A stretch of 64,000 nucleotides of DNA from Candidatus Gastranaerophilales bacterium (lineage in GTDB: Bacteria > Cyanobacteriota > Vampirovibrionia > Gastranaerophilales > Gastranaerophilaceae), in NCBI GenBank assembly GCA_944325835.1, contig CALVBO010000003.1, positions 1 to 64,000 on the forward strand, given 5' to 3'. This document shows, piece after piece, positions 1 to 64,000 of this stretch (position 1 is its first letter; each line of letters starts with the position of its first letter). The notes below the pieces were generated by a model. That model was not told where the DNA came from, made no database searches, and was given only the letters and a program-made list of their open reading frames with translations. Both the position numbers and the translations under genes were made by a program.

Positions 1-19
1 GCGAGTCTTTCTCGGACAT
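1..19 (+). repeat. Terminal fragment of dispersed repeat family A
   Basis: These bases match the right end of a repeat whose larger copies lie at 4634-4785, 21584-21764 and 41372-41592 (shared end GAGTCTTTCTCGGACAT). The rest of this copy lies outside the window. The reading frame of the next gene stays open through it to the window edge. Confidence 0.8.
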
Positions 20-37
20 TATACAAAGTCAAAAGAA

Positions 38-997
38 TTGGAAACCTCAACCCTTGATAAACTAACGAACACAAAAGATCAACGTGCTTATGAACAGTTG
101 TATCAAAGCTATTTAAAACAACGCGAACATAATAAGCAAATCAATCACATACTAAACCGTGTAGAATATGCCTTGCAGCAAAAAGATTATGACGGAGTGG
201 CAAACGAATTGCAAAATTACCAGACAATACAGGAAGAGGGCATGAAAAATCTAACACAGGAATGGTCAAAAACTCAGTTACAACCAACCATTCCGGACGC
301 TACGGACTATCCTATGCCTGACACAGAACGTCATATCAATTGGTCTGGATTTCCACGTACAATCTTGCATGATTTTCCGGAAACACAAAAAGTTATAATA
401 AATTCTGGTATGAATTCTATAGATACATTTGGACATATTCCAGATGCAAATGCGTTACTGGATATCTCATCTTCAGATTTTAAAGGTCGTGCAAAATATA
501 TAAAAGATAATGGAATTGTAATAGAAAGTATATCTCAATTACCATTTGATTTTAAAGAACAGGTATACACAAAAGTCAAACTACAGTTAGATAAAAATGA
601 TACAAAAGGCATTATTTTTAGAGCTGATTCTACATTATCTGTTAATATAAAAAGTGCCCCAGAGTTTAGAAAATTTATAATTAGTAATATTGATAATTTA
701 TTAGATGGTAAAGTTATAAATAGTAGTTTACGATTTAAGAAGGGGAATAATTTAAATTTATATTATGCATTAAAAAATGTTGATATTTTAGATACATATA
801 TCAATCAAAATGGGGATATTGTATCATTTATTTTTGATACTTATGATTTTAACAAAAATGATCCGGACTGGAAAGTAGAGTGGGCGCGTAACGTACAAGA
901 ACACGGTCAATTGACAACTTTCTATACAATAAACATAATAATCATTCCTATGGCAGAATGGATGAGCTGGGGTTTAATATTTTATTCATCATATTAG
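38..997 (+). CDS. Hypothetical protein with toxin-like variable C-terminus (possibly 5'-partial)
   Basis: I do not recognise this 319-residue protein. The listed start is a TTG with no clear Shine-Dalgarno, and the frame remains open to base 2, so the gene may begin outside the window or have been cut by the repeat copy at 1-19. The first ~100 residues are Gln/Glu/Lys-rich and probably helical. From about residue 120 base composition becomes much more AT-rich. The last ~45 residues begin with a DPDWKVEW..RNVQEH block that is repeated, followed by related but divergent endings, at 1330-1461 and (shorter) at 1859-1915. The stop overlaps the end of a convergent small membrane-protein gene by 4 bp. 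A constant body, an AT-rich exchangeable tail and an adjacent small membrane gene resemble polymorphic toxin/immunity organisation. That reading is inference; no catalytic motif was identified. Confidence 0.55.
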   Translation: METSTLDKLTNTKDQRAYEQLYQSYLKQREHNKQINHILNRVEYALQQKDYDGVANELQNYQTIQEEGMKNLTQEWSKTQLQPTIPDATDYPMPDTERHINWSGFPRTILHDFPETQKVIINSGMNSIDTFGHIPDANALLDISSSDFKGRAKYIKDNGIVIESISQLPFDFKEQVYTKVKLQLDKNDTKGIIFRADSTLSVNIKSAPEFRKFIISNIDNLLDGKVINSSLRFKKGNNLNLYYALKNVDILDTYINQNGDIVSFIFDTYDFNKNDPDWKVEWARNVQEHGQLTTFYTINIIIIPMAEWMSWGLIFYSSY

Positions 998-1251
998 TTA
1001 TTTGACTTTTTAATTAAGGTTTTGGTATCTTGCATATAACGTATCAGGACAAATATCATAGAAAAATAAACAATAGAAAGCATTATACAGTAAAAAATGT
1101 ACTCAAAATATTCCATTTGTATTATATACCTCCCATGTACTGGAGCTAAGAATATTAATGTTAATAGGTAGAACACAAACCCAACAGTAAGCCACAGAAT
1201 TAAAAAGATTATTTCTAAAATAAACACAAATTTTAAAATGTTTTTTTTCAT
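994..1251 (-). CDS. Small hydrophobic membrane protein, unit 1 (candidate immunity protein)
   Basis: The 85-residue protein has a short basic start (MKKN), a first transmembrane segment with the family signature EI..LILWLT, a second long hydrophobic stretch and a Lys-rich C-terminus. Start choice: the ATG at 1251 is preceded by TGCTATAAT (TATAAT on the reverse strand at 1258-1263) with only 6 nt between box and ATG. This gives no room for a Shine-Dalgarno and suggests a leaderless transcript. Two paralogues follow at 1454-1789 and 1878-2222 with the same promoter spacing. It converges tail-to-tail with the toxin-like gene and overlaps its stop. An immunity or antitoxin role is inferred from position and size only. 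Confidence 0.6.
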   Translation of the reverse strand: MKKNILKFVFILEIIFLILWLTVGFVFYLLTLIFLAPVHGRYIIQMEYFEYIFYCIMLSIVYFSMIFVLIRYMQDTKTLIKKSNN

Positions 1252-1320
1252 AGCTCTATTATAGCAATACATGGAATAATAGTAAATAGCACTTTGCGGG
1301 GAGCTTTCCCCGCAACTATT
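1249..1320 (-). repeat. Array repeat R, copy 1 (promoter plus hairpin)
   Basis: About 70 bp repeated at 1787-1857 and 2220-2291. Each copy holds the extended -10 promoter and start of a small membrane gene and a GCGGGGAGCTTTCCCCGC hairpin (1296-1313 here). In copy 3 the hairpin directly follows the TOPRIM gene stop and looks like that gene's terminator, so copies 1 and 2 probably arose by tandem duplication of the unit. Confidence 0.75.
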
Positions 1321-1329
1321 TACTTATAC

Positions 1330-1461
1330 AACAATCCGGACTGGAAAGTAGAGTGGGGACGTAATGTACAAGAACATCATTTAATAACCTGTTTTTATTC
1401 TATAACAATCGTTGTTGTTCCTAAAGAAGATTGGTTACAACGTATTGGTAAGCCTAATTAA
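1330..1461 (+). pseudogene. Orphan C-terminal tail 2 of the toxin-like gene
   Basis: The 43-codon open stretch starts N-N-PDWKVEW.RNVQEH, matching residues ~275-290 of the gene at 38-997. It continues with a related but different ending (FYSITIVVVP versus FYTINIIIIP) and a TAA at 1459-1461. It has no start codon or ribosome-binding site of its own. It lies immediately upstream of, and overlaps the 3' end of, the convergent membrane gene of unit 2. It looks like a silent alternative tail or a duplication remnant. Confidence 0.6.
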
Positions 1462-1789
1462 AAAGTACATAGAGGCAATAAAGCATTGGTAAAATACTAA
1501 GAACAAGAAAGATGTTTAATAAATTGGAAATAGGTTTGTTTTTTAGCAGTTTAACACATGCAATTATAGATGTGACATGAAGGAAAATTGCACCCACATA
1601 AATACCAATAAAAGGAGCATAAAATAAAAAGTTTTCAAAAAATACAAAATTAGATCCTATAGGCTCTTCCGTTGGTGATGAAGCAAATAATGAAAAGAGA
1701 AGTATATAAACCAGCAACATTATAGTCAACCATAAAATCAGGAAGCCAATTTCAGTAATTAACGCAACACTTAAAAAGAACTTTTTCAT
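1454..1789 (-). CDS. Small hydrophobic membrane protein, unit 2 (candidate immunity protein)
   Basis: The 111-residue paralogue of the 994-1251 and 1878-2222 proteins starts MKKFFLS, followed by the shared EIGFLILWLT segment. Three or four hydrophobic segments are visible, with a short polar loop (SSPTEEP) after the first hairpin. The start at 1789 is chosen because TATAAT (reverse strand, 1796-1801) lies exactly 6 nt upstream, as in the two paralogues; the frame is open farther upstream but lacks a signal. Its 3' end overlaps orphan tail 2. Function unknown; immunity role inferred from the array. Confidence 0.6.
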   Translation of the reverse strand: MKKFFLSVALITEIGFLILWLTIMLLVYILLFSLFASSPTEEPIGSNFVFFENFLFYAPFIGIYVGAIFLHVTSIIACVKLLKNKPISNLLNIFLVLSILPMLYCLYVLFN

Positions 1790-1857
1790 AGTCCAATTAT
1801 ACTGGTATATGGGATAATAGTAAATAGTTCTTGCGGGGAGTAATCCCCGCACTTATA
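1787..1857 (-). repeat. Array repeat R, copy 2
   Basis: Second copy of the promoter/hairpin repeat, with stem-loop GCGGGGAGTAATCCCCGC at 1833-1850. It is more diverged than copies 1 and 3 but keeps TATAAT, the 6-nt spacing and the GGATAATAGTAAATAG block. Confidence 0.7.
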
Positions 1858-1858
1858 C

Positions 1859-1915
1859 AATGAGCCGGATTGGGAAGTTAAGTGGCTTGATTGGTTGATA
1901 AAGAATACGCTATAA
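1859..1915 (+). pseudogene. Orphan C-terminal tail 3 fragment
   Basis: Eighteen codons beginning N-E-PDWEVKW, the same hinge as in the upstream toxin-like gene and tail 2, ending at TAA 1913-1915. The remainder of the tail is lost. It overlaps the 3' end of the third membrane gene, repeating the convergent arrangement of the first two units. Confidence 0.5.
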
Positions 1916-2222
1916 CAAGTATTGTAAGAAATAAAATAATTGGTACTGCCGCAATAAAAAGAGAAATTTTTTCTAACAACGATAGAGATTTTTTCCTAAG
2001 AAGATTTATTGTTGCTATAATGCTTATTATTAAAGAAAGATTGGTGATTAGGTAAATAAAGGTAGAAATAAACCATATAAGAAGTACTATACCATCATGG
2101 AGTCCCCCTTCGGGGAATTCTATAACAAAAAAAACGAAGTAAAGATTAGTTGAAAAAGTAGCCCATACAATCAAGGTAATAATTTCAATAATCAGTGCAA
2201 AGATTAAAAGAATAATTTTCAT
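1878..2222 (-). CDS. Small hydrophobic membrane protein, unit 3 (candidate immunity protein)
   Basis: A 114-residue protein with four predicted membrane segments. It starts MKIILLIFALIIEI and carries the same EI..LIVWAT signature as its two paralogues. TATAAT sits 6 nt before the ATG, so translation is probably leaderless. It lies between orphan tail 3 and repeat R copy 3, and is the unit nearest the TOPRIM gene. Role unknown; membrane location is clear from the sequence. Confidence 0.6.
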   Translation of the reverse strand: MKIILLIFALIIEIITLIVWATFSTNLYFVFFVIEFPEGGLHDGIVLLIWFISTFIYLITNLSLIISIIATINLLRKKSLSLLEKISLFIAAVPIILFLTILVIAYSLSTNQAT

Positions 2223-2291
2223 GGTTCTATTATAGCAATATATGGAATAATAGTAAATAGCACATTGCGGGGAGCTTTCCCCGCAATGTGC
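2220..2291 (-). repeat. Array repeat R, copy 3, with long terminator hairpin
   Basis: Here the hairpin extends to a 14-bp stem (GCACATTGCGGGGA / TCCCCGCAATGTGC, 2260-2291) directly after the TOPRIM gene stop. It then runs into the TGCTATAAT promoter of the unit 3 membrane gene. It therefore combines a terminator for the upstream reverse-strand gene with a promoter for the next. Confidence 0.7.
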
Positions 2292-2292
2292 G

Positions 2293-3285
2293 TTATTTAC
2301 AGCTCTTGCAGGTTTGCAGTGCCTTTATAATCTCTTTGATTTCCGGCGAAATGTCAGACATATCAAAAATGTTTGATTTTACGTAATGTGCAAACTCCGA
2401 TTTTTTAAACTCGTGGTGTCCGCGGTTCCGGAAAAATTCTTCCAAAAATTCCACTGTAGAAGCTGCGCCCTCTAACGCTGCCGTATCACCCATAGAAATA
2501 AATTCCGTTTCGTAGTTAATCGTCTTTTTTATCAATGATTTTGGCAGGATGTCCTCAAATTCACCCTTAGAAATCACATAAACATAATCGCCCTCCCTCA
2601 GGCGCGGACGGATTTGGGAATAATTTTCCTGCGCATCACTATCGAGAAGCACAAAAATAGGGATTTTCAGACAGCCGGCAAAACGATAAAAATATTTTAC
2701 GACCTGATTTTTCCCGCCGGCTGATATCACAAAAATCCCGTTCTTTTTGAAATCATAATCCAGAAGTTTTGCAAATTCCGGAAGAAGGATTTCCTCCGTA
2801 ATCCCCTCCACAAGCAGGACTTTTTCAACCGGATAAAGATTAGATGCGCGGTTTTCAGCCGAACATTTACCACTGGCAAGCGATTTTAACCAGCGCAGGT
2901 TGAAAACCGCGCCTTCTTCAATCAGTTCCACCGCCGCTGCATAATTAATCTTATTTTTCAGAAATATTTCTTCCCGTTCGCTCGTTTGAAAAACTGTTTT
3001 TTCATAATCATAAATCTGTTGATTAATTGAATAATCTTCTTTCAATTCTAACCCCATATTGCAAAGCGAATAGTTAATAATTCCTGCCGCAAGTTCTGTA
3101 ATCAATGCCGCATCAAGGTTTTCAACGTCCGTTTTTTTTAACTTAGGCTCCAGCAGATTGCCTGTGATAATTTCTTCAAACACGCGCATATAGCGTTTTT
3201 CCACTTCCTTAAATCTGGTCAGCCTGTCTAATGAAATCAATATTTGTTCTTTTGTTAAAGGTTTTATTTTTTTCAGTTTTTCCAT
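2293..3285 (-). CDS. TOPRIM-domain protein (OLD-nuclease-like, no ATPase part)
   Basis: A 330-residue protein whose central/C-terminal half carries a TOPRIM fold: LLVEGITEE at about residue 160 supplies the conserved Glu, and FVLLDSDA at about 215 supplies the DxD metal site, with SAGGKNQV between. This spacing matches the TOPRIM domain of OLD-family nucleases. The usual N-terminal ABC-type ATPase is absent; the N-terminus is helical and unrecognised. I chose the ATG at 3285 (weak GGGA ahead); an in-frame TTG at 3318 is possible. It is divergent from the papain-like gene and followed by a strong hairpin. DNA or RNA cleavage is likely from the fold, but the substrate is unknown and a phage-defence role cannot be shown. 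Confidence 0.7.
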   Translation of the reverse strand: MEKLKKIKPLTKEQILISLDRLTRFKEVEKRYMRVFEEIITGNLLEPKLKKTDVENLDAALITELAAGIINYSLCNMGLELKEDYSINQQIYDYEKTVFQTSEREEIFLKNKINYAAAVELIEEGAVFNLRWLKSLASGKCSAENRASNLYPVEKVLLVEGITEEILLPEFAKLLDYDFKKNGIFVISAGGKNQVVKYFYRFAGCLKIPIFVLLDSDAQENYSQIRPRLREGDYVYVISKGEFEDILPKSLIKKTINYETEFISMGDTAALEGAASTVEFLEEFFRNRGHHEFKKSEFAHYVKSNIFDMSDISPEIKEIIKALQTCKSCK

Positions 3286-3362
3286 AATTCCCGAACGGAT
3301 ATCCAAAGGATATAGCAAATAAAAATATTTTCATATATTATAGATGTAAGGAGTTTGCGCAA

Positions 3363-4664
3363 ATGTTACTCTCGGTATCGAACATCTCACAAAGGAATTA
3401 TACCATAAGCAGCCGATTTCCCCAAAAGGTTAATCTTTCGTTGCAATGCGGATTTTGCGCACAGGGTGCTGACGGATACGAGGGTTCTGAACTTAATACT
3501 GAAGATAGAGCAAAATTTGAAAAAATCGCCGGAGTTCTGCCTTCGAAAAACCTAGTTGAGCTTGAAAATTTGCGAAAACACGGCATTTTGACAAACAAAA
3601 AATCAAACGACAAAACCTCAACGCTTGACAATTTATATAAAATTTTGACGACCGATCGTGCCGCAGGGTTTGACAGCGTTACGCTGCTAACTGAAACAAT
3701 CGGGCATTTGAACAATCCGTATTTAATAAGCCAGAAATCAGATAACAGCGTCACGAGTTATCTTGAGGCAATTTTCAGCCCTAAAACCCCTGTTTTGAAT
3801 GATAAAAATTCCAGTACCTGTACAGCGGCGTGTATAGAATTTGACCTTGCCAGACAAGAGCCGGCAGAATTTACCAGATTTGTGGAAGGGCTTACGTCAC
3901 CCGCTCTGGCTGTAGAAAAAACAATTGACCTTGAAAACCTCGCGGATAAAACACTTGATGCTATCTGGCTTCTAAACATTTTTGAAATTCCGCACGAAGA
4001 AACCAACTTTGACAAAATAAAATTAACTCTTAAACCGGATGATATGGTTATGCTAAAAATAGGTTTAAACAAAAAAAATCCTTCCGGCCAGCGAAACAAT
4101 ATTGACACGATTTTGCAGTCGACATTTATGAATGTCGGCTCACAACAGAGTTACAACTCTCTGACGGACAGGCGCACAGGGAACTTCAATGTAACTGAGC
4201 GCGGGTTGATAGAGTACGAAAAAACTTTTGTGGAATCGGTTGTGCGCAACAAAAATATTATTTCGGTAAACTATCAAAAAATAAATAGTGAAGGAGAGAT
4301 TACCGGTTACGCAGCGGATTTTCAAACGATAAAGTCGCAGCTTTTGGACACTCTAAATCTCGGTGAAAACATAGTAGCCGGTATTACCCAAAAAACAAAA
4401 AAAGGTAAACTGCGCGGTCATGAAATAGTCATAACAGGGGCGCATACGGGAGAGGACGGCAAGACAGAATTTATATGTTATAATAGCGATTTGGATAAAA
4501 CAACGCCTGTTACATACAGTGAGGATTACCTTCTGCCAAAAATTCACCATGCCGGCATTCCGAAAGAAGTTGTATTAAAGACAATGGGTTTTAAAGAAGG
4601 CTGGATAATGGAGCTGGAAAATTACAGAGCAATAAAGCAGTTCTCCGCCGCACCGCCTCGCTGA
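3363..4664 (+). CDS. Putative papain/C39-like cysteine protease-fold protein
   Basis: A 433-residue protein starting at ATG 3363 after TAAGGAG. No close family is recognised. A papain-like triad can be proposed: Cys153 (or 157) in SSTCTAAC at the start of a helix, His353 in RGHEIVITG opening a strand, and Asn374/Asp376 in CYNSDLD. The order Cys...His...Asp/Asn and the H-x-V-x-I-T-G strand followed by a GEDGKT turn resemble C39/papain folds. There is no signal peptide. The last ~10 residues and the TGA stop come from dispersed repeat A (begins 4634), so the native C-terminus has been replaced. Substrate and role unknown. Confidence 0.55.
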   Translation: MLLSVSNISQRNYTISSRFPQKVNLSLQCGFCAQGADGYEGSELNTEDRAKFEKIAGVLPSKNLVELENLRKHGILTNKKSNDKTSTLDNLYKILTTDRAAGFDSVTLLTETIGHLNNPYLISQKSDNSVTSYLEAIFSPKTPVLNDKNSSTCTAACIEFDLARQEPAEFTRFVEGLTSPALAVEKTIDLENLADKTLDAIWLLNIFEIPHEETNFDKIKLTLKPDDMVMLKIGLNKKNPSGQRNNIDTILQSTFMNVGSQQSYNSLTDRRTGNFNVTERGLIEYEKTFVESVVRNKNIISVNYQKINSEGEITGYAADFQTIKSQLLDTLNLGENIVAGITQKTKKGKLRGHEIVITGAHTGEDGKTEFICYNSDLDKTTPVTYSEDYLLPKIHHAGIPKEVVLKTMGFKEGWIMELENYRAIKQFSAAPPR

Positions 4665-4785
4665 ACCGCGAGCCGTTAGCGGCTGCGCTGTCTAATACGC
4701 CACTCAAAAGGCTCGCTTGCGTGAGCGGGAGTTGCTACGCAACTCATTCACGCCACGTTCCTTATCGCGAGCCTTTCTCGGACAA
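4634..4785 (+). repeat. Dispersed repeat family A, copy 1
   Basis: It begins AAAGCAGTTCTCCG and ends CGAGCCTTTCTCGGACA, like the copies at 21584-21764 and 41372-41592, with a different middle (GCTTGCGTGAGCGGGAG...). It contains several short palindromes and no transposase. Its left end encodes the last residues and stop of the upstream gene. Confidence 0.85.
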
Positions 4786-4807
4786 TTAAAAGACCGTTCG
4801 GAGTAGG

Positions 4808-4969
4808 TCACGCCTCCTGTTTTTCAGCTTTTGCCTGTATATCCTGTGCAATTCTAATGTGTTCTACCATTAGATGCAAATTAACAATTTCATCGCCAAA
4901 CTTATACAGTGTTTCGGAAATTGTTGCAAGGCATCCGTCAATCTGGTCGTCAAAATATTTTTTGTCCAT
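4808..4969 (-). CDS. Small hypothetical protein (53 aa), divergent from XRE gene
   Basis: A 53-residue acidic helical protein (starts MDKKYFDDQIDG, ends AEKQEA) with a good AGGAG seven nt before the ATG. It is divergently placed from the small XRE regulator at 5065, and a large palindrome at 4991-5016 lies in the shared promoter region. This suggests co-regulation by the XRE protein. It could be a partner of the regulator; function unknown. Confidence 0.6.
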   Translation of the reverse strand: MDKKYFDDQIDGCLATISETLYKFGDEIVNLHLMVEHIRIAQDIQAKAEKQEA

Positions 4970-4990
4970 AGTTACTCCTATTTTTTAAAT

Positions 4991-5016
4991 GATATCGCTA
5001 ATATATTAGTGATATC
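4991..5016. promoter_or_regulatory. 26-bp palindromic operator candidate
   Basis: Inverted repeat with arms GATATC.CTAATA / TATTAG.GATATC, imperfect only at one mirrored position. It lies between the 53-aa gene and the XRE gene, as expected for an autoregulatory operator. Confidence 0.6.
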
Positions 5017-5064
5017 ATGATTTTATCATGTTGTTAATATTTGTCAATAACCTATAATAAAAAT

Positions 5065-5283
5065 ATGGATAAAGAAGATTTAAAAAAGTTAGCATATATA
5101 ATTAAATACTCCCGTGATAAAAAAGGGCTTTCGCAGGAACGTTTGGCAGAACTTGCGGGAGTAAGCGTTGCAACAATTGGAGCGCTTGAACGAGGTGTAG
5201 CCAATATTACTCTTACAAATTATTATAATATCTGCAAAATTCTTGACATCGACATGGGTGTTTTGAATAACTTTCAACTCTAA
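5065..5283 (+). CDS. XRE-family small DNA-binding protein
   Basis: The 72-residue protein is essentially a single HTH_3 domain: KGLSQERLAELAGVS is the first helix-turn, followed by the recognition helix around ATIGALERG. I chose the ATG at 5065 rather than an upstream TTG. TATAAT (5053-5058) sits 6 nt before it, with TTGTTA 16 nt upstream of that, so the transcript probably starts at the ATG itself (leaderless). The adjacent palindrome at 4991-5016 is the likely binding site. DNA-binding repressor role is inferred from the domain. Confidence 0.8.
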   Translation: MDKEDLKKLAYIIKYSRDKKGLSQERLAELAGVSVATIGALERGVANITLTNYYNICKILDIDMGVLNNFQL

Positions 5284-5354
5284 TCGTTAAATAATCATTA
5301 ATTATTTCTGATTTCCTAATTTTTATCGTTAAAATGATAACAGAGGAAAATATT

Positions 5355-7964
5355 ATGTTAAATTTAGAAAAATTTACTAATCTTTCAAACGAAATTATTG
5401 CCGGTGCTCTCAACTTTTCAGCACAGTATAAAAATTCGGAAATTCAGCCCGAACATATTTTACTCGCGTGCGTGAAGGATGACGGCATGGCAAAAGATTA
5501 TATGAACGAATTGAAACTCCTTAATCAGGATTTCATTAACGATTTAATCAGCACAATCAAATCCTTTCCGACAGTCAGCATGGTTAACACTGCGCAGTTA
5601 ATTTTGTCAAAAGACTCCTTCCAAATTCTGGAAAAAGCTCAGGAACTCGCGCAGGATTTCAAGGACGAATACGTCGGAATTGATATGATTTTACTTGCCA
5701 TGACCAAGGTCGAAGGCACAAATGTTTATAATCTTTTAAAGCGTTTCAGGGTCAGCGAAAGCACAGTCCTGAATGTTATGAAAAAAATAAGAGGTAATCA
5801 AAAAGTGGATAATAAAAATGCAGAAGAAAATTTAAAAGCTTTAGAAAAGTATTCTACCGATTTAACGGCGCTTGCCCGCAAGGGTAAACTTGACCCTGTT
5901 ATCGGCAGAGATGACGAAATAAGAAGAATTGTTCAGGTCTTGAACAGGCGTACCAAAAACAACCCTGTTCTAATCGGTGAACCGGGGGTCGGTAAAACCG
6001 CAATTATTGAAGGCTTAGCACAAAGAATCGTCCGGGGCGATGTTCCTGAAAGCCTTAAAAACGTAAAACTTGTTTCGCTTGACCTTGGCGCACTGGTTGC
6101 AGGTGCAAAATATAAAGGTGAGTTTGAAGAACGTTTGAAGGCTGTATTGAAAGAAGTCGAAAACTCCAACGGCGAAATCGTCATGTTTATTGATGAACTT
6201 CACATGGTAGTCGGTGCCGGCGCATCAGAAGGTGCAATGGATGCCGGAAACCTTTTAAAACCAATGCTTGCCCGCGGTGTATTAAGAACAATCGGTGCAA
6301 CAACCGTCAATGAATACAGAAAATATATTGAAAAAGACCCGGCACTTGAGCGCCGGTTCCAGCCGATTATGGTTAATGAGCCGTCAATTGAAGATACGAT
6401 AAGTATCTTAAGGGGCCTGAAAGAAAAATACGAGGTTCACCACGGAGTCAGAATTCTCGACAGCGCCCTGATTGAAGCAGTAAAACTTTCTGACCGCTAC
6501 ATCACGGACAGATTTCTTCCTGATAAAGCAATTGACCTGATTGATGAAGCAGCATCATCACTGCGTATTCAAATCGACTCCATGCCGGAAGAAATTGATA
6601 CCCTTTCACGTCAAAAAATTCAGCTTGAAATTGAGCGCGAAGCCCTGAAAAAAGAAGATGAAAACGAAGAAACCACTGCAAAAATTAACGAAATTTCTTC
6701 ACAAATCACCGAACTTACAGGCAAAATCGACGTTCTGAAAAAACAATGGGAAGCCGAAAAAGCATCTATCACAGGTGAAGCCGGTATCAAAGAAGAAATT
6801 GAAAAAACAAAACAAAAAATCGAAGAGGCTGAGCGCAACACCGATCTTCAAACCGCAGCTGAACTCAAATACGGTAAACTTCTTGAACTGCAAAAACAAT
6901 TAACCGCAATTCAGGGCAAAGAAAAAGTTTCCAACCGTCTTTTGAAGGAAGAAATCACGGATGAAGATATCGCAAATGTTGTAAGTAAGTGGACCGGAAT
7001 TCCTGTCAACAAACTTGTTGAAAGCGAAAAACAAAAACTTATCAACATGGAAGAAATTCTCCACAAACGTTTGATAGGTCAGGAAGAAGCGGTTCAAACG
7101 GTATCTGACGCAATCCGCCGCGCCCGTTCCGGTTTAAAAGACCCTAAACGTCCGATAGGAACTTTCCTGTTCCTCGGGCCGACAGGTGTAGGTAAAACCG
7201 AACTTGCAAAAGCGCTTGCAGAATTTATGTTCAACGATGAGGACGCTCTTATCAGAATTGATATGTCCGAATATATGGAAAAACATAACGTTGCCCGTTT
7301 GGTCGGCGCACCTCCGGGATACGTAGGATATGAAGAAGGCGGACAACTCACCGAAGCTGTCAGAAGAAAACCTTATTCCGTTGTGCTCTTTGATGAAATC
7401 GAAAAAGCGCATCCGGATGTATTCAACATAATGCTTCAAATCTTTGATGACGGACGTTTGACTGATAGCAAAGGCAGAACCGTTGACTTTAAAAACACCC
7501 TCATCATTATGACAAGCAATATCGGCAGCGACATAATTCTTGAAAGTACAGTCAATGCGATGATTTCACCGGAAGAATTCGACAAAACAAAAGAAGAAAT
7601 TCTTGAACTGTTGAAAACACGTTTCAAACCGGAATTTTTAAATAGAATTGATGAAACAATTTTCTTCAAAGCACTGACACTTCAACAACTGTCAAAAATC
7701 GTTGATATCCAAATGGAATACCTGCGCAAACGTCTTGCAGAACAGGAAATCGACCTGATGATAACGGAAGATGCCCGAGAATTCCTTGCACACCGCGGAT
7801 TTAATCCGATTTACGGTGCAAGACCGCTTAAACGGACAATTCGTCAGCTTGTGGAAAACCCTCTTTCTAAATTGTTATTATCGCAAAACTTCCTTAAAGG
7901 CGATGAGATAGTAATAGACGTTGACAACGACGAAATAACATTCAATAAGACACACAAGAAATAA
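5355..7964 (+). CDS. clpB: ATP-dependent chaperone ClpB
   Basis: An 869-residue two-ring AAA+ disaggregase of normal ClpB length. In order: Clp N-domain (residues ~1-145), NBD1 with Walker A GEPGVGKT near 207 and Walker B FIDELH, a long coiled-coil middle domain (~400-525, including AAELKYGKL, typical of ClpB rather than ClpC), and NBD2 with GPTGVGKT near 607 and LFDEIEKAH. It lacks the IGF/L loop expected of ClpP-binding members as far as I can see. Start chosen at ATG 5355 after AGAGGA; an upstream in-frame ATG at 5334 lacks a site. Followed by a terminator. It acts in the cytosol with DnaK to rescue aggregated proteins. No CIRCE or other heat-shock operator was recognised upstream. Confidence 0.93.
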
Positions 7965-7967
7965 TCT

Positions 7968-7998
7968 AAAATGCGCTCCAAAAGGGGCGCATTTTATT
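7968..7998 (+). terminator. Rho-independent terminator after clpB
   Basis: Stem AAATGCGC / GCGCATTT with a short loop, followed by a T-rich stretch, directly after the clpB stop. Confidence 0.8.
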
Positions 7999-8037
7999 AG
8001 GTATAGCAAAAAGATATTTTATATGTTATAATATAAT

Positions 8038-8101
8038 AAAGCAGTTCTTTGCCGCCTGCCCGGCAAACGCGGTTTGCCAACCAGCGGCTGCGCTGTCTAT
8101 A
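8038..8101 (+). repeat. Dispersed repeat family A, truncated copy 2
   Basis: Left module only: AAAGCAGTTCTTTGCCGCCTG... ending GCGGCTGCGCTGTCTA, as in the left part of the larger copies. It lies just upstream of the histidine phosphatase-like gene. Confidence 0.75.
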
Positions 8102-8116
8102 CCAAAAGAGGATATT

Positions 8117-8743
8117 ATGTTTTTTCAAAGACGATGCAAAATAACTTTCATAGCCCACGGGGCAACGATATATTCGGACGAATACCGTTTTTCTAACTGC
8201 GAAAATTACCCGCCTCTGACCGAAGCCGGTGAAGAAGAGATAGAAAAAATTTGTCAGTTTTTAATAAAACGTTCGGTTAAAAACGACAAAATTTACTCTT
8301 CCTGCGGAACAAGAGCGGTTGAGAGCGCGGAAATTATCGCAAAAATTTATAAAACAAATGTTGAAATTCTGGACGATTTAAAACCGCGGCTTTGCGGCAA
8401 CTGGAATAACATGACACTTAACCAGCTTATGAAGCAACAACCGGATAATCTGTTAAAACTTATTGAGCATCCGGATGAACGCGTCTGCGAAAATTCCGAA
8501 TCTTTGAAAGAATTTGTAGAGCGCGTAGGCAAAAGTATTGATAAAATTATCAAGGAAAACATGGGTAACCGCATAATCATAGTGACGTATCCTGACGTAA
8601 TTCAGGCGGCAATTATTGCCGCATTGAAACTTCCGGAAGATAAATTATGCAACTTCTTTATCAAAACCGGCAGCGCAACGCAAATCAGCTACTACGAAAC
8701 GTTGAACTCCCTGAAATACTGCGGTTACGTTCCGATTTATTAA
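8117..8743 (+). CDS. Degenerate histidine phosphatase (phosphoglycerate mutase-like) protein
   Basis: A 208-residue protein with the fold of the histidine phosphatase superfamily: FIAHGAT at the N-terminus (normally RHG), SSCGTRAVESAEII (normally SxxxRAxxTA), and IIIVTYPDVIQAAI where active members have VxHG. The phospho-acceptor His14 remains. However, the RHG arginine is Ala13 and the second histidine is replaced near Tyr158. Activity is therefore doubtful, and a binding or regulatory role is possible. Start at ATG 8117 after AGAGGA. It is monocistronic, between a repeat A copy and a small hypothetical gene. Confidence 0.75.
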   Translation: MFFQRRCKITFIAHGATIYSDEYRFSNCENYPPLTEAGEEEIEKICQFLIKRSVKNDKIYSSCGTRAVESAEIIAKIYKTNVEILDDLKPRLCGNWNNMTLNQLMKQQPDNLLKLIEHPDERVCENSESLKEFVERVGKSIDKIIKENMGNRIIIVTYPDVIQAAIIAALKLPEDKLCNFFIKTGSATQISYYETLNSLKYCGYVPIY

Positions 8744-8861
8744 CCTGCGGTTTTGCCGTTTTTACAAAATTTATCATTTTTATTGCTAATTGTTACGAAA
8801 TTTCCAAAAACTGAAATTCTGACTCTCACAAATTGTTATTATTTATGAAAGAGAGAGTTCT

Positions 8862-9167
8862 ATGATTTCAGCAGTAGACAACAATCAGAACAAATACTAC
8901 GAGCGTGTCGGCGCTGTGAATATGCAAACCTCGCGCGGGTATCCGCCTGAATTTTATCAGGAATTGATGAAGAAAACCAACGCACAGGACAGCTTCACAC
9001 GGCAGGACGACATGCCGGTCAGAGGTAATTTCGGCAATCTTTTGACCTACGGACGCAGCAGCACAAAAAACCCTTTTGCGCAAACTACTGACGCAAAAGA
9101 GTTCAACTTACTGCACCCTGACGTCAGGAGCGACGAAAGAGCGCAGATAATGGATTTAATGGCGTAA
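8862..9167 (+). CDS. Small hypothetical protein
   Basis: A 101-residue protein, polar and probably partly disordered, with no recognised domain. A purine-rich GAAAGAGAGAG precedes ATG 8862. It converges with the next gene, whose stop is only 2 bp away. Both proteins are Tyr/Phe/Pro/Gln-rich and of similar size (NPFA-type segments: KNPFAQ here, FNPFAYQ there), which may indicate distant relatedness. Confidence 0.6.
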   Translation: MISAVDNNQNKYYERVGAVNMQTSRGYPPEFYQELMKKTNAQDSFTRQDDMPVRGNFGNLLTYGRSSTKNPFAQTTDAKEFNLLHPDVRSDERAQIMDLMA

Positions 9168-9169
9168 TT

Positions 9170-9484
9170 TTACGCCGCACAATAAAGTCCTTTTCCCCTG
9201 AAATCGCTGTCATCATAATATGCGCGGCTTTCCGGCATATTTGCTGACGGCCCGTTTGCACCTGCGTATGCAAATGTATCTTTGACAAAGTTTTTGTCAT
9301 AAGCTTCAGTCAACAATTCCTGTTCTGTCGGCTGTTTGGCCGGACGGGTTGTGTAACCGAAAGGTTTTTGACCTTCCTGCGGACGTTCAACAGGAGTTGA
9401 GGTGCCGCGGAATTGAACCTGTCCTACCGGTGCTGACTGGTATGCAAATGGATTAAATTTTACTGAATAATCTTCGTTTGCCAT
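9170..9484 (-). CDS. Small hypothetical protein, Pro/Gln-rich
   Basis: A 104-residue low-complexity protein (RPQEGQKPFGYTTRPAKQPT region) with no recognised domain, signal peptide or membrane segment. It converges on the 8862-9167 gene. Start at ATG 9484; upstream Shine-Dalgarno is weak. Function unknown. Confidence 0.55.
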   Translation of the reverse strand: MANEDYSVKFNPFAYQSAPVGQVQFRGTSTPVERPQEGQKPFGYTTRPAKQPTEQELLTEAYDKNFVKDTFAYAGANGPSANMPESRAYYDDSDFRGKGLYCAA

Positions 9485-9574
9485 AACAACTTATCCCAAA
9501 ATAATTCCCTATATTATTATAAAGAAAATTCGGGTTTAAAAATTGTCTTTTTTGGCTGCAAAGATTAAGAAATG

Positions 9575-9754
9575 TTAACCGCAAAAAATATTTTTCAGAT
9601 GCTCGCGATTTTTGTACATCAGGTTAACCGGCGGAGCATAGCTATAATCAGTAAAAATCCTGTTTAAATTTTCTGTCAAATCATTCTTTTCTTCAAAGCC
9701 GCATAACCCGATAATACTGTTATCATTTGTAAACAGATTTTTGAGAAATTCCAT
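9575..9754 (-). CDS. Small hypothetical protein (59 aa)
   Basis: It starts at ATG 9754 because TTGGAGGT lies just upstream (start MEFLKNLFTND); the longer frame to 9808 has no signal. It is divergent from the DUF1858 gene with a short shared promoter region. No recognised domain. Confidence 0.55.
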   Translation of the reverse strand: MEFLKNLFTNDNSIIGLCGFEEKNDLTENLNRIFTDYSYAPPVNLMYKNREHLKNIFCG

Positions 9755-9826
9755 ACTACCTCCAACTTTATTGTATAATATACTTAATGACAGACGTGAA
9801 AAAGTCATAAAATGGAGGGAATAAAT

Positions 9827-10027
9827 ATGGGTAAAATTTCAAAAGATATGAACATAATGGATATCGTTAATCAATGTCCGCAAAGCGTAGAAGTATTCAG
9901 AAAATACGGTTTAGGCTGTATCGGATGCGCAGCAGCACACTTTGAAAACCTTGAAGCAGGCGCAAAAGTTCACGGCTTTGACGCTGACGCTATGGTTGAA
10001 GAAATTAATGCGTTAGCCGGTGTGTAG
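9827..10027 (+). CDS. DUF1858-family small redox-type protein
   Basis: The 66-residue protein matches the DUF1858 pattern: an N-terminal 'MDIVNQCPQSVEVFRKYGLGCIGC' type arrangement, in which a first Cys is followed about 17 residues later by a CIGC pair. It continues FENLEAGAKVHG and a C-terminal helix. Such domains are often linked to hybrid-cluster or other redox proteins; the CxxC suggests a redox disulfide. Start at ATG 9827 after GGAGGG; an ATG at 9812 is less likely. The exact role here is unknown. Confidence 0.8.
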   Translation: MGKISKDMNIMDIVNQCPQSVEVFRKYGLGCIGCAAAHFENLEAGAKVHGFDADAMVEEINALAGV

Positions 10028-10165
10028 CACCGGTGTCGGCACGCGAGAGCGTGACGAACAGGGTGCGAAACATTACGATGCCGCCGTTGCGACCGTAATG
10101 CAATGAAGGGAGCGTACAAATCTGCCAACAGTAAAACTGTTGAGCTAAGATTTGTCAGGCGGGTT
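10028..10165 (+). other. Intergenic stretch with three consecutive hairpins
   Basis: Directly after the DUF1858 stop: CACGC..GCGTG, then CATTACG...CGTAATG, then ACAAATCT...AGATTTGT enclosing AACAGTAAAACTGTT. It may be a structured RNA or a repeat element. No known riboswitch was recognised. Confidence 0.35.
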
Positions 10166-10169
10166 TTGG

Positions 10170-10544
10170 CTATAATAATTTCAGCAATTCAGGTGTAAAG
10201 ATAAGTATTCCAACGACAACCGAGATAAAAGACACAAAAAGAACTGCTCCGGCAGAAATGTCTTTAGCGAATTTCACAAGTCTGGAATACTTATTTTTAT
10301 ATAGCGCATCGACCGCGAATTCCAGCGCGGAATTGAGCATCTCCGCAAGCACAACGAGCGCAATGGTCAAAAGAAGTATAGAGAACTTCACTGTTCCGAC
10401 ATGCAGGATAAATCCCGCAAGCACAACCATAGCCGCAATAATCATGTGAACACGCAGATTTTTTTCAGCACGCAGCGCCAGATTAATTCCGTGGCGGGCA
10501 TTTTCTATTTTGGCTTTGAAACTTTGCGCTTTAAACTTTGTCAT
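10170..10544 (-). CDS. dgkA: Prokaryotic diacylglycerol/undecaprenol kinase
   Basis: The 124-residue inner-membrane protein has three hydrophobic helices and the DgkA signature: AEKNLR before helix 1, AEMLNSALEFAVD with the catalytic Glu, and AKDISAGAV before helix 3. It phosphorylates diacylglycerol or, as in many such organisms, undecaprenol, recycling the lipid carrier. Last gene of pgpH-ybeY-dgkA, overlapping ybeY by 14 bp. Which lipid is used cannot be decided from sequence. Confidence 0.9.
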   Translation of the reverse strand: MTKFKAQSFKAKIENARHGINLALRAEKNLRVHMIIAAMVVLAGFILHVGTVKFSILLLTIALVVLAEMLNSALEFAVDALYKNKYSRLVKFAKDISAGAVLFVSFISVVVGILIFTPELLKLL

Positions 10545-11037
10545 TACACAGCTCCTTTATAGCATCATTCTGGTGTTTCACGACAAAATTGTATTCTTCT
10601 TCGGTTTGATGATCAAACCCCAGCAGGTGTAAAATTCCGTGTGCAATAAGGAATTGCAGTTCATAGTCAAAGGTTTTGCCTTCTTCTCCCGCCATTTCTT
10701 CGACCTTATCAAGCGCGATAACAATATCACCAAGAACAACTCGTTTATCTAAAATAAACCTGTCCTCGCTGTCTGCAAAAATCGCAAACGTTATGATGTC
10801 AGCGGGATAGTCCTTCCCGCGGTAAGTCTTGTTAAGCTCGTGCGTGTCCGCAGAATTTGTAAACGTAATGTCAAAAAATACTTCCTTAAATTCTTCGCCT
10901 GCCAGACAGCAAGTTGAAGAAATTTCTTCGTGCAACATCAGATTATTGAAGAGTTTTTCCGCAGTTTGGCTCCACTGCTGAACATCTATTCCGTAATTCT
11001 CATTAACATTTTCGATTAAGCAATCAACCTTTTTCAT
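10531..11037 (-). CDS. ybeY: Endoribonuclease YbeY
   Basis: A 168-residue protein with the UPF0054 zinc motif H-x3-H-x5-H (HGILHLLGFDH) near residue 130. It is a single-strand endoribonuclease used in 16S rRNA 3' maturation and ribosome quality control. I chose the ATG at 11037 (MKKVDCL), which overlaps the end of pgpH by 14 bp, giving translational coupling; the longer frame to 11085 lies within pgpH. Gene order matches the conserved pgpH-ybeY-dgkA block. Confidence 0.92.
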   Translation of the reverse strand: MKKVDCLIENVNENYGIDVQQWSQTAEKLFNNLMLHEEISSTCCLAGEEFKEVFFDITFTNSADTHELNKTYRGKDYPADIITFAIFADSEDRFILDKRVVLGDIVIALDKVEEMAGEEGKTFDYELQFLIAHGILHLLGFDHQTEEEYNFVVKHQNDAIKELCNDKV

Positions 11038-13156
11038 TATTTTTTTCTTTTTCTTCCAATTGTTTAATTTTCTTTTCAAGCTCATCGTCTTGATATTTAA
11101 TTCTGTTGTGCTTCATGCCGCGCAGAATTCTGACAAAGGTTGCGGCGATAGTTTTGATATCAAGAAGAGTGAGCGGGCTGTCCGAAAGCTGGCCGTCAGT
11201 AATTCTATCCATAATAATTTTATCAATAACCGCTTCCATTTCTTCCTGAGTCGGGTTATCCATAGATCGGACAGCGGATTCTACAGCATCTGCAAGCATA
11301 AGAATCGCAGTTTCTTTAGTGTTAGGTTTCGGCCCCGGATAACGGAATTGCTCTTCCTTAACGTTTTCGGCGCCTTCTTCTTTCAACGCCTGATTATAGA
11401 AGTAACTTGCCAGCCCCTGTCCGTGGTGCTGGGTAATAAAGTTCTGTATAACCTGCGGAAGCGAGTATTCTTTTGCCAGTTCCAGACCGTCTTTCGGGTG
11501 CGCGGTTATAATCATTTTACTGATACGCGGAGTGAAATTATTATGCGGGTTTTCAATCTTGAAATACGATTGGTTTTCAACAAAGAAAAGCGGACGTTTT
11601 AATTTCCCGATATCGTGGTATAAAGAGCCTACGCGTGCAAGAACAGGGTTTGCCCCGATTGCTTCAGCCGCAGCTTCGCAGAGATTTGCAACCATTAAGC
11701 TGTGGTGATAAGTTCCCGGTGCATCAAATTGCAAACGTCTTAACAACGGCTGGTTTGCATCGCCGAGTTCAGAAAGCCCGTACGGCGTAATAATTTTGAA
11801 GGTGCTTTCCAAAATCGGCAGTGTTCCAAGAACGATTATTGAGCTTAAAACACCGTTGATAAGCAGGAAGGTAATATTTTTCAAGATTAAATAACTGCTT
11901 ACATCAATAAGGCATTTTTCAAGCAGGAAGATACTTATCGCAATCAAAACGCCTGCAACGGAAACAAAAAACCCGACTTTCAATAAATCCATACGTTTTG
12001 AATAACGGATTTTTGAAATCGCGATTGTAGAAATCATTGTTAAAAGGATGAATGTGCACAAAAAGGACGAGTTATATTGAAATCCCAGCGTAAGAATTGT
12101 CAACAGAACGGTTCCCGCAACGAAAGCAATCCGCGGGCTGGTAAATATCGCCAGCACAAATACATAAGCCGGAATCGGCAGGATATAAGGCGACGTTCCT
12201 GACGGCAGCAGCATTGCAATAATAACAACCAAGGTTGAAAGCGACGCTGAAACAGAAAGATAACGCGGCTCAAGGAATTGTTTTTCGAAAAACCTCATAT
12301 ACCCGAGATAAATAAGCGTGCCCAGCGCAACAATAATAAACATTGCAACAAGCCCCTGAAAATTCAACTCATAAACGTTATACCCCGCCTGCCGCAAAGC
12401 ATCGCGTTTGAGTTTTGTAACGGGTTCGCCCTTGTAAACAATCAAATCCCCTTTCTGGAATTTCATTTCGTAAGGTTTAACCGTACTTTGGGCGTTCTGG
12501 CGTGCGATATTTGTTGCGAACTCATCAACAACGAGGTTCGGCACAATAACCTGCTCAAGTATGGCCGTTATTATGGAAATCTGGCGTTTGGAAATATCTC
12601 TTACGAGGTTCTGTTTAATAATTCTTTCAACGTCATTATCTGCAAAATCGCTCTCGGTAATCCCGACTTCTAAGACTTTTTCCAGTGTCTGGCTTGCTTT
12701 TGCAAAAGTTTCATTCAAGCTGTCATCGTCAGCTTTCAAAAGGAAATCCAGCACAAAATCTTTTCTGGAATTAGGCAGGTCAAAAAAGACCTCTAATTTT
12801 TCACGCTTCTGCGCGTCCGGAATATTTTCAAATCTTATATTTTCAATAGAATTTTGCAGATTGTTGAAGTTAATTCTGACAAAGTTGTCCTCTGTAGGAG
12901 TCAAAATCGGCTCAACCTTACCTGCGGCTTCTTTTTTCAACAGCTCGGTTCTGCGCGTGTCAATAACGGTAAGCGTTTTTTGCGCATAAATATCTTTCTG
13001 GCTTATGCCGTTTTTGACGGTGTTTTGAAAGAAGAAATTCTGCGAGGAGATAAGCGCCGTCAAAATAACTGTAAAAACAAAAAACGAGAAAGCTTTCACA
13101 AAGGATTGCGAGTGCAAAAATCCCGTAAATTTTTCCAAATATAATTTAATATCCAT
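11024..13156 (-). CDS. pgpH: 7TM-HD family cyclic-di-AMP phosphodiesterase PgpH-like
   Basis: A 710-residue protein. One N-terminal membrane segment (residues ~20-40) is followed by a ~250-residue extracytoplasmic 7TMR-HDED domain, about seven membrane helices (~265-465), and a cytoplasmic HD domain with HHSLMVANL and the metal motif YHDIGK near residue 515. PgpH proteins hydrolyse c-di-AMP to pApA. Start at ATG 13156 after AGGT; TATAAT-like sequence farther upstream. First gene of the three-gene operon. c-di-AMP specificity is inferred from family and context. Confidence 0.9.
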   Translation of the reverse strand: MDIKLYLEKFTGFLHSQSFVKAFSFFVFTVILTALISSQNFFFQNTVKNGISQKDIYAQKTLTVIDTRRTELLKKEAAGKVEPILTPTEDNFVRINFNNLQNSIENIRFENIPDAQKREKLEVFFDLPNSRKDFVLDFLLKADDDSLNETFAKASQTLEKVLEVGITESDFADNDVERIIKQNLVRDISKRQISIITAILEQVIVPNLVVDEFATNIARQNAQSTVKPYEMKFQKGDLIVYKGEPVTKLKRDALRQAGYNVYELNFQGLVAMFIIVALGTLIYLGYMRFFEKQFLEPRYLSVSASLSTLVVIIAMLLPSGTSPYILPIPAYVFVLAIFTSPRIAFVAGTVLLTILTLGFQYNSSFLCTFILLTMISTIAISKIRYSKRMDLLKVGFFVSVAGVLIAISIFLLEKCLIDVSSYLILKNITFLLINGVLSSIIVLGTLPILESTFKIITPYGLSELGDANQPLLRRLQFDAPGTYHHSLMVANLCEAAAEAIGANPVLARVGSLYHDIGKLKRPLFFVENQSYFKIENPHNNFTPRISKMIITAHPKDGLELAKEYSLPQVIQNFITQHHGQGLASYFYNQALKEEGAENVKEEQFRYPGPKPNTKETAILMLADAVESAVRSMDNPTQEEMEAVIDKIIMDRITDGQLSDSPLTLLDIKTIAATFVRILRGMKHNRIKYQDDELEKKIKQLEEKEKNNEKG

Positions 13157-13248
13157 AAGTTACCTATGTTTTTTACTTATAAGATTATAATATATTATAA
13201 AAAATTTTCAACCCTGACGAATTAGCCGCCGCATCTCAAGCCAAATAT

Positions 13249-13287
13249 TGTCATTGCGAGCCGACGCCAGTCGGCGTGGCAATCCGG
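13249..13287 (+). repeat. Dispersed repeat family C, copy 1
   Basis: TGTCATTGCGAGC...GGCAATCC, with an internal GACGCC..GGCGT stem. A reverse-oriented relative lies at 28003-28037 inside the pilin 3 leader. Confidence 0.7.
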
Positions 13288-13319
13288 AAGCCGCAATTAC
13301 CTACATAATTGTTACAAAT

Positions 13320-13370
13320 AAAGCAGTTCTTCGCCACTCACGTTCCTTATCGCAAGTCTTTCCCGGACAT
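13320..13370 (+). repeat. Dispersed repeat family A, short copy 3
   Basis: Left end (AAAGCAGTTCTTCGCC) joined directly to the right end (CACGTTCCTTATCGCAAGTC...CGGACAT), with the middle deleted. Confidence 0.8.
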
Positions 13371-13374
13371 TCAA

Positions 13375-13402
13375 TTGACAACAATCTACCTCATCTGATA
13401 AT
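13375..13402 (+). promoter_or_regulatory. Promoter of type I toxin-like gene
   Basis: TTGACA at 13375-13380 and GATAAT at 13397-13402, 16 nt apart. The predicted transcript has an approximately 77-nt structured leader before the tiny GTG-start gene. Confidence 0.55.
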
Positions 13403-13485
13403 ATAACTCTGAAGGGTAAGCTCTCCACCTTAACCTCCGCAGCACACTCATTTTGTGAAGAAATCGGCTGAAAGGAGGTGAGATT

Positions 13486-13560
13486 GTGGAATTCAGTATA
13501 ACTGAAAAAGCGCTATGGCTTATCTTTATGATAATCATAACGCTTAAATTCTACAAATAA
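13486..13560 (+). CDS. Tiny hydrophobic peptide, type I toxin-like (24 aa)
   Basis: The peptide begins MEFSITEKAL and continues as a single hydrophobic helix (WLIFMIIITL) with a basic end (KFYK). It uses a GTG start behind an exceptionally strong AAAGGAGGTGA. The leader contains CCACCTTAACCTCC, which can pair with the Shine-Dalgarno. A stem-loop with T-rich tail follows (13575-13612). Strong SD, leader sequestration, one-helix peptide and terminator are typical of Firmicutes-type type I toxins; a second example is at 47678-47758. The antisense RNA was not located with confidence. Assignment is by architecture only. Confidence 0.45.
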   Translation: MEFSITEKALWLIFMIIITLKFYK

Positions 13561-13574
13561 GGGAGTGAAGAAAG

Positions 13575-13612
13575 CTCTAATGGTCTAGCCACCTTTAGGG
13601 CTTTTCCCTTAT
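13575..13612 (+). terminator. Stem-loop terminator after tiny peptide gene
   Basis: AAGCTCTAATGG / CC.TTTAGGGCTT stem around TCTAG, followed by TTCCCTT. Confidence 0.5.
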
Positions 13613-13662
13613 ATTAATATTATTTACTATTTTTCTGTATTTGTCAAGTTATACTGATAAAA

Positions 13663-13688
13663 AATGCCCCGATAAAATCGGGGCGTTT
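13663..13688 (-). terminator. Rho-independent terminator of hpf
   Basis: CCCCGAT / ATCGGGG stem; on the reverse strand it is followed by a run of T after the hpf stop. Confidence 0.8.
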
Positions 13689-13692
13689 AACT

Positions 13693-14046
13693 TTATGCTT
13701 CTTCCACCGGTTCCGGCGCTTCGTCCGTTCTGATTGACGTTTTGTCCGAACCCAATGCTTTATCCTTAAACTTCTTAACCTGTCTGTCCAGTTTATCCGC
13801 CAGCAGGTCAATGCTTGCATACATTGATTCGCCTGATTCTTCACAGTGAACCACGCCGGTAGCCATTTTACATGATACTTCGGCAACATGTCTTCCCGAT
13901 GCAGCCGGATTTTTAATTACCGACAACACAACTTCAATACCCTGAATTTGGTCGTAGTGATTGGCTACCTTGCCAAATTTTTCTTTTACATAAGCTTTAA
14001 TAGCGTCTGTAATCTCGATGTTTCTTCCGTTTACGTAAATGTGCAT
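13693..14046 (-). CDS. hpf: Ribosome hibernation-promoting factor (short HPF/RaiA type)
   Basis: The 117-residue S30AE-domain protein begins MHIYVNGRNIEITDAIKAYV and has the usual beta-alpha-beta pattern (EVVLSVIK, AEVSCKM, MYASIDLLADKLDRQVKKFKDK). It binds the 30S decoding region in slow growth. The dimerising C-terminal domain of long HPF is absent; a ~15-residue acidic tail (DEAPEPVEEA) replaces it. Start at ATG 14046 with GGAGGC about nine nt upstream. It is monocistronic with its own terminator. Confidence 0.9.
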   Translation of the reverse strand: MHIYVNGRNIEITDAIKAYVKEKFGKVANHYDQIQGIEVVLSVIKNPAASGRHVAEVSCKMATGVVHCEESGESMYASIDLLADKLDRQVKKFKDKALGSDKTSIRTDEAPEPVEEA

Positions 14047-14278
14047 GTCTGCCTCCTATCATATACTACCACCTCAGTATAACATACCTGAGGGAAAATT
14101 TAAAGTGCCAAAACGATTATTCTGAACTTATTTCAGAAAATTAAAACTCCTAATAATCAATTATCCTATATGAAAGCTGTATCTCCCTTTATACTCACAA
14201 CCTTCATATCGGACGGCACAGGAAGAAACTTTAAACTTTTACAAAAAAAGTTTACAAATTTTAACCCGTAAAGCTCCG

Positions 14279-14539
14279 CTATTCTTCAATTAAGAACTGT
14301 TGAAGTTCTACGTTCGGGGTGCCTATTACACGTACCAATTCAAGAACAGAAGCTTTCATCTGACATTTTTGTGATGAGCTGCTGAAAAAATCTTTATAAA
14401 AACACCCTTCGCAATTACAACCTCTTTTATAACATTCCAAAGCCGTTTGCGTCCATCTTCTGACCGCTACAGCTCTTCCCATATCCCTGCTTCTAAACAA
14501 CTTATTATCTCCCACGATTATCTTTACACATCGGCTCAA
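14279..14539 (-). CDS. Cys-rich hypothetical protein with CNCEGC motif
   Basis: An 86-residue protein: a basic N-terminal half (MGRAVAVRRWTQTALECYKR), then C-N-C-x2-C-FYKDFF and KCQMKASVLELV, i.e. four Cys positioned as for a small metal or Fe-S site. The start is uncertain: a TTG at 14539 lies behind GGGGAG, while the internal ATG (MGRAVAV) behind AGCAGGG is equally plausible. I do not recognise a named family. The RRW/Cys layout would suit a nucleic-acid-binding regulator, but this is a guess. Confidence 0.55.
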   Translation of the reverse strand: MSRCVKIIVGDNKLFRSRDMGRAVAVRRWTQTALECYKRGCNCEGCFYKDFFSSSSQKCQMKASVLELVRVIGTPNVELQQFLIEE

Positions 14540-14787
14540 TTCTCCCCAACTGGCAGAGCCTTTATTTTCAAGGGTTCATGCCCCTCTATTTACATTATAG
14601 AAAATCCTCATGTTTTTTCAAGCGTCAAACATGTGATTGTTAATATTTGTAACGGAATATAAAAACCCAATAATATCAATGGTTTTCAGGTTTCAATCAT
14701 GCCTGAGGCTTACTCTCATCATGGTTTCCATGATTTGAACCATGGAAATACATGGGGCGCATGGTTTTTGCACCATTTTACATATCG

Positions 14788-15909
14788 TTAAGAATTGTAA
14801 ATTTTTGTCCGACGCTTAATCAAATTGGCAGCGATTATAGCCGTAAATGGTACACATGCCAGTATTGCAATACTTCCGATTAAGGCCGAGGCGATTTCGG
14901 TTGCGACCTGATTGAGGTTGAAAAATTTCTGCATATCAATACCGGAAGCCAATAATACCAATGGCAGCGCTGAGCCCAAATAAACCAGAATGAGGGTATT
15001 GGACATCGTACCTATAATATCACGTCCTACGTTCATGCCGGAGGCAAAAAGCTGTTTGACAGTAATGTTCGGATCTGTCTGATAAACCTCGTTAATTGTA
15101 CTGGCAATAGAAATTCCCATATCCATCAATGCACCGAGTGCTGAAAGTATCATTGCCGCTGCAAGAAGCCCCTGCATATTCAAATCCGGCCTTTCGGAAT
15201 GCAAAAACATACATTCTTCCCCAACATAACCCGTCAGATGAGCCATTTTAATAGTCAGTCCCGCAAGAAGTGCCGCAATTACCAGACTTGAAACCGTTCC
15301 CAGAATTGCGGAAGTGCTTTTGTAATTAAAACCGCTTACAAAATATATAGTAATAACAGTTGATAAAAGCCCTACCAGCAATGCCGCAAATATCGGAGAA
15401 ACATCATGCAGAACAAGCGGCATCATTACAAGAAAAACAAGTGCCACCGTCAAAACTATTGATATCAATGCTCTTAAACCTTTTGTCCGCCCGATTAGAA
15501 TGACAAACAGTGAAAAAATACCTGCTAAAAGCCACAAAGTTCCTTCGCGGCGGATGTCGGTGATAAAAAAGTCAACATCATCAGCGCTCACAACAAAATC
15601 ATCCTGTGGTTCGAGGTGGACAACAACCCTTGCGCCTTTTTTCAAATTAATATCATAATACGGATTTCCGCTGACAACATTCTCAACAATACGTTTCTCG
15701 CCCTTAAACTGACCCGTTAAAATTTCAAGTTCCACGACCTGTCGTATTGCTTCAACGCCGTTTTCTTCAACGTTTTGGGATTCAATTTCTCTGACTATGC
15801 CCGTTGCGGAAGGCAAAAATTTAACCACCGGCTTTTCTTCTTTTTGGGCAAAGGCAGGCTGAATGATACAAAGACAGAACATTATGAAAAGTAAAATTAA
15901 TTTCTTCAA
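14788..15909 (-). CDS. YibE/F-like family membrane protein
   Basis: A 373-residue protein with a cleavable signal peptide (ending AFA-Q, residue ~21), an extracytoplasmic beta-rich domain to ~125, and about seven membrane helices. Family hallmarks: TKGLRALISI, a GALMDMGISIAS core, and DIIGTMSNTLILVY near the end. Members of the YibE/F family are conserved membrane proteins of uncertain function, possibly transporters. Its start overlaps the stop of the PanE-like gene by 4 bp (ATGA), so the two are co-translated. Confidence 0.85.
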   Translation of the reverse strand: MKKLILLFIMFCLCIIQPAFAQKEEKPVVKFLPSATGIVREIESQNVEENGVEAIRQVVELEILTGQFKGEKRIVENVVSGNPYYDINLKKGARVVVHLEPQDDFVVSADDVDFFITDIRREGTLWLLAGIFSLFVILIGRTKGLRALISIVLTVALVFLVMMPLVLHDVSPIFAALLVGLLSTVITIYFVSGFNYKSTSAILGTVSSLVIAALLAGLTIKMAHLTGYVGEECMFLHSERPDLNMQGLLAAAMILSALGALMDMGISIASTINEVYQTDPNITVKQLFASGMNVGRDIIGTMSNTLILVYLGSALPLVLLASGIDMQKFFNLNQVATEIASALIGSIAILACVPFTAIIAANLIKRRTKIYNS

Positions 15910-16820
15910 AATTTTTCCTCAAGAATTCTAATCATTTCATACATCACCTGATTATAAGGCGTTGCAACCTTGTGTTTTGCGCCCAATCTCAGTACGGTGC
16001 CTGCAAAAATGTCCAGCTCGGTTTTCCGGCCTGCTTCAATATCCTGCCACATAGAAGTTTTGCCGTTTTCAACCATCGAAAACAGTGCCTTTATAAAATC
16101 AGACTCTAAATTTTCATAGCCTTCAACGCCTTCAAGCCTTGCCAGTTCCATAACTTCGCGCACAATATGGGTGGCAAATTCAAGGAAATTTTCACTCTTT
16201 TGCATATCGCCAAATGTCATTTTTAATATACAAGAAGTCTGATTGACAACAACGTTAAGCGCGAATTTCAGCCACTTAGCGTATATAATATTCTCCGGCG
16301 TTTCAAAATCCACGCCCGCGCGCCTGAAAAACTCACAAACCCGGTCGACATTGGCCCTGTCCTGCGATTTGTCAGACCCGAACACTATACGCCCGACCCC
16401 GTCCTGAACAACCTCATTACCGACCCGCATTGCGCTGTGCCCGATAAAATAGCCGTACAGAAGCTTTTCACGCCCGTAAACCTCAGCCACTTTTTCCTCC
16501 GCCTCAATCCCGTTAAGAATAGGCAAAATAACAGTGTTTTCACCCACAAAGTTGCGCAAATTCTTCATAACTTCATCCAGCGCATTCATCTTGGTGGCAA
16601 TTAAAACTAAATCTGCCTTGTAACCCGTTTCATAAGGCAAAATATAATCAAAAAACTTCTCTTCGCCATTCATTTTAGGCGGATTCTGGGAATATCTGTG
16701 CAAACGTTCCGTATCAACCAAAACCTTTAAACTTTCCGGCAAATTCTTCCGGATTTTACAGGCAAAAGTCATTCCGACTGCGCCTAATCCACACATTAAT
16801 ACATTTTTTATCTCTCTCAT
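15906..16820 (-). CDS. 2-dehydropantoate 2-reductase (PanE/ApbA) family protein
   Basis: A 304-residue Rossmann-fold oxidoreductase. The NAD(P) glycine motif CGLGAVG is near the N-terminus, ATKMNALDE follows (conserved Lys), and the C-terminal helical domain carries WLKFALNVVVNQTS with the family Lys/Asn. It reduces ketopantoate to pantoate in CoA synthesis, or a similar 2-keto acid. The ATG at 16820 is chosen: TATAAT lies 6 nt upstream with AGGGA in the gap, so it may be leaderless. Paralogues with other substrates exist, so panE is not asserted. Confidence 0.8.
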   Translation of the reverse strand: MREIKNVLMCGLGAVGMTFACKIRKNLPESLKVLVDTERLHRYSQNPPKMNGEEKFFDYILPYETGYKADLVLIATKMNALDEVMKNLRNFVGENTVILPILNGIEAEEKVAEVYGREKLLYGYFIGHSAMRVGNEVVQDGVGRIVFGSDKSQDRANVDRVCEFFRRAGVDFETPENIIYAKWLKFALNVVVNQTSCILKMTFGDMQKSENFLEFATHIVREVMELARLEGVEGYENLESDFIKALFSMVENGKTSMWQDIEAGRKTELDIFAGTVLRLGAKHKVATPYNQVMYEMIRILEEKF

Positions 16821-16940
16821 TCCCTGATTATAACACATCGCTCAAAGTTTTAAAAAAATGTTACAAATTTCAAAAAAAAGTCAATTCGGAAGCGAAAAAA
16901 AACTTTATATCTTTGTGTGTAGATAATCAATAGTGTGTGT

Positions 16941-17747
16941 ATGGGCGGAAATTTATTTGGTCTTAACGCCATAAAATATTTTGGCGCAAACGGTATATAT
17001 TCAACGCAGCGGATAAATAATAATCCGTATATGAACTTCGGTCTTGCCTCGCTTGACCGTGACACCTTTGAATACCAGACAAATTCTCTGGGCCGTCATA
17101 CCACCGAGGCAAACCTTACAAAAATGATTAAAGGCAATCCGCGAATTCGTGAGATTTTGCGCGAAAACGGTATGCAGGGCGAACTTAACATGGAGAATTT
17201 ACGAGCACTGCTGGCAGGACACGCCAAAGATACCCAAAAAATTGCAAAAGGAATAACAGAACATCTTCCCGTTGCCCTCAAATACGGCATCAATGAAAAA
17301 TCACTTTCTGATGCCTGCTATCTTCACGATCTGGGGAAAGTCTTAATTCCTGATGCAATCCTGAATAAACCCGCGCGTCTGACTCCGGATGAAGAAAAAA
17401 TAATGCACACGCATTCAGAATTAAGCTACGAACTTTTGAAGCATTCCGACATAGATACCAGAACGCTTGACCTTATCAAATATCACCACCAGAACCCGCT
17501 CGGGAACGGCTATCCGCAGGCAAAACCGGATTTCAACGCGGACATAAATTTGCAGGTGCTTGCCGCAGCTGATAAATTCTCAGCACTGACAGAAAAGCGC
17601 TCATATAAAGCACCATTGAGCACCGAGCAGGCACTTGGAATAATGTATAAAGACGTAAAAGAAGGTAAAATGCATCCGTTTGTATTCAAAGCTCTGGTCG
17701 CACACGTTCGCGAACAGGCACCGATTCCGGTGAAACAAACCGCATAA
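16941..17747 (+). CDS. HD-GYP-type HD domain protein
   Basis: A 268-residue protein with an N-terminal ~80-residue variable part and an HD phosphohydrolase domain: GHAKDTQKIAKG (first His), CYLHDLGKVLIPD (HD pair with DxGK), MHTHSELSYELL and YHHQNPLGNGYP. The last motif matches the HD-GYP signature (HHE..dG.GYP), pointing to c-di-GMP hydrolysis. No sensor domain or membrane helix. The start is uncertain: ATG 16941, no good Shine-Dalgarno. It lies just upstream of pilin 1, and c-di-GMP control of pili is common, but no operon link is visible because pilin 1 has its own promoter. Confidence 0.8.
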   Translation: MGGNLFGLNAIKYFGANGIYSTQRINNNPYMNFGLASLDRDTFEYQTNSLGRHTTEANLTKMIKGNPRIREILRENGMQGELNMENLRALLAGHAKDTQKIAKGITEHLPVALKYGINEKSLSDACYLHDLGKVLIPDAILNKPARLTPDEEKIMHTHSELSYELLKHSDIDTRTLDLIKYHHQNPLGNGYPQAKPDFNADINLQVLAAADKFSALTEKRSYKAPLSTEQALGIMYKDVKEGKMHPFVFKALVAHVREQAPIPVKQTA

Positions 17748-17751
17748 GCAG

Positions 17752-17780
17752 TTGACAGCCATAACTATATGGTTTAAAAT
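17752..17780 (+). promoter_or_regulatory. Pilin 1 promoter
   Basis: TTGACA (17752-17757), 17 nt, TAAAAT (17775-17780). A palindrome CTTTGTAAACAAAG at 17783-17796 lies around the predicted start of transcription and may be an operator. Confidence 0.65.
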
Positions 17781-17810
17781 AACTTTGTAAACAAAGAAAG
17801 GATAGAATAT

Positions 17811-18975
17811 ATGAAAAACTTAAAGTCTGAAAACCCTTGTAATATGGACCTGTTAAGCGGGGGGGGGGGGGCAACGCGAAGCAAGTGACTGGACCACGAA
17901 AAACCCATATTGTCACCCTGAACTTGATTCAGGGTCTGGCCAGTGTCGCGGTCTATCGGTAACGCCTGTGAGATTCCGTATCAAGTACGGAATGACATTA
18001 AAGAAGATAACCATGGTTTGTGGTTTTACAATGGCCGAAATCCTGTTATCCCTTACAATCATCGGCGTAGTTGCAGCCATTACGCTTCCGTCACTCACAG
18101 GTAACATCAACGAACGTACTTGGAACACTCAAAGAAAAGCTTTATATGCCAGATTTTCACAGGCAATTGCCCTCATGCCCGCACTCAACGGTTACGGAAC
18201 CCTTACCGAAGGTGATTCTTCCACTTCAGCAGTAGACACCGCTGCCGAAACCTTCGTCACCAACGGGCTCGCTAAAGTATTGAAAATTAACAACATCTGC
18301 GATTCAGAGCACCTTGAAGATTGCGGCATCACATCAAAAATAACACCCCTTTCCGGCGGCAGCGCGATTTCTATACCAACAAAAATATCAGAACTTAATT
18401 CGCTTATGACAAGTGTCGCGACTTGGACAGATGTAAACGGAGTCGTTCATTCGGCAGAAAGTATGATAGATACTAACGCTGCTGCTTTTGAAACTCAAAA
18501 CGGTGAAAGCATTGTAGTATATTACAAACCCGATTGCACAGGGAGTTTAGGAGAAAGCAATTTTCACTACACGCAAAACAAAATATGTGCGAATTTTATT
18601 TATGATTTAAACGGCAGCAAAGGCCCAAACACCGTTGGCAAAGATATAGGCGTAATAACTGCTCTTTATCCGAGTGACAGCATTGTCGTTGCGCCATTCC
18701 CTCTTACCCGCGCCGCCTCAACATCAATCTCATACACTGCGTCCTCAAAAGAATGCACAAAAATAGATAATGAAAGCCGGCTGCCAAATCTGGAAGAATT
18801 AATTTCCATGTTCGTAAATGCAAAACTTTTTGCAATGCCGACAGGTATTTACTGGTCAAGTTCACTGACAACATCAAGCGGTGCAACACAAGCCTGGGCA
18901 ATAGACTTCAATCAAGGCCGCCCCGGAAAATATAATAAAACATCTTCCTGGCGATTATGGTGCGTAAAACGTTAA
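17811..18975 (+). CDS. Prepilin-like protein 1, interrupted by a poly-G tract (phase-variable, OFF as read)
   Basis: The start at ATG 17811 is set by the AAAGGATAGAAT leader shared by all five copies in the window. The frame MKNLKSENPC... enters a run of 13 G (17859-17871) and stops at 17886-17888. Removing one G joins it, without any stop, to the frame containing the prepilin motif GFTMAEILLSLTIIG (Gly/Phe cleavage, Glu at +5, hydrophobic helix), giving 387 residues. The mature part has the invariant family N-terminus and a C-terminal domain with SRLPNLEEL, YWSSSLTT and WCVKR, as in DUF1566/Lcl-type domains. The leader includes a repeat B copy (17911-17997). A pilin or pseudopilin with an exposed variable tip is likely. 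A shorter product from a GTG at 17968 is possible. Followed by a terminator. Confidence 0.75.
17859..17871 (+). repeat. Poly-G tract (13 G), predicted slipped-strand switch
   Basis: Thirteen uninterrupted G in an AT-rich region, 16 codons after the pilin 1 start. Twelve or fifteen G would restore the frame to the pilin. Confidence 0.85.
17911..17997 (+). repeat. Dispersed repeat family B, copy 1 (inside pilin 1 leader)
   Basis: TGTCACCCTGAACTTGATTCAGGGTC ... ATTCCGTATCAAGTACGGAATGACA: two inner palindromes inside a TGTCA...TGACA boundary. Related copies at 22057-22191, 28044-28130 and 56831-56987. Confidence 0.8.
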
Positions 18976-18990
18976 CCATTACAAAAGCGG

Positions 18991-19013
18991 GGCGGAGCCA
19001 TTCCGGCTCCGCC
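18991..19013. terminator. Bidirectional hairpin between pilin 1 and LuxR-HTH gene
   Basis: GGCGGAGCC / GGCTCCGCC stem with a 5-nt loop, placed between two convergent genes. Confidence 0.7.
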
Positions 19014-19023
19014 TTGACTTTTA

Positions 19024-19263
19024 TTACCCCCTTTGTCTGTTTGCTACTTTTATGATTTCTTCCGGCTTAATCTGCAAAAAATAAGCGGCTACTGCAGCCG
19101 CCTGAATTCTGTTTTTTACTTTTAGGTTGTACAATATTTCCTGTACGTGTGCCTTTACCGTAGATACAGATATACAAAGCTTATCGCCTATCTGTTTGTT
19201 GGAATACCCCATTGCCAACAACGGCAAAACTTCACTCTCTCTTAAAGTCAAACTGTTTAGCAT
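19024..19263 (-). CDS. Stand-alone LuxR-type HTH protein
   Basis: A 79-residue protein consisting of a single LuxR C-terminal HTH: LTLRESEVLPLLAMGYSNKQIGDKLCIS, STVKAHVQEILYNLKVKNRIQAA. No receiver or ligand domain precedes it. The start at ATG 19263 is chosen because AAGGAGG lies 6 nt upstream; the frame continues to 19311 without a site. Likely a small transcription regulator. It converges with pilin 1 and is divergent from rplS. A second solo LuxR HTH lies at 47391. Confidence 0.8.
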   Translation of the reverse strand: MLNSLTLRESEVLPLLAMGYSNKQIGDKLCISVSTVKAHVQEILYNLKVKNRIQAAAVAAYFLQIKPEEIIKVANRQRG

Positions 19264-19412
19264 TAATGTTTTCCTCCTTTTCATTTTCCACTGAAATGTG
19301 CGTTCAAACACAAACGGATAAATATTCTTACAAACACTTTTCCTTGTAAACTAGCCATTTGGATAGTAGATATGAAGAATAGTAATATACATAAAATAAA
19401 GGATAAAAACTT

Positions 19413-19456
19413 ACCCGTGCCGATTGTAACGCCATGTTAACGGGCATTTCTCGGGT
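19413..19456 (+). promoter_or_regulatory. Structured region upstream of rplS
   Basis: ACCCG...CGGGT arms enclosing TGCC...GGGCA and GTTAACGG-type pairs, ~115 bp before rplS. It may be an autoregulatory leader or simply part of the promoter region; no named ribosomal-protein leader was recognised. Confidence 0.3.
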
Positions 19457-19570
19457 ATGCTTGCATTTAATCTTTCTTTGTTTTATATTCAAAATGTGCG
19501 TTTATGTTTTATTGTGGAAAAAACCTCTGGCGCGTTTTAAGATTTACAACTAAAAATAAAGGAAAAAGAT

Positions 19571-19924
19571 ATGAACCCTATTATTAATGAATTAGAAAAA
19601 GCATATTTGAAAGAAGACTTGCCACAACTTAACTCCGGTGATACCGTTAAAGTTTTCGTTAGAATCGTTGAAGGAAACAAAGAAAGACTTCAAGCATTTG
19701 AAGGTACTATTATTAAACAGCACGGTTCAGGCATCAACAAAACAATTACCGTTAGAAAAGTATTTCAGGGCGTTGGCGTTGAACGTGTATTCTTAGTAAA
19801 CTCTCCGCGCGTTGAAAGAATTAACGTTCTCAGACGCGGTGACGTTAAACGTTCTAAACTCTACTACTTGAGAGAACGTTCAGGTAAAGCAACTCGTATT
19901 AAGGAAAAAATTGAAAAAAGATAA
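19571..19924 (+). CDS. rplS: 50S ribosomal protein L19
   Basis: The 117-residue protein matches bL19 throughout: SGDTVKVFVRIVEGNKERLQAFEG, GINKTITVRKVFQGVGVERVF, RRGDVKRSKLYYLRER. It sits at the 30S-50S interface. Start at ATG 19571 after AAAGGAAAAAG. Its 3' end overlaps the start of rbgA by 14 bp, so the ribosome-assembly GTPase is probably translationally coupled. Gene order rplS-rbgA-rnhB is common in bacteria of this type. Confidence 0.97.
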   Translation: MNPIINELEKAYLKEDLPQLNSGDTVKVFVRIVEGNKERLQAFEGTIIKQHGSGINKTITVRKVFQGVGVERVFLVNSPRVERINVLRRGDVKRSKLYYLRERSGKATRIKEKIEKR

Positions 19925-20771
19925 GTTACACATACACTGGTATCCGGGGCATATTGCAAAAGCCGAACGTAAGCTAAAAGAACAGCTTTCGCTCGTAGAC
20001 GCAGTGATAGAAGTACTAGACGCCCGTTTACCTCTGTCAAGTTGTTATGAAAATATAACGGGGCTTTTAGGTGAAAAGCCCCGTTTAATATTGCTCAATA
20101 AAGCGGATTTAACCGACAGAGCCGAACTCAAGAAATGGATTTCGATACTTGAAGAAAAAACCGGCTGCCCTGTTTTGACGACTGATGCAAAAAATTCCAA
20201 AGACTTAAACCAGATTGTCAAAAAAGTTATTGAGCTATCAGAGCCGCGTATTCAGGCGATAATGGCAAAGGGGCTTCTGCGCCGTCCTGCCCGCGTTATG
20301 GTTGTCGGAATGCCAAACGTGGGTAAGTCAAGCATTATTAATAAACTTACCCGTTCCTCCAAAACCAAAATCGGCGCAAAAGCAGGCGTTACCCGCCAGC
20401 AGCAGTGGGTCAGGATTAACCCGCAGCTTGAACTTCTCGACACTCCGGGAATTATCCCTATGAAGCAGGAGGATCAGGAACGCGCACGCAAACTTGCGTT
20501 TGTAAACTCTGTCAGCGAACACGCCTACTCTAACGAAATCGTGGCACGCGAGCTTCTTTCAATGCTTGAAAATAAATACGAAACCCAAACCCGCGAGTAC
20601 TACAACTATCCGCAGGGCGAGTTGAGCATAGAAAATCTGGCGCTTGCGCGTAACTGGATTACCTCAAACGGCCGCCCAGATACAGAGCGAACCTCTGTTT
20701 ACATCCTGCGCGACTTCCGCGAGGGAAAAATAGGGAAATTTATACTGGATACAGAGGCTTCTGATGAGTGA
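19911..20771 (+). CDS. rbgA: Ribosome biogenesis GTPase RbgA (YlqF)
   Basis: A 286-residue circularly permuted GTPase. The N-terminal HWYPGHIAKAERKL family signature is followed by G4 (LLNKADL) before G1 (GMPNVGKSS, residue ~142) and G3 (DTPGI). The C-terminal RNA-binding domain is shorter than in Bacillus. It matures the 50S subunit. The start is a TTG at 19911 behind AAGGAAA, overlapping rplS. Ends with a 4-8 bp overlap into rnhB. Confidence 0.93.
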   Translation: MKKDKLHIHWYPGHIAKAERKLKEQLSLVDAVIEVLDARLPLSSCYENITGLLGEKPRLILLNKADLTDRAELKKWISILEEKTGCPVLTTDAKNSKDLNQIVKKVIELSEPRIQAIMAKGLLRRPARVMVVGMPNVGKSSIINKLTRSSKTKIGAKAGVTRQQQWVRINPQLELLDTPGIIPMKQEDQERARKLAFVNSVSEHAYSNEIVARELLSMLENKYETQTREYYNYPQGELSIENLALARNWITSNGRPDTERTSVYILRDFREGKIGKFILDTEASDE

Positions 20772-21414
20772 ACTTTTTAAATTTGATGAAAGCTTTGGAA
20801 AAATAATTATCGGAACCGACGAAGCAGGCAGAGGCCCTGCTGCCGGCGGGGTTTTTGTTGCGTGCGCCTGTTTTCGCGAAAAAACAGAAACTTTAATAAA
20901 GGAACTTGCAGACCTGAACGATTCCAAAAAGCTTACCCGAAAAAAACGCGAAGCGCTCTATGACATAGTAAAAGAAAACACAGTAAATTCTATAATAAAC
21001 ATAGAAGTTGAAGAAATTGAGCGGATAAACATTCTGAACGCATCGCTAAAAGGCATGAAACTTACCTGTGAAGCTGTTATTGCAAAACTGGGCTTGAATG
21101 CAGAGGAGAAAAAAGAAATTCTTACGCTTGTTGACGGCAATAAATTAATCAAAGACTATATTTACCCCCAAAAATTCATAATAAAGGGCGACGGAAAATC
21201 AGCCTCAATCGCGGCGGCAAGTATTCTGGCAAAAGTTTCGCGCGACCGTTATATGGAAAAACTTGACGCAGAATTCCCGCAATACAACTGGAAATCCAAC
21301 GCCGGCTATCTATCAGAAGAACACCTTGCGGCAATCGATAAATACGGCTTAACCAAATACCACCGTGCGTCCTTCCTGCAAAAACACTTCACCAAACAAC
21401 TATCACTGCTTTAA
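20764..21414 (+). CDS. rnhB: Ribonuclease HII
   Basis: A 216-residue RNase HII. The catalytic site motif GTDEAGRGPAAG (Asp-Glu near residue 20) is followed by NDSKKLT, DGN and a C-terminal KGDGKSASIAAASILAKVSRD (last Asp). It cuts RNA of RNA-DNA hybrids, including single ribonucleotides. Overlaps rbgA by 8 bp. The 3' end overlaps the convergent CopG-type gene by 12 bp. Confidence 0.95.
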   Translation: MSELFKFDESFGKIIIGTDEAGRGPAAGGVFVACACFREKTETLIKELADLNDSKKLTRKKREALYDIVKENTVNSIINIEVEEIERINILNASLKGMKLTCEAVIAKLGLNAEEKKEILTLVDGNKLIKDYIYPQKFIIKGDGKSASIAAASILAKVSRDRYMEKLDAEFPQYNWKSNAGYLSEEHLAAIDKYGLTKYHRASFLQKHFTKQLSLL

Positions 21415-21567
21415 ATGCTTTAGTGCAAAATCTATACATTGAACAATCAGTTCATTACGGCTGATATCAGTCTTGCCTGACAATTCGTCAATCTCCTTGA
21501 GCGTATTGGAATCAAGCCTGATACTTATAACAGTCTTTTCAGATTTAACCGGTTTAAATTCAATCAT
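21403..21567 (-). CDS. Ribbon-helix-helix (CopG/Arc) protein
   Basis: A 54-residue protein with the RHH pattern: strand VISIRLDSNTLKEIDELS, turn, then SRNELIVQCIDFALKHL. Start at ATG 21567 with GAGGTG upstream. Typical of autorepressing antitoxins or small regulators; no toxin gene is adjacent. A dispersed repeat A copy begins 17 bp upstream and may have separated it from its former neighbour or promoter. Confidence 0.75.
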   Translation of the reverse strand: MIEFKPVKSEKTVISIRLDSNTLKEIDELSGKTDISRNELIVQCIDFALKHLKQ

Positions 21568-21583
21568 ATAACACCTCTTAAAT

Positions 21584-21764
21584 AAAGCAGTTCTCCGTCG
21601 CCTGCTTGCCCTGCTCCCGCAGGTCAACCCGCGACTGCGCTGTCTAATACGCCACTCAAAAGGCTCGGCCACTGAGTGGCTCCTCCATTTGGTTCATACA
21701 CTCTCGGTAGCGATTGATACCACTATGGCTCCGGCTCAGCCGGGCGCGAGCCTTTCTCGGACAT
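21584..21764 (+). repeat. Dispersed repeat family A, full-length copy 4
   Basis: The 181-bp reference copy: AAAGCAGTTCTCCGTCGCC ... CTGTCTAATACGCCACTC ... GGCCACTGAGTGGCTCC ... GGCTCCGGCTCAGCC ... CGAGCCTTTCTCGGACAT. Rich in short palindromes; no open reading frame. Confidence 0.88.
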
Positions 21765-21873
21765 TATTGTATTCTGTTTGGGGTGTTAAATATATATTTA
21801 ATTTTATAATATATAATGTATTTACTTTTTGAATACAATGCGGTATACTTATACTATAGAAAGGATAGAAATT

Positions 21874-23163
21874 ATGAAACATACTGCATTTACAATGGCA
21901 GGCGCGGGTCAACGCGCTTCCTTAACGGATTTACACACTTACGGTTGCGCCGCTTTTACCATGGCGGACCGGCTGAGCCGCTCGACTGAGTCAGTCGCTG
22001 AGCGACTTCCACAAGTGAACCCGTACGAGAATACAACGGAAAAATCTACAGAGCACTGTCACCCTAAACTGCACGAGCGAGCTGCGGCAGAAATCCGCAA
22101 CGCCTGTCATGCTGAACTTGATTCAGCATCTATCCAGTGTTGCGAACTACCGGTAACGTTGGACAGATTCCGAAACAAGTTCGGAATGACACCGACTGAG
22201 TCGAAAGCCATAAAGGGTTTATGTGCTTACGGGCGACGAATGGCGTTTACCATGGCAGAAATACTTCTGTCATTGACGATAATCGGCGTGGTCGCAGCTA
22301 TAACATTACCGAGCTTGACAGGAAATATTAACGAACGCACATGGAATACGCAACGCAAAGCGCTTTACGCCAGATTTTCTCAAGCAATTGCGCTAATGCC
22401 GGCACTCAATGGGTACGGAACTTTAAAAGAAGAAAGTTCCTCCGGTGCAGGCGATGCCGTTGACACTGCCGCCGAAACCTTTGTAACAAATGGCCTCGCC
22501 AAAGTTCTTAAAATTAACAATATTTGTGATAACGAACATCTCGAAGATTGCGGTCTACCAGAAACCATTACTCCCCTTAATGCCGAAAGTATAATCAAGT
22601 TGAACGAAATTTCTTCTTTAAGGGGTTTTAATAGCCTATTCACTTCTGAAGCAGGAATACCATTAGATATCAAGGCTGCAGCTTTTGAAACCCAAAATGG
22701 TGAAAGTATACTGGTTTACTATAATCCGAACTGTGTTTCATATCTCAACGAAACTGGAGATTATTATACACAACCCAAAATGTGCGCTAATTTTGTTTAT
22801 GATTTAAACGGTAATAAGGGCCCAAACACTGTAGGCAAAGATATTGGTTTTATCAGCGCACTCTATCCAGCAGATCCGACAGTAGTAGCGCCAATGCCAC
22901 TTACAAGTAATGTAACCGGAACGCACACTCAAACTGATGCGGGTAAAGCTTGTAAACAACAAGATTCTGAAAGCAGACTACCAAATCGTGATGAGCTTAC
23001 TGCTATGTTTTATAATAATAAATTACTTGGTATTACAAGCGGAGCATTCTGGTCAAGTACAGTTGCAACATCTAACGAAGCGTGGAAAGTATACTTTCTA
23101 AATGGCAAATATTATACAATAGTAAAAACACACTCAGATTATGTAAGATGTGTTAAACGCTAA
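21874..23163 (+). CDS. Prepilin-like protein 2 with repeat-derived leader insertion
   Basis: The ATG at 21874 follows GAAAGGATAGAAATT, the family leader. The start MKHTAFTMAG looks like a complete pilin beginning, but the true motif AFTMAEILLSLTIIG appears only at residue ~123. Between them lie a second AFTMA and a repeat B copy, all in frame. The mature part has the invariant family N-terminus, then a unique middle and a DUF1566/Lcl-like C-terminus (SRLPNRDEL, FWSSTV, VRCVKR). The protein is 429 residues; with cleavage before FTMAE the mature form would be ~306. A leader of >100 residues is abnormal for prepilin peptidase, so processing or alternative starts are open questions. No poly-G run here. 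Followed by a hairpin terminator. Confidence 0.8.
   Translation: MKHTAFTMAGAGQRASLTDLHTYGCAAFTMADRLSRSTESVAERLPQVNPYENTTEKSTEHCHPKLHERAAAEIRNACHAELDSASIQCCELPVTLDRFRNKFGMTPTESKAIKGLCAYGRRMAFTMAEILLSLTIIGVVAAITLPSLTGNINERTWNTQRKALYARFSQAIALMPALNGYGTLKEESSSGAGDAVDTAAETFVTNGLAKVLKINNICDNEHLEDCGLPETITPLNAESIIKLNEISSLRGFNSLFTSEAGIPLDIKAAAFETQNGESILVYYNPNCVSYLNETGDYYTQPKMCANFVYDLNGNKGPNTVGKDIGFISALYPADPTVVAPMPLTSNVTGTHTQTDAGKACKQQDSESRLPNRDELTAMFYNNKLLGITSGAFWSSTVATSNEAWKVYFLNGKYYTIVKTHSDYVRCVKR
22057..22191 (+). repeat. Dispersed repeat family B, copy 2 (inside pilin 2)
   Basis: Starts TGTCACCC, contains TGTCATGCTGAACTTGATTCAGCAT, and ends TTCCGAAACAAGTTCGGAATGACA. It is read through in frame within the pilin 2 leader. 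Confidence 0.8.
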
Positions 23164-23165
23164 TA

Positions 23166-23175
23166 TATCCTTTCT
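23166..23175 (+). other. TATCCTTTCT element 3' of pilin 2
   Basis: Exact reverse complement of the AGAAAGGATA in the pilin leader. The same 10-mer occurs just after pilin 4 (53835-53844) and pilin 5 (62984-62993). Confidence 0.6.
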
Positions 23176-23184
23176 AAAATACAC

Positions 23185-23210
23185 AAGGCGCTAGCATAAG
23201 CCAGCGCTTT
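23185..23210 (+). terminator. Terminator after pilin 2
   Basis: AAGGCGCT / AGCGCTTT stem followed by AATTTT. Confidence 0.7.
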
Positions 23211-23256
23211 AATTTTACCACATATTAAAAATAGATAAAGATTGTCATAATAACAC

Positions 23257-23285
23257 TTGCAAACGATTTTTCTTCATGATACAAT
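23257..23285 (+). promoter_or_regulatory. adhE promoter
   Basis: TTGCAA (23257-23262), 17 nt, TACAAT (23280-23285). Transcription would start near 23292, immediately before the Rex-type palindrome. Confidence 0.7.
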
Positions 23286-23298
23286 AGTAGTACAAAGT

Positions 23299-23320
23299 AA
23301 TCGTGAAATATTTCACGATT
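23299..23320. promoter_or_regulatory. Rex-type operator upstream of adhE
   Basis: Perfect palindrome with core TCGTGAAATATTTCACGA. It matches the known Rex consensus (TTGTGAA-N4-TTCACAA) except for C/G in place of the outer T/A. It sits just downstream of the adhE promoter, where binding would block transcription. A rex gene is at 58080-58694. Confidence 0.8.
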
Positions 23321-23393
23321 GAAAGCCAAAAGATTAGGGGCTTTCGCCGAAATAAAAGAATAAACGATGTACTGAAAAAGGAGAAGACATATT

Positions 23394-26063
23394 ATGACAA
23401 CAAAAAATCAAAAGACTGTCGAAAACCTGGAAAAAGCTTTAAACACTTCTTCTGTTGTTGATTCCGCTGAAAAATTGGAATTATTAATCGAAAGAGTTAA
23501 AAAAGCTCAAAAGATTTTCGCAACTTACTCTCAAGAACAAGTTGACGCAATTTTCAAAGCTGCAGCTACTGCTGCTGACAAAGCAAGAATTCCGCTTGCA
23601 AGAATGGCTGTTGAAGAAACCGGTATGGGCGTTCTGGAAGATAAAATTATCAAAAACCACTTCGCTTCAGAATACATTTACAACAAACACAAAAACGCTA
23701 AAACTTGCGGCATCATTAAAGAAGATAAAATCAACGGTACTAAAATCGTTGCAGAACCTCTCGGCGTTATTGCAGGTATCGTTCCTACAACTAACCCGAC
23801 TTCAACTGCGATTTTCAAATCTTTAATCGCTTTGAAAACAAGAAACGCAATCATCTTTTCACCGCACCCTAGAGCTAAAAACTGCACAATCGCTGCTGCT
23901 AAATTAGTTCTTGAAGCTGCTGTTAAAGCTGGTGCTCCTAACGATATCATCGGATGGATTGATGTTCCGACAATTGAACTTTCAAGCCAATTGATGAAAC
24001 ACCCTCACATTGATTGTATCTTAGCTACAGGCGGCCCTGGTATGGTTAAAGCTGCTTACTCTTCAGGCAACCCTGCATTAGGCGTTGGCCCGGGTAACAC
24101 CCCTGCGGTTATTGACGAAACCGCTGATATCAAAATGGCTGTTTCTTCAATCCTTATGTCAAAAACTTTTGATAACGGTATGATTTGTGCTTCAGAACAA
24201 TCTGTTGTTGTTGTTGACAGCGTTTACGATCAAGTTAGAAATGAGTTCGCATACAGAGGCGCTCACCTCCTTGATGAAAAAGAACAAAAGAAATTGGTTG
24301 ATTTACCTATCATCGACCCTAAACGCGGTACTGCACACCCTGACATCGTTGGTCAAAGCGCTTACAGAATCGCTCAACTGGCAGGTTTTGAAGTTAACCC
24401 TAACGCAAAAGTTTTAATCGCTGAAAGACCGGCTGTTGATTGGGAAGATCCGTTCTCAAGAGAAAAATTATCACCTGTGTTGGCTATGTACAGAGCTAAA
24501 GATTTTGATGAAGCTGCTGAAATGGCTTACGAACTTGTTATCAAAGGCGGCGCAGGTCACACTTCCGTTCTTTACACCGATGAACGTTCTAAAGATAGAA
24601 TCAACTTCTACGCAGAAAAAATGCCTACTTGCAGATTGTTAATCAACTCACCATCATCTCAAGGCGGTATCGGTGACCTTTATAACTTCAAACTTGAACC
24701 GTCATTAACTCTTGGCTGCGGTTCTTGGGGTGGTAACGCTGTAAGCGGTAACGTCGGCGTTGAAAACTTATTGAACTACAAAACAGTAGCGGAAAGGAGA
24801 GAAAATATGTTATGGTTTAAGGTTCCACCTAAAGTTTACTTCAAAAGAGGCGCTATTGACCTGGCTCTTCGTGAACTTAAAGGTAAAAAACGTGCATTTA
24901 TCGTAACAGACAGCTTCCTTTTCAACTCCGGTGCTGTTAATAAAATCACTAATGTTTTAGAAGAAATCGGCTGCGAATACCAAATCTTCTTTGACGTTAA
25001 ACCGGATCCTACATTATCTACAATCAACCAGGCAATGGCTGTATTGAAACCGTTTGAACCTGATGTAATCATCTCTCTGGGCGGCGGTTCTCCTATGGAC
25101 GCAGCTAAGATTATGTGGTTAATGTACGAACAACCTGACACTGTATTTGAAGATATCTCTATGAGATTTATGGATATCAGAAAAAGAATCTGCTCTATCC
25201 CTGAATTGGGTAAAAAAGCAACAATGGTTGCAGTTCCTACAACATCAGGTACAGGTTCTGAAGTTACACCGTTTGCTATCATCACAGATGACCAATCAGG
25301 TGTTAAATACGCAATTGCAGATTATGCATTGACTCCGAACATGGCAATTGTTGACCCTAACTTCGTTGACGGTATGCCAAAAGGCTTAACAAGCGCATCA
25401 GGTATCGACGCACTTGTTCACGCTATCGAAGCTTACGTTTCAGCAATGGCTACAAACTTCACTAATTCAAACGCACTTGAAGCAACTAAGTTAGTATTCA
25501 GATACCTCGAACGTTCATACACTGAAGGTGCAAACGATCCTATGGCAAGAGAAAAAATGCACTACGCGGCAACAATTGCAGGTATGGCATTTGCAAACTC
25601 TTTCTTAGGCCTCTGCCACTCTATGGCTCACAAACTCGGTGCAATGTTCCACGTTCCGCACGGTGTTGCTAACGCATTGTTAATCAGACAGGTAATCAAA
25701 TACAACTCAACTGATTGCCCTAAAAAACAATGTATCTTCCCTCAATACAAATTCCCTAACGCGAAGGCTAAATATGGTCAAATCGCTGATGAATTAGGAT
25801 TGGGCGGTAAGAACGATGACGAAAAAGTTGAATTGTTAATCAACGCAGTAGACAAATTGATGACAGCAATCAACCTGCCAAAATCAATTAAGGACTTCGG
25901 CGTAACAGAAGAACAATTCATGGCTAAGTTAGACGAAATGGTAGAATTGGCATTTGACGATCAATGTACCGGTGCAAACCCTGCATATCCACTTATGTCA
26001 GACATCAAACAAATCTACTTAGACGCATTCGAAGGCGTTGTTAGAGATTACCAAGTTAAGTAG
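23394..26063 (+). CDS. adhE: Bifunctional acetaldehyde/alcohol dehydrogenase AdhE
   Basis: The 889-residue fusion has an N-terminal CoA-acylating aldehyde dehydrogenase (residues ~1-450; catalytic Cys near 265 in GMICASEQS) and a C-terminal iron-dependent alcohol dehydrogenase (~470-889; [11 protein letters not shown], and histidine-rich metal sites around [11 protein letters not shown] and HVPHGVANA). It converts acetyl-CoA to ethanol, reoxidising two NADH during fermentation. Start at ATG 23394 after AAGGAG. A promoter and a Rex-type operator lie upstream, so NADH/NAD control is likely. Codon use (many GCT, TCT, AAC) differs from neighbours, as in a highly expressed gene. A strong internal SD (AAAGGAGAGAAAATATG, ATG 24807) falls at the domain boundary. 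Followed by a strong terminator. Confidence 0.95.
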
Positions 26064-26084
26064 GTAATATATACTACAAACAAA

Positions 26085-26124
26085 AACAGCGAGCCTCAGG
26101 CAAAATCCTGAGGCTCGCTGTTTA
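26085..26124. terminator. Strong bidirectional terminator
   Basis: 16-bp stem AACAGCGAGCCTCAGG / CCTGAGGCTCGCTGTT around CAAAAT, with T-rich 3' flank. It serves adhE and the convergent gene at 26137-26523. Confidence 0.85.
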
Positions 26125-26136
26125 TTAATAGTTTAA

Positions 26137-26523
26137 TTATTTTAATGCACTTTTTAAGAAAGTTTTAATTGGAGATTTTAACTGTTCAACAAGACTAATT
26201 ACAACCTTTCCTTTAGAATTATCTACAATTTGCATTGCACCGTGCGCATTAAAATATTTAAGCGGGAAATTGTTAGTTTGTGGGACTTCACCGACAAATT
26301 TTTTCGTCATCTTCATAATTCCTGCATATTCGTCTGCATTTATATGTTTAGAACAATCCATGCCGAATTTGTCACCTATATGGTCGTTAAGATTGATAAG
26401 TGCATCGGAACGAACAAGTTTAGCTTTTCCATCGCCAACCTGCACACATCCATATTTAACACCGCGCATTCTGTCTGCGATAAGTTTTCCCAGACCAACA
26501 TTTTTTGCTTCAGATACTGCCAT
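26137..26523 (-). CDS. Hypothetical protein (128 aa)
   Basis: A soluble 128-residue protein, no recognised domain, signal peptide or membrane helix. It contains two Cys (KYGCVQVGDG and GMDCSKH) and a basic C-terminus (SPIKTFLKSALK). Start at ATG 26523 behind AAAAAAGGAG. It converges with adhE. Function unknown. Confidence 0.6.
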   Translation of the reverse strand: MAVSEAKNVGLGKLIADRMRGVKYGCVQVGDGKAKLVRSDALINLNDHIGDKFGMDCSKHINADEYAGIMKMTKKFVGEVPQTNNFPLKYFNAHGAMQIVDNSKGKVVISLVEQLKSPIKTFLKSALK

Positions 26524-26720
26524 TACACACTCCTTTTTTATTTTAGTTCCTACACATAATAAAATCGATTTTAGCTACACTTAGAAAAACATTAGGTGTA
26601 AGAAAATTGCGCGGCGGCCTATTGCACTAATCAGCTAAATTTGGCAAAGGAAAGATTATTACTGGCTTTCAGACGGCTTAGGCTCTAATTTACATTTTGT
26701 TACAAATGGATAAAGAAAGT

Positions 26721-26740
26721 CCCGTGGGGGTTCCACGGGG
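26721..26740 (-). terminator. Terminator after pilin 3
   Basis: CCCGTGG / CCACGGG stem; on the reverse strand followed by ACTTTCTTT. Confidence 0.7.
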
Positions 26741-26748
26741 CATTTAGA

Positions 26749-28213
26749 CTAATCGCGTTTAACACAACGAATTGGCCCGACAGCATCCCGCTCTGCACGA
26801 TACAACCTTGCTCCGGAGAGCATAGATTGCATCCAACCGACAGTTCTGCCGCTTGCGTCAATTGCAGTTCCGGAAGTCCAGTACCACGTACTGCTTGTCG
26901 CCAAATTCCCGATAATATTTTTATTAACAAACAGAGCAGCTGCTTCATCTTTGTTCGGCAAGCGATACTGGCTGTCCTGCTGCGTACAAACCTCTGCAGC
27001 GCTGAGTGTTCCGTCAGAAGAAGGCTTTTGAGGAGCCGACGCAGAATCTCTTGCGTAAGCCAGCGGAGCAACGACAACGCTATCAGTCGGATAAAATACA
27101 GAAATCGTTCCAATATCTTTTCCGTAAGTATTAGGCCCTTTTTTACCGTTTAAATCATATATAAAGTTTGCACATAACCTTACCTGTGTTGCATCCCAGG
27201 CAATATTTGATTTCAAATCCGGCTGGCAAAGCGGATTATAATAAACCGCAATGCTTTCACCATTGGCTGTTTCAAACGCGGCGGCTTTTGTATCATATTG
27301 ATTATAAGAATACGTAACACCGCAATATGCCATGCCGGAAATATCTACAAGCTGGGAATTCAACTTTTTAAAAGTATTCGGGAACGAATCCAGAGTGCTT
27401 CCGGCAAGCGTGGTAATTTTATCAGGCAGGCCGCAATCAGATAATTTGTCATAAGAGCAAATATTATTTATTTTCAGAACTTTTGAAAGTCCTGCCGTAA
27501 CAAAGGTTTCAGCAACGGTATCCGTTACCGATGCGGAACCGGCAGAATCCGTGTCTTCTGAATAAGTTCCGTAACCGTTAATTGCGGGCATCAGGGCAAT
27601 TGCCTGTGAAAATCTTGCATAAAGCGCTTTTCGTTGCGTGTTCCATGTGCGCTCGTTGATGTTGCCGGTAAGGCTTGGTAATGTAATCGCTGCAACAACG
27701 CCTATAATTGTGAGGGATAACAATATTTCTGCCATGGTAAAGGCCAAGCCGAGCAGAGCCACGGAACAAGGCTTGCCTTGTGTAGAGTCGAGCGCGCGAC
27801 GCGGCGTGCCTGAGGCACTTCCCCGATACGTTGGTAGGTTTTGTCGTAACGTTATAAGACCGGCTTTGCCGGCGCGCTCTTTCGCGCAAGCGCGAGCGGT
27901 GGCGTTTGCGTGAGCGAGCGGAGTGCGGAGTGCTGAAAGCACGTAGGCACGTTTTCCGCGAGGCGAACAAGAAAACGCGAGGCGCAGTACCAACGTTGAC
28001 TTGATTGCCACGCGGTCTACGACCGCTCGCAATGACGAAATTTTGTCACCCTGAACTTGATTCAGGGTCTGACCTGCATTACGTGCTACCGGTATCGTTG
28101 GACAGATCCCGAAATAAATTCGGGATGACATATCGGGTACAGATTGCGCACTATTCCCTGTTAAGAGAGGCCCCCCCCCCCCCTGCATAAATAATTACAC
28201 TTCGTTTTTTCAT
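26749..28213 (-). CDS. Prepilin-like protein 3, interrupted by a poly-G tract (phase-variable, OFF as read)
   Basis: The ATG at 28213 lies behind GGAAAGGATAGAAGAATTT, the family leader. Its frame (MKKRSVIIYA) meets 13 G (reverse strand of 28171-28183) and stops soon after. With 12 G it would continue in frame to the stop at 26749, giving 487 residues. About 160 residues of repeat-derived leader (repeats B and C plus GC-rich sequence) precede AFTMAEILLSLTIIG. The mature part has the invariant N-terminus, AAAFETANGES, YDLNGKKGPNT and a DUF1566/Lcl-like end (YRLPNKDEA, WYWTSG, IRCVKRD). As read, only an internal ATG at 28188 directly before the G run could initiate the pilin frame, and it has no ribosome-binding site. 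Confidence 0.75.
28003..28037 (-). repeat. Dispersed repeat family C, copy 2 (inside pilin 3)
   Basis: Reverse-oriented TCATTGCGAGCGGTCGTAGACCGCGTGGCAAT; a relative lies at 13249-13287. Confidence 0.7.
28044..28130 (-). repeat. Dispersed repeat family B, copy 3 (inside pilin 3)
   Basis: TGTCACCCTGAACTTGATTC ... CGGGATGACA, the same two-palindrome structure as the copy in pilin 1, read in frame in the opposite orientation. Confidence 0.8.
28171..28183 (-). repeat. Poly-G tract of pilin 3 (13 C on + strand)
   Basis: Thirteen G on the coding strand, ten codons after the pilin 3 start. The length and the one-base frame offset are identical to those of pilin 1. Confidence 0.85.
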
Positions 28214-28281
28214 AAATTCTTCTATCCTTTCCGGCTTCTCGCCATTATCTAATTGTGGATGTCGCTCAGCGACACTTTTTC

Positions 28282-28310
28282 ATTATGTACCATGTTTTAT
28301 TATATGTCAA
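28282..28310 (-). promoter_or_regulatory. Pilin 3 promoter
   Basis: On the reverse strand TTGACA (28305-28310), 17 nt, CATAAT (28282-28287). The leader then contains a GTCGCTGAGCGAC hairpin before the Shine-Dalgarno. Confidence 0.65.
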
Positions 28311-28320
28311 GCGCAATACA

Positions 28321-28347
28321 AAGGCGGTCTTACGACCGCCCTTTTTA
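28321..28347 (-). terminator. Terminator after lysS
   Basis: GGCGGTC / GACCGCC stem immediately downstream of the lysS stop; flanked by A and T runs. Confidence 0.65.
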
Positions 28348-28353
28348 ATATAT

Positions 28354-29847
28354 TTACCCTTCTTTTTTCTTTAATGTCGGGAATGCGATTACGTCGCGGA
28401 TTGACGGTGAATTTGTCAATAACATAACAATCCTGTCAATACCGATACCGAGTCCGCCTGCAGGCGGCATACCGTATTCAAGCGCAGTGATGAAATCCTC
28501 GTCGATTGTCATTGCTTCTTCATCACCATTTGCTTTTGCAAGCGCCTGTGCTTCAAATCTCATTCTCTGGTCTATCGGGTCTGTAAGTTCAGAGAATGCG
28601 TTTGCGATTTCCCAGCCGTTAACGCGGGTTTCAAAACGCTCTGTTAATCTGTCGTTATCACGGTGAACTTTTGCAAGCGGTGAAATATCACGCGGATAGT
28701 CAATAATGTGAACAGGCTGGATTAAACCCGGCTCAACTTTTTCTTCAAAGATTAAATCAAGAACCTGTCCCCAGTTTTCGCACTCATCAGGGTTAATGCC
28801 GAGAGATTTTGCTTTAGCTTTTGCATCTTCAACCGTAAAGCATTCTGCAAAATCAATACCGGTTTTTTCCTTGATTGCGCCAATCATGGTTTTTCTGTCC
28901 CACGGCGGTGTAAGGTCGATTTCGTGTTCGCCGTATTTAATCTTCATAGTGCCGTTGACCTCCTGACAAACTGTGCTGATAAGATTTTCAGTAAGTTTCA
29001 TCATTTCGTTATAGTCAACGTAAGCCTGATAAAGTTCCATCATTGTAAACTCAGGGTTGTGACGGGTGTCAATACCTTCGTTTCTGAAACTTCTGTTAAT
29101 TTCAAAGATTTTTTCGCTCAAGCCGCCGACCATAAGTCTTTTGAGATAAAGTTCCGGAGCAATTCTCAGATACATATCCATATCAAGCGTGTTATGGTGA
29201 GTAATAAACGGTCTTGCGTTTGCGCCGCCGGCCTGCGGGTGAAGCATCGGGGTTTCAACTTCTAAAAAGCCGCGGGAAGTTAAGTATTCTCTGATTTTTT
29301 GGATAATCAAACTTCTTTTTCTGAAAGTTTCTCTGACTTCTTCGTTCATGATTAAGTCAACATATCTCTGGCGATAACGGATTTCAACGTCCGTTAAGCC
29401 GTGATGTTTTTCCGGAAGCGGAAGAAGTGTTTTTGACAAAAGTTTCAGGTCAGTTGTTTTGACCGAAAGTTCTCCGCGCGGAGTTCTTCTGATTGTACCG
29501 GTAAAACCTACGATATCACCGATATCAATAAGTTTTAAGACCTTCATTTGTTCTTCCGGAACATTTTCTTTATGAGAGAAAATCTGAATTTTTCCGCTGT
29601 CATCCTGAAGGTCAATAAACATGCCTGTATTACGGATTGCCATAACACGTCCTGCAACGGAATAAACATCATTTGTTTCTTCGCCCGGTTCAAGCTGTGC
29701 ATATTTTTCCTGCAAAGCTTTGGCGCTTATAGTTTTGTTGAAAGAATACGGATACGGGTTGACCCCTTTGTCAGCGAGATCCGTAAGCTTTTGGATTCTT
29801 GTTTGTCTGATCTGGTTAATTGATGAGTTTGATTCGTGTGTTTGCAC
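28354..29847 (-). CDS. lysS: Lysyl-tRNA synthetase, class II
   Basis: A 497-residue enzyme. The N-terminal OB-fold anticodon-binding domain (YSVAGRVMAIRNTG) is followed by the class II catalytic core: motif 2 (RSFRNEGIDTRHNPEFTMME) and motif 3 (GLGIGIDRIVML). It charges tRNA-Lys with lysine. The start is a GTG at 29847 behind AAGGAG. It is monocistronic with its own terminator and is divergent from asd. Confidence 0.96.
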   Translation of the reverse strand: MQTHESNSSINQIRQTRIQKLTDLADKGVNPYPYSFNKTISAKALQEKYAQLEPGEETNDVYSVAGRVMAIRNTGMFIDLQDDSGKIQIFSHKENVPEEQMKVLKLIDIGDIVGFTGTIRRTPRGELSVKTTDLKLLSKTLLPLPEKHHGLTDVEIRYRQRYVDLIMNEEVRETFRKRSLIIQKIREYLTSRGFLEVETPMLHPQAGGANARPFITHHNTLDMDMYLRIAPELYLKRLMVGGLSEKIFEINRSFRNEGIDTRHNPEFTMMELYQAYVDYNEMMKLTENLISTVCQEVNGTMKIKYGEHEIDLTPPWDRKTMIGAIKEKTGIDFAECFTVEDAKAKAKSLGINPDECENWGQVLDLIFEEKVEPGLIQPVHIIDYPRDISPLAKVHRDNDRLTERFETRVNGWEIANAFSELTDPIDQRMRFEAQALAKANGDEEAMTIDEDFITALEYGMPPAGGLGIGIDRIVMLLTNSPSIRDVIAFPTLKKKEG

Positions 29848-29996
29848 TTGTCTTCTCCTTATTTTTTTATTACTCTTAGGACCATCCTAACACAAACAAT
29901 ATGAAAACTCAAAGTTTCTTCATAAAGTTTGCGCGGGGAAATTTTTGGGGTATAATGAGGTAACGGAGTTATAGCTTTATTGTAAAGGGATATAGA

Positions 29997-31013
29997 ATGA
30001 GAAAACCGAACTTAGCAGTCTTAGGCGCAACCGGTGTTGTCGGAAGAGAGATTTTAAACATTATTGACGAATTAAAAATAGATTTTAACACGATTAAATT
30101 TTTATCAAGCGCCAAGAGTGCGGGGTCTGAAATAGAATTTCAGGGCAAAAAGTATATCGTTGAAGAAGCTAAACCGGAAAGTTTTGACGGAGTAAACATT
30201 GTTCTTGCCTCAGCCGGAGGCTCAACCAGTCAGAAGTTTGCACCGGAAATAGTTAAACGCGGCGGAGTTTTGATAGATAATTCCAGCGCATTCAGAATGG
30301 AAGAGAATGTTCCGCTTGTAATCGCTTATGTTAACGATGAAGATTTGAGAAAACACGAAGGTATTATCGCAAACCCGAATTGCTCAACTTCACAGTTGAT
30401 GCTGGTTTTAAAACCTTTACACGAAAAATTCGGAATTAAACGCCTAATTGTATCAACTTACCAGGCGGTTTCCGGCGCAGGTCTGGCGGCAATTAAAGAA
30501 CTGCGCGCCGACACCGAAGCAAATTTAAAAGGTGAAAAGTTTGAAAATGTATGTTTCAAAAAACCGATTTCCTTTAACGTAATTCCGCAAATTGATGTTT
30601 TCTGCGACAACGGCTACACCAAAGAAGAAATGAAAGTCGCAAACGAAACAAAAAAAATTCTTCACCTTCCCGAGAATACCCCTATTTCCTGCACAGCGGC
30701 AAGGGTTCCGGTATTCAACGGGCACTCGGAAGCCGTTGATATTGAATTTGAAAAAGAAGTAACGCCTGACGTGGTTCGCGAAATTCTCAAAAACAGTTTC
30801 GGGGTTGAAGTTATTGACAATCCTGCGAATTTTGAATATCCGACAACGCGTGATGCAAGCGGCAAAGATCCGGTTTATGTCGGAAGGATAAGAAAAAATC
30901 TGGCCTTCACAAACGGGATTTCACTCTGGTGCGTTGCTGACAATTTGAGAATAGGCGCGGCACTCAACACCGTACGCCTCTGTCAGAAAGTTATAGAAAT
31001 GGATTTATTTTAA
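29997..31013 (+). CDS. asd: Aspartate-semialdehyde dehydrogenase
   Basis: A 338-residue enzyme. The NADP motif GATGVVGREIL is at the N-terminus, the catalytic Cys lies in NPNCSTSQL (~residue 129), and VSTYQAVSGAG and RVPVFNGHSEAV follow. It makes aspartate semialdehyde for lysine/diaminopimelate, threonine and methionine synthesis. ATG 29997 behind AAAGGGAT. The stop overlaps the start of the next gene by one base (TAATG), and an envelope-precursor operon follows. Confidence 0.95.
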   Translation: MRKPNLAVLGATGVVGREILNIIDELKIDFNTIKFLSSAKSAGSEIEFQGKKYIVEEAKPESFDGVNIVLASAGGSTSQKFAPEIVKRGGVLIDNSSAFRMEENVPLVIAYVNDEDLRKHEGIIANPNCSTSQLMLVLKPLHEKFGIKRLIVSTYQAVSGAGLAAIKELRADTEANLKGEKFENVCFKKPISFNVIPQIDVFCDNGYTKEEMKVANETKKILHLPENTPISCTAARVPVFNGHSEAVDIEFEKEVTPDVVREILKNSFGVEVIDNPANFEYPTTRDASGKDPVYVGRIRKNLAFTNGISLWCVADNLRIGAALNTVRLCQKVIEMDLF

Positions 31014-31486
31014 TGGGACAATTAATTAAACGCGAAAACATAAGAAGTTTTGTAGAAAAATTACAGGCCGGCGGCAAAACAGTTGTCGTCACAAACGGCT
31101 GCTTTGATATTCTTCACGTAGGACACGTACGTTATCTGCAAAAAACCAAATCTTTTGCAGATTACTTAATCGTACTTTTGAATTCCGACAAATCCGTCCG
31201 CGCAATAAAAGGCGAAGGACGCCCGATAAACACAGAACTTAACCGTGCAGAAATCCTCTGCGCCCTGAGCTGTGTAGATTTCGTTGTCCTGTTTGACGAA
31301 AACAGCCCCGCAGATTTAATCGACGAAATTAAACCCGATGTCTACACAAAAGGTGCAGATTACACAATGGAAACCCTTCCGGAGGCAAACGTAATCCGCA
31401 AAAATAATATCCGTGTAGAATTCATAAGCTTTGTCGAAGGACAATCAACAACAAATTTAATTAATAAAATAAATAATAAGGAGTAA
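31013..31486 (+). CDS. rfaE2: D-glycero-beta-D-manno-heptose 1-phosphate adenylyltransferase-like nucleotidyltransferase
   Basis: A 157-residue stand-alone cytidylyltransferase-fold protein: [16 protein letters not shown] (HxGH), [11 protein letters not shown] and [11 protein letters not shown], as in the C-terminal half of HldE/RfaE. It would activate heptose 1-phosphate to ADP-heptose for LPS core. The kinase half is not in this window. Translationally coupled to asd. Confidence 0.88.
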
Positions 31487-31490
31487 AAAC

Positions 31491-32597
31491 ATGAGAAGCT
31501 TTTCAGTAGAAGAAATTACACAAATCGTAGGCGGAATGCTTTCAAAAGCCCAAGAGGCAACAATTACTCAAATTGCTCCGCCGCTGCTTTCAGATGAAAA
31601 CACTCTCGCTCTTGCACTGAGTGAAGAAGAAATTGCAAACCTTGCAAAAACTAAAGCAAAAGCGGCGTTAGTACCATTCGGGGTTAACATCAGCGGTTTA
31701 ACGACTATTGAAGTTGAAAGACCGCGCCTTGCAATGATGAAGTTAATAACCCTCTTCTATGAAGAACCGGCGATTATGACCGGCACAAGCAACATCCACC
31801 CGACTGCAGTCGTTCACGAAACCGCTAAAATCGGACAAAATGTTCAAATCGGGCCGCACGTAATCGTTTCTAAAAACGCTGAAATCGGCGACGGTTCAAA
31901 ACTTCTCGGCAATACTTATATCGGTAACAACGCTAAAATCGGGAAAAATTGTTTCTTCCACACCGGCGTTAATATCGGCGACCGCGTAAAAATCGGCGAC
32001 AAAGTTATTCTCCACAACGGAGTATCCCTTGGCGCAGACGGTTTCAGCTTTGTAACGGAAAACCCTAACAACATTGAACAAGCACGCAAAGAAGGCGGCA
32101 TTAAAGAACAAAATACCGAACAGGTTATCTTCAAAATCCCGTCAATCGGCTCTGTTGTAATCGGAAATAACGTTGAAATCGGCGCAAATTCTACAATAGA
32201 CCGCGGTACAATCGAAAACACCGTAATCGGTGACGATACAAAAATTGACGACCTTGTAATGATAGGCCACAACTGCCGCGTTGGCAAAGGCTGTTTAATC
32301 GTTTCTCAAGTCGGTATTGCAGGAAGCTGCGTAATCGGCGACAGAGTTGTTCTTGCCGGACAAGCCGGCCTTGCCGATCACATCGAAATCGGCGCGGATT
32401 CAATTGTTACGGCAAAAGCCGGCGTTACAAAAAGCTTCCCTGAAAAATCAATTATCGTCGGTATTCCGGCTGTTCCGAGAAAAGAATTTATCAAACAGCT
32501 CAAAACAATGAAAGACGCTCAGGAAATTATCGCAAAATTCCGCAAAGTTGAACCTATGCTGAATGAATTCATCGCAGATTCTAAGGAAGAAAAATAA
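31491..32597 (+). CDS. lpxD: UDP-3-O-acylglucosamine N-acyltransferase
   Basis: A 368-residue left-handed beta-helix acyltransferase. The N-terminal uridine-binding domain (to ~100) is followed by hexapeptide repeats (IGxNVxIG-type, ~105-315) with the catalytic His in MIGHNCRVG (~260). It performs the third step of lipid A synthesis, adding an N-acyl chain. ATG 31491 behind AAGGAG. Directly followed by lpxC and fabZ with 2-14 bp gaps. Confidence 0.95.
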
Positions 32598-32599
32598 AA

Positions 32600-33415
32600 A
32601 TGATAACGCTTAAAAAGGAAATCTCAATATCCGGCAACGGTTTGATGAAAAACAAACCGTGTACGGCAACGTTCAAACCTTCAAAAGAAGGGAAAATCCG
32701 CTATTTTGTAAAAGATAACGAACCCTTTGATGCAGCTGTCGAAAACGTTATTTCCACAGATCACTGCGTGACGCTCGGCAAAGGCAAAGCGCGCGTAATG
32801 CTTGAAGAACATCTTTCGGCGGCACTTGCACTGTGTGAAATAGATTCCGTTGATATTTATATGACAGAAGAAGAAGTGCCGATTTTAGACGGAAGCTCAA
32901 AAGGCTGGGTGGAACTCTTCAAATCCGCCGGAATTGATAAACCTTTACTGTATAAACCTAAAAAATACACGGTCACAGAACCCGTTTATTACCTGAACGG
33001 CAAAACCAGCCTTGTGGTCCTGCCGGATGATGAACTTTTTATCTCGTATGCAGTCAACTACGATCACCCTGATTTGAAAAACCGCTGGGTAAACGTTGAT
33101 TTCAAAAAGCTTGACGAAATCCGCGATGCCCGCACCTTTGGCTTTTATAAAGATTTAAAAAAATTCCAGATGTTAGGTTTTGCGCAGGGGGTCACACAGG
33201 AAAACACCGTCGGGCTGCTTGATGAAGGCTTTACAACCGACCTTCGCTCACAGTATGAGCCGGTTAAACACAAAATCCTTGATATAATCGGCGACTTTTA
33301 TCTGACCGGCGTTAACCCGCTTCATTTAAAAGCACAAATTCTTGTAAAAGAAGCCGGCCACGCGGTTCACCTGAAAACAGCAAAAATATTAAAAGAGAAG
33401 TTAAAAGAAGTATAA
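32600..33415 (+). CDS. lpxC: UDP-3-O-acyl-N-acetylglucosamine deacetylase
   Basis: A 271-residue enzyme of normal length. Zinc ligands His71 (LEEHLSA), His224 and Asp228 (KHKILDIIGD) and the catalytic His254 (AGHAVH) are all present. It catalyses the committed, zinc-dependent deacetylation step of lipid A. Starts 2 bp after the lpxD stop. The order lpxD-lpxC-fabZ without lpxA following is notable; lpxA and lpxB are not in this window. Confidence 0.95.
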   Translation: MITLKKEISISGNGLMKNKPCTATFKPSKEGKIRYFVKDNEPFDAAVENVISTDHCVTLGKGKARVMLEEHLSAALALCEIDSVDIYMTEEEVPILDGSSKGWVELFKSAGIDKPLLYKPKKYTVTEPVYYLNGKTSLVVLPDDELFISYAVNYDHPDLKNRWVNVDFKKLDEIRDARTFGFYKDLKKFQMLGFAQGVTQENTVGLLDEGFTTDLRSQYEPVKHKILDIIGDFYLTGVNPLHLKAQILVKEAGHAVHLKTAKILKEKLKEV

Positions 33416-33429
33416 AAGAGGAGAAAAGT

Positions 33430-33882
33430 ATGACAGAAGAAATTAAAGAGGAAGTTCTGAGCTTTGATGCCATAGACATTATGAATATGCTTCCGCACAG
33501 ATACCCGTTCCTTTTGGTAGACAGAGTAACCGAATGCGTTCCGGGGAAATACGACAAAGGCTACAAAAACCTTACCTGGAACGAGCCTTTCTTTCAAGGT
33601 CACTTCCCTGGCAACCCGATTATGCCGGGTGTTTTGCAGCTTGAAGCAATGGCACAATGTTCCGCACCGATTTTAATGACTATGCCTGAATTTAAAGGCA
33701 AATTGACATTATATGCGGGTGTTGACAACGTACGTTTCAAAAACATTGTCCGTCCGGGCGACAGATTTGACATGGAAATCGAACTTGTAAAAGTCAAAGG
33801 CCCTATCTGCAAAGCCCACGGTGTCGGCAAAGTAGACGGCAAAATCTGCGTAGAAGCAGACATGACTTTCGCACTTAAATAG
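33430..33882 (+). CDS. fabZ: 3-hydroxyacyl-ACP dehydratase FabZ
   Basis: A 150-residue hotdog-fold dehydratase: LPHRYPFLLVDRV, catalytic His58 in GHFPGNPIMPG and Glu72 in LQLEAMAQ. It balances fatty-acid elongation with use of 3-hydroxyacyl-ACP by lipid A enzymes, which explains its place after lpxC. ATG 33430 behind AGAGGAGAA. Followed by a strong terminator. Confidence 0.95.
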   Translation: MTEEIKEEVLSFDAIDIMNMLPHRYPFLLVDRVTECVPGKYDKGYKNLTWNEPFFQGHFPGNPIMPGVLQLEAMAQCSAPILMTMPEFKGKLTLYAGVDNVRFKNIVRPGDRFDMEIELVKVKGPICKAHGVGKVDGKICVEADMTFALK

Positions 33883-33906
33883 AAAAAACATTAACAATTC
33901 AAAAGA

Positions 33907-33950
33907 AAATATATACGGGCGTAAAATATTCACCCGTATATATTTTTTAT
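33907..33950 (+). terminator. Terminator of the asd-fabZ operon
   Basis: AATATATACGGG / CCCGTATATATT stem ending in a T run. Confidence 0.8.
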
Positions 33951-33968
33951 AGGGAAAATACTTTAGTC

Positions 33969-33997
33969 TTGACAACCTGCACTAAATTTAGTACAAT
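33969..33997 (+). promoter_or_regulatory. Toxin-antitoxin promoter with operator
   Basis: TTGACA (33969-33974), 17 nt, TACAAT (33992-33997). The perfect palindrome ACTAAATTTAGT lies between the boxes (33981-33992), a usual place for antitoxin autorepression. Confidence 0.7.
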
Positions 33998-34000
33998 TAT

Positions 34001-34324
34001 ATTACGGCAGGCTACACTCTTAAAAATTATGTCGATGATGAAGGCAATGAACCAATAATAATCTGGTTAAAATCCCTTGACACCACAACAAGAAAACGAA
34101 TATTACTCAGACTCGACAGATTAAAAGACGGCAACTTTGGTGATCATAAACAAATTAACAAGAATTTATACGAATTGCGGTTTATGTTCGGTGCCGGTTA
34201 TAGAATCTATTATACAATTGAAAATGACACTATAATTTTACTTATAAATGGCGGTGACAAAAAATTACAATCAAAAGATATAAATATGGCATTGAGTATC
34301 ATAAATAAATTGAAAGGTATGTAA
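34001..34324 (+). pseudogene. RelE/HigB-family toxin without a visible start codon
   Basis: The frame from 33992 to TAA 34322-34324 encodes a RelE/ParE-superfamily toxin: YTLKNYVDDEGNEPIIIWL, ILLRLDRLKDGNFGDHK, LYELRFMFGAGYRIYYT, ILLINGGDKKLQSKDI. This covers essentially the full family length. Yet no ATG, GTG or TTG lies between the preceding in-frame TAG (33989) and the conserved N-terminus. The promoter would start transcripts near 34004. Either the start was lost and the toxin is dead, or initiation is at a non-standard codon (ATT 34001). The antitoxin follows by 1 bp. Family known to cut mRNA on ribosomes. Confidence 0.65.
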
Positions 34325-34325
34325 A

Positions 34326-34628
34326 ATGAAAAATATTAAAAACTTTGATTTATCGCAAATGATAGAAAACGAACTGAAAACCGATGAAGATATCAAAGAA
34401 TGGTTATCCCTCAATCTGGAAGAATATCTTCAAGACGGTAATCTCAATGCTTTTGTCCGCTCATTGGAATATGTAGTACGCGCCAAAGACAATATATCAA
34501 ACCTTTCAAGAAAAACCGGAATTTCAAGGAGTAACTTGTACGCCATTTTTAACGGAGAAGTCACCCCGCAATTTGATACGGTTTTGAAAGTTTTAAAAGA
34601 GTTAGGTTATACGCTCAAAGTTGCATAA
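34326..34628 (+). CDS. HigA-type addiction module antitoxin (HTH)
   Basis: A 100-residue protein with the pattern of 'addiction module antidote' proteins: N-terminal DLSQMIENELKTDEDIKEWLSLNLEEYL, then an XRE-like HTH (DNISNLSRKTGISRSNLYAIFNGEVTPQFDTVLKVLKELGY). It neutralises the RelE-type toxin encoded just upstream and represses the promoter at 33969. A related pair is at 57396-58041. Confidence 0.82.
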   Translation: MKNIKNFDLSQMIENELKTDEDIKEWLSLNLEEYLQDGNLNAFVRSLEYVVRAKDNISNLSRKTGISRSNLYAIFNGEVTPQFDTVLKVLKELGYTLKVA

Positions 34629-35429
34629 CTATTTTAATATATTTTTCAACTCGCCGTAATAGCCGCTTTCAAGGAGTTCAAAAAATCTGTCCGTGGTTTC
34701 CGGCGCCAGCGCGCGAACCCACTCTTCATCCAGATACAACCCCTCTACAAGCCGTGCAAAAAGTTCGGTCGGGCGCTCATAATACTTCTTATACCGGTTA
34801 ATCCGTGCAGATATCCGCGCGCCCTTACGCTGCAATGATTTCAATCTTATACACGCCGCAAACGCACACGGAATTTCCGGGAAATCACGTTCAAGTCCGT
34901 CAATCGTAATTATCCGCTCCCGATTTCTCCAGAAACCGCCAAGGATTTTTACCCTGTCATACTTCAAAAGATAACGCGCCTCCGATTTTTTTATAAACCG
35001 CTCAAATTCCCGAAACGGCTTTGAACGCTGAAACTCCGGATAATCCTCTTTTATAATAAATTCCTGCTTTTTAATCTGCGCCCTGATTTTATCACGCATT
35101 TCATAAAGCTTCACCAGACGCGAGCTTTCATCAACAAACTGCGTCACGCGCACAAGTTCTTTTTTATAAATCGGATTGGAAGAATTGAAAATTCTCTCCA
35201 GAGTGCCGCCTGTCCGGTTTACACCTGCTTCAATACGAGTGTGAATATAATGCGCAAATTCATGCAAAAGCGTCGGGATAAACCTGTGCTCCGCAACATT
35301 TTTAGAAATATCAATTCTGTTATTGACAAAAAATCCCTGATGTCCGCGGGCTTTTGTCGAAGTGTTTACCTCAAGTCCGAGAGAGCGAAAGTATTTTACC
35401 AGTGCTTTTTTATCAAGTTCTTTTAACAC
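34629..35429 (-). CDS. Putative zinc metallopeptidase (HExxH)
   Basis: A 266-residue protein with LLHEFAHYIH near residue 55 (HExxH, zinc and catalytic Glu) and a possible third ligand in RPTELFARLVEG near residue 235. The region between is basic and helical. It lacks a signal peptide, so it is probably cytosolic. No closer family was recognised; SprT- or ImmA-like zincins share only this general layout. It lies 10 bp downstream of the GlcD-like gene in a three-gene unit. The 3' end meets the convergent antitoxin gene. Confidence 0.65.
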   Translation of the reverse strand: MLKELDKKALVKYFRSLGLEVNTSTKARGHQGFFVNNRIDISKNVAEHRFIPTLLHEFAHYIHTRIEAGVNRTGGTLERIFNSSNPIYKKELVRVTQFVDESSRLVKLYEMRDKIRAQIKKQEFIIKEDYPEFQRSKPFREFERFIKKSEARYLLKYDRVKILGGFWRNRERIITIDGLERDFPEIPCAFAACIRLKSLQRKGARISARINRYKKYYERPTELFARLVEGLYLDEEWVRALAPETTDRFFELLESGYYGELKNILK

Positions 35430-35439
35430 CGTGCACCGC

Positions 35440-36825
35440 CTAGAAAATTTTGTACGGGTTCAAAATATTATTAGGGTCAAGCGTTTTTTTTATTTTACGC
35501 ATATATTCAAGTGCGGTTTCGTTAATTACAAGTCCGATTGCTTCACGTTTCAACATGCCGATACCGTGTTCGCCCGAAATAAGCCCGCCGAGTTCCGCCG
35601 TAAGCTTATAAATCTCGCTTTTAGCTTTCTTAAACCGTGCATACTCTTCCTCATCCGTATAATCAATCGGGATTTGCGGATGAACGCTCCCGTCCCCGAC
35701 ATGCCCGACCATGCAGACTGTCAGCCCGTATTTTGCGCAAATCTCACGTACTCCAAGGACAAGCTGCGAAAGGTTATTGCGCGGAACAATCAAATCATCC
35801 GTTGTTATATTTGGTTTCAAGCGTACGCAGGCTGCCATGGAAGAACGTCTTGCCCTCCAGATACGCTCGTAATCCTCCTGCGTTTTTGAATATTGAATTG
35901 CTGCTGCACCAAAATTATTTAAGATTTTTTCAATCATTGTTCTTTGATAATCAACCGCGCAGGCAAGCCCGTCAACTTCAATAACAAGCGCGCACTCTTT
36001 ATCCGTCAAAAGTCCTGCGTGAATAAAATCTTCAACGGTTTGAATAGCGTTCTTATCCATAAAATCAATAGTGGCAGGGGTTATACCGTGTTCAATGATA
36101 GACGTTACCGCGTGAATTGAATTTTCAACGCTGTCAAAATAACTCATCAAAACGACTTTTGTTTCGGGTTTAGGGATAAGCTTCAATGTTGCTTCCGCGA
36201 CAATCCCCAGTGTTCCCTCCGAACCTACAAAAAGGGCGTTCAAATTGTAGCCCGTAGCATTTTTAATAGTGCTGGAGCCGGTTTTAAGGATTTCACCGTT
36301 TGCCGTGACCACAAGCAAATCAAGAACATATTCTTTAGTCGAGCCGTATTTGAAAGCTTTAGCGCCGGCAGAGGCCTGAGCAATACTTCCGCCAATAGTC
36401 GAAACCGTAAGGTTTGAAGGATCCGGCGGGTAGTAAAGCCCGTATTTTTCAACTTCACGTTGCAAATCTCCTACAACTACACCTGCCTGAACCCGCGCGG
36501 TCAAATTTGACGGATTAATTTCAAGAATTTTATTCATTCTGGAAAAATTCAGAATAATCCCGTTTTTCTTCGGAATGCAGGCGCCTACAACATTCGTGCC
36601 TGCTCCGCGGCAGATAACAGGTGTATTATATCTATTCGCGATTTTTACAACAGCCTGAATTTGTTCAACGTTTTCTACAAATACAACAGCATCCGCAAGA
36701 GTTTCGATATTTTTTACGTTCAGAGCATCCTGCGAATAGGCATAGCGCTCCTCTATGCCAGTCAAAACCTGATTTTTCGGCAAAACTTTAAGTAAATCTT
36801 TAGTTAATTTTTCATTAGTCAACAT
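35440..36825 (-). CDS. glcD: FAD-linked oxidase (glycolate oxidase GlcD / D-lactate dehydrogenase type)
   Basis: A 461-residue flavoprotein. The N-terminal FAD-binding type 4 domain (VICRGAGTNVVGACIP; SQ/ASAGAKAFKYGSTKEYVLDL) is followed by a C-terminal FAD-oxidase domain with GHVGDGSVHPQI and GEHGIGMLKREA (metal/substrate histidines). It oxidises a 2-hydroxy acid such as glycolate or D-lactate. No glcE/glcF partner genes are adjacent. Its start overlaps the end of the 1507-aa coiled-coil gene by 11 bp. Confidence 0.87.
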   Translation of the reverse strand: MLTNEKLTKDLLKVLPKNQVLTGIEERYAYSQDALNVKNIETLADAVVFVENVEQIQAVVKIANRYNTPVICRGAGTNVVGACIPKKNGIILNFSRMNKILEINPSNLTARVQAGVVVGDLQREVEKYGLYYPPDPSNLTVSTIGGSIAQASAGAKAFKYGSTKEYVLDLLVVTANGEILKTGSSTIKNATGYNLNALFVGSEGTLGIVAEATLKLIPKPETKVVLMSYFDSVENSIHAVTSIIEHGITPATIDFMDKNAIQTVEDFIHAGLLTDKECALVIEVDGLACAVDYQRTMIEKILNNFGAAAIQYSKTQEDYERIWRARRSSMAACVRLKPNITTDDLIVPRNNLSQLVLGVREICAKYGLTVCMVGHVGDGSVHPQIPIDYTDEEEYARFKKAKSEIYKLTAELGGLISGEHGIGMLKREAIGLVINETALEYMRKIKKTLDPNNILNPYKIF

Positions 36826-39800
36826 AGGAAGTCAGTTTTTCTATATTTGCGCCCAAAGAGGACAGCATGCGTTCCATTTTATCAACTTTTTGAATAATGG
36901 ATAAGTTGCTATTCAACTTTGTCATTTCGGTAAGTTCATCTATTTTGGTTTCAAGCCTGTCCATTCGGGACTGTTGTTCTTCAAAACGTTCTTCAAGCAG
37001 GTCAATGAGGGCAAGTTTTTCAGGAACAGCCTTTCTGAGTTCGGAAAGAGCCTCTGAAACGTCATTAATTTCATCAGCTTTATCATTAATATTTTCAATT
37101 GTATCAGACGCCGCGTCAACCCATTCGCCTAAAAACATCAAAACTTTATGAAAAGTAGTATCCATTGAAGCTGCATTTTCCTGCATTGCCATAATTCTTT
37201 CCAATTTTTCAGCGGTTTCTTTGTTAAATTCTTTATTGGAAAGCTCGTTCATACGTTCTTCAAGATTAAAGGCAATGTGGCTGAACGCTGTAAGTCCGTC
37301 CGCAATAGTTTTTTGCGATTCATCGGAATTTAAAAGTAATTTATTGGTTCTTGAACTGATACTTAAAATATCATCGTTAAGTTTAAGAATATTCTGCTTT
37401 AATTGATAAATTTCAGCAGGTGTAAGGTTTTTGCTTATCGCATCAACAGATGAGGTAAGATTATGGATATTACGCGAAATCTGATTAAATTCCACAGACG
37501 GCGCAGGAGTTGAGGTGGAAAGCTCCTGCATTGCCTGCCTTAATTTGGCAATATCACTTTCAACATCTGCAAGAGTGTAGGAGTAATCAGCAACATCATT
37601 TTGCTTTATTGTTTCAATCCGGGATTTTACATCTGTTAACTGTTTACTTAATTCTCCTGTCTTTTCTTCAACAAAATCCTTAATATCTTCTGTTTCTTCA
37701 ACAAAATTAGAACTGCTGAAAACTGAAACTATTGTGCTTACCAAATCTTCTTTAATTTTGGAAGAATTTTCATCGTGTTCGGAAATTGTTGCGGAGATTC
37801 CGTCGATTTTAGAGAGAAGTTTTTCAATATTTCCTGCAACAATAGAAGCATTATCGTTGTTGGACTGATTAAGGATTTCCTTTTGTTCAAGAATTATATC
37901 TTTAATTTCCTGTAACTCATCTTCCAGCAAGTCACTGTCATTTGTAGAAACAAAGACATCCAGTTTTGTATGCAATTCATCAAGTAAATTTTTATTAGAA
38001 GAAACTTTATCCAGAACCTGCTCAAAATCTTCGGAGAAATCCAGAGAATTAATCTTACTATTCAGACCTTCAAGCAATTCTTTATTCCCGGCGATTTGTT
38101 CGCTGATTTCATCAAAATTTTCCTCATAATCGGATGCGCTTATAATATCAACTTTTGCATCTAATGCTTTAACAAGTGAAGTTGTATGAGATATTTTGTC
38201 CGACATCTCTGCCAAATCATCCTCGTAATCAGCTGCCGCAAGAGTATCCAATTTTGCATCAAGCCCTGAAACCAGCTTGCTTATTTCTGAAGTTTTGTCT
38301 AACAGTTCATCCAGATTATCAGTATTTTCGACACCGGCAAAGGTATCAAGCTTTGCCTCCAGTCCTGCAATAAGTGTCTTTGTCTCTGAAACGTTCCCTA
38401 ATATTTCTTGAATATCTTCTGCATTATCAACAGTTGCAAGAATATCAATTTTTGAATCAATTTCATTAATAAGAGCGAGTATTTTACGATTAAGTTCTAA
38501 TGCTTCGGTATCATTTTGAGAAAGTTCAGCAAGAGCAGTAAGATTAGCGGCCTTTTCGCTTAAATTTTCAAAATATTCCAAAAATTTCTTATTAAAAAGC
38601 ATTTGTTTATCAGAAACAGCATTAAAATCAATATTCAAAAGGCTGTCAACCTTGGCATTGAGGATTTGAACAAGTTCCTGAGTTTCTTCATTTTGCGAAA
38701 TAAGTTCTTCTGTCAAATCATTCCCTGCAATAGTATCTATTTTGGCACTAATACTTTCCAGAAGTTTATTATGAGCTTCGGTTGCATCTTTTGCGTGCTG
38801 GCCGGATTCTATTAGTTCAAAGTTGTTAGTCTTTAAGACCTCATACAAATCCTTAAACGCCTGTGTGAACTGTTCCTGAATAATAACAAGTTTGTCGTTA
38901 TAGTTTGAAGAATTAACAGAGATAAACTGTTTTAATTCTTCAAGAGAGTTGTTAATTTCAAGCTGGGCAGTTCCCGAAAGTTCGTTATATATAGTATTAA
39001 ATTCCGCGATAAAATCATTAAGCTGCTTATTTAAAGCGGCAATATTCTCTTGATATTCAACACCGGAGGCTTTCAGGCTCTCTTCAAGAATAAGCATTGA
39101 GTCTGAAACCGTTTCTATTTTAGAATAATAATCCTGAACTTTTTGAGATTCTTTTTGCAAAAGTTCAGCTTCTTTATTCTGCATATCAATAGCAATGTCG
39201 GAAAACATTGTTTTCATCTGCTGAATTTGTTCTTCAAGAAACTCTGTTTTAATATTAAAATTATTGTTAAAAATTTCGACTTTTTCAAATAAATCCGCGA
39301 TATTCTGCGTAATATCCAGTTCTTTTATTGCTTCAAAAATATCTTCATTTTGATTTTTGTCTGTATAGTCCGCTATCTTATTAACGGATTTAATAATATT
39401 CGTCGAATAATCCTGTAAAACTTTGATTTCTGAAAGTGCATCCCGGGCAACATCAGTTACTGTTTTCAACTCGCCGGCAACCTGTTGTGAAGTAGCATCC
39501 GGCAAAGAATCCGCTTTATTCAAGACTTCTGTAATGGATGCCTTAATGGTGTCAAGATCATTTGCAAATTCAATATTTGCTTCCTCAAGCTGTTTGACAA
39601 CCTGCAAAACGATTTCTTTATCATTCCCTTCGGCAAGTACGGCAAGTTTATCCACAGATTTCAGGATATCGCCTGAAAAGTTTTGCAAAGTCTTAACTTC
39701 ATCAAGAGTTTCCTGTGTCAAATCTGTAACATTTTTCAGACCGGCAGCCATATTTTGTGAAGTTACAAGCGTATCAGCCTTGTCTAATACCTCTCCAACC

Positions 39801-41338
39801 GTATCTTTAATTACTTCAAGTTCACCGGCAAACGCTGTATTTGCACCTTCCAGTGCCTTCATCGTCTGCAAAATTGCTTCTTTATCCTGATTGTTCTCAG
39901 TAAGCCCCGAAATTTTATCGACTGATTTAAGTATATCATCTGAAAAGCTTTGCAAAGTCTTAACTTCAGCAAGAGTTTCCTGGGTCAAATCTGTAACACT
40001 TTTCAGACCGGCAGCCATACTTTGTGAAGTTACAAGCGTATCGGTTTTGTCTAAGACTCCGGTAACCGTATCTTTAATCACTTCAAGTTCACCGGCAAAC
40101 GCTGTATTTGCACCTTCCAGTGCTTTTATCGTCTGCAAAATTGCTTCTTTATCCTGATTGTTCTCAGTAAGCTCGGAAATTTTATCGACTGATCTGAGAA
40201 TATTACCCGAAAAGTTTTGCAAAACCTTAATTTCAGCAAGCGTATCCTCCGCAATTTCGGTCACGGATTTTAACTCAAGTGCTACCGCCTGACTTGTATT
40301 TACAGGCAGCTTTTCCATTTCAGATAAAATATTATCCAGAGAAGTTTTTATAGCAGTAAATTCATTAATAAAGCCAATATCAAACTTTTCAAGTTCGGAT
40401 AAAGTATTCAGTATATCTGCGTAATCATGTTTTTCGTTAAAATCAATAATCTTTTCTACAGATTGGTTAACCGTTTCAGAAAAATTTTGAAAATTTTCAA
40501 TGCCTGTCAAAATTTCCCGTACGGCATCGGAAACTTCTTCTAATTGAGTGCCAAGCCCTTGAGAAGTTCCCTGCAAAATTTTATCAGACTTCGCGATAAC
40601 GTCATTAACTGAATCTTTTATTTGCTCTAACTCTGCAGCTAAGCCGGAATTCGCTTTTTCAATCTCTTTGAATTTATCTTCCAGCTCTGTACGGACAAGT
40701 GCGTTATCTTCTTTGATTCCGTTTTCGTTTGCTTCGACATAATCCCTGATTTCAGAAGTTTTGCGGTCAATAAACTCTTTATAAAGATTTGTCTGCACAT
40801 TCAAATTTTCAGAAAGCATTTTAATACTTTCTGCAACGAATGAAAACCGTTCAATCGTATTTTCATCAAAGGTCTTATGTGTTTCTACGATTTCCTGCTG
40901 GTTAACTTTTAATTCTTTGGAGAGTTTCGCAAATTCTTCTTTTGCTGTTTCAATATTTGCTGCCGCAACACGGGAAAAACTGTTTTCAATGTCATCAAGC
41001 TTTGTTGACAAAAGCTTCATGCCGGAATCAAAAATGCTGGATACAGATTTAAATTTATCTTCAAGCAAGGTTGCATTTTCAACTGCGGCTGAATCATCAC
41101 CGGCGGATACTTTAAGTTCTTTTATGCGCTCCATTATATTGCTGAATTTAAAATCCAAGGCCTCTTTAAATTGAGCAATAGAATTTCTGATGAACATTAA
41201 TTCATCGCCGTCTGATATTTCTTCAAGCCTTCCGTTAATATCAGTCAATGCTTTTTTCAAAATCTGCACGTTGACTAAATTGCTGGCCTTTAAATCATCA
41301 ACAACTTCTATAACATTTTTTAATTCTTTAATCATCAT
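36815..41338 (-). CDS. Giant coiled-coil protein with internal tandem repeats (1507 aa)
   Basis: A 1507-residue, almost entirely helical acidic protein with no signal peptide or membrane segment. Residues ~340-645 contain about four to five repeats of ~90 residues (LQNFSGDILKSVDKI...ENNQDKEAILQT...KALEGANTAFAGEL). Two neighbouring copies are nearly identical at the DNA level. Residues ~900-1130 contain a second series of ~36-residue repeats built on L..LDAKLDTLA....D.L.E...K. The rest is heptad-like. Such repeats can expand or contract by recombination. It resembles chemoreceptor/SMC-like or cytoskeletal coiled-coil proteins in composition only. Cytosolic scaffold is a guess. First gene of a unit with glcD and the zincin. 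Confidence 0.75.
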   Translation of the reverse strand: MMIKELKNVIEVVDDLKASNLVNVQILKKALTDINGRLEEISDGDELMFIRNSIAQFKEALDFKFSNIMERIKELKVSAGDDSAAVENATLLEDKFKSVSSIFDSGMKLLSTKLDDIENSFSRVAAANIETAKEEFAKLSKELKVNQQEIVETHKTFDENTIERFSFVAESIKMLSENLNVQTNLYKEFIDRKTSEIRDYVEANENGIKEDNALVRTELEDKFKEIEKANSGLAAELEQIKDSVNDVIAKSDKILQGTSQGLGTQLEEVSDAVREILTGIENFQNFSETVNQSVEKIIDFNEKHDYADILNTLSELEKFDIGFINEFTAIKTSLDNILSEMEKLPVNTSQAVALELKSVTEIAEDTLAEIKVLQNFSGNILRSVDKISELTENNQDKEAILQTIKALEGANTAFAGELEVIKDTVTGVLDKTDTLVTSQSMAAGLKSVTDLTQETLAEVKTLQSFSDDILKSVDKISGLTENNQDKEAILQTMKALEGANTAFAGELEVIKDTVGEVLDKADTLVTSQNMAAGLKNVTDLTQETLDEVKTLQNFSGDILKSVDKLAVLAEGNDKEIVLQVVKQLEEANIEFANDLDTIKASITEVLNKADSLPDATSQQVAGELKTVTDVARDALSEIKVLQDYSTNIIKSVNKIADYTDKNQNEDIFEAIKELDITQNIADLFEKVEIFNNNFNIKTEFLEEQIQQMKTMFSDIAIDMQNKEAELLQKESQKVQDYYSKIETVSDSMLILEESLKASGVEYQENIAALNKQLNDFIAEFNTIYNELSGTAQLEINNSLEELKQFISVNSSNYNDKLVIIQEQFTQAFKDLYEVLKTNNFELIESGQHAKDATEAHNKLLESISAKIDTIAGNDLTEELISQNEETQELVQILNAKVDSLLNIDFNAVSDKQMLFNKKFLEYFENLSEKAANLTALAELSQNDTEALELNRKILALINEIDSKIDILATVDNAEDIQEILGNVSETKTLIAGLEAKLDTFAGVENTDNLDELLDKTSEISKLVSGLDAKLDTLAAADYEDDLAEMSDKISHTTSLVKALDAKVDIISASDYEENFDEISEQIAGNKELLEGLNSKINSLDFSEDFEQVLDKVSSNKNLLDELHTKLDVFVSTNDSDLLEDELQEIKDIILEQKEILNQSNNDNASIVAGNIEKLLSKIDGISATISEHDENSSKIKEDLVSTIVSVFSSSNFVEETEDIKDFVEEKTGELSKQLTDVKSRIETIKQNDVADYSYTLADVESDIAKLRQAMQELSTSTPAPSVEFNQISRNIHNLTSSVDAISKNLTPAEIYQLKQNILKLNDDILSISSRTNKLLLNSDESQKTIADGLTAFSHIAFNLEERMNELSNKEFNKETAEKLERIMAMQENAASMDTTFHKVLMFLGEWVDAASDTIENINDKADEINDVSEALSELRKAVPEKLALIDLLEERFEEQQSRMDRLETKIDELTEMTKLNSNLSIIQKVDKMERMLSSLGANIEKLTSYVD

Positions 41339-41371
41339 AAATTCTCTATTTTAAACAATATTTCCCTAAAT

Positions 41372-41592
41372 AAAGCAGTTCTCCGTCGCCTGCTTGCCCT
41401 GCTCACGCAGGTCAACCCGCTTACCTCTCACAAAACAATTCACTGGATTGTTTTGCTCGGCAGAGTGCTGTCTAATACGCCACTCAAAAGACTCGGCCAC
41501 TGAGTGGCTACCCCATTTGGTTCATACGCTTTAGGTAGCGATTGACACAATTATGGCTCCGGCTCAGCCGGGCGCGAGTCTTTCTCGGACAT
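41372..41592 (+). repeat. Dispersed repeat family A, longest copy 5
   Basis: As the 21584-21764 copy, with an extra ~45 bp (CTTACCTCTCACAAAACAATTCAC...GGATTGTTTTGCTCGG, an inverted repeat) inserted in the middle. It fills half of the gap before the oxidoreductase operon; the remainder (41593-41776) shows only AT-rich promoter-like sequence. Confidence 0.88.
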
Positions 41593-41776
41593 GATAATTT
41601 TAGCAGAATAATGGATTTTTTAGCAAGAATGTTAATATGTATTACAATTATCGGGAAAAAATGACCTTTCTGAATATTAGTGGTAAAATATAAGAATGAG
41701 GAAATAGAGAAGATAAAAAGAATCACTTCATCAATATCCCGTTTGCAATCGGTAAATAGGGGGAGAAAATAAAAAA

Positions 41777-41989
41777 ATGAGTTATATAACGATAGACAAA
41801 ACAAAATGCAAAGCTTGTTACTTATGTATTAGCGAATGCCCTAAAAAGCTTTTGAAAATCGGTCAGGAGGTTAACAACCTCGGCGAAAGACTGGTAGAAT
41901 TTAACGACCCTAACCACGAATGCTTAGGCTGCGCAATGTGCGCAACACGGTGTCCTGATCTGGCAATCACAGGAGTTTATAAAGAATAA
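41777..41989 (+). CDS. korD: 2-oxoacid:ferredoxin oxidoreductase, delta (ferredoxin) subunit
   Basis: The 70-residue 2[4Fe-4S] ferredoxin subunit has two clusters of CxxCxxC...CP type (CKACYLCISECP and CLGCAMCATRCP). It passes electrons from the catalytic subunits to ferredoxin. ATG 41777 behind GGGGGAG. Its stop overlaps the alpha-subunit ATG (AATGA). Confidence 0.9.
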   Translation: MSYITIDKTKCKACYLCISECPKKLLKIGQEVNNLGERLVEFNDPNHECLGCAMCATRCPDLAITGVYKE

Positions 41990-43053
41990 TGACAGAATTA
42001 ACTATTGGCAAAAAAATATTAACAAAAGGCAATTATGCAATAGCACACGCGGCAGTTCTGGCCGGCTGTGAATGTTATTTCGGATATCCGATTACACCTC
42101 AAAGCGAAATCGGTGAATATCTAAGCGTTAAAATGCACGAACTCAAACGCGGCTATGTTTGCGCAGAAAGCGAAATTTCTGCAATAAATATGGTTCTTGG
42201 CGCCTGCGCAACCGGTGCAAAAGCAATGACGTCCTCGTCTTCCTGTGCTGTCGCATTGATGCAGGAAGCTATCGCCTGCGCCTGCACGGATGAACTTCCT
42301 GTCGTATTAATTAGCGTTATGCGCGGCGGCCCGGGTTTAGGCTACATCTACCCTTCTCAGGGCGACTACAATCAGGCTACAATCACCGGCGGAAACGGAG
42401 ATTTCAGAACTATCGTTCTGGCACCGTCCACTGTTCAGGAATGCGTTGATTTGACTTATAAAGCTTTCTACCTCGCGCATAAATACCGCAACCCGACCAT
42501 TTTGCTTGCAGATGGCTTAATGGGGCAAATGATGGAACCGGTTGAATTTAAAGAATACCCGTATCCGGAAATCGATAATTCCGGCTGGGCGCTGACAGGT
42601 GCCAAAGGCAGACCGTCAAGAGCAATTCATTCACTTGCTGTCGATGCGGAAAAGCAATGCGAACACATAAAACAACTTTTTGAAAAATATAAACGCATTG
42701 AAGAAAACGAAACTGAATGGGAAGAATTTGATACACAAGACGCAGAAATTATACTTATGAGTTTTGGCAGCCCTTCACGCGGCGTCAAATCTGCGGTGAA
42801 AGAACTCAGAAAATCCGGAATTAAAGCCGGCTTCTTCAGACCGATTACCCTGTTCCCGTTCCCGCATAAACGTCTTGCGGAACTGGCAAAAACAGTCAAA
42901 AAGTTTATTGTCATTGAAATCAATATGGGTCAAATGGTTCGTGACGTCCGCTTAGCCGTAAACGGTGCGGCAGAAGTCGAACAAATTAACAAGCCTGTAG
43001 GCGCACCTATAGACGTTGAAACGATTATTGAAAAAGTTATGAGGATGAAATAG
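41989..43053 (+). CDS. korA: 2-oxoacid:ferredoxin oxidoreductase, alpha subunit (VorB/KorA type)
   Basis: A 354-residue subunit with the pyrimidine/TPP-partner domain: GNYAIAHAAVLAGCECYFGYPITPQSEI, a SSSSCAVALMQEAI segment, RGGPGLGYIYPSQGDY, and a C-terminal transketolase-like domain. With beta and gamma it decarboxylates a 2-oxoacid (2-oxoglutarate or branched-chain) to acyl-CoA with reduced ferredoxin. The GPGLG.I.PSQ.DY block is closest to VorB-type enzymes, so the exact 2-oxoacid is unresolved. Confidence 0.9.
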   Translation: MTELTIGKKILTKGNYAIAHAAVLAGCECYFGYPITPQSEIGEYLSVKMHELKRGYVCAESEISAINMVLGACATGAKAMTSSSSCAVALMQEAIACACTDELPVVLISVMRGGPGLGYIYPSQGDYNQATITGGNGDFRTIVLAPSTVQECVDLTYKAFYLAHKYRNPTILLADGLMGQMMEPVEFKEYPYPEIDNSGWALTGAKGRPSRAIHSLAVDAEKQCEHIKQLFEKYKRIEENETEWEEFDTQDAEIILMSFGSPSRGVKSAVKELRKSGIKAGFFRPITLFPFPHKRLAELAKTVKKFIVIEINMGQMVRDVRLAVNGAAEVEQINKPVGAPIDVETIIEKVMRMK

Positions 43054-43055
43054 TT

Positions 43056-43850
43056 ATGGCAGTACAAGTATTTAAAATTCCGGATTCACTAAAAAAAGAT
43101 ATGAGATATTCATTCTGCCCGGGCTGCGATCACGGTGTAGCTGTCAGACTTGTTGCAGAACTCATTGATGAAATGGGCTTGAAAGAAAAAACCGTTGCTC
43201 CGGCGTCAATCGGGTGTTCGGTTTGTTTATATGATTTTATGGATGTAGATCTTGTTGAAGCTCCGCACGGCAGAGCACTTGCAAGCGCAACCGGCATAAA
43301 ACGTGCGCGGCCTGACAAATTTGTATTTACATATCAGGGCGACGGCGATTTTGCCTCAATCGGTCTGGCGGAAAGCTTACACGCAGCACTTCGCGGTGAA
43401 AAAGTCAGCACAATCGTTATTAATAACACAACTTACGGCATGACAGGCGGCCAGCTCGGCCCTACAACGCTTATCGGTCAGGTAACTACAACCTCCACGA
43501 CCGGTAGAACCGCAGAAGATTACGGCTACCCGATAAAAATGGCGGAACTCGTTGCTTTGTGTGACGGAACCGCTTACAGCGCAAGAGTTTCTCTTGATAC
43601 TGTCGCAAATATCAGAAAAGCTAAACAGGCAATAAAAAAAGCGTTTGAAGTACAGCTTCAGGGCTTAGGTTTCGGATTTGTCGAAATCCTTTCAACCTGC
43701 CCTACCAACTGGCACATGTCACCGACTCAGGCGCACGAAAGAGTAAGAAATGAAATGATGAAAGTTTTCAAACCGGGCGTTTATAAAGATGTTACGGCAA
43801 ACATCATACCGGCTTTGGCAACTTCGCAAAACACAGGAAATATAGGATAG
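43056..43850 (+). CDS. korB: 2-oxoacid:ferredoxin oxidoreductase, beta (TPP-binding) subunit
   Basis: A 264-residue TPP-binding subunit: FCPGCDHG (Cys ligand region), IGCSVCL, and the TPP motif GDGDFASIG...NNTTYGMTGGQ. It forms the active site with the alpha subunit. Starts 2 bp after the alpha stop. Confidence 0.92.
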   Translation: MAVQVFKIPDSLKKDMRYSFCPGCDHGVAVRLVAELIDEMGLKEKTVAPASIGCSVCLYDFMDVDLVEAPHGRALASATGIKRARPDKFVFTYQGDGDFASIGLAESLHAALRGEKVSTIVINNTTYGMTGGQLGPTTLIGQVTTTSTTGRTAEDYGYPIKMAELVALCDGTAYSARVSLDTVANIRKAKQAIKKAFEVQLQGLGFGFVEILSTCPTNWHMSPTQAHERVRNEMMKVFKPGVYKDVTANIIPALATSQNTGNIG

Positions 43851-43855
43851 AGTTT

Positions 43856-44401
43856 ATGGAAAAGAATTTTATAATAGCAGGATTTGGCGGACAAGGCGTA
43901 TTACTGGCAGGAGAAGTTTTAGCAAACGCATTTATGTTTGCCAACAAATTTGTAACCTGGTACCCGAGCTACGGGGCTGAAATGCGTGGCGGCACAGTTA
44001 ACTGTGAAATCGTTGTCGGTGATGAAGAAGTTTCTGCCGTTAATAAAAAAGATCTTGATTTTCTGGTCGCGCTGAACCAGCTGTCATTTGATAAATTTTT
44101 ACCAAAGCTTAAAAAAGGGGCAACTGTTATTGCCAATTCAACCCTTATCAAAAAAATTAAACCGATTGAAGGAATAACATACATCTTTGCGCCGTTATCA
44201 GAACTTGCAACAGGACTTGGAAACGTTAAAATGGCAAATATTTTATCACTCGGAGTTCTTGCAAAACAACTCGGCTTTGAAAGCCTTGAACTTCTGGAAA
44301 AAGCTCTGGATACGGTACTGCCTAAACACAGAAAGCATCTTTTGCCGCTTAACTTTAAAGCATTAAAATTAGGCTATGAGTATGATTTATTACCTGTTTA
44401 A
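43856..44401 (+). CDS. korC: 2-oxoacid:ferredoxin oxidoreductase, gamma subunit
   Basis: The 181-residue gamma subunit begins with the family signature IAGFGGQGVLLAGEVLANA and has YGAEMRGGTVNCEIVVGDEEV. Completes a D-A-B-C operon (41777-44401) with minimal gaps. No clear terminator follows. Confidence 0.92.
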   Translation: MEKNFIIAGFGGQGVLLAGEVLANAFMFANKFVTWYPSYGAEMRGGTVNCEIVVGDEEVSAVNKKDLDFLVALNQLSFDKFLPKLKKGATVIANSTLIKKIKPIEGITYIFAPLSELATGLGNVKMANILSLGVLAKQLGFESLELLEKALDTVLPKHRKHLLPLNFKALKLGYEYDLLPV

Positions 44402-44522
44402 AGGATAAATCACCTAAAAAGCGGATTTATAATCTTCCAAAAGATACTATTATTTAATCTGTGAAGGTTAAGTTTTTACATATAAAGACATCCCTGGCCA
44501 AATATTGAATTTATGAGGTAAT

Positions 44523-44756
44523 ATGAGAGAAAAATTAAAACAGTCAATCCGTGAAAAAGAAATGCAAATGAAAAAACTTGCACCATTGATTGACAAGAAC
44601 CCTGTATGTTCAAATTTGTTCAATAAGGTTTTAATTGAAAAAGCCGTATTAAGAAAACAGCTTGAAGAACTGAATAATGACACTTTCTTTAAGAAAGTAA
44701 AACGTTTTCTGCCTAAAAATCAAACTTTGATTTGCGATTATTTTAAAAATGTATAA
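44523..44756 (+). CDS. Small helical hypothetical protein (77 aa)
   Basis: A Lys/Glu-rich helical protein with no recognised domain. ATG 44523 behind TGAGG. It lies between the oxidoreductase operon and a convergent histidine kinase. Function unknown. Confidence 0.6.
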   Translation: MREKLKQSIREKEMQMKKLAPLIDKNPVCSNLFNKVLIEKAVLRKQLEELNNDTFFKKVKRFLPKNQTLICDYFKNV

Positions 44757-44793
44757 ACAGGTATAACAATTGCAGAGCCGGCAATTATTGTCA

Positions 44794-46566
44794 CTATTTG
44801 ACAGATTGTGCAGCATTTACCGTAAGCGGAAGAGTAAACCCGAAAGTTGAACCAACGCCTACTTCAGAGGTAACAAAAACTTTTCCGCCGTGGTGTTTTT
44901 CAATCGTGGTTTTAACAAGCTGCAAGCCCAAACCCGTACCTTTAATCGTATGAGTTGCGTTTTCAACACGGTAAAACCGGTCAAAGAGCCGTTTCAAATG
45001 TTCTGGCGCAATGCCGCAGCCCTGATCAGTAACGCTGACCTTTGCATTATCTCCTTCGCGTTCAATTTTCACGGTAATCGTCGTATTTTCCGGTGAATAT
45101 TTTATCGCGTTCGAAAGAAGATTTATAAGCGCACGCTCAATACTGTTGTAGTTAAACATAAAATTCGGGAACTCGCCTTCTTTTTGAATAACAAGTTTTA
45201 TCTTACTCTTTTCCAGCAGAATTTGAACCTGCTTAACAGCTGATTCAACGAGTTCAACGATATTATTCGGAAGTTTTTCAAGCTCATAATCCGACTCAAG
45301 CCGCGAAAAGTCAAGAATATCATTTACCATAGTATTCAAACGTATTATCTCGTCATTAATGGTGCCCATAAACTCTTTCTGCGTTGCTTTGTCAAATTCA
45401 TCACCATAATTATAAAGCGTATCAATATAACTTCTCAAAACGGTCACAGGCGTTCTCAATTCGTGCGAAACATTAGAAATAAATTGAGAGCGCATAAGAT
45501 CAATTTCAGTTTCTTTTGTTATATCAATCAAAACGATAATGTAACCCAGATAATCACGATTACGCGTAAACATCGGCGAAACAATCGCTTTAATAGTACG
45601 CTTGTCTACCTGAATATTAAAAACAGTCGGCGCTTTTTCGCGTTCTTCAAGCGGCAGGGCTTTAAATTCTTCTATCTTTTCGCGGAAACAGAAATTCCCC
45701 TCCGTATCAATATAATCCTGAATACGGCTGTCCATAATCTGCTCGTTATCAAGTTCAAGAAGATCCTGCGCGTGTTTGTTTACAAGAACAACTTTATCGT
45801 TGTTATCACAAACAACAACACCGTTTGCGATACTCAAAAGCACAGCTTCAAACTTGTTTCTCTCAAGAGTTAATTGTTCAATATTTTCTTCACCGTAGGC
45901 GTGAAGTTTCGCGGACATATCGTTAAACGCATTGAAAAGTTCCCTAACTTCGCGGCTGACTTCCTGATCATTAATAGTATAGCCGAATTCGCCAGTTGAG
46001 ATCTTGCGTACACCGTCTTTAAGCGTACGAATTTCGCGTGTTGTGAGATAGGTGCTGATTAAGATTACCGATGCAAAAATCAGCCACGCAAGAGCAAAAA
46101 CAGAAAAAATTGCAAATCTAATGGTAGAACTTGTTTTATCCAGAACATTTGCACTGAATACAACCGTCAGGGAGCCGTCCGTTTTCAAAACTCCGTTTTC
46201 GTAATATTTTCTCGGGGTAACAACGGAAAAAGTCTTGCCGGAAGTTGATTTAACAGCAGAGTTTTCCTCGTTTAAAACAACATCCCCGTTGGCGTCCACG
46301 TATTTGACGGCCAAAATATTATCGCTGCCTTTAATAACAGTTTGAAGAAAGTTTTTCAATTCTCCGGCCCGCTTGCTTTCCGTAAGCTCCGCGGAAGAAT
46401 CCGCTATTGTCTGCGCAATTATTTCACTGTAATTCTGGTAACTGTCTTTAAGATTATCCTGAATATTAAAGGTCGCAAAAATCCCGATACCTACAATCAG
46501 AAAAGTGCTGGACAAAAGCCCCGCAATAATGAGCTTATTCTGTTTTGTAATGCTCCTGTCTTCCAT
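44794..46566 (-). CDS. Membrane sensor histidine kinase (WalK/PhoR type)
   Basis: A 590-residue kinase. Membrane helix at ~14-35, extracytoplasmic sensor to ~155, second helix, HAMP (~185-240), PAS (~245-340), HisKA with VSHELRTP (phospho-His near 366), and HATPase with NLLSNAIKYSP and GTGLGLQLVK. It autophosphorylates and passes phosphate to a response regulator, which is not adjacent here. The ATG at 46566 sits 6 nt after TGCTATAAT, so the gene is expected to be read from a leaderless transcript. Confidence 0.9.
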   Translation of the reverse strand: MEDRSITKQNKLIIAGLLSSTFLIVGIGIFATFNIQDNLKDSYQNYSEIIAQTIADSSAELTESKRAGELKNFLQTVIKGSDNILAVKYVDANGDVVLNEENSAVKSTSGKTFSVVTPRKYYENGVLKTDGSLTVVFSANVLDKTSSTIRFAIFSVFALAWLIFASVILISTYLTTREIRTLKDGVRKISTGEFGYTINDQEVSREVRELFNAFNDMSAKLHAYGEENIEQLTLERNKFEAVLLSIANGVVVCDNNDKVVLVNKHAQDLLELDNEQIMDSRIQDYIDTEGNFCFREKIEEFKALPLEEREKAPTVFNIQVDKRTIKAIVSPMFTRNRDYLGYIIVLIDITKETEIDLMRSQFISNVSHELRTPVTVLRSYIDTLYNYGDEFDKATQKEFMGTINDEIIRLNTMVNDILDFSRLESDYELEKLPNNIVELVESAVKQVQILLEKSKIKLVIQKEGEFPNFMFNYNSIERALINLLSNAIKYSPENTTITVKIEREGDNAKVSVTDQGCGIAPEHLKRLFDRFYRVENATHTIKGTGLGLQLVKTTIEKHHGGKVFVTSEVGVGSTFGFTLPLTVNAAQSVK

Positions 46567-46686
46567 AACTAAATTATAGCATTAAAATCAGAACTTAACA
46601 AATATTCTCAAAATATTTCAAAACATTGAATTTAATAACAAACTTTGTTATAATATAGATATACTATGCTATAAATGAGGTATTTT

Positions 46687-46923
46687 ATGAACATATCTTT
46701 AACCCCGACATTAGAAAAATTTGTGCAGGACAAAGTAGCGTCAGGATTATATAATTCTGTAAGCGAAGTTATCCGAGAAGCATTAAGACTATTAGCTTCC
46801 AGGGATAATGTTTCGCAAGAACGACTTGCACAGTTAAACAGAGATATTGAAGAAGGCTGGAATGACACGACTATTTACAATGGCCAGCAAGCTATGGAAA
46901 AGTTAATAAAAAAGTATGAATAA
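46687..46923 (+). CDS. ParD-like antitoxin (RHH), orphan
   Basis: The 78-residue protein matches ParD antitoxins: MNISLTPTLEKFVQDKVASGLYNSVSEVIREALRLL, followed by the toxin-binding tail (ERLAQLNRDIEEGW). I prefer ATG 46687 to the one at 46675. In the usual order parE should follow, but the next gene is a convergent XRE regulator, so the toxin is missing or elsewhere. Confidence 0.8.
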   Translation: MNISLTPTLEKFVQDKVASGLYNSVSEVIREALRLLASRDNVSQERLAQLNRDIEEGWNDTTIYNGQQAMEKLIKKYE

Positions 46924-46926
46924 GTT

Positions 46927-47253
46927 TTAATTCAATGCGTCGAGGAATGCGGAAATCGCGTATAATCTCTTTTTGTTATTCTTAAACTTTTCAAGTTTCT
47001 TTACAACATCATTATAAACAACATCTTTCGGTACATCTTTATCAAAAATAAACAGCTCATAAGGGTCAATATCAAGAACATCAAAGAGTTTTTGTAGATT
47101 AGTTAAAGATAAAAAATAACGACCATTTTCTGCATTTCCTAAACTTCTAGGCGATATATCTAACATCTCAGCCAACGCTTCCTGACTATAGCCATGACTC
47201 TTACGGTAATCTTTTATTCGTTGTCCTAACTGTTTTTTGATATCTATACCCAT
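46927..47253 (-). CDS. XRE-family regulator (108 aa)
   Basis: N-terminal HTH_3 (GQRIKDYRKSHGYSQEALAEMLDISPRSLGNAENGRYFLSL) followed by a Lys-rich helical tail. It is a paralogue of the regulator at 61433-61753 (same length, DPYELF/EIYELF at the end of the HTH). TATAAT lies 9 nt before the ATG, so a leaderless or near-leaderless transcript is likely. Target unknown. Confidence 0.82.
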   Translation of the reverse strand: MGIDIKKQLGQRIKDYRKSHGYSQEALAEMLDISPRSLGNAENGRYFLSLTNLQKLFDVLDIDPYELFIFDKDVPKDVVYNDVVKKLEKFKNNKKRLYAISAFLDALN

Positions 47254-47390
47254 AATGTTTTTATTATAAATTTAATCTTGCAAAATATTAACGTAAAATA
47301 TCAAGTATTTTATTGCATTAGTTGATATTTTTGCTATAATTCGGAAGTATATTATGGGATTTATAAAAATAGTAAAAGAGAGATAAAAAA

Positions 47391-47594
47391 ATGACTAGAG
47401 AATTATCACCAAGAGAAAAAGATATTGCTGCATTAATACTAAAAAAGTATAGCAACAATGAAATAGCTGCCGCACTCAAGCTAAGCCCAAAAGCAATAAA
47501 AACACGTATACGCCATATTTACACAAAGTTAGGTATAAGCGGACAGCCAAAACCACGAAAACTGATAAAAGACATTTACACCCTAAGCACTTGA
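47391..47594 (+). CDS. Stand-alone LuxR-type HTH protein (67 aa)
   Basis: A minimal LuxR HTH: LSPREKDIAALILKKYSNNEIAAALKLS, KAIKTRIRHIYTKLGI. No sensor domain. ATG 47391 after AGAGAG. Likely a small DNA-binding regulator, like that at 19024-19263, but the two are not close in sequence. Confidence 0.75.
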   Translation: MTRELSPREKDIAALILKKYSNNEIAAALKLSPKAIKTRIRHIYTKLGISGQPKPRKLIKDIYTLST

Positions 47595-47707
47595 AAAATT
47601 TTTAAAATAGTTTATAATAAAAATATCGGGGCGGTAGCGCTAACTACCGTAACCTGTAAATGAAATCGAAGTGACGTCTATCCTTTCGGGTAGGCGTTAC
47701 TTTTTAT
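47591..47707 (+). ncRNA. Candidate antisense RNA of a type I toxin-antitoxin locus
   Basis: TTGAAA (47591-47596), 16 nt, TATAAT (47613-47618), then ~80 nt with hairpin GGTAGCGCTAACTACC and a terminator (GTGACGTCTATCC / GGGTAGGCGTTAC, 47671-47700) followed by TTTTT. The RNA would be complementary to the 3' end of the 26-codon peptide gene on the opposite strand, as in TxpA/RatA-type systems. Confidence 0.5.
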
Positions 47708-47758
47708 TATGTATAAAATCAAAAAAACTATTATTAATGTTAAATTGATATTTTCCAT
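47678..47758 (-). CDS. Tiny hydrophobic peptide, type I toxin-like (26 aa)
   Basis: The peptide starts MENINLTLIIVFLILY, is a single membrane-spanning segment and ends KSNAYPKG. A very strong GAAAGAAAGGGGGT lies eight nt upstream of the ATG at 47758. The 3' part is overlapped by a convergent promoter-hairpin-terminator unit (47591-47707) that could be the antisense antitoxin. Size, hydrophobicity, strong SD and overlapping antisense agree with type I toxins. It lies directly downstream of ilvB, in the position where ilvN is often found. Confidence 0.5.
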   Translation of the reverse strand: MENINLTLIIVFLILYIIKSNAYPKG

Positions 47759-47871
47759 AAGCGACCCCCTTTCTTTCAGAACTATCGACCGAAATCGAAG
47801 TAATAACTGTTGTGTCGATGTTCGTTAGAAATACAGGCTTAGCCCCTTAATATTTTATTGTCAAATTACGG

Positions 47872-49500
47872 TTACACAACTTCCATGGGTTCGATTATAA
47901 AATCAATCAAGAACGGGGCGTTTGACGCAAAACATTTTTCAAGTGCAGCAGGAATTTCTTCTATTTTTTCAACGCGCAGGGCATCAATCCCGTACGCCTT
48001 TGCCAGACCGACAAAATCAGGATTTTGAATTCGGGTCTGAGCGTAACGTTTTTCACACATTTTTTCCTGCAGCTGGCGAACCATACCGAGATAACCGTTA
48101 TTTAAAACAAGAATTTTCACAGGCAGACCGTATTGAGCGCAGGTTGCAAGCTCCTGAATATTCATTTGTAAACTTCCGTCGCCTGTCACGCAAATTACCG
48201 GTGCACGCTGTTGCGCGATACTTGCGCCGATTGCGGCAGGGAACCCGAATCCCATTGTACCCAGCCCGCCGGAGGTTATAAACTGCCCCGGACGATTAAA
48301 CTTGTAGCCTTTCGCGCACCAGAGCTGGTGCTGGCCTACTTCTGTCGCAACCGTTAAACTTTTATTTTTCGTGTAATCGTAAAGTGCGTCAATAACCTGA
48401 TAAGAGTGTAGTTTTTCGGATTTTTTCGCCGGAAGTTTATTGCGCGCCTTCAAAACCTGAGCTTCCTGCGCCCAATCAGTGAAATCTTTTGAAACTTTTG
48501 ACAATAATCCGTCCAAAATTTCTTTAATATCGCCTTTCACACCCATTCGGGCATTAAAAATGCGGAAAATTTCATAATCATTTATATCAATCTGGATTAA
48601 ATTCCGCTCCAGTTCACCGTTCGGGAAACAGCAGCTTATGCGGTCGTTAAACCGCGCACCGAGCGAAATTATCAAATCACTTTTGCGCAAAATCTGATTT
48701 GCACTATAAGAACCAAAAAGCCCTATCATACCAAAATAAAGCGGACTACTTTGCGGAAAAGCTCCAAGCCCCATCATTGTTGATACGACCGGAATGCTTA
48801 ACCCGCAGGCAAGTGAAGCAAGTTCATGCGCGGCGTTAGAGTGCAGAACCCCGCCACCGGCAACAATCACCGGTCGTTGCGCATCATTCAAGAGCGATAA
48901 AACCCTCGGAATTTTATCCAAATCAGAACGAACTTCAAACGGCGGCAGTTTCATTCCGTCAAATTCTGTTGTTTCTGTAAAAATATTTTTCGCAAGGTCA
49001 ATGACAACTGGTCCTTTTTTACCTGAAAGCGCTGTATGAAAAGCTTCAACAAGTGTCTTTTCCAAATCACGGACATCTGTTACCTGATAAGTTTCTTTTG
49101 TACAAGGACGTGCGATATCGACAATATTGACCTCCTGAAACGCATCTTTGCCGATAAGCTCTTTTGAAACCTGCCCCGTTAAAACCACAAGCGGATACCC
49201 GTCAAGATAAGCGTTTGCAAGCCCTGTCACGATATTTGTCGCACCGGGGCCTGAGGTTACAAGAACCACACCGGGTTTTTGACCGCCAAACGAACGGGAA
49301 TAACCTTCTGCCGCGTGAACACAGGCCTGTTCATGCCGGCAGAGGATGTGTTTGATATCAGAATCCGTAAAAAGTTCGTCATAAACTTTAAGTACAATTC
49401 CTCCGGGGTAGCCGAAAATAGTATCTACTCCAAGATTTTTTAATGTTGCGGTGACGATTTGCGCACCGGTTAAAGTTTGAGTTGTTGATTGCATTGCCAT
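47872..49500 (-). CDS. ilvB: Acetolactate synthase large subunit
   Basis: A 542-residue TPP enzyme: GYPGGIVLKVYDEL with the catalytic Glu following (RHEQACVHAAEGYSR), central FAD-type domain, and GDGSLQMNIQELATC...NNGYLGMVRQ TPP motif. It condenses two pyruvates (or pyruvate plus 2-ketobutyrate) for branched-chain amino acids. No ilvN regulatory subunit or ilvC follows. The start is either of two close ATGs; no strong SD. It lies 15 bp downstream of a small secreted-protein gene in a long reverse operon. Confidence 0.92.
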   Translation of the reverse strand: MAMQSTTQTLTGAQIVTATLKNLGVDTIFGYPGGIVLKVYDELFTDSDIKHILCRHEQACVHAAEGYSRSFGGQKPGVVLVTSGPGATNIVTGLANAYLDGYPLVVLTGQVSKELIGKDAFQEVNIVDIARPCTKETYQVTDVRDLEKTLVEAFHTALSGKKGPVVIDLAKNIFTETTEFDGMKLPPFEVRSDLDKIPRVLSLLNDAQRPVIVAGGGVLHSNAAHELASLACGLSIPVVSTMMGLGAFPQSSPLYFGMIGLFGSYSANQILRKSDLIISLGARFNDRISCCFPNGELERNLIQIDINDYEIFRIFNARMGVKGDIKEILDGLLSKVSKDFTDWAQEAQVLKARNKLPAKKSEKLHSYQVIDALYDYTKNKSLTVATEVGQHQLWCAKGYKFNRPGQFITSGGLGTMGFGFPAAIGASIAQQRAPVICVTGDGSLQMNIQELATCAQYGLPVKILVLNNGYLGMVRQLQEKMCEKRYAQTRIQNPDFVGLAKAYGIDALRVEKIEEIPAALEKCFASNAPFLIDFIIEPMEVV

Positions 49501-49515
49501 TATATATTACCAGAT

Positions 49516-49872
49516 TTAAAGATTTTCTTCAACATTTTGAACGTCATCAGTAGTTTTCAATTGTTCTATATACTCCTGCGAACGTTCACAATTTTCAATA
49601 CTTTTAGCCCTTTTTTGCTCCAGTTTAATCTTTTTCGCTTCAAGTTTTTTGCGTTTTTTCTCCAGCTTTTGAAGCGCTTTTTGTTCTTTCTCAAAGGCTT
49701 TGGCCTCTTTTTCGTCGTACCCGACAAATTCCGTCTGAAACTCCTCATCTATCGGGATTTGCGATTGCGCAGGCGTTGTCAAAACCGGCGGAGCGGATTT
49801 TTTAAACGGATTTCTTGCAAACGCCGCGTTAAAAGAGAGCAGAAGCACTAAAAATAATACAAAAATTCTCAT
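49516..49872 (-). CDS. Small exported coiled-coil protein
   Basis: The 118-residue protein has a signal peptide (MRIFVLFLVLLLSFNAAFA) and a mature part dominated by a Lys/Glu coiled coil (KALQKLEKKRKKLEAKKIKLEQ). I chose ATG 49872, which follows AAGGACC and overlaps the end of rph by 11 bp. Probably periplasmic; function unknown. Confidence 0.65.
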   Translation of the reverse strand: MRIFVLFLVLLLSFNAAFARNPFKKSAPPVLTTPAQSQIPIDEEFQTEFVGYDEKEAKAFEKEQKALQKLEKKRKKLEAKKIKLEQKRAKSIENCERSQEYIEQLKTTDDVQNVEENL

Positions 49873-49882
49873 AATTTGGTCC

Positions 49883-50572
49883 TTAATATTTTTGGATAAT
49901 TTCCATAATTCCTTTTTTAGCAATCTTAAAAATCTCGCCCATCTGGCTTTCTTCATAAGGTTCGCCCTCGGCAGTCGTCTGGAACTCAATTATTTTACCG
50001 CTTTTTGTGAGTACAATGTTGGCGTCAACCTGCGCGCGGCAATCTTCTTCGTATTCAAGATCAAGCCTTACTTCGCCGTCAACGATTCCGGCAGAAATCG
50101 CACCGATTGGCTCGATTATCGGATTTTGTGTAAGCTTGCCCTGCGCAAGAAGTTTTTCAACTGCAATTTTTAAAGCAAGAAATCCGCCGCAAATACTTGC
50201 CGTACGGGTTCCACCGTCTGCCTGAATAACATCCGCGTCAATTGTTATAGTAAGGTCAGGAATTTTCTCCAAATCCACACACGCTCTCAGGCTTCTACCG
50301 ATAAGCCGCTGGATTTCCTGTGTTCTGCCGGAAATTTTTGTACGCTCCCTCTGGCAGCGCGTACTTGTAGAGGACGGTAGAAGCGAATATTCTGCCGTTA
50401 CCCAGCCGCGATTGTTCTCTTTTGACATCCATTTCGGTTTCCCTTCCTCAACCGACGCGGTTGTGATAACCTTTGTATCGCCAAATTCTACCAGAACTGA
50501 ACCTAAGGCGTTTTTTGTAAAATCTTTCGTAAACTTTATCTCTCTTAATTCGTCATTTTTTCGGTTTCTCAT
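49883..50572 (-). CDS. rph: Ribonuclease PH
   Basis: A 229-residue phosphorolytic 3'-5' exoribonuclease that trims tRNA 3' ends. Family blocks: GSVLVEFGDTKVITTASVEE, EYSLLPSSTSTRCQRER, GRTQEIQRLIGRSLRA, DADVIQADGGTRTASI and DLEYEEDC. Normal length is ~240. Coupled to the next gene downstream. Confidence 0.95.
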   Translation of the reverse strand: MRNRKNDELREIKFTKDFTKNALGSVLVEFGDTKVITTASVEEGKPKWMSKENNRGWVTAEYSLLPSSTSTRCQRERTKISGRTQEIQRLIGRSLRACVDLEKIPDLTITIDADVIQADGGTRTASICGGFLALKIAVEKLLAQGKLTQNPIIEPIGAISAGIVDGEVRLDLEYEEDCRAQVDANIVLTKSGKIIEFQTTAEGEPYEESQMGEIFKIAKKGIMEIIQKY

Positions 50573-50615
50573 TTTTCACATAAATCCTTATTAACTCATT
50601 AACATTAACTATGCG

Positions 50616-50831
50616 CTACTGGTATTCCCATTTATAAATCGAGCCGCAGTATTTACAAACCGCAAACCCGTTCATAAACGCTAAATCCGGCACAAACTTG
50701 TAGCCGTCAACAGTGATTTCAATTTCGCCCTTTTTATTATAAGCCATTTGAAAAGTTTTGCTCCCCTGATAATCGGGCGCAAACATCAGTTCAAATCTGT
50801 CAACGGTTTTACAATTCTTGCATCTAAACAC
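50616..50831 (-). CDS. Small zinc-ribbon-like protein (71 aa)
   Basis: Two CxxC pairs (CKNC near residue 4 and CKYC near residue 60) bracket a beta-rich segment with ITVDGYKFVPDL. Likely binds zinc. Its start overlaps the stop of the upstream membrane-protein gene by 1 bp. No specific family recognised. Confidence 0.65.
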   Translation of the reverse strand: MFRCKNCKTVDRFELMFAPDYQGSKTFQMAYNKKGEIEITVDGYKFVPDLAFMNGFAVCKYCGSIYKWEYQ

Positions 50832-51805
50832 TAGACTTCCTCATCATCCTTTAGCTTAGCCCGACGCAAAACTTCCGGATCAAGCTGTTTTTTACCTTTT
50901 GAACCCTTCTTCTTGCCCGATGTTTTGGAAGCGGTTTTCCCGAGCAGCTTTTTATACCATAAGGTCCAACAGATACTTCTCAGAGGAAGCGTAAATCCGA
51001 AAACCAGAAAGCTGATTAAGCTTCCGAAAAGAAGGCGCGAAATAACTTCCGGTGTAATCTGCATCTGCATTGGTAAATTCGCATTAATCGCATTCACATA
51101 ATCAGTCGCCACGAACATCCACGCAATATTAGGGAGAAAATTTTTTGCGTCAATTATCTTACCAAGCCCGAACGTGAGCAGCTCGCCCGCGCCCCAAGCA
51201 ATAACAAGCATTATTACAGCCAGAGCCAGCGTTTTAAAAAAAGCACCCTTTACCAGTTTGAAACTTTTAGTAAAACAATTTATAACGCCCGCCTCACTTT
51301 CAAACGTAAACACCTGAAAAACAAGAATGAAAAATATAAAGAAAATCATCCCCGGAATGATTAAAAACGGATTAAACGCCGCAAGCCCGAGAATAGAAAT
51401 TATAAGCCATAGCAGAATATAAGACCAGATATTTTTATTAACAACCCCGTTGTGCGCCGGAAAATCATAAATTTTACCGGACGTAAGCGCGCTGTGCGTC
51501 ATAGAATTAAGCGCAGCATACGCGACAAGGTATTTCCAGAACGCAGAAATCAAAAGCACCAGCCCCGGCAAAATAGTCAAAAGCACCAGCGCCAATTGCT
51601 TGGAAGGCTCCGCAAACACAGCATATTTTGCAGCTAATTCCGGCAGAACATCTTTTAAATATAAAGCCGGAATAAAAATTAATACAATCCCGAGAAGCTG
51701 CCCGAGCACCGGAAATGCCATATATAAAAGGAATTTATGAATATTAAAAACATAAATCTGCAAACTTTTAAAAAAAATATTAACAAAATTATTGCTGTTT
51801 TTCAT
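50831..51805 (-). CDS. Polytopic membrane protein with basic C-terminus
   Basis: A 324-residue protein with about six hydrophobic segments; the last ~40 residues are highly basic (KKLLGKTASKTSGKKKGSKGK). Glycerophosphodiester-phosphodiesterase-like membrane domains and DUF975-type proteins have a similar layout, but no signature was recognised. SD AAGGGCGG before ATG 51805. First gene of a reverse operon running to ilvB. Confidence 0.65.
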   Translation of the reverse strand: MKNSNNFVNIFFKSLQIYVFNIHKFLLYMAFPVLGQLLGIVLIFIPALYLKDVLPELAAKYAVFAEPSKQLALVLLTILPGLVLLISAFWKYLVAYAALNSMTHSALTSGKIYDFPAHNGVVNKNIWSYILLWLIISILGLAAFNPFLIIPGMIFFIFFILVFQVFTFESEAGVINCFTKSFKLVKGAFFKTLALAVIMLVIAWGAGELLTFGLGKIIDAKNFLPNIAWMFVATDYVNAINANLPMQMQITPEVISRLLFGSLISFLVFGFTLPLRSICWTLWYKKLLGKTASKTSGKKKGSKGKKQLDPEVLRRAKLKDDEEV

Positions 51806-51870
51806 AACCGCCCTTACATTTGCTTATGTTTATACTATAATTATTTTATAACAAATCAGGAAAAAAGAAA

Positions 51871-52539
51871 ATGGTAAACTACAGGGAACTAATTTCCTCG
51901 TTCACGGAAGAAGAGTACGAACATAATCTTATAAATTTACATATACACACAACCCACTCAGACGGAGCAGCCGATTTCAAAGACATTGTAAAACAGGCAC
52001 AGGACAAGGGATACAAATATATTGCCATTTCGGATCATAATACCATGAGCGGCTATATTGAAACCGGAATCAAGTCTGATATTCTTATTCCGGCTGTAGA
52101 ATTTGATGTCTGGTGCGGGTATGTTTTCTGCCACCTTCTTGCATACGGAATAGACCACAACCACGCAGCGATTAAACCATTTCTTGCAAAACACCGCTAC
52201 GAAACCAATCGCAATTTAATCCGCCTGCTTCCGACAAGAAATCTTAAAAAATTAATTGCGGCAATCCACGAAGCCGGCGGCATTGCAGTGCTGGCGCATC
52301 CGGCGTGTTACTGGGCATTAAGCCTTGACCGGCTTTTCGGCAAGATGAAAAAACTAGGACTTGACGGTGTTGAAGTTTACTATCCTTACGGACGGCTGAG
52401 AGGGATAATTAAATTCCACAAACGCGAACATGTTGAGAGATACGCAGACAAATACGGCTTAATTAAAACCGGCGGAACAGATTTACACAAAGAAATTTTA
52501 GAACCTATAAAGCTTAAAAAGCACCACACTAAGCATTAA
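51871..52539 (+). CDS. PHP-domain metal-dependent phosphoesterase
   Basis: A 222-residue PHP protein with the four metal motifs: HIHTTHSDG (~25), ISDHNT (~58), LAHPACYW (~145) and a final GTDLHK. Similar to TrpH/YciV-type 3',5'-nucleotide phosphatases, but substrate is not decidable. ATG 51871 after AGGAAAAAAG. It is convergent with the XRE gene, whose stop is 1 bp away. Confidence 0.85.
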   Translation: MVNYRELISSFTEEEYEHNLINLHIHTTHSDGAADFKDIVKQAQDKGYKYIAISDHNTMSGYIETGIKSDILIPAVEFDVWCGYVFCHLLAYGIDHNHAAIKPFLAKHRYETNRNLIRLLPTRNLKKLIAAIHEAGGIAVLAHPACYWALSLDRLFGKMKKLGLDGVEVYYPYGRLRGIIKFHKREHVERYADKYGLIKTGGTDLHKEILEPIKLKKHHTKH

Positions 52540-52540
52540 A

Positions 52541-52816
52541 TTATAGATCTAAAAGTGAAAATCCTGCGGGCAATCTATCCTCAACAAGTTTTATCAAATC
52601 CGATAGTTTCATACCCAAAGCCTCAGCTAGCGACCACAATGATATAAACCTTGGCTCATTTAACCCCTTTTCCAGACGACTTATCATCGAATGCTGGAGC
52701 GCAAATTCATCCGCCAGAAGACGCTGTGATTTACCCTGTTTCTCGCGCTCCTCTCTAAGAATTTCTGCCAGAGTTTTAAAAATTATTTCCGCATCTTTCA
52801 AATTAACATGTTGCAT
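52541..52816 (-). CDS. XRE-family regulator divergent from pilin 4
   Basis: A 91-residue protein with HTH_3 (LREEREKQGKSQRLLADEFALQHSMISRLEKGLNEPRF). The ATG lies 7 nt after TAAAAT, so it is probably leaderless. The 65-bp divergent region shared with pilin 4 contains repeated ACATGTTG words and an inverted CATACATAG / CTATGTATAG pair, plausible operator sites. Control of pilin 4 is inferred from position. Confidence 0.8.
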   Translation of the reverse strand: MQHVNLKDAEIIFKTLAEILREEREKQGKSQRLLADEFALQHSMISRLEKGLNEPRFISLWSLAEALGMKLSDLIKLVEDRLPAGFSLLDL

Positions 52817-52881
52817 ACATAGAATTTTAGTGTTAAAATATACATGTTGTGGTCTATGTATAGAACAGAAAGGATAGAATT

Positions 52882-53832
52882 ATGAACCATGCTTTTACTA
52901 TGGCAGAGATATTATTATCTCTCACTATTATTGGTGTCGTTGCGGCTATCACTTTGCCGTCGCTTACAGGTAACATTAACGAGCGAACCTGGAACACACA
53001 AAGAAAAGCTCTTTATGCAAGGATGTCGCAGGCTATCGCTCTCATGCCTTCCCTCAACGGATATGGAACCTTGACCGAGGAAAGTTCCTCGGGGGCAGGT
53101 GACGCCGTCGACACCGCCGCTGAAACCTTCGTAACAGCAGGGCTTGCCAAAGTCATGAAAATCAACAATATCTGCGACTCCGAACACCTTGAAGATTGCG
53201 GAATTGCGTCTAAATTCACGACTTTAAAAGCCACCGTCATGTCAACCCCGACTAAAATGTCCGAGCTTAATTCTGATATGGTGTCTACTGATAAAATTGA
53301 TGCAATTACCAGCTGGCATCTTAAACACGATCAGCTGGACACTAAAGCTGCTGCTTTTGAAACCGGTAATGGAGAAAGTATCATTGTTTACTACAATCCG
53401 AAATGTATTTCTGATTTTGACACCTCAGGCACCAGTATGATACAACCTAAAATTTGTGCGAATTTAATTTACGATTTGAACGGAACCAAAGGCCCTAATT
53501 CTATCGGTAAAGATATGGGGTTTATCACGATTTTGTATTCTACTGACTCATCTGTTGTAATGCCGTTACCGCATCTGTATGACGCCGGAAGGGCATCACA
53601 ACCCGATGCGTCCGCGCTCTGTACACAGCAGGATAAAGAATACAGGCTGCCAAACCGTGATGAGCTTGCGGCTCTTTTTGCTAACAAAAATCTATTAAAT
53701 ATTAGCACTGGGCGCTATTGGTCTTCTTCGGTCATTGATAAAAACTCTGCTTATATTATTGGCATTGAAGCCGGTGACAGAACTCATGGTATTAGGACTG
53801 AAACAAGACCAATACGCTGCGTTAAACGATAA
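52882..53832 (+). CDS. Prepilin-like protein 4 (uninterrupted copy)
   Basis: The 316-residue copy without insertion: a four-residue leader (MNHA) directly before FTMAEILLSLTIIG, so it defines the native gene start. ATG 52882 follows AGAAAGGATAGAATT. The N-terminal ~60 residues are nearly identical to the other copies, while codons differ. The C-terminus is DUF1566/Lcl-like (YRLPNRDEL, RYWSSS, IRCVKR). Prepilin peptidase would cut after Ala rather than the usual Gly. It is exported and assembled in or by a type IV-pilus-like machine; no assembly genes are in the window. A divergent XRE gene may control it. Confidence 0.88.
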   Translation: MNHAFTMAEILLSLTIIGVVAAITLPSLTGNINERTWNTQRKALYARMSQAIALMPSLNGYGTLTEESSSGAGDAVDTAAETFVTAGLAKVMKINNICDSEHLEDCGIASKFTTLKATVMSTPTKMSELNSDMVSTDKIDAITSWHLKHDQLDTKAAAFETGNGESIIVYYNPKCISDFDTSGTSMIQPKICANLIYDLNGTKGPNSIGKDMGFITILYSTDSSVVMPLPHLYDAGRASQPDASALCTQQDKEYRLPNRDELAALFANKNLLNISTGRYWSSSVIDKNSAYIIGIEAGDRTHGIRTETRPIRCVKR

Positions 53833-53847
53833 TCTATCCTTTCTTTC

Positions 53848-53868
53848 GGCGCGGGCTGCGCCCGCGCC
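53848..53868 (+). terminator. Hairpin after pilin 4
   Basis: GGCGCGGGC / GCCCGCGCC stem, then TTCTCC. The TATCCTTTCT element (53835-53844) precedes it. Confidence 0.65.
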
Positions 53869-53971
53869 TTCTCCAAATTCTTCTTAAATTTTCTTCAATA
53901 TGTGCACAATTAAATCTTTTGTGCTATAATATAGGCATAATTAAGATAGATTAGGGGAAAAGGAGAGAATT

Positions 53972-56509
53972 TTGAGTCAGCAAAATATATTCGACGATGG
54001 CAAAATCGTTCCGGTTAATATTAGAGAAGAAATGAAACGTTCATACATTGACTATGCAATGAGCGTAATTGTAGGGCGTGCGCTTCCGGATGTACGCGAC
54101 GGGTTGAAACCTGTTCACAGACGTATTCTCTACGCGATGAATGAACTCGGAATGACTCCTGATAAACCGTTCAAAAAATGCGCACGTATCGTCGGTGAGG
54201 TTCTCGGTAAATACCACCCGCACGGCGACAGCGCGGTTTATGAAGCACTGGTTCGTATGGCTCAAGACTTTTCAACCCGTTACCTCACTGTTGACGGCCA
54301 CGGAAACTTCGGTTCTGTTGACGGCGACGGTGCAGCCGCAATGCGTTATACAGAAGCGCGTATGAACAAAATTACCCCTTCTATGCTCGCTGATATCGAC
54401 TGCGAAACAGTTGAATTTGAACCAAACTTTGACGGCTCGCTGCAAGAACCTTCCGTTCTGCCTGTCCGCCTTCCAATGCTTTTATTAAACGGCGTTTCCG
54501 GTATCGCTGTCGGTATGGCAACAAATATTCCGCCTCACAACCTCTGCGAAGTCGTTGACGGAACTATCGCGCTAATTGATAACCCGCAAATCACAATTTC
54601 TGAATTAATGGAATATATCAAAGGCCCTGATTTCCCTACTGCTGCAACGATTATCGGACTTGCGGATATCAAACAGGCTTATGAAACAGGCCGCGGCTCA
54701 ATCAAAATGCAAGCAGTTGCAGGGTTTGAAGAAATTGCAGGCGGCGGCGGCCGTCAGGCAAGAACCGCAATCGTTGTTACTGAAATCCCTTATCAGGTCA
54801 ACAAAGCTATGTTAATCGAAAAAATTGCTGACCTTGTTAAAGAACAAAGAATCAACGGCATCTCAGACATCCGCGATGAATCCGACCGTGAAGGTATGCG
54901 TATCGTTATTGAACTTAAACGCGACGCTAAACCGGATGTTGTTAAAAATAATTTATTCAAATTCACACAGCTTTCTACAACTTTCGGCGTTAACACCGTT
55001 GTTCTGTGCGGCAAACAGCCAAGACTTCTGAACCTCAAACAGGTTCTGGAAGAATTCGTTGAACACAGAGTCGAAATCGTTACAAGAAGAACTATTTTCT
55101 TCCTCAAAAAAGCCAAAGTCCGCGCACATATCTTAGCCGGCTTACTCATTGCTTTAGGCTCAATTGATGAAGTTATTGAATTAATTAAGAGTTCCAAAAC
55201 CACTGACGACGCTAGAAACGGCTTAATGGCACGCTTCGGGCTTGACGTTGACCAGTCCAACGCAATCCTTGAAATGCAATTGAGAAGATTAACCGGATTG
55301 GAACAAGACAAAGTTAAAGCTGAATATGATGAACTCCTGAAGAAAATTGAAGAATATGAATCAATTCTGGCAAGCCGTCAAAAAGTTCTTGACATTATCA
55401 AAAACGAATTAACCGAAGATAAAGAAAAATACGGCGACGACAGAAAAACCCAAATTCTCCCTGAACAAGGCGAGGTAACTATTGAGGACTTAACGCCGAA
55501 TACACCAATGGCAGTATTCATCACACATCAAGGCTACTTAAAGAGAATTTCACTCGACACATTTGAACGTCAAAACCGTGCAACCCGTGGCAAATCAGGA
55601 ATTAAAACCAAAGAAGACGATGATATTCAACACTTCTTCACCGCAATGATGCACGATAAAGTTCTGTTCTTCTCTTCTAAAGGTACGGTTTATAGCCTGA
55701 ATGTTTACGACTTCCCTGAAGGCGGACGCCAATCAAAAGGCTTGCCAATCGTAAACGTGCTGCCGATTGAACAAGGCGAAAGAATTACGGCAGTCGTTCC
55801 TGTCAGCACATTCTCACATGACCTGAATTTAATCATGCTGACGAAAAAAGGTTATATTAAACGAATTGAACTGGATAACTTTGCCAACATCAGAAGAAAC
55901 GGTATTATCGCAATAGGTTTGGAAGACGGCGACGAACTCTGCTGGGTAAAACTTGCAACCGGCAAGGACGAAATCTTAATCGGCACCTCCTGCGGTATGG
56001 CAATCCGCTTCCCGATTGAGGATTTAAGACCGCTCGGCAGAAGCGCAAGAGGCGTAACGTCAATGAAACTCCGCACAGGTGACGAAATTATCGGCTGCGA
56101 CATTGTACCGAAAGATTACGACGCGGATTTACTTGTTGTAACTTCTGACGGCTTTGGCAAACGCACGAAGATTTCGGAATTCAGAACCCAAAACCGCGGC
56201 GGAATAGGCTTGATTGCAACCAAGTTCAAATCAAGCGCATCAAGACTGGTTGCTCTGACAATTGTCAAAGACACTGACGATATTATGATGGTAACGGCAA
56301 ACGGAATCGTAACAAGAATTAATGCCGGCTCAATTTCACGTCAGGGCAGACCTGCAACAGGCGTCAAGGCAATAAACCTTGTTGATAACGATATGGTATG
56401 TTCTGTCAACAAAATTCTAAACCCGGATGAAGAGGAGGAATATCAGGGAACTGATTCCGCCGCAGACACCACCGTGGAACAGGGCAGCCTGCTTGACGGA
56501 AACGAATAG
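53972..56509 (+). CDS. gyrA: DNA gyrase subunit A
   Basis: An 845-residue subunit with the catalytic Tyr in [10 protein letters not shown] (~residue 124), [21 protein letters not shown] (Ser at the resistance position, Glu at the second), and six C-terminal beta-pinwheel blades including the GyrA-box-like [12 protein letters not shown]. With GyrB it introduces negative supercoils. The start is a TTG at 53972 behind AAGGAGAG. A weak hairpin follows (56518-56535). gyrB is not adjacent. Confidence 0.95.
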
Positions 56510-56547
56510 ATTTAAAAACCGCCTGCTGAGGCGGTAACTATATACCT

Positions 56548-56563
56548 ATTGAGAAATCTCAAT
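56548..56563. promoter_or_regulatory. Palindrome before XRE gene
   Basis: ATTGAGAAATCTCAAT, a 7-bp inverted repeat upstream of the -10 box (TATAAT, 56585-56590) of the XRE gene; likely its own operator. Confidence 0.5.
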
Positions 56564-56599
56564 GACATTTTCAGGCTAATCTTTTATAATTTTAAAATT

Positions 56600-56827
56600 A
56601 TGAAAGATATAAAAAAATACAAACAACAACTACAACTAATTGGCAAAAATCTTAAAAAGTTTCGTATAGCAAAAGGCTTAACACAAAAACAAGTTGCCGC
56701 CGCAGTAGGAGTTTCAGTGAACTATATCAGTAAAATTGAAAATGGTAACGTGCTATTCTCAATTAATCTGTTATGCAAATTTTGTGTTTTATTTAAAGTA
56801 CAACCTAAAGAACTATTTGAGGATTAA
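56600..56827 (+). CDS. XRE-family small regulator (75 aa)
   Basis: A single HTH_3 domain: GKNLKKFRIAKGLTQKQVAAAVGVSVNYISKIENG, then VLFKVQPKELFED. The ATG at 56600 is chosen because TATAAT lies 9 nt upstream and no SD is present (leaderless type). A repeat B copy begins 4 bp after its stop. Confidence 0.82.
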   Translation: MKDIKKYKQQLQLIGKNLKKFRIAKGLTQKQVAAAVGVSVNYISKIENGNVLFSINLLCKFCVLFKVQPKELFED

Positions 56828-56830
56828 TTA

Positions 56831-56987
56831 TGTCATCCCGAACTGCGCGAGCGAGCGAAGGCACAAAGCGAAAACGATGTTTTCGCGGTGCCGTTTTTCG
56901 CGAGTCGAGCAAGACCGTTTCGGGATCTGTCCAACAACACCGACAGCACGCAACATCGGACAGATGCTGAAACAAGTTCAGCATGAC
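56831..56987 (+). repeat. Dispersed repeat family B, copy 4 (intergenic)
   Basis: TGTCATCCCGAACTGCGCGAG ... TTTCGGGATCTGTCCAACAACACCG ... GCTGAAACAAGTTCAGCATGACA. It has outer TGTCA/TGACA and internal palindromes, as in the copies inside pilins 1-3, with an extra GCGAAAACGATGTTTTCGCGG hairpin. Confidence 0.8.
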
Positions 56988-57052
56988 ATCACTGCTATAA
57001 TATCTATTATTAACAATATGACAACATAATAAAAACGTGTTAGTATGACTCT

Positions 57053-57362
57053 ATGAAAAAAGAACACTGCTATTTTGTCTACATACTGACAAATTACGAA
57101 GAAACAACTTTTTATATTGGTATGACACACTCTCTTGTGCGAAGGACTAAAGAGCATCAATTACATATCAATAAAGGATTTTCAGACAAATATAATCTTT
57201 AAAAAATTAGTTTACTACGAATTTTTTGACTCTGTACAGGATGCTATTAACAGAGAAAAACAACTTAAAAACTGGCACAGGGAATGGAAATTAAATTTAA
57301 TTAAAACTCTTAATCCTACCCTGCGAGATTTAAGTCAGGATTTTACAGAATTTGACTGTTAA
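57053..57362 (+). pseudogene. GIY-YIG endonuclease-like gene, frameshifted
   Basis: From ATG 57053 the frame reads MKKEHCYFVYILTNYEE...FYIGMTHSLVRRTKEH (GIY-YIG core with the Arg of the active site) and ends at TAA 57200-57202 after DKYNL. The +1 frame continues KKLVYYEFFDSVQDAINREKQLKNWHREWK (the family C-terminus with the Glu) to TAA 57360-57362. One extra T in ATCTTTAAAAAA explains the break. Small URI-type GIY-YIG proteins are ~95 residues, matching the joined length. Either a decayed gene or a homopolymer sequencing error. Confidence 0.8.
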
Positions 57363-57395
57363 ATTCTTCAACGAGTTTGAACGCTAGGTTTCACC

Positions 57396-57725
57396 TTATG
57401 CTATACTCAAGGTTAAATTATACCCTAAAGCAGAAAATATTTTGTTCAAAATATCCACGCTAGGGACAATTTTATATGAGAAAATCTTGTACAACGTCAC
57501 ACGGTGAATACCGGTTTTCTTTGCGAATTCACATATTGTATAATCTTTTTCAATCAAAGGTTTTAAACGCAAAACAAGCTGGTTTACATCTTTCGTGTCG
57601 CTATATTCTTTCAGGGCATCATTAACCCAAATTGTACGCAACTCATCATCTTGCAATTCAGAATGCAAAAAATCATCAAAATCCGGAAATGTATTCAATA
57701 ATAAATTTTGTTTGTTATTGTTCAT
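57396..57725 (-). CDS. HigA-type addiction module antitoxin
   Basis: A 109-residue protein: acidic N-terminal toxin-binding part (FDDFLHSELQDDELRTIWVNDALKEY) and an HTH (YTICEFAKKTGIHRVTLYKIFSYKIVPSVDILNKIFSALGYNL), matching the antitoxin at 34326-34628 in layout. ATG 57725 overlaps the toxin stop by 11 bp. It neutralises the upstream RelE-type toxin. Confidence 0.82.
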   Translation of the reverse strand: MNNNKQNLLLNTFPDFDDFLHSELQDDELRTIWVNDALKEYSDTKDVNQLVLRLKPLIEKDYTICEFAKKTGIHRVTLYKIFSYKIVPSVDILNKIFSALGYNLTLSIA

Positions 57726-58041
57726 TGTTATTAGCCCTTTTATTATAGTCTTGCAAATACGCAATTGCCTTTTCAATATCATCACTTTGACGTGTTTTAT
57801 CCCCACCGCAAAGCAATAAGATTATTATGTTATCAAGTTCCGCGAAATAAACTCTGTCACCGCTGGTAAACTTAAGTTCTTTTACTCCGTTTGTAAGATT
57901 ACGGTGAGCGCCGTAAGTCCCGCGTTGAACATTTTGTAATCTGGCTAAGATACGACTTTGAACAGCTTTATCTTTTGTGCGGTACCAAATTTCAAACGGT
58001 ACTTTATTATTTGCTGTTTTGTAAAATCGTATCTCTTTCAT
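57715..58041 (-). CDS. RelE/HigB-family toxin
   Basis: The 108-residue toxin begins MKEIRFYKTANNKVPFEIWYRTKD and has ILARLQNVQRGTYGAHRNL, VKELKFTSGDRVYFAE and IILLLCGGDKTRQSDDIEKA: the phage-derived Gp49/HigB-like branch of RelE. A ribosome-dependent mRNA cutter by family. It precedes its antitoxin (HigBA order). Unlike the pair at 34001-34628, the toxin has a normal ATG. Confidence 0.85.
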   Translation of the reverse strand: MKEIRFYKTANNKVPFEIWYRTKDKAVQSRILARLQNVQRGTYGAHRNLTNGVKELKFTSGDRVYFAELDNIIILLLCGGDKTRQSDDIEKAIAYLQDYNKRANNNEQ

Positions 58042-58079
58042 ACAAATATTGTAACCTATTGGCTACACTTTGTCAATGA

Positions 58080-58694
58080 TTAAATATTATACGTAAACTG
58101 CAGGAAGTTACCGACAAGGTTTTCATTCCAGACCTGAACATCGTCCGGCACGTTCAGAACGACCGGCGCAAAATTCCAAATGTATTTTACACCCGCGGCA
58201 ACAACTATATCCGCGGTACTTTGCGTAAACTCTTTCGGAACTGTCAAAATCGCAATATCAATTCCGTATTCCTTAACAACGGAGGCAAAATCCGTCAGCG
58301 CAAAAATTCGCTTTCCGTTCACCATGCCGGAAATCTTATTTTTATCCGTATCCACAAGCGCCACAATATTAAGTCCGTAATTTGCAAAACTGTCGTACTT
58401 CGCAAGCGCAGAACCCAGATTTCCCGCACCGATAATACACGCGTTTTTCTGTTTTTTAAACCCGAGCGTCTTTTCAATACTGGATTTCAGCTCCTTCACA
58501 ATATAACCCACGCGGCTTTTGCCGGTGTTGTTCAGAACCGAAATATCCTTTCTCACCTGTGAGTCATCTATATGCAGCAATTTTGCAATCTGACCGCTCG
58601 AGATTACCTCCTCTCCGCGCCCCAAAAATTCCTGCAAAATGCAGTGATAAAGCGTCAGCCGGTTAATTACTTTGTCTGAAATTTTTGAATTCAT
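58080..58694 (-). CDS. rex: Redox-sensing transcriptional repressor Rex
   Basis: The 204-residue repressor has an N-terminal winged helix (RLTLYHCILQEFL, ISSGQIAKLLHIDDSQVRKDISVL) and a C-terminal Rossmann domain (CIIGAGNLGSALAKY) that senses the NADH/NAD+ ratio; NADH binding releases DNA. A strong Rex-type operator precedes adhE in this window. The ATG overlaps the stop of the upstream gene by one base, so the two are coupled. Confidence 0.95.
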   Translation of the reverse strand: MNSKISDKVINRLTLYHCILQEFLGRGEEVISSGQIAKLLHIDDSQVRKDISVLNNTGKSRVGYIVKELKSSIEKTLGFKKQKNACIIGAGNLGSALAKYDSFANYGLNIVALVDTDKNKISGMVNGKRIFALTDFASVVKEYGIDIAILTVPKEFTQSTADIVVAAGVKYIWNFAPVVLNVPDDVQVWNENLVGNFLQFTYNI

Positions 58695-59020
58695 CAGTTT
58701 GCTTCTCTTTTTTCTTCCTGTTTAATAAAATCGCACAAACGCTCAAGATTTTTATCTTCAATAAAATTGATTAAGTCGTTCGTATCCTTGATTTTACCGA
58801 GTGCAAAGCCGGTTTCTGCAAGCAGAACACAGTCGTTGCAGAGTCTGTAGCCGTTATAATCAATTGAGCCGGCAAATGGTTTAGTTTGCCCGCAGCAATC
58901 ACAGTCAAAACACTCTTCGGCGCTGGAAGGGTCTTCCTCAATATCATCCAGCCGCATTTGTTCGACAACCTGCTGCATTTCTTCAATAATTTCCTGTTCA
59001 GTTTTCTTCTCATTTGCCAT
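58694..59020 (-). CDS. Hypothetical protein with Cys-cluster, upstream of rex
   Basis: A 108-residue acidic protein with CFDCDCCGQTKPF and YRLCNDCVLL: five or six Cys in paired spacing suited to zinc or an Fe-S cluster, flanked by helices. Its coupling to rex suggests a redox-related role, but no family was recognised. Confidence 0.6.
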   Translation of the reverse strand: MANEKKTEQEIIEEMQQVVEQMRLDDIEEDPSSAEECFDCDCCGQTKPFAGSIDYNGYRLCNDCVLLAETGFALGKIKDTNDLINFIEDKNLERLCDFIKQEEKREAN

Positions 59021-59056
59021 AATTTATTATCTCCACTATCCCCGTGCTACAGGCCG

Positions 59057-59767
59057 TTATTTCACCATTTCCGCCATTGTTCCGACAGCCTCTGCAATGC
59101 CGGTAAATACGGCGCGCGAAACTATACTATGCCCGATATTGAGTTCATAAAGCCCAGGAATTTCATGCATTCTGTGAACATTTTCATAATTCAAGCCGTG
59201 ACCGGCATTAACCCTCAAACCCAGAGATTGAGCGTATTCAGCAGCTTTTTTCAGCTTTAAAAATTCTTCTTCGCCGCCTTCTTTACCGTAAGTATTTGAA
59301 TAAGTGCCTGTATGCATTTCAATAAACTGCGCGCCGGTTTCATAAGACGCCTTAACCTGTGCCGGCTCAGGGTCAATAAACAGGCTTACCACAATTCCGG
59401 CATCCAGAAGCGGTTTGATAAAATCTCTCACGGCCTCAAATTTTCCCGCAACATCCAGACCGCCTTCGGTTGTAACTTCCTGCCGCTTTTCGGGAACAAG
59501 GCAGATAGAATGAGGCTTCACCTCAAGCGCAATTTTTTGAATATCCTCAGCCATTGCCATTTCAAGGTTCAAACGGGTTTTGATATTTTTTGCCAGATTG
59601 TAAATATCAGCGTCCTTAATATGACGCCTGTCCTCTCTCAAATGCGCGGTAATTGAGGTTGCACCGTTCTCTTCACAAATTAAAGCCGCTGCCAAAACAT
59701 CCGGTTCAGCCCCGCCCCTTGCGTTTCTGAGGGTCGCTACGTGGTCTATATTTACTCCTAACAACAT
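59057..59767 (-). CDS. pdxJ: Pyridoxine 5'-phosphate synthase
   Basis: A 236-residue TIM-barrel enzyme. Starts LLGVNIDHVATLRNARGG, then ITAHLREDRRHI, VTTEGGLDV, SLFIDPE and VNAGHGLNYENV. It condenses 1-deoxyxylulose 5-phosphate with 3-amino-2-oxopropyl phosphate to make pyridoxine 5'-phosphate (DXP-dependent vitamin B6 route). Start at ATG 59767. It precedes the hypothetical-rex pair. Confidence 0.95.
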   Translation of the reverse strand: MLLGVNIDHVATLRNARGGAEPDVLAAALICEENGATSITAHLREDRRHIKDADIYNLAKNIKTRLNLEMAMAEDIQKIALEVKPHSICLVPEKRQEVTTEGGLDVAGKFEAVRDFIKPLLDAGIVVSLFIDPEPAQVKASYETGAQFIEMHTGTYSNTYGKEGGEEEFLKLKKAAEYAQSLGLRVNAGHGLNYENVHRMHEIPGLYELNIGHSIVSRAVFTGIAEAVGTMAEMVK

Positions 59768-59863
59768 ATCTTTTTTCCCTTTTTTAGTTTATAATCCTAC
59801 TATATCGTCTAACAGATGTATTCTATTAAGACGCTGATAATAATATAATACAAAAGTAACAAA

Positions 59864-60199
59864 ATGAATACAACATTAATCACAATTCTAATAGTAGAAA
59901 TAATCGCCGGCGGATTGATTATCGGCGGTCTTGTCGTGCTAAACAAGAAAGTTAACCTTTGCAGGCAGCAGGTTAGTACGCTTAATAAAAAACTAAGCAA
60001 AATGCTTCCGACAACAAGGGATATCTTCACGCTCACACACCAGTACATAGAAATGTGGAAAGAAGAGTTCGGCAAAAAAGTTGAAGCCTGCGGAAATCTT
60101 CTGGGCGAACTCACTGTATATTACATTCTGCACAAAATATTTAAAAAACGATACGAAAGTTTTGAAACAGGCTATAGCTTTATAAAACTATTCTGGTAA
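59864..60199 (+). CDS. Small membrane-anchored hypothetical protein
   Basis: A 111-residue protein: N-terminal membrane helix (TLITILIVEIIAGGLIIGGLVVL) followed by a helical cytoplasmic part. It precedes the YtxH/DUF948 cluster. ATG 59864; SD weak. Function unknown. Confidence 0.6.
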   Translation: MNTTLITILIVEIIAGGLIIGGLVVLNKKVNLCRQQVSTLNKKLSKMLPTTRDIFTLTHQYIEMWKEEFGKKVEACGNLLGELTVYYILHKIFKKRYESFETGYSFIKLFW

Positions 60200-60269
60200 G
60201 CATAACTTGTAAAAGTCGAAAAAATATGATATAATAAATATATAAAAAGAAAATGAAAGGTGGAGTTTT

Positions 60270-60587
60270 ATGTCAGATAATAAATCACTAGCATTTCCGT
60301 TGGGGTTATTGGCAGGAGTGGTCGGCGGCATCGTTGCCGGTATACTTTTCGCACCAAAATCAGGCGAAGAAACAAGAAGAGAATTAGCGCAGGCTGCTAA
60401 CGAATTCTACGAAAAACATTCGCCGGAAATTAACGAAGCTAAAAAACAGGCTATGCAGTCTGTCGATATAGTTAAATGCAAATTTGAAAGACAATTGAAA
60501 ATGATAGCAGATAAAATTAAGTCAAGAAAACTCCGTAACGCGAAAAAACGCGAAGACGGCGAAATGACCGGCGATTACAACGAATAG
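60270..60587 (+). CDS. YtxH-domain protein 1
   Basis: A 105-residue protein with the YtxH pattern: a glycine-rich membrane helix (LGLLAGVVGGIVAGILFAPKSGEETRREL) and a helical basic tail. ATG 60270 behind AAAGGTGG. Followed 10 bp later by a DUF948 protein. Members are linked to envelope or general stress in Firmicutes; role here unknown. Confidence 0.82.
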   Translation: MSDNKSLAFPLGLLAGVVGGIVAGILFAPKSGEETRRELAQAANEFYEKHSPEINEAKKQAMQSVDIVKCKFERQLKMIADKIKSRKLRNAKKREDGEMTGDYNE

Positions 60588-60597
60588 GGGAAAGAAA

Positions 60598-60954
60598 ATG
60601 GATACATCACAAATTGCACTAAACCAGAGTTTAACTTTTCTTTCCTGGACAGTCGGAATTGTCGTTTTTGTAATAGGCGTTTTCCTGACAAAACTGATTA
60701 TCGACCTGTCAACACTCTCCAAAAGCCTTTTGGAAACTTCCAAAATCCTTAACGAAGAGCTGAAACCAACTATCACAGAATTAAAAAATACTCTCACATC
60801 CCTTCTGTCAATTACCCAGACAGCCGAGGAAGGTATTAACAGGGTTAAAACCGCAATCACTACTATCAACGAGAAGAAAAATCGAATGAAAAATAATATT
60901 AAAAACGGCTTCTTTAACGTAGTACAAAGGATTAAAGATATTTTTACAAAATAG
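60598..60954 (+). CDS. DUF948-like membrane protein
   Basis: A 118-residue protein with one N-terminal membrane helix (LSWTVGIVVFVIGVFLTKLI) and a long amphipathic helix (STLSKSLLETSKILNEELKPTITELKNTL), as in DUF948 proteins, which often accompany YtxH proteins. ATG 60598 behind GGGGAAAG. Confidence 0.75.
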   Translation: MDTSQIALNQSLTFLSWTVGIVVFVIGVFLTKLIIDLSTLSKSLLETSKILNEELKPTITELKNTLTSLLSITQTAEEGINRVKTAITTINEKKNRMKNNIKNGFFNVVQRIKDIFTK

Positions 60955-61022
60955 CCGGTTTTAACAATTACTACCGCAGTTAAAAGAGTATATAATACCA
61001 AGTGAAAATAAAAGGAGTCATT

Positions 61023-61292
61023 ATGTCATCAACAACAACTAAATTTTTAGCCGGCTTTATAATCGGCGGCGCAGTAGGCGCAATAGCAGGTATTCTTCTG
61101 GCACCAAAATCAGGTGAAGAAACACGTAAATTATTAAAAGACGGTGCAGTCGACGCCTTGAAAAAAGCAGACGAAACCGTAAAAGAAATTCAGGCAAAAG
61201 CAGACGACGTTGTGTCTGACCTGCAAAAGAAAGGCGATGAGATAAAAGAAAAATTACAAAATCTCATTAACCAACAAAAAGAAGAAGCCTAG
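61023..61292 (+). CDS. YtxH-domain protein 2
   Basis: The 89-residue paralogue of the 60270-60587 protein: FLAGFIIGGAVGAIAGILLAPKSGEETRKLL then a coiled coil (KAKADDVVSDLQKKGDEIKEKL). I chose ATG 61023, six nt after AAGGAG. Completes the small envelope cluster. Confidence 0.85.
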   Translation: MSSTTTKFLAGFIIGGAVGAIAGILLAPKSGEETRKLLKDGAVDALKKADETVKEIQAKADDVVSDLQKKGDEIKEKLQNLINQQKEEA

Positions 61293-61300
61293 ACAGTACT

Positions 61301-61362
61301 AGACAGCGAAGTCGCAGGTTGCCCTGCGGGAGCAGGGCAAGCAGGCGACGGAGAACTGCTTT
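61301..61362 (-). repeat. Dispersed repeat family A, inverted left module (copy 6)
   Basis: Reverse complement of AAAGCAGTTCTCCGTCGCC ... TGTCTA, the left part of the 21584-21764 copy, placed just after the YtxH gene stop. Confidence 0.85.
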
Positions 61363-61394
61363 ATTTTAATCTGTATTGGTTTACTAGAAAAATA

Positions 61395-61426
61395 AAAAGC
61401 CGGGTTTGAACGAACCCGGTTTTTTA
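61395..61426. terminator. Bidirectional terminator
   Basis: AAAAGCCGGGTT / AACCCGGTTTTTT stem between the YtxH cluster and the convergent XRE gene. Confidence 0.8.
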
Positions 61427-61432
61427 TTTATT

Positions 61433-61753
61433 TTATAATATAGAATTTATTGAAGCTTTTAGTATCAGCAATTTTTGATTATTATTGGATATTTTGTCTA
61501 TATCTGACATTATTTCTTTTAACAATTGTTCATTTGACTTGAGCGCGTCATCTACAAACAGTTCATAAATCTCTACCCCCAGAGCATTTGCCAGTTTAGT
61601 TATGTTTTCGGAGGTCGGGTAATTTCTGCCGGTTTCTATTTTACTCAGTGAAATTGTGTCAATTCCGATTAACTCTGCCAGTGCCTCCTGTGTTAAAGCA
61701 CTCTGTTTTCTGTATTTTTGTATCCTTTTCCCAACAATCTGTTTAATATCCAT
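61433..61753 (-). CDS. XRE-family regulator divergent from pilin 5
   Basis: A 106-residue protein with HTH_3 (GKRIQKYRKQSALTQEALAELIGIDTISLSKIETGRNYPTSE) and a helical tail. Paralogue of 46927-47253. GGGGTT precedes the ATG. The intergenic region to pilin 5 has two copies of the palindrome ACTTTAAAGT (61788-61797, 61834-61843), one of them between the pilin promoter boxes. This XRE protein therefore probably represses pilin 5 and itself. Confidence 0.85.
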   Translation of the reverse strand: MDIKQIVGKRIQKYRKQSALTQEALAELIGIDTISLSKIETGRNYPTSENITKLANALGVEIYELFVDDALKSNEQLLKEIMSDIDKISNNNQKLLILKASINSIL

Positions 61754-61821
61754 TTTAACCCCGTATTTAATAATTTTAATTAATATACTTTAAAGTTTAA
61801 TAGATTTTAAATACTAATTTA

Positions 61822-61850
61822 TTGACAACTTTAACTTTAAAGTATATAAT
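61822..61850 (+). promoter_or_regulatory. Pilin 5 promoter with palindromic operator
   Basis: TTGACA (61822-61827), 17 nt, TATAAT (61845-61850), with ACTTTAAAGT at 61834-61843 inside the spacer and a second copy at 61788-61797. Confidence 0.75.
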
Positions 61851-61883
61851 ATAAATATACATAACTGAAAGGGTAGATAAATT

Positions 61884-62951
61884 ATGAAACAATTCAATGC
61901 ATTTGTAACGGCGGGTGCCGGGCTGGGAGCACCTCTGAATGGCCAGCGAACTAAAGGCCGCGCCTTCACAATGGCAGAGATATTATTATCTCTAACAATT
62001 ATCGGCGTAGTTGCAGCAATAACGCTTCCATCGTTAACCGGTAACATTAACGAAAGGACATGGAATACGCAAAGAAAAGCTTTATATGCAAGGCTTTCAC
62101 AAGCAATACCGTTAATGGATTCCCTGAATGGATACGGTACTTTTACCGAAGCTTCCGGAACGGAAGGAACAAGCTCATACACAGCAGGAGCCGATAATGT
62201 TGCAGAAACATTTATTAATGCTGCACTCAGTAAAGTTATGAAAGTTAATGCCGTTTGCAGCGGCGATATTGACGATCTGGCAGATTGCGGCGTTGCGTCC
62301 TCGATAGTCAACCTTGCCGGCACAAAGGTTGACATGCCGGTTAAACTTTCCGAACTCAACCCGTTGAATATAACATCACCTCCGGAACTGGCTGTCGGAA
62401 CCTCATACTCTTTGTATGATACAAAAGCTGCATCGTTCGTTGCACAGGGCGGTGAAACTGTTACTGTTTTCTACAACCCGCGCTGCAGAGGCTCACTTAA
62501 TGAAGTTGTTCAGGCAAACTTTCCTAATATGATGTGTGTCAACTTTGTTTATGATCTTAACGGTAACAAAGGACCGAACACTGTCGGAAAGGATATGGGC
62601 TTTATAACAGCTTTTTATCCTTATGATGTTAAAGTTGTTGCACCATACCCGTACATCAGAGATTTAAGCCAAAAATACGCACAAAAAGACGCAGCATCCG
62701 CTTGTACTAAAGAGGATAGTGAATATAGACTTGCCAATGTTGAAGAAATGGCATCAATGTTTACGAACCTGAAACTGGTTTCTGACAATGAAACGCTCGA
62801 CAACAGAGGCGGGAATTCGGTTTACTGGACGTCATCCCTAACCACGTATAATAATGCAAAACGTGCATGGTACTTCTATTTCGGTGCAGGATACGCAAAT
62901 GTTTGGCGTTCTTTGACAGAACCGATGAGCATCAGATGTGTTAAACGATAA
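61884..62951 (+). CDS. Prepilin-like protein 5
   Basis: A 355-residue copy. ATG 61884 follows GAAAGGGTAGATAAATT. The leader MKQFNAFVTAGAG...GR contains ~30 residues before AFTMAEILLSLTIIG, apparently a short insertion after an original AF-T-A start. The N-terminus is as in the family but with a LSQAIPLM variant. The C-terminus is DUF1566/Lcl-like (YRLANVEEM, VYWTSSLTT, IRCVKR). It has a very good promoter with XRE operator, and is followed by TATCCTTTCT (62984-62993) and a terminator. Confidence 0.85.
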   Translation: MKQFNAFVTAGAGLGAPLNGQRTKGRAFTMAEILLSLTIIGVVAAITLPSLTGNINERTWNTQRKALYARLSQAIPLMDSLNGYGTFTEASGTEGTSSYTAGADNVAETFINAALSKVMKVNAVCSGDIDDLADCGVASSIVNLAGTKVDMPVKLSELNPLNITSPPELAVGTSYSLYDTKAASFVAQGGETVTVFYNPRCRGSLNEVVQANFPNMMCVNFVYDLNGNKGPNTVGKDMGFITAFYPYDVKVVAPYPYIRDLSQKYAQKDAASACTKEDSEYRLANVEEMASMFTNLKLVSDNETLDNRGGNSVYWTSSLTTYNNAKRAWYFYFGAGYANVWRSLTEPMSIRCVKR

Positions 62952-62993
62952 AACGATAATACATTATAAATATTTCGTTTTTTTATCCTTTCT

Positions 62994-63019
62994 TGCGGTG
63001 AATTGACACCGCATTTTTT
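62994..63019 (+). terminator. Terminator after pilin 5
   Basis: TGCGGTG / CACCGCA stem followed by eight T. Confidence 0.8.
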
Positions 63020-63047
63020 TTGCCTTTACAGCGTAGATCCATTAAAA

Positions 63048-63073
63048 AAGCGGGGATTAAAAACCCCGCCTTT
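63048..63073 (-). terminator. Terminator of the sigma factor gene
   Basis: GGCGGGG / CCCCGC stem; T run on the reverse strand after the stop at 63091. Confidence 0.75.
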
Positions 63074-63090
63074 GAGGCTCCTGGCAGATT

Positions 63091-64000
63091 TTATGTGCCA
63101 AAATAATTTTTCAAATCTATTGTCAAATTTTTATTCTTACAATATTTTTTAAGTTTTGCAATCGCACGGTTTTCAATCTGACGAATTCTTTCTCTGGATA
63201 CACCATACTGGGTTCCGATTTCATCAAGGGTTTTATGAACCCCGTTATTATCAATACCAAAGCGCATAATCAAAACATCGCGCTCTTTAGGGCTAAGAAC
63301 CGTCAACATTTTTTTTATGTCGACAAAAAGATTTTCCTGTGAAACCTTGCTATCCGGCGCAATAGAATCCTCATCCACAATAAAATCTGCAATTTTTGCG
63401 TTATCGTCCTTGGAAGTCGTAGCAGGTGTATCCATACTAATCGTCGTTTGTGCTGATTTGATTATCTCAGATAATTTTGTTTCGGACATTCCGAGTCTGT
63501 GAGCGATTTCCTGTTTAGTCGGAGTATGACCGAGTTCCGTTGTAAGGTCAATGGTTACACGTCTTATACGGCTAAGAGATTCAATCATGTGAATAGGCAG
63601 TCTGATTAATCGTGCCTTATCGGCGATAGCTCTCGTTATTGCCTGTTGAATCCACCAGGTTGCATAAGTTGAAAATTTATACCCTTTTGTATAATCAAAC
63701 CTGTCGGCAGCCTTCATCAACCCGACGTTGCCTTCCTGAATTAAATCAAGGAATGAAAGCCCTCTGCCGATATATTTTTTGGCGATACTGACAACAAGGC
63801 GCAGGTTCGCATTCACCAGCATATTTTTAGAAAATTTATCATTTTTCTCTTGAATTTTTTGAGCAAGTTTAAGCTCATCTTCCGCAGAAAGCAACGGGAT
63901 TTTACCTATCTGATGCAAATAAATTTTAACGTTGTCGTCAGCATTAACGCTTGCAAAACTTTCAGAATTTTTCGGCTCCTCAAGTGATTCAAGAACTTCA
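63091..64000 (-). CDS. rpoD: RNA polymerase sigma-70 family factor (RpoD/SigA type), partial
   Basis: Sigma-70 regions 1.2 to 4.2 are visible: [14 protein letters not shown] (1.2), [28 protein letters not shown] and [18 protein letters not shown] (2), region 3, and [14 protein letters not shown] with [18 protein letters not shown] (4.2). The frame is open past an internal TTG at 63918 to the window edge (64000), so the N-terminus lies outside. Whether it is the single primary sigma or a group 2 paralogue cannot be decided; the C-terminus ([11 protein letters not shown]) and spacing fit either. Confidence 0.88.

Follow-up and report, generated by a model that had tools for sequence, protein, structure and literature searches.

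A prepilin-like family with poly-G tracts and long open leaders, probably phase-variable, in Candidatus Gastranaerophilus

Introduction

How does a pilin gene come to carry its prepilin motif three times, with 124 codons between its start codon and the copy that opens the predicted mature protein? The question is raised by a gene that we call pilin 2, found in a window of 64,000 nucleotides at the start of contig CALVBO010000003.1; the window's genome (G000, Candidatus Gastranaerophilus) comprises 1.95 Mb in 44 contigs. The original prediction, made from the window alone, was of a repeat-derived insertion flanked by duplicated target sequence, at a point where repeats enter this gene family and stay in frame. 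By comparing pilin 2 with its paralogs and with related genomes we arrive at a different account, that of a phase-variable, leader-tolerant pilin family, and give this model as a whole a probability of about 0.85.

Results

Anatomy of pilin 2

The gene and its leader are made up as follows.

21874-23163, + strand: pilin 2, a prepilin/C-type-lectin paralog whose ATG at 21874 reads MKHT-A
21764-21873, + strand: promoter and ribosome-binding-site (RBS) region, with GAAAGGATAGAAATT preceding the ATG
21874-22245, + strand: leader, 124 codons (372 nt), in frame, without poly-G
21889-21900, + strand: FTMA junction copy 1, TTTACAATGGCA, after MKHTA
21955-21966, + strand: FTMA junction copy 2, TTTACCATGGCG, followed by a DRLSR module
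about 22105-22191, unstranded: dispersed palindromic repeat ('repeat B'), 83% identical over 72 nt to the intergenic repeat at 56917-56988
22201-22245, + strand: tail module SKAIKGLCAYGRRMA, of a tail family common to 10 copies (cluster 0)
22246-23163, + strand: mature prepilin core, A-FTMAE (AFTMAEILLSL), with an N-terminal helix and a C-type-lectin (Lcl_C) end

The range first singled out, 21874-22270, does run from the start codon to the start of the core, and AFTMA does occur three times before AEILLSL, with the FTMA copies at 21889, 21955 and 22246 in a single open frame. The third copy (TTTACCATGGCAGAA) marks the real core and the predicted prepilin cleavage site. The repeat B copy is also where it had been seen, and the segments preceding copies 2 and 3, described as imperfect direct repeats, are members of a single tail family (ASLTDLHTYGCA / AIKGLCAYGRRMA; GGATTTACACACTTACGG / GGGTTTATGTGCTTACGG), with which the leaders of 10 copies in G000 end. 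The leader of pilin 2 thus consists of two rounds of stacking and one dispersed repeat. A copy in genome G004 (L150), in which MKNAFTMAGAGQGALLKGLHACGHA abuts FTMAE, shows the first round only, at another locus; the start of its leader is similar but its neighbours differ from those of pilin 2, and we take it for a paralog or a moved copy rather than an ortholog.

The window holds four further pilins and several copies of the repeats.

17811-18975, + strand: pilin 1; ATG 17811, G13 at 17859-17871, leader 153 nt, core 18025; start out of frame by one base
26752-28213, - strand: pilin 3; ATG 28213, G13 at 28171-28183, leader 429 nt, core start 27741; start out of frame by one base
52882-53832, + strand: pilin 4; without poly-G, uninterrupted MNHA-FTMAE, core 52894, in frame
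61884-62951, + strand: pilin 5; without poly-G, 27-codon leader, in frame
10013-10163, unstranded: leader-repeat copy between predicted genes, in a gap in the gene predictions
21580-21763, unstranded: dispersed repeat upstream of pilin 2, about 185 bp, in G000 only (alignment with L252); the site is empty in the sister species G002
56823-56992, unstranded: intergenic copy (TGTCAT...ATGACA) of the dispersed repeat also found in leaders

Pilin 4 has the uninterrupted form expected of it. Pilin 2 is among the minority of copies without poly-G and is in frame by itself; the poly-G run that it lacks, and that is typical of most of its relatives, does not figure in the original prediction. Genome G002 is 92-96% identical to the window's locus and syntenic with it. 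Pilin 2 is missing there: its promoter and RBS region is mostly preserved despite the loss of the gene, and a dispersed repeat, a relative of the one at 21580-21763, occupies the gene's place.

The prepilin-like family

A search of G000 with the pilin 2 core returned about 100 matches, nearly all starting exactly at FTMAE. Of the 97 copies collected, 92 have intact cores and a few are more remote prepilins, related at the N-terminus, and we count about 95 prepilin/C-type-lectin paralogs in this genome. Since many contigs start or end at a pilin copy (starts of C1, C9, C14, C18, C34 and C40), the genome may hold more copies than this. Similarity among most of the cores is 50-70%. Five other members of the genus have at least 59 copies each and a sixth has 6, while 32 genomes of other genera gave no match at E 1e-20; within the sample searched, the family occurs in a single genus, Candidatus Gastranaerophilus. 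The JAMPIJ01 contigs (G003), recorded as Fusobacterium sp. yet carrying this family, are probably mislabelled. In two loci probably from other genera, L125 and L139, the start codon of another prepilin family (FTLAEVLITLGIIG) is followed by a poly-G run.

A prepilin peptidase site requires A or G at position -1, and this is the residue before FTMAE in 91 of 91 copies with readable upstream sequence. Together with F at +1, E at +5 and a hydrophobic N-terminal helix (3-50 in the model), it gives the family the features of type IV prepilins; since the scores against Pfam N_methyl (9.7 and 15.7 bits) lie below the cut-off of 21.2, we term it prepilin-like. The C-terminus is an Lcl_C domain whose score falls just under the Pfam cut-off. 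In the predicted structure (pLDDT 87.5), a helix of 48 residues stands at the N-terminus and a C-type-lectin domain at the other end, and the best solved-structure match of the C-terminus is the C-terminal lectin domain of Legionella Lcl (E 5.5e-07). G000 has a prepilin peptidase, as one PF01478 match.

Origin of the FTMA duplications

Upstream of the core, FTMA or a close variant occurs 15 times in 6,908 leader residues of G000 and 22 times in 7,415 of G002, in excess of chance, for which our own estimate is about 0.04 for the exact 4-mer. Modules that duplicate FTMA, of 20, 27 or 28 codons, are found at one junction in 28 distinct cases, usually laid out as a tail ending in A or G, then TTYACNATGGCNG, CCCGGCTGAGCCG and, further on, A-FTMAE. 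The filled and empty sites that the original prediction recommended looking for do exist, as many of the left tails also abut the core directly in another copy, several of them with 24 of 24 bases alike.

One explanation is that a mobile repeat inserts specifically at the FTMA junction, duplicates a target of about 13 bp and is kept if in frame. The left and right junctions shared by most of the 28 cases, the three fixed module sizes, the one gene with two modules in tandem and the tails with empty relatives are all consistent with this. The duplicated target, however, is not supported: the left and right copies of FTMA share synonymous bases no more often than random pairs do (0.36 versus 0.37, p 0.69), where site-specific insertion calls for two like flanking copies. 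The dispersed repeat, moreover, ends anywhere from 19 nt to several hundred nt upstream of the core, which rules out insertion at one fixed distance, and with its intergenic copies this refutes its targeting to the FTMA junction. Across the pilin loci and the window read here, it lies both in frame inside genes and between genes, as expected of an element of the Rickettsia palindromic type. Of the predicted insertion at a single point there remains the fact that only the zone between start and prepilin motif grows, with modules at one junction.

The comparison of G000 with G002, at 55 orthologous loci, points elsewhere. At 16 of these the coding region has been replaced by that of another paralog, with the downstream flank still about 90-99% identical; of the nine replaced loci where the opposite side could be examined, four have kept the start segment as well. 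Conversely, of 23 loci that share their core, 10 differ in promoter and start segment. Pilin 1 is one example, its core being 93% identical in G002 while promoter, start and leader are unrelated and the poly-G is absent there. This pattern indicates that paralogs exchange 5' ends and coding regions. The arrangement is not that of pilE/pilS silent cassettes, with promoterless partial donors and one expression locus, given that an RBS and start could be recognised for 60 of the 97 copies. Because the FTMA copies are no more alike than random pairs and cores are exchanged among paralogs, we favour recombination between paralogs, which explains the duplications at least as well as target-site duplication; later gene conversion could have erased the duplication left by an old insertion. 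Targeted insertion is, in our judgement, unlikely.

A poly-G run ahead of an open leader

In G000, the recognised RBS and start (GAAAGGATAGA...ATG) lie 12-740 nt upstream. A poly-G run stands between start and core in 62 copies, at a distance of 27-55 nt from the start codon; it is mostly G12-G14, and G11-G15 in 58 of the 62. Copies that have a recognised RBS and start and no poly-G are in frame. From the run to the core there follow 15-696 nt of repeats and stacked modules, then A or G and FTMAE; leaders of more than 100 residues, as had been foreseen, occur in 20 of the 62. Upstream of the core, its frame runs without a stop as far as the poly-G in 60 of these copies, although the modules share descent and the 60 are not independent events, against one and none for the other two frames; the prefixes from start to poly-G are open in 51 of 54. 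Among the tracts of at least 11 G listed for G000, 34 are distinct and all but one lie in the pilin family. On the minus strand of L293 (G000:C3 near 90.9 kb), a G13 lies inside a different gene, presumably a DUF115/maf-like glycosylation gene, and is possibly another switch. The poly-G arrangement also occurs in G001, G002, G003, G004 and G006. Many G004 and G003 copies have a leader of only 12-30 nt after the run, which we take to be the simple form.

Both G000 and G002 have poly-G at 30 of the 55 orthologous loci. At 20 of these 30 the number of Gs is not the same, a figure taken from metagenome assemblies, in which short-read poly-G counts are unreliable and Illumina artefacts at G-tracts have been described (PMC9187656). 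Leader length differs at 26 of the shared loci, by a multiple of three at 23, which upholds the view that leaders remain in frame. Phase, determined for 26 pairs, differs in 13, with a change between ON and OFF in 9. The family thus shows the marks of contingency loci: a tract in the coding region, a frame open on both sides of it and a tract length that varies between genomes. Substitutions fall evenly on the three codon positions of the leader (10/11/8, n=29 only) and mainly on the third in the core (112/91/402), suggesting that the leader is kept open while its amino acids are apparently free.

The state of the predicted switch is unevenly distributed. Starts are in frame in only 10 of 54 poly-G copies in G000 and 11 of 56 in G002, and the +1 state, with one G too many, prevails (82/110), which is at odds with simple random switching. 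This excess may reflect a population state, selection, slippage during expression or assembly bias; short peptides made in the +1 state do not explain it, the +2 frame stopping early as well (medians 2.5 versus 8.5 codons in G000, 6 versus 5 in G002). It raises the possibility that the poly-G is a recoding site, where transcriptional slippage would let +1 genes make their product and the +1 state would be functional. In G000 and G002 the G-count indeed tracks prefix length such that +1 prevails (chi-square 79.9, p 1.8e-16), and every copy of a second prefix type (prefix 49-55) is +1. Yet in G003, where 22 of 22 leaders are open, 13 copies are ON, 6 are +1 and 3 are +2; phases differ between orthologs, and assembly bias may play a part. 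We consider such recoding decidedly improbable.

The out-of-frame starts of G000 and G002 could also be taken to mean that the leader is untranslated and decaying, that the copies are for the most part pseudogenes or silent cassettes and that the poly-G is a mutational by-product. Such decay is very hard to reconcile with leaders open in the core frame only, length changes that preserve the frame between orthologs, cores with a strong third-position bias, the retention of each copy's own RBS and start, and the mostly in-frame copies of G003; we reject the long leaders as untranslated DNA on this frame evidence.

A retroelement with one target

At L032 7874-9915 (G000:C9), an Avd-like gene, a template repeat (TR, 8515-8652) and a reverse transcriptase (RT) gene adjoin one pilin copy, and 10 of the 11 differences between this copy and the TR fall at TR adenines, in what looks like a working diversity-generating retroelement (DGR) with one pilin target. 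A 3' end derived from the TR was sought in pilin 2 and the other copies and found in none but the copy adjoining the RT, so that the DGR as the source of the whole family's diversity, with the leader irrelevant, can be set aside as exceedingly improbable.

Discussion

Our analysis suggests an answer to the question posed by pilin 2 that draws on the family as a whole. An open core frame, differing G-counts and length changes that keep the frame indicate that the poly-G probably acts as a switch through slippage, and that the leader is probably a translated zone, free in its amino acids, which prepilin peptidase would remove. We propose that most copies are simple-sequence contingency loci in which replication slippage in the poly-G would alter the number of Gs, one count in three joining the start to the pilin frame. 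The leader between poly-G and core, of 4 to over 230 codons assembled from dispersed repeats and tail modules, would then be translated, and prepilin peptidase should remove it at the A or G before FTMAE. Because it should be cut off, its sequence would hardly matter as long as the frame is open, and inserts and recombination products could accumulate there; the FTMA duplications would be scars of this stacking. Beyond the anatomy, frame conservation, between-species length variation and gene replacement observed here, we infer slippage in living populations, cleavage of the long leaders, surface display and a use in evading immunity or phage.

The leader might further be a dedicated exchange zone, in which shared modules give upstream homology, poly-G switches and coding cassettes move independently of each other between the roughly 95 loci, and the +1 state is read at a low level by slippage. 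We offer this as a speculative extension that is more likely wrong than right by some way; if true, it would be a combinatorial surface-variation system in a commensal, larger than any bacterial example known to us.

On the phase-variable, leader-tolerant model, the bacterium would apparently have a very large repertoire of lectin-tipped proteins to show on its surface. Dozens of predicted switches would stem from one lectin-tipped prepilin family in uncultured gut relatives of cyanobacteria, and would coexist with recombination between genes and a retroelement mutating one member. Direct tests become possible of which copies a single host carries in the ON state, of whether host antibodies or phages select among them, and of the greatest leader length that prepilin peptidase can still cut off. 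Gene callers will misplace the starts of these genes or call them pseudogenes. Our literature search found no earlier description of a switchable Gastranaerophilus prepilin family, and no paper linking Gastranaerophilus bacteria with phase variation or DGRs.

Pathogens are known to switch by poly-G, usually at tens of loci in genes of different kinds, and so are a few gut commensals. Among known systems, the opa genes of Neisseria, with CTCTT repeats in the signal-peptide region, resemble this family, as we interpret it, in being multicopy surface proteins with a repeat tract near the start, in a leader that is removed, with frame-dependent ON and OFF states and recombination between copies. 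We know of no long stacked leaders in opa. The two differ in copy number, 4-12 for opa (PMC5953494) against about 95 here, in the tract, which is poly-G rather than a pentamer, and in the leader, which is that of a prepilin rather than a Sec signal. Genome-wide poly-G contingency loci recall the phasomes of Campylobacter and Neisseria; a pathogenic Neisseria genome has about 15-19 such tracts, distributed over genes of various kinds (PMC5953494), whereas 62 lie in one family here. With pilE/pilS the family shares type IV pilins and segmental replacement between copies, and differs in that the majority of copies retain an RBS and start of their own and no single expression site was identified. 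Rickettsia palindromic elements are likewise dispersed palindromic repeats in frame inside genes; in the pilin loci and window read here, the dispersed repeats lie in one family's removable leader and between genes. Further papers for comparison are PMC6321876 and PMC5877343. The gut commensal Bifidobacterium breve also has a G-tract in a pilin gene, a run of G11-G12 that separates the signal from the rest of the first pilin gene of a sortase pilus cluster (PMC9187656); there the pili are of the sortase type, with two pilus clusters in the strain (PMC9187656), where Candidatus Gastranaerophilus has dozens of loci.
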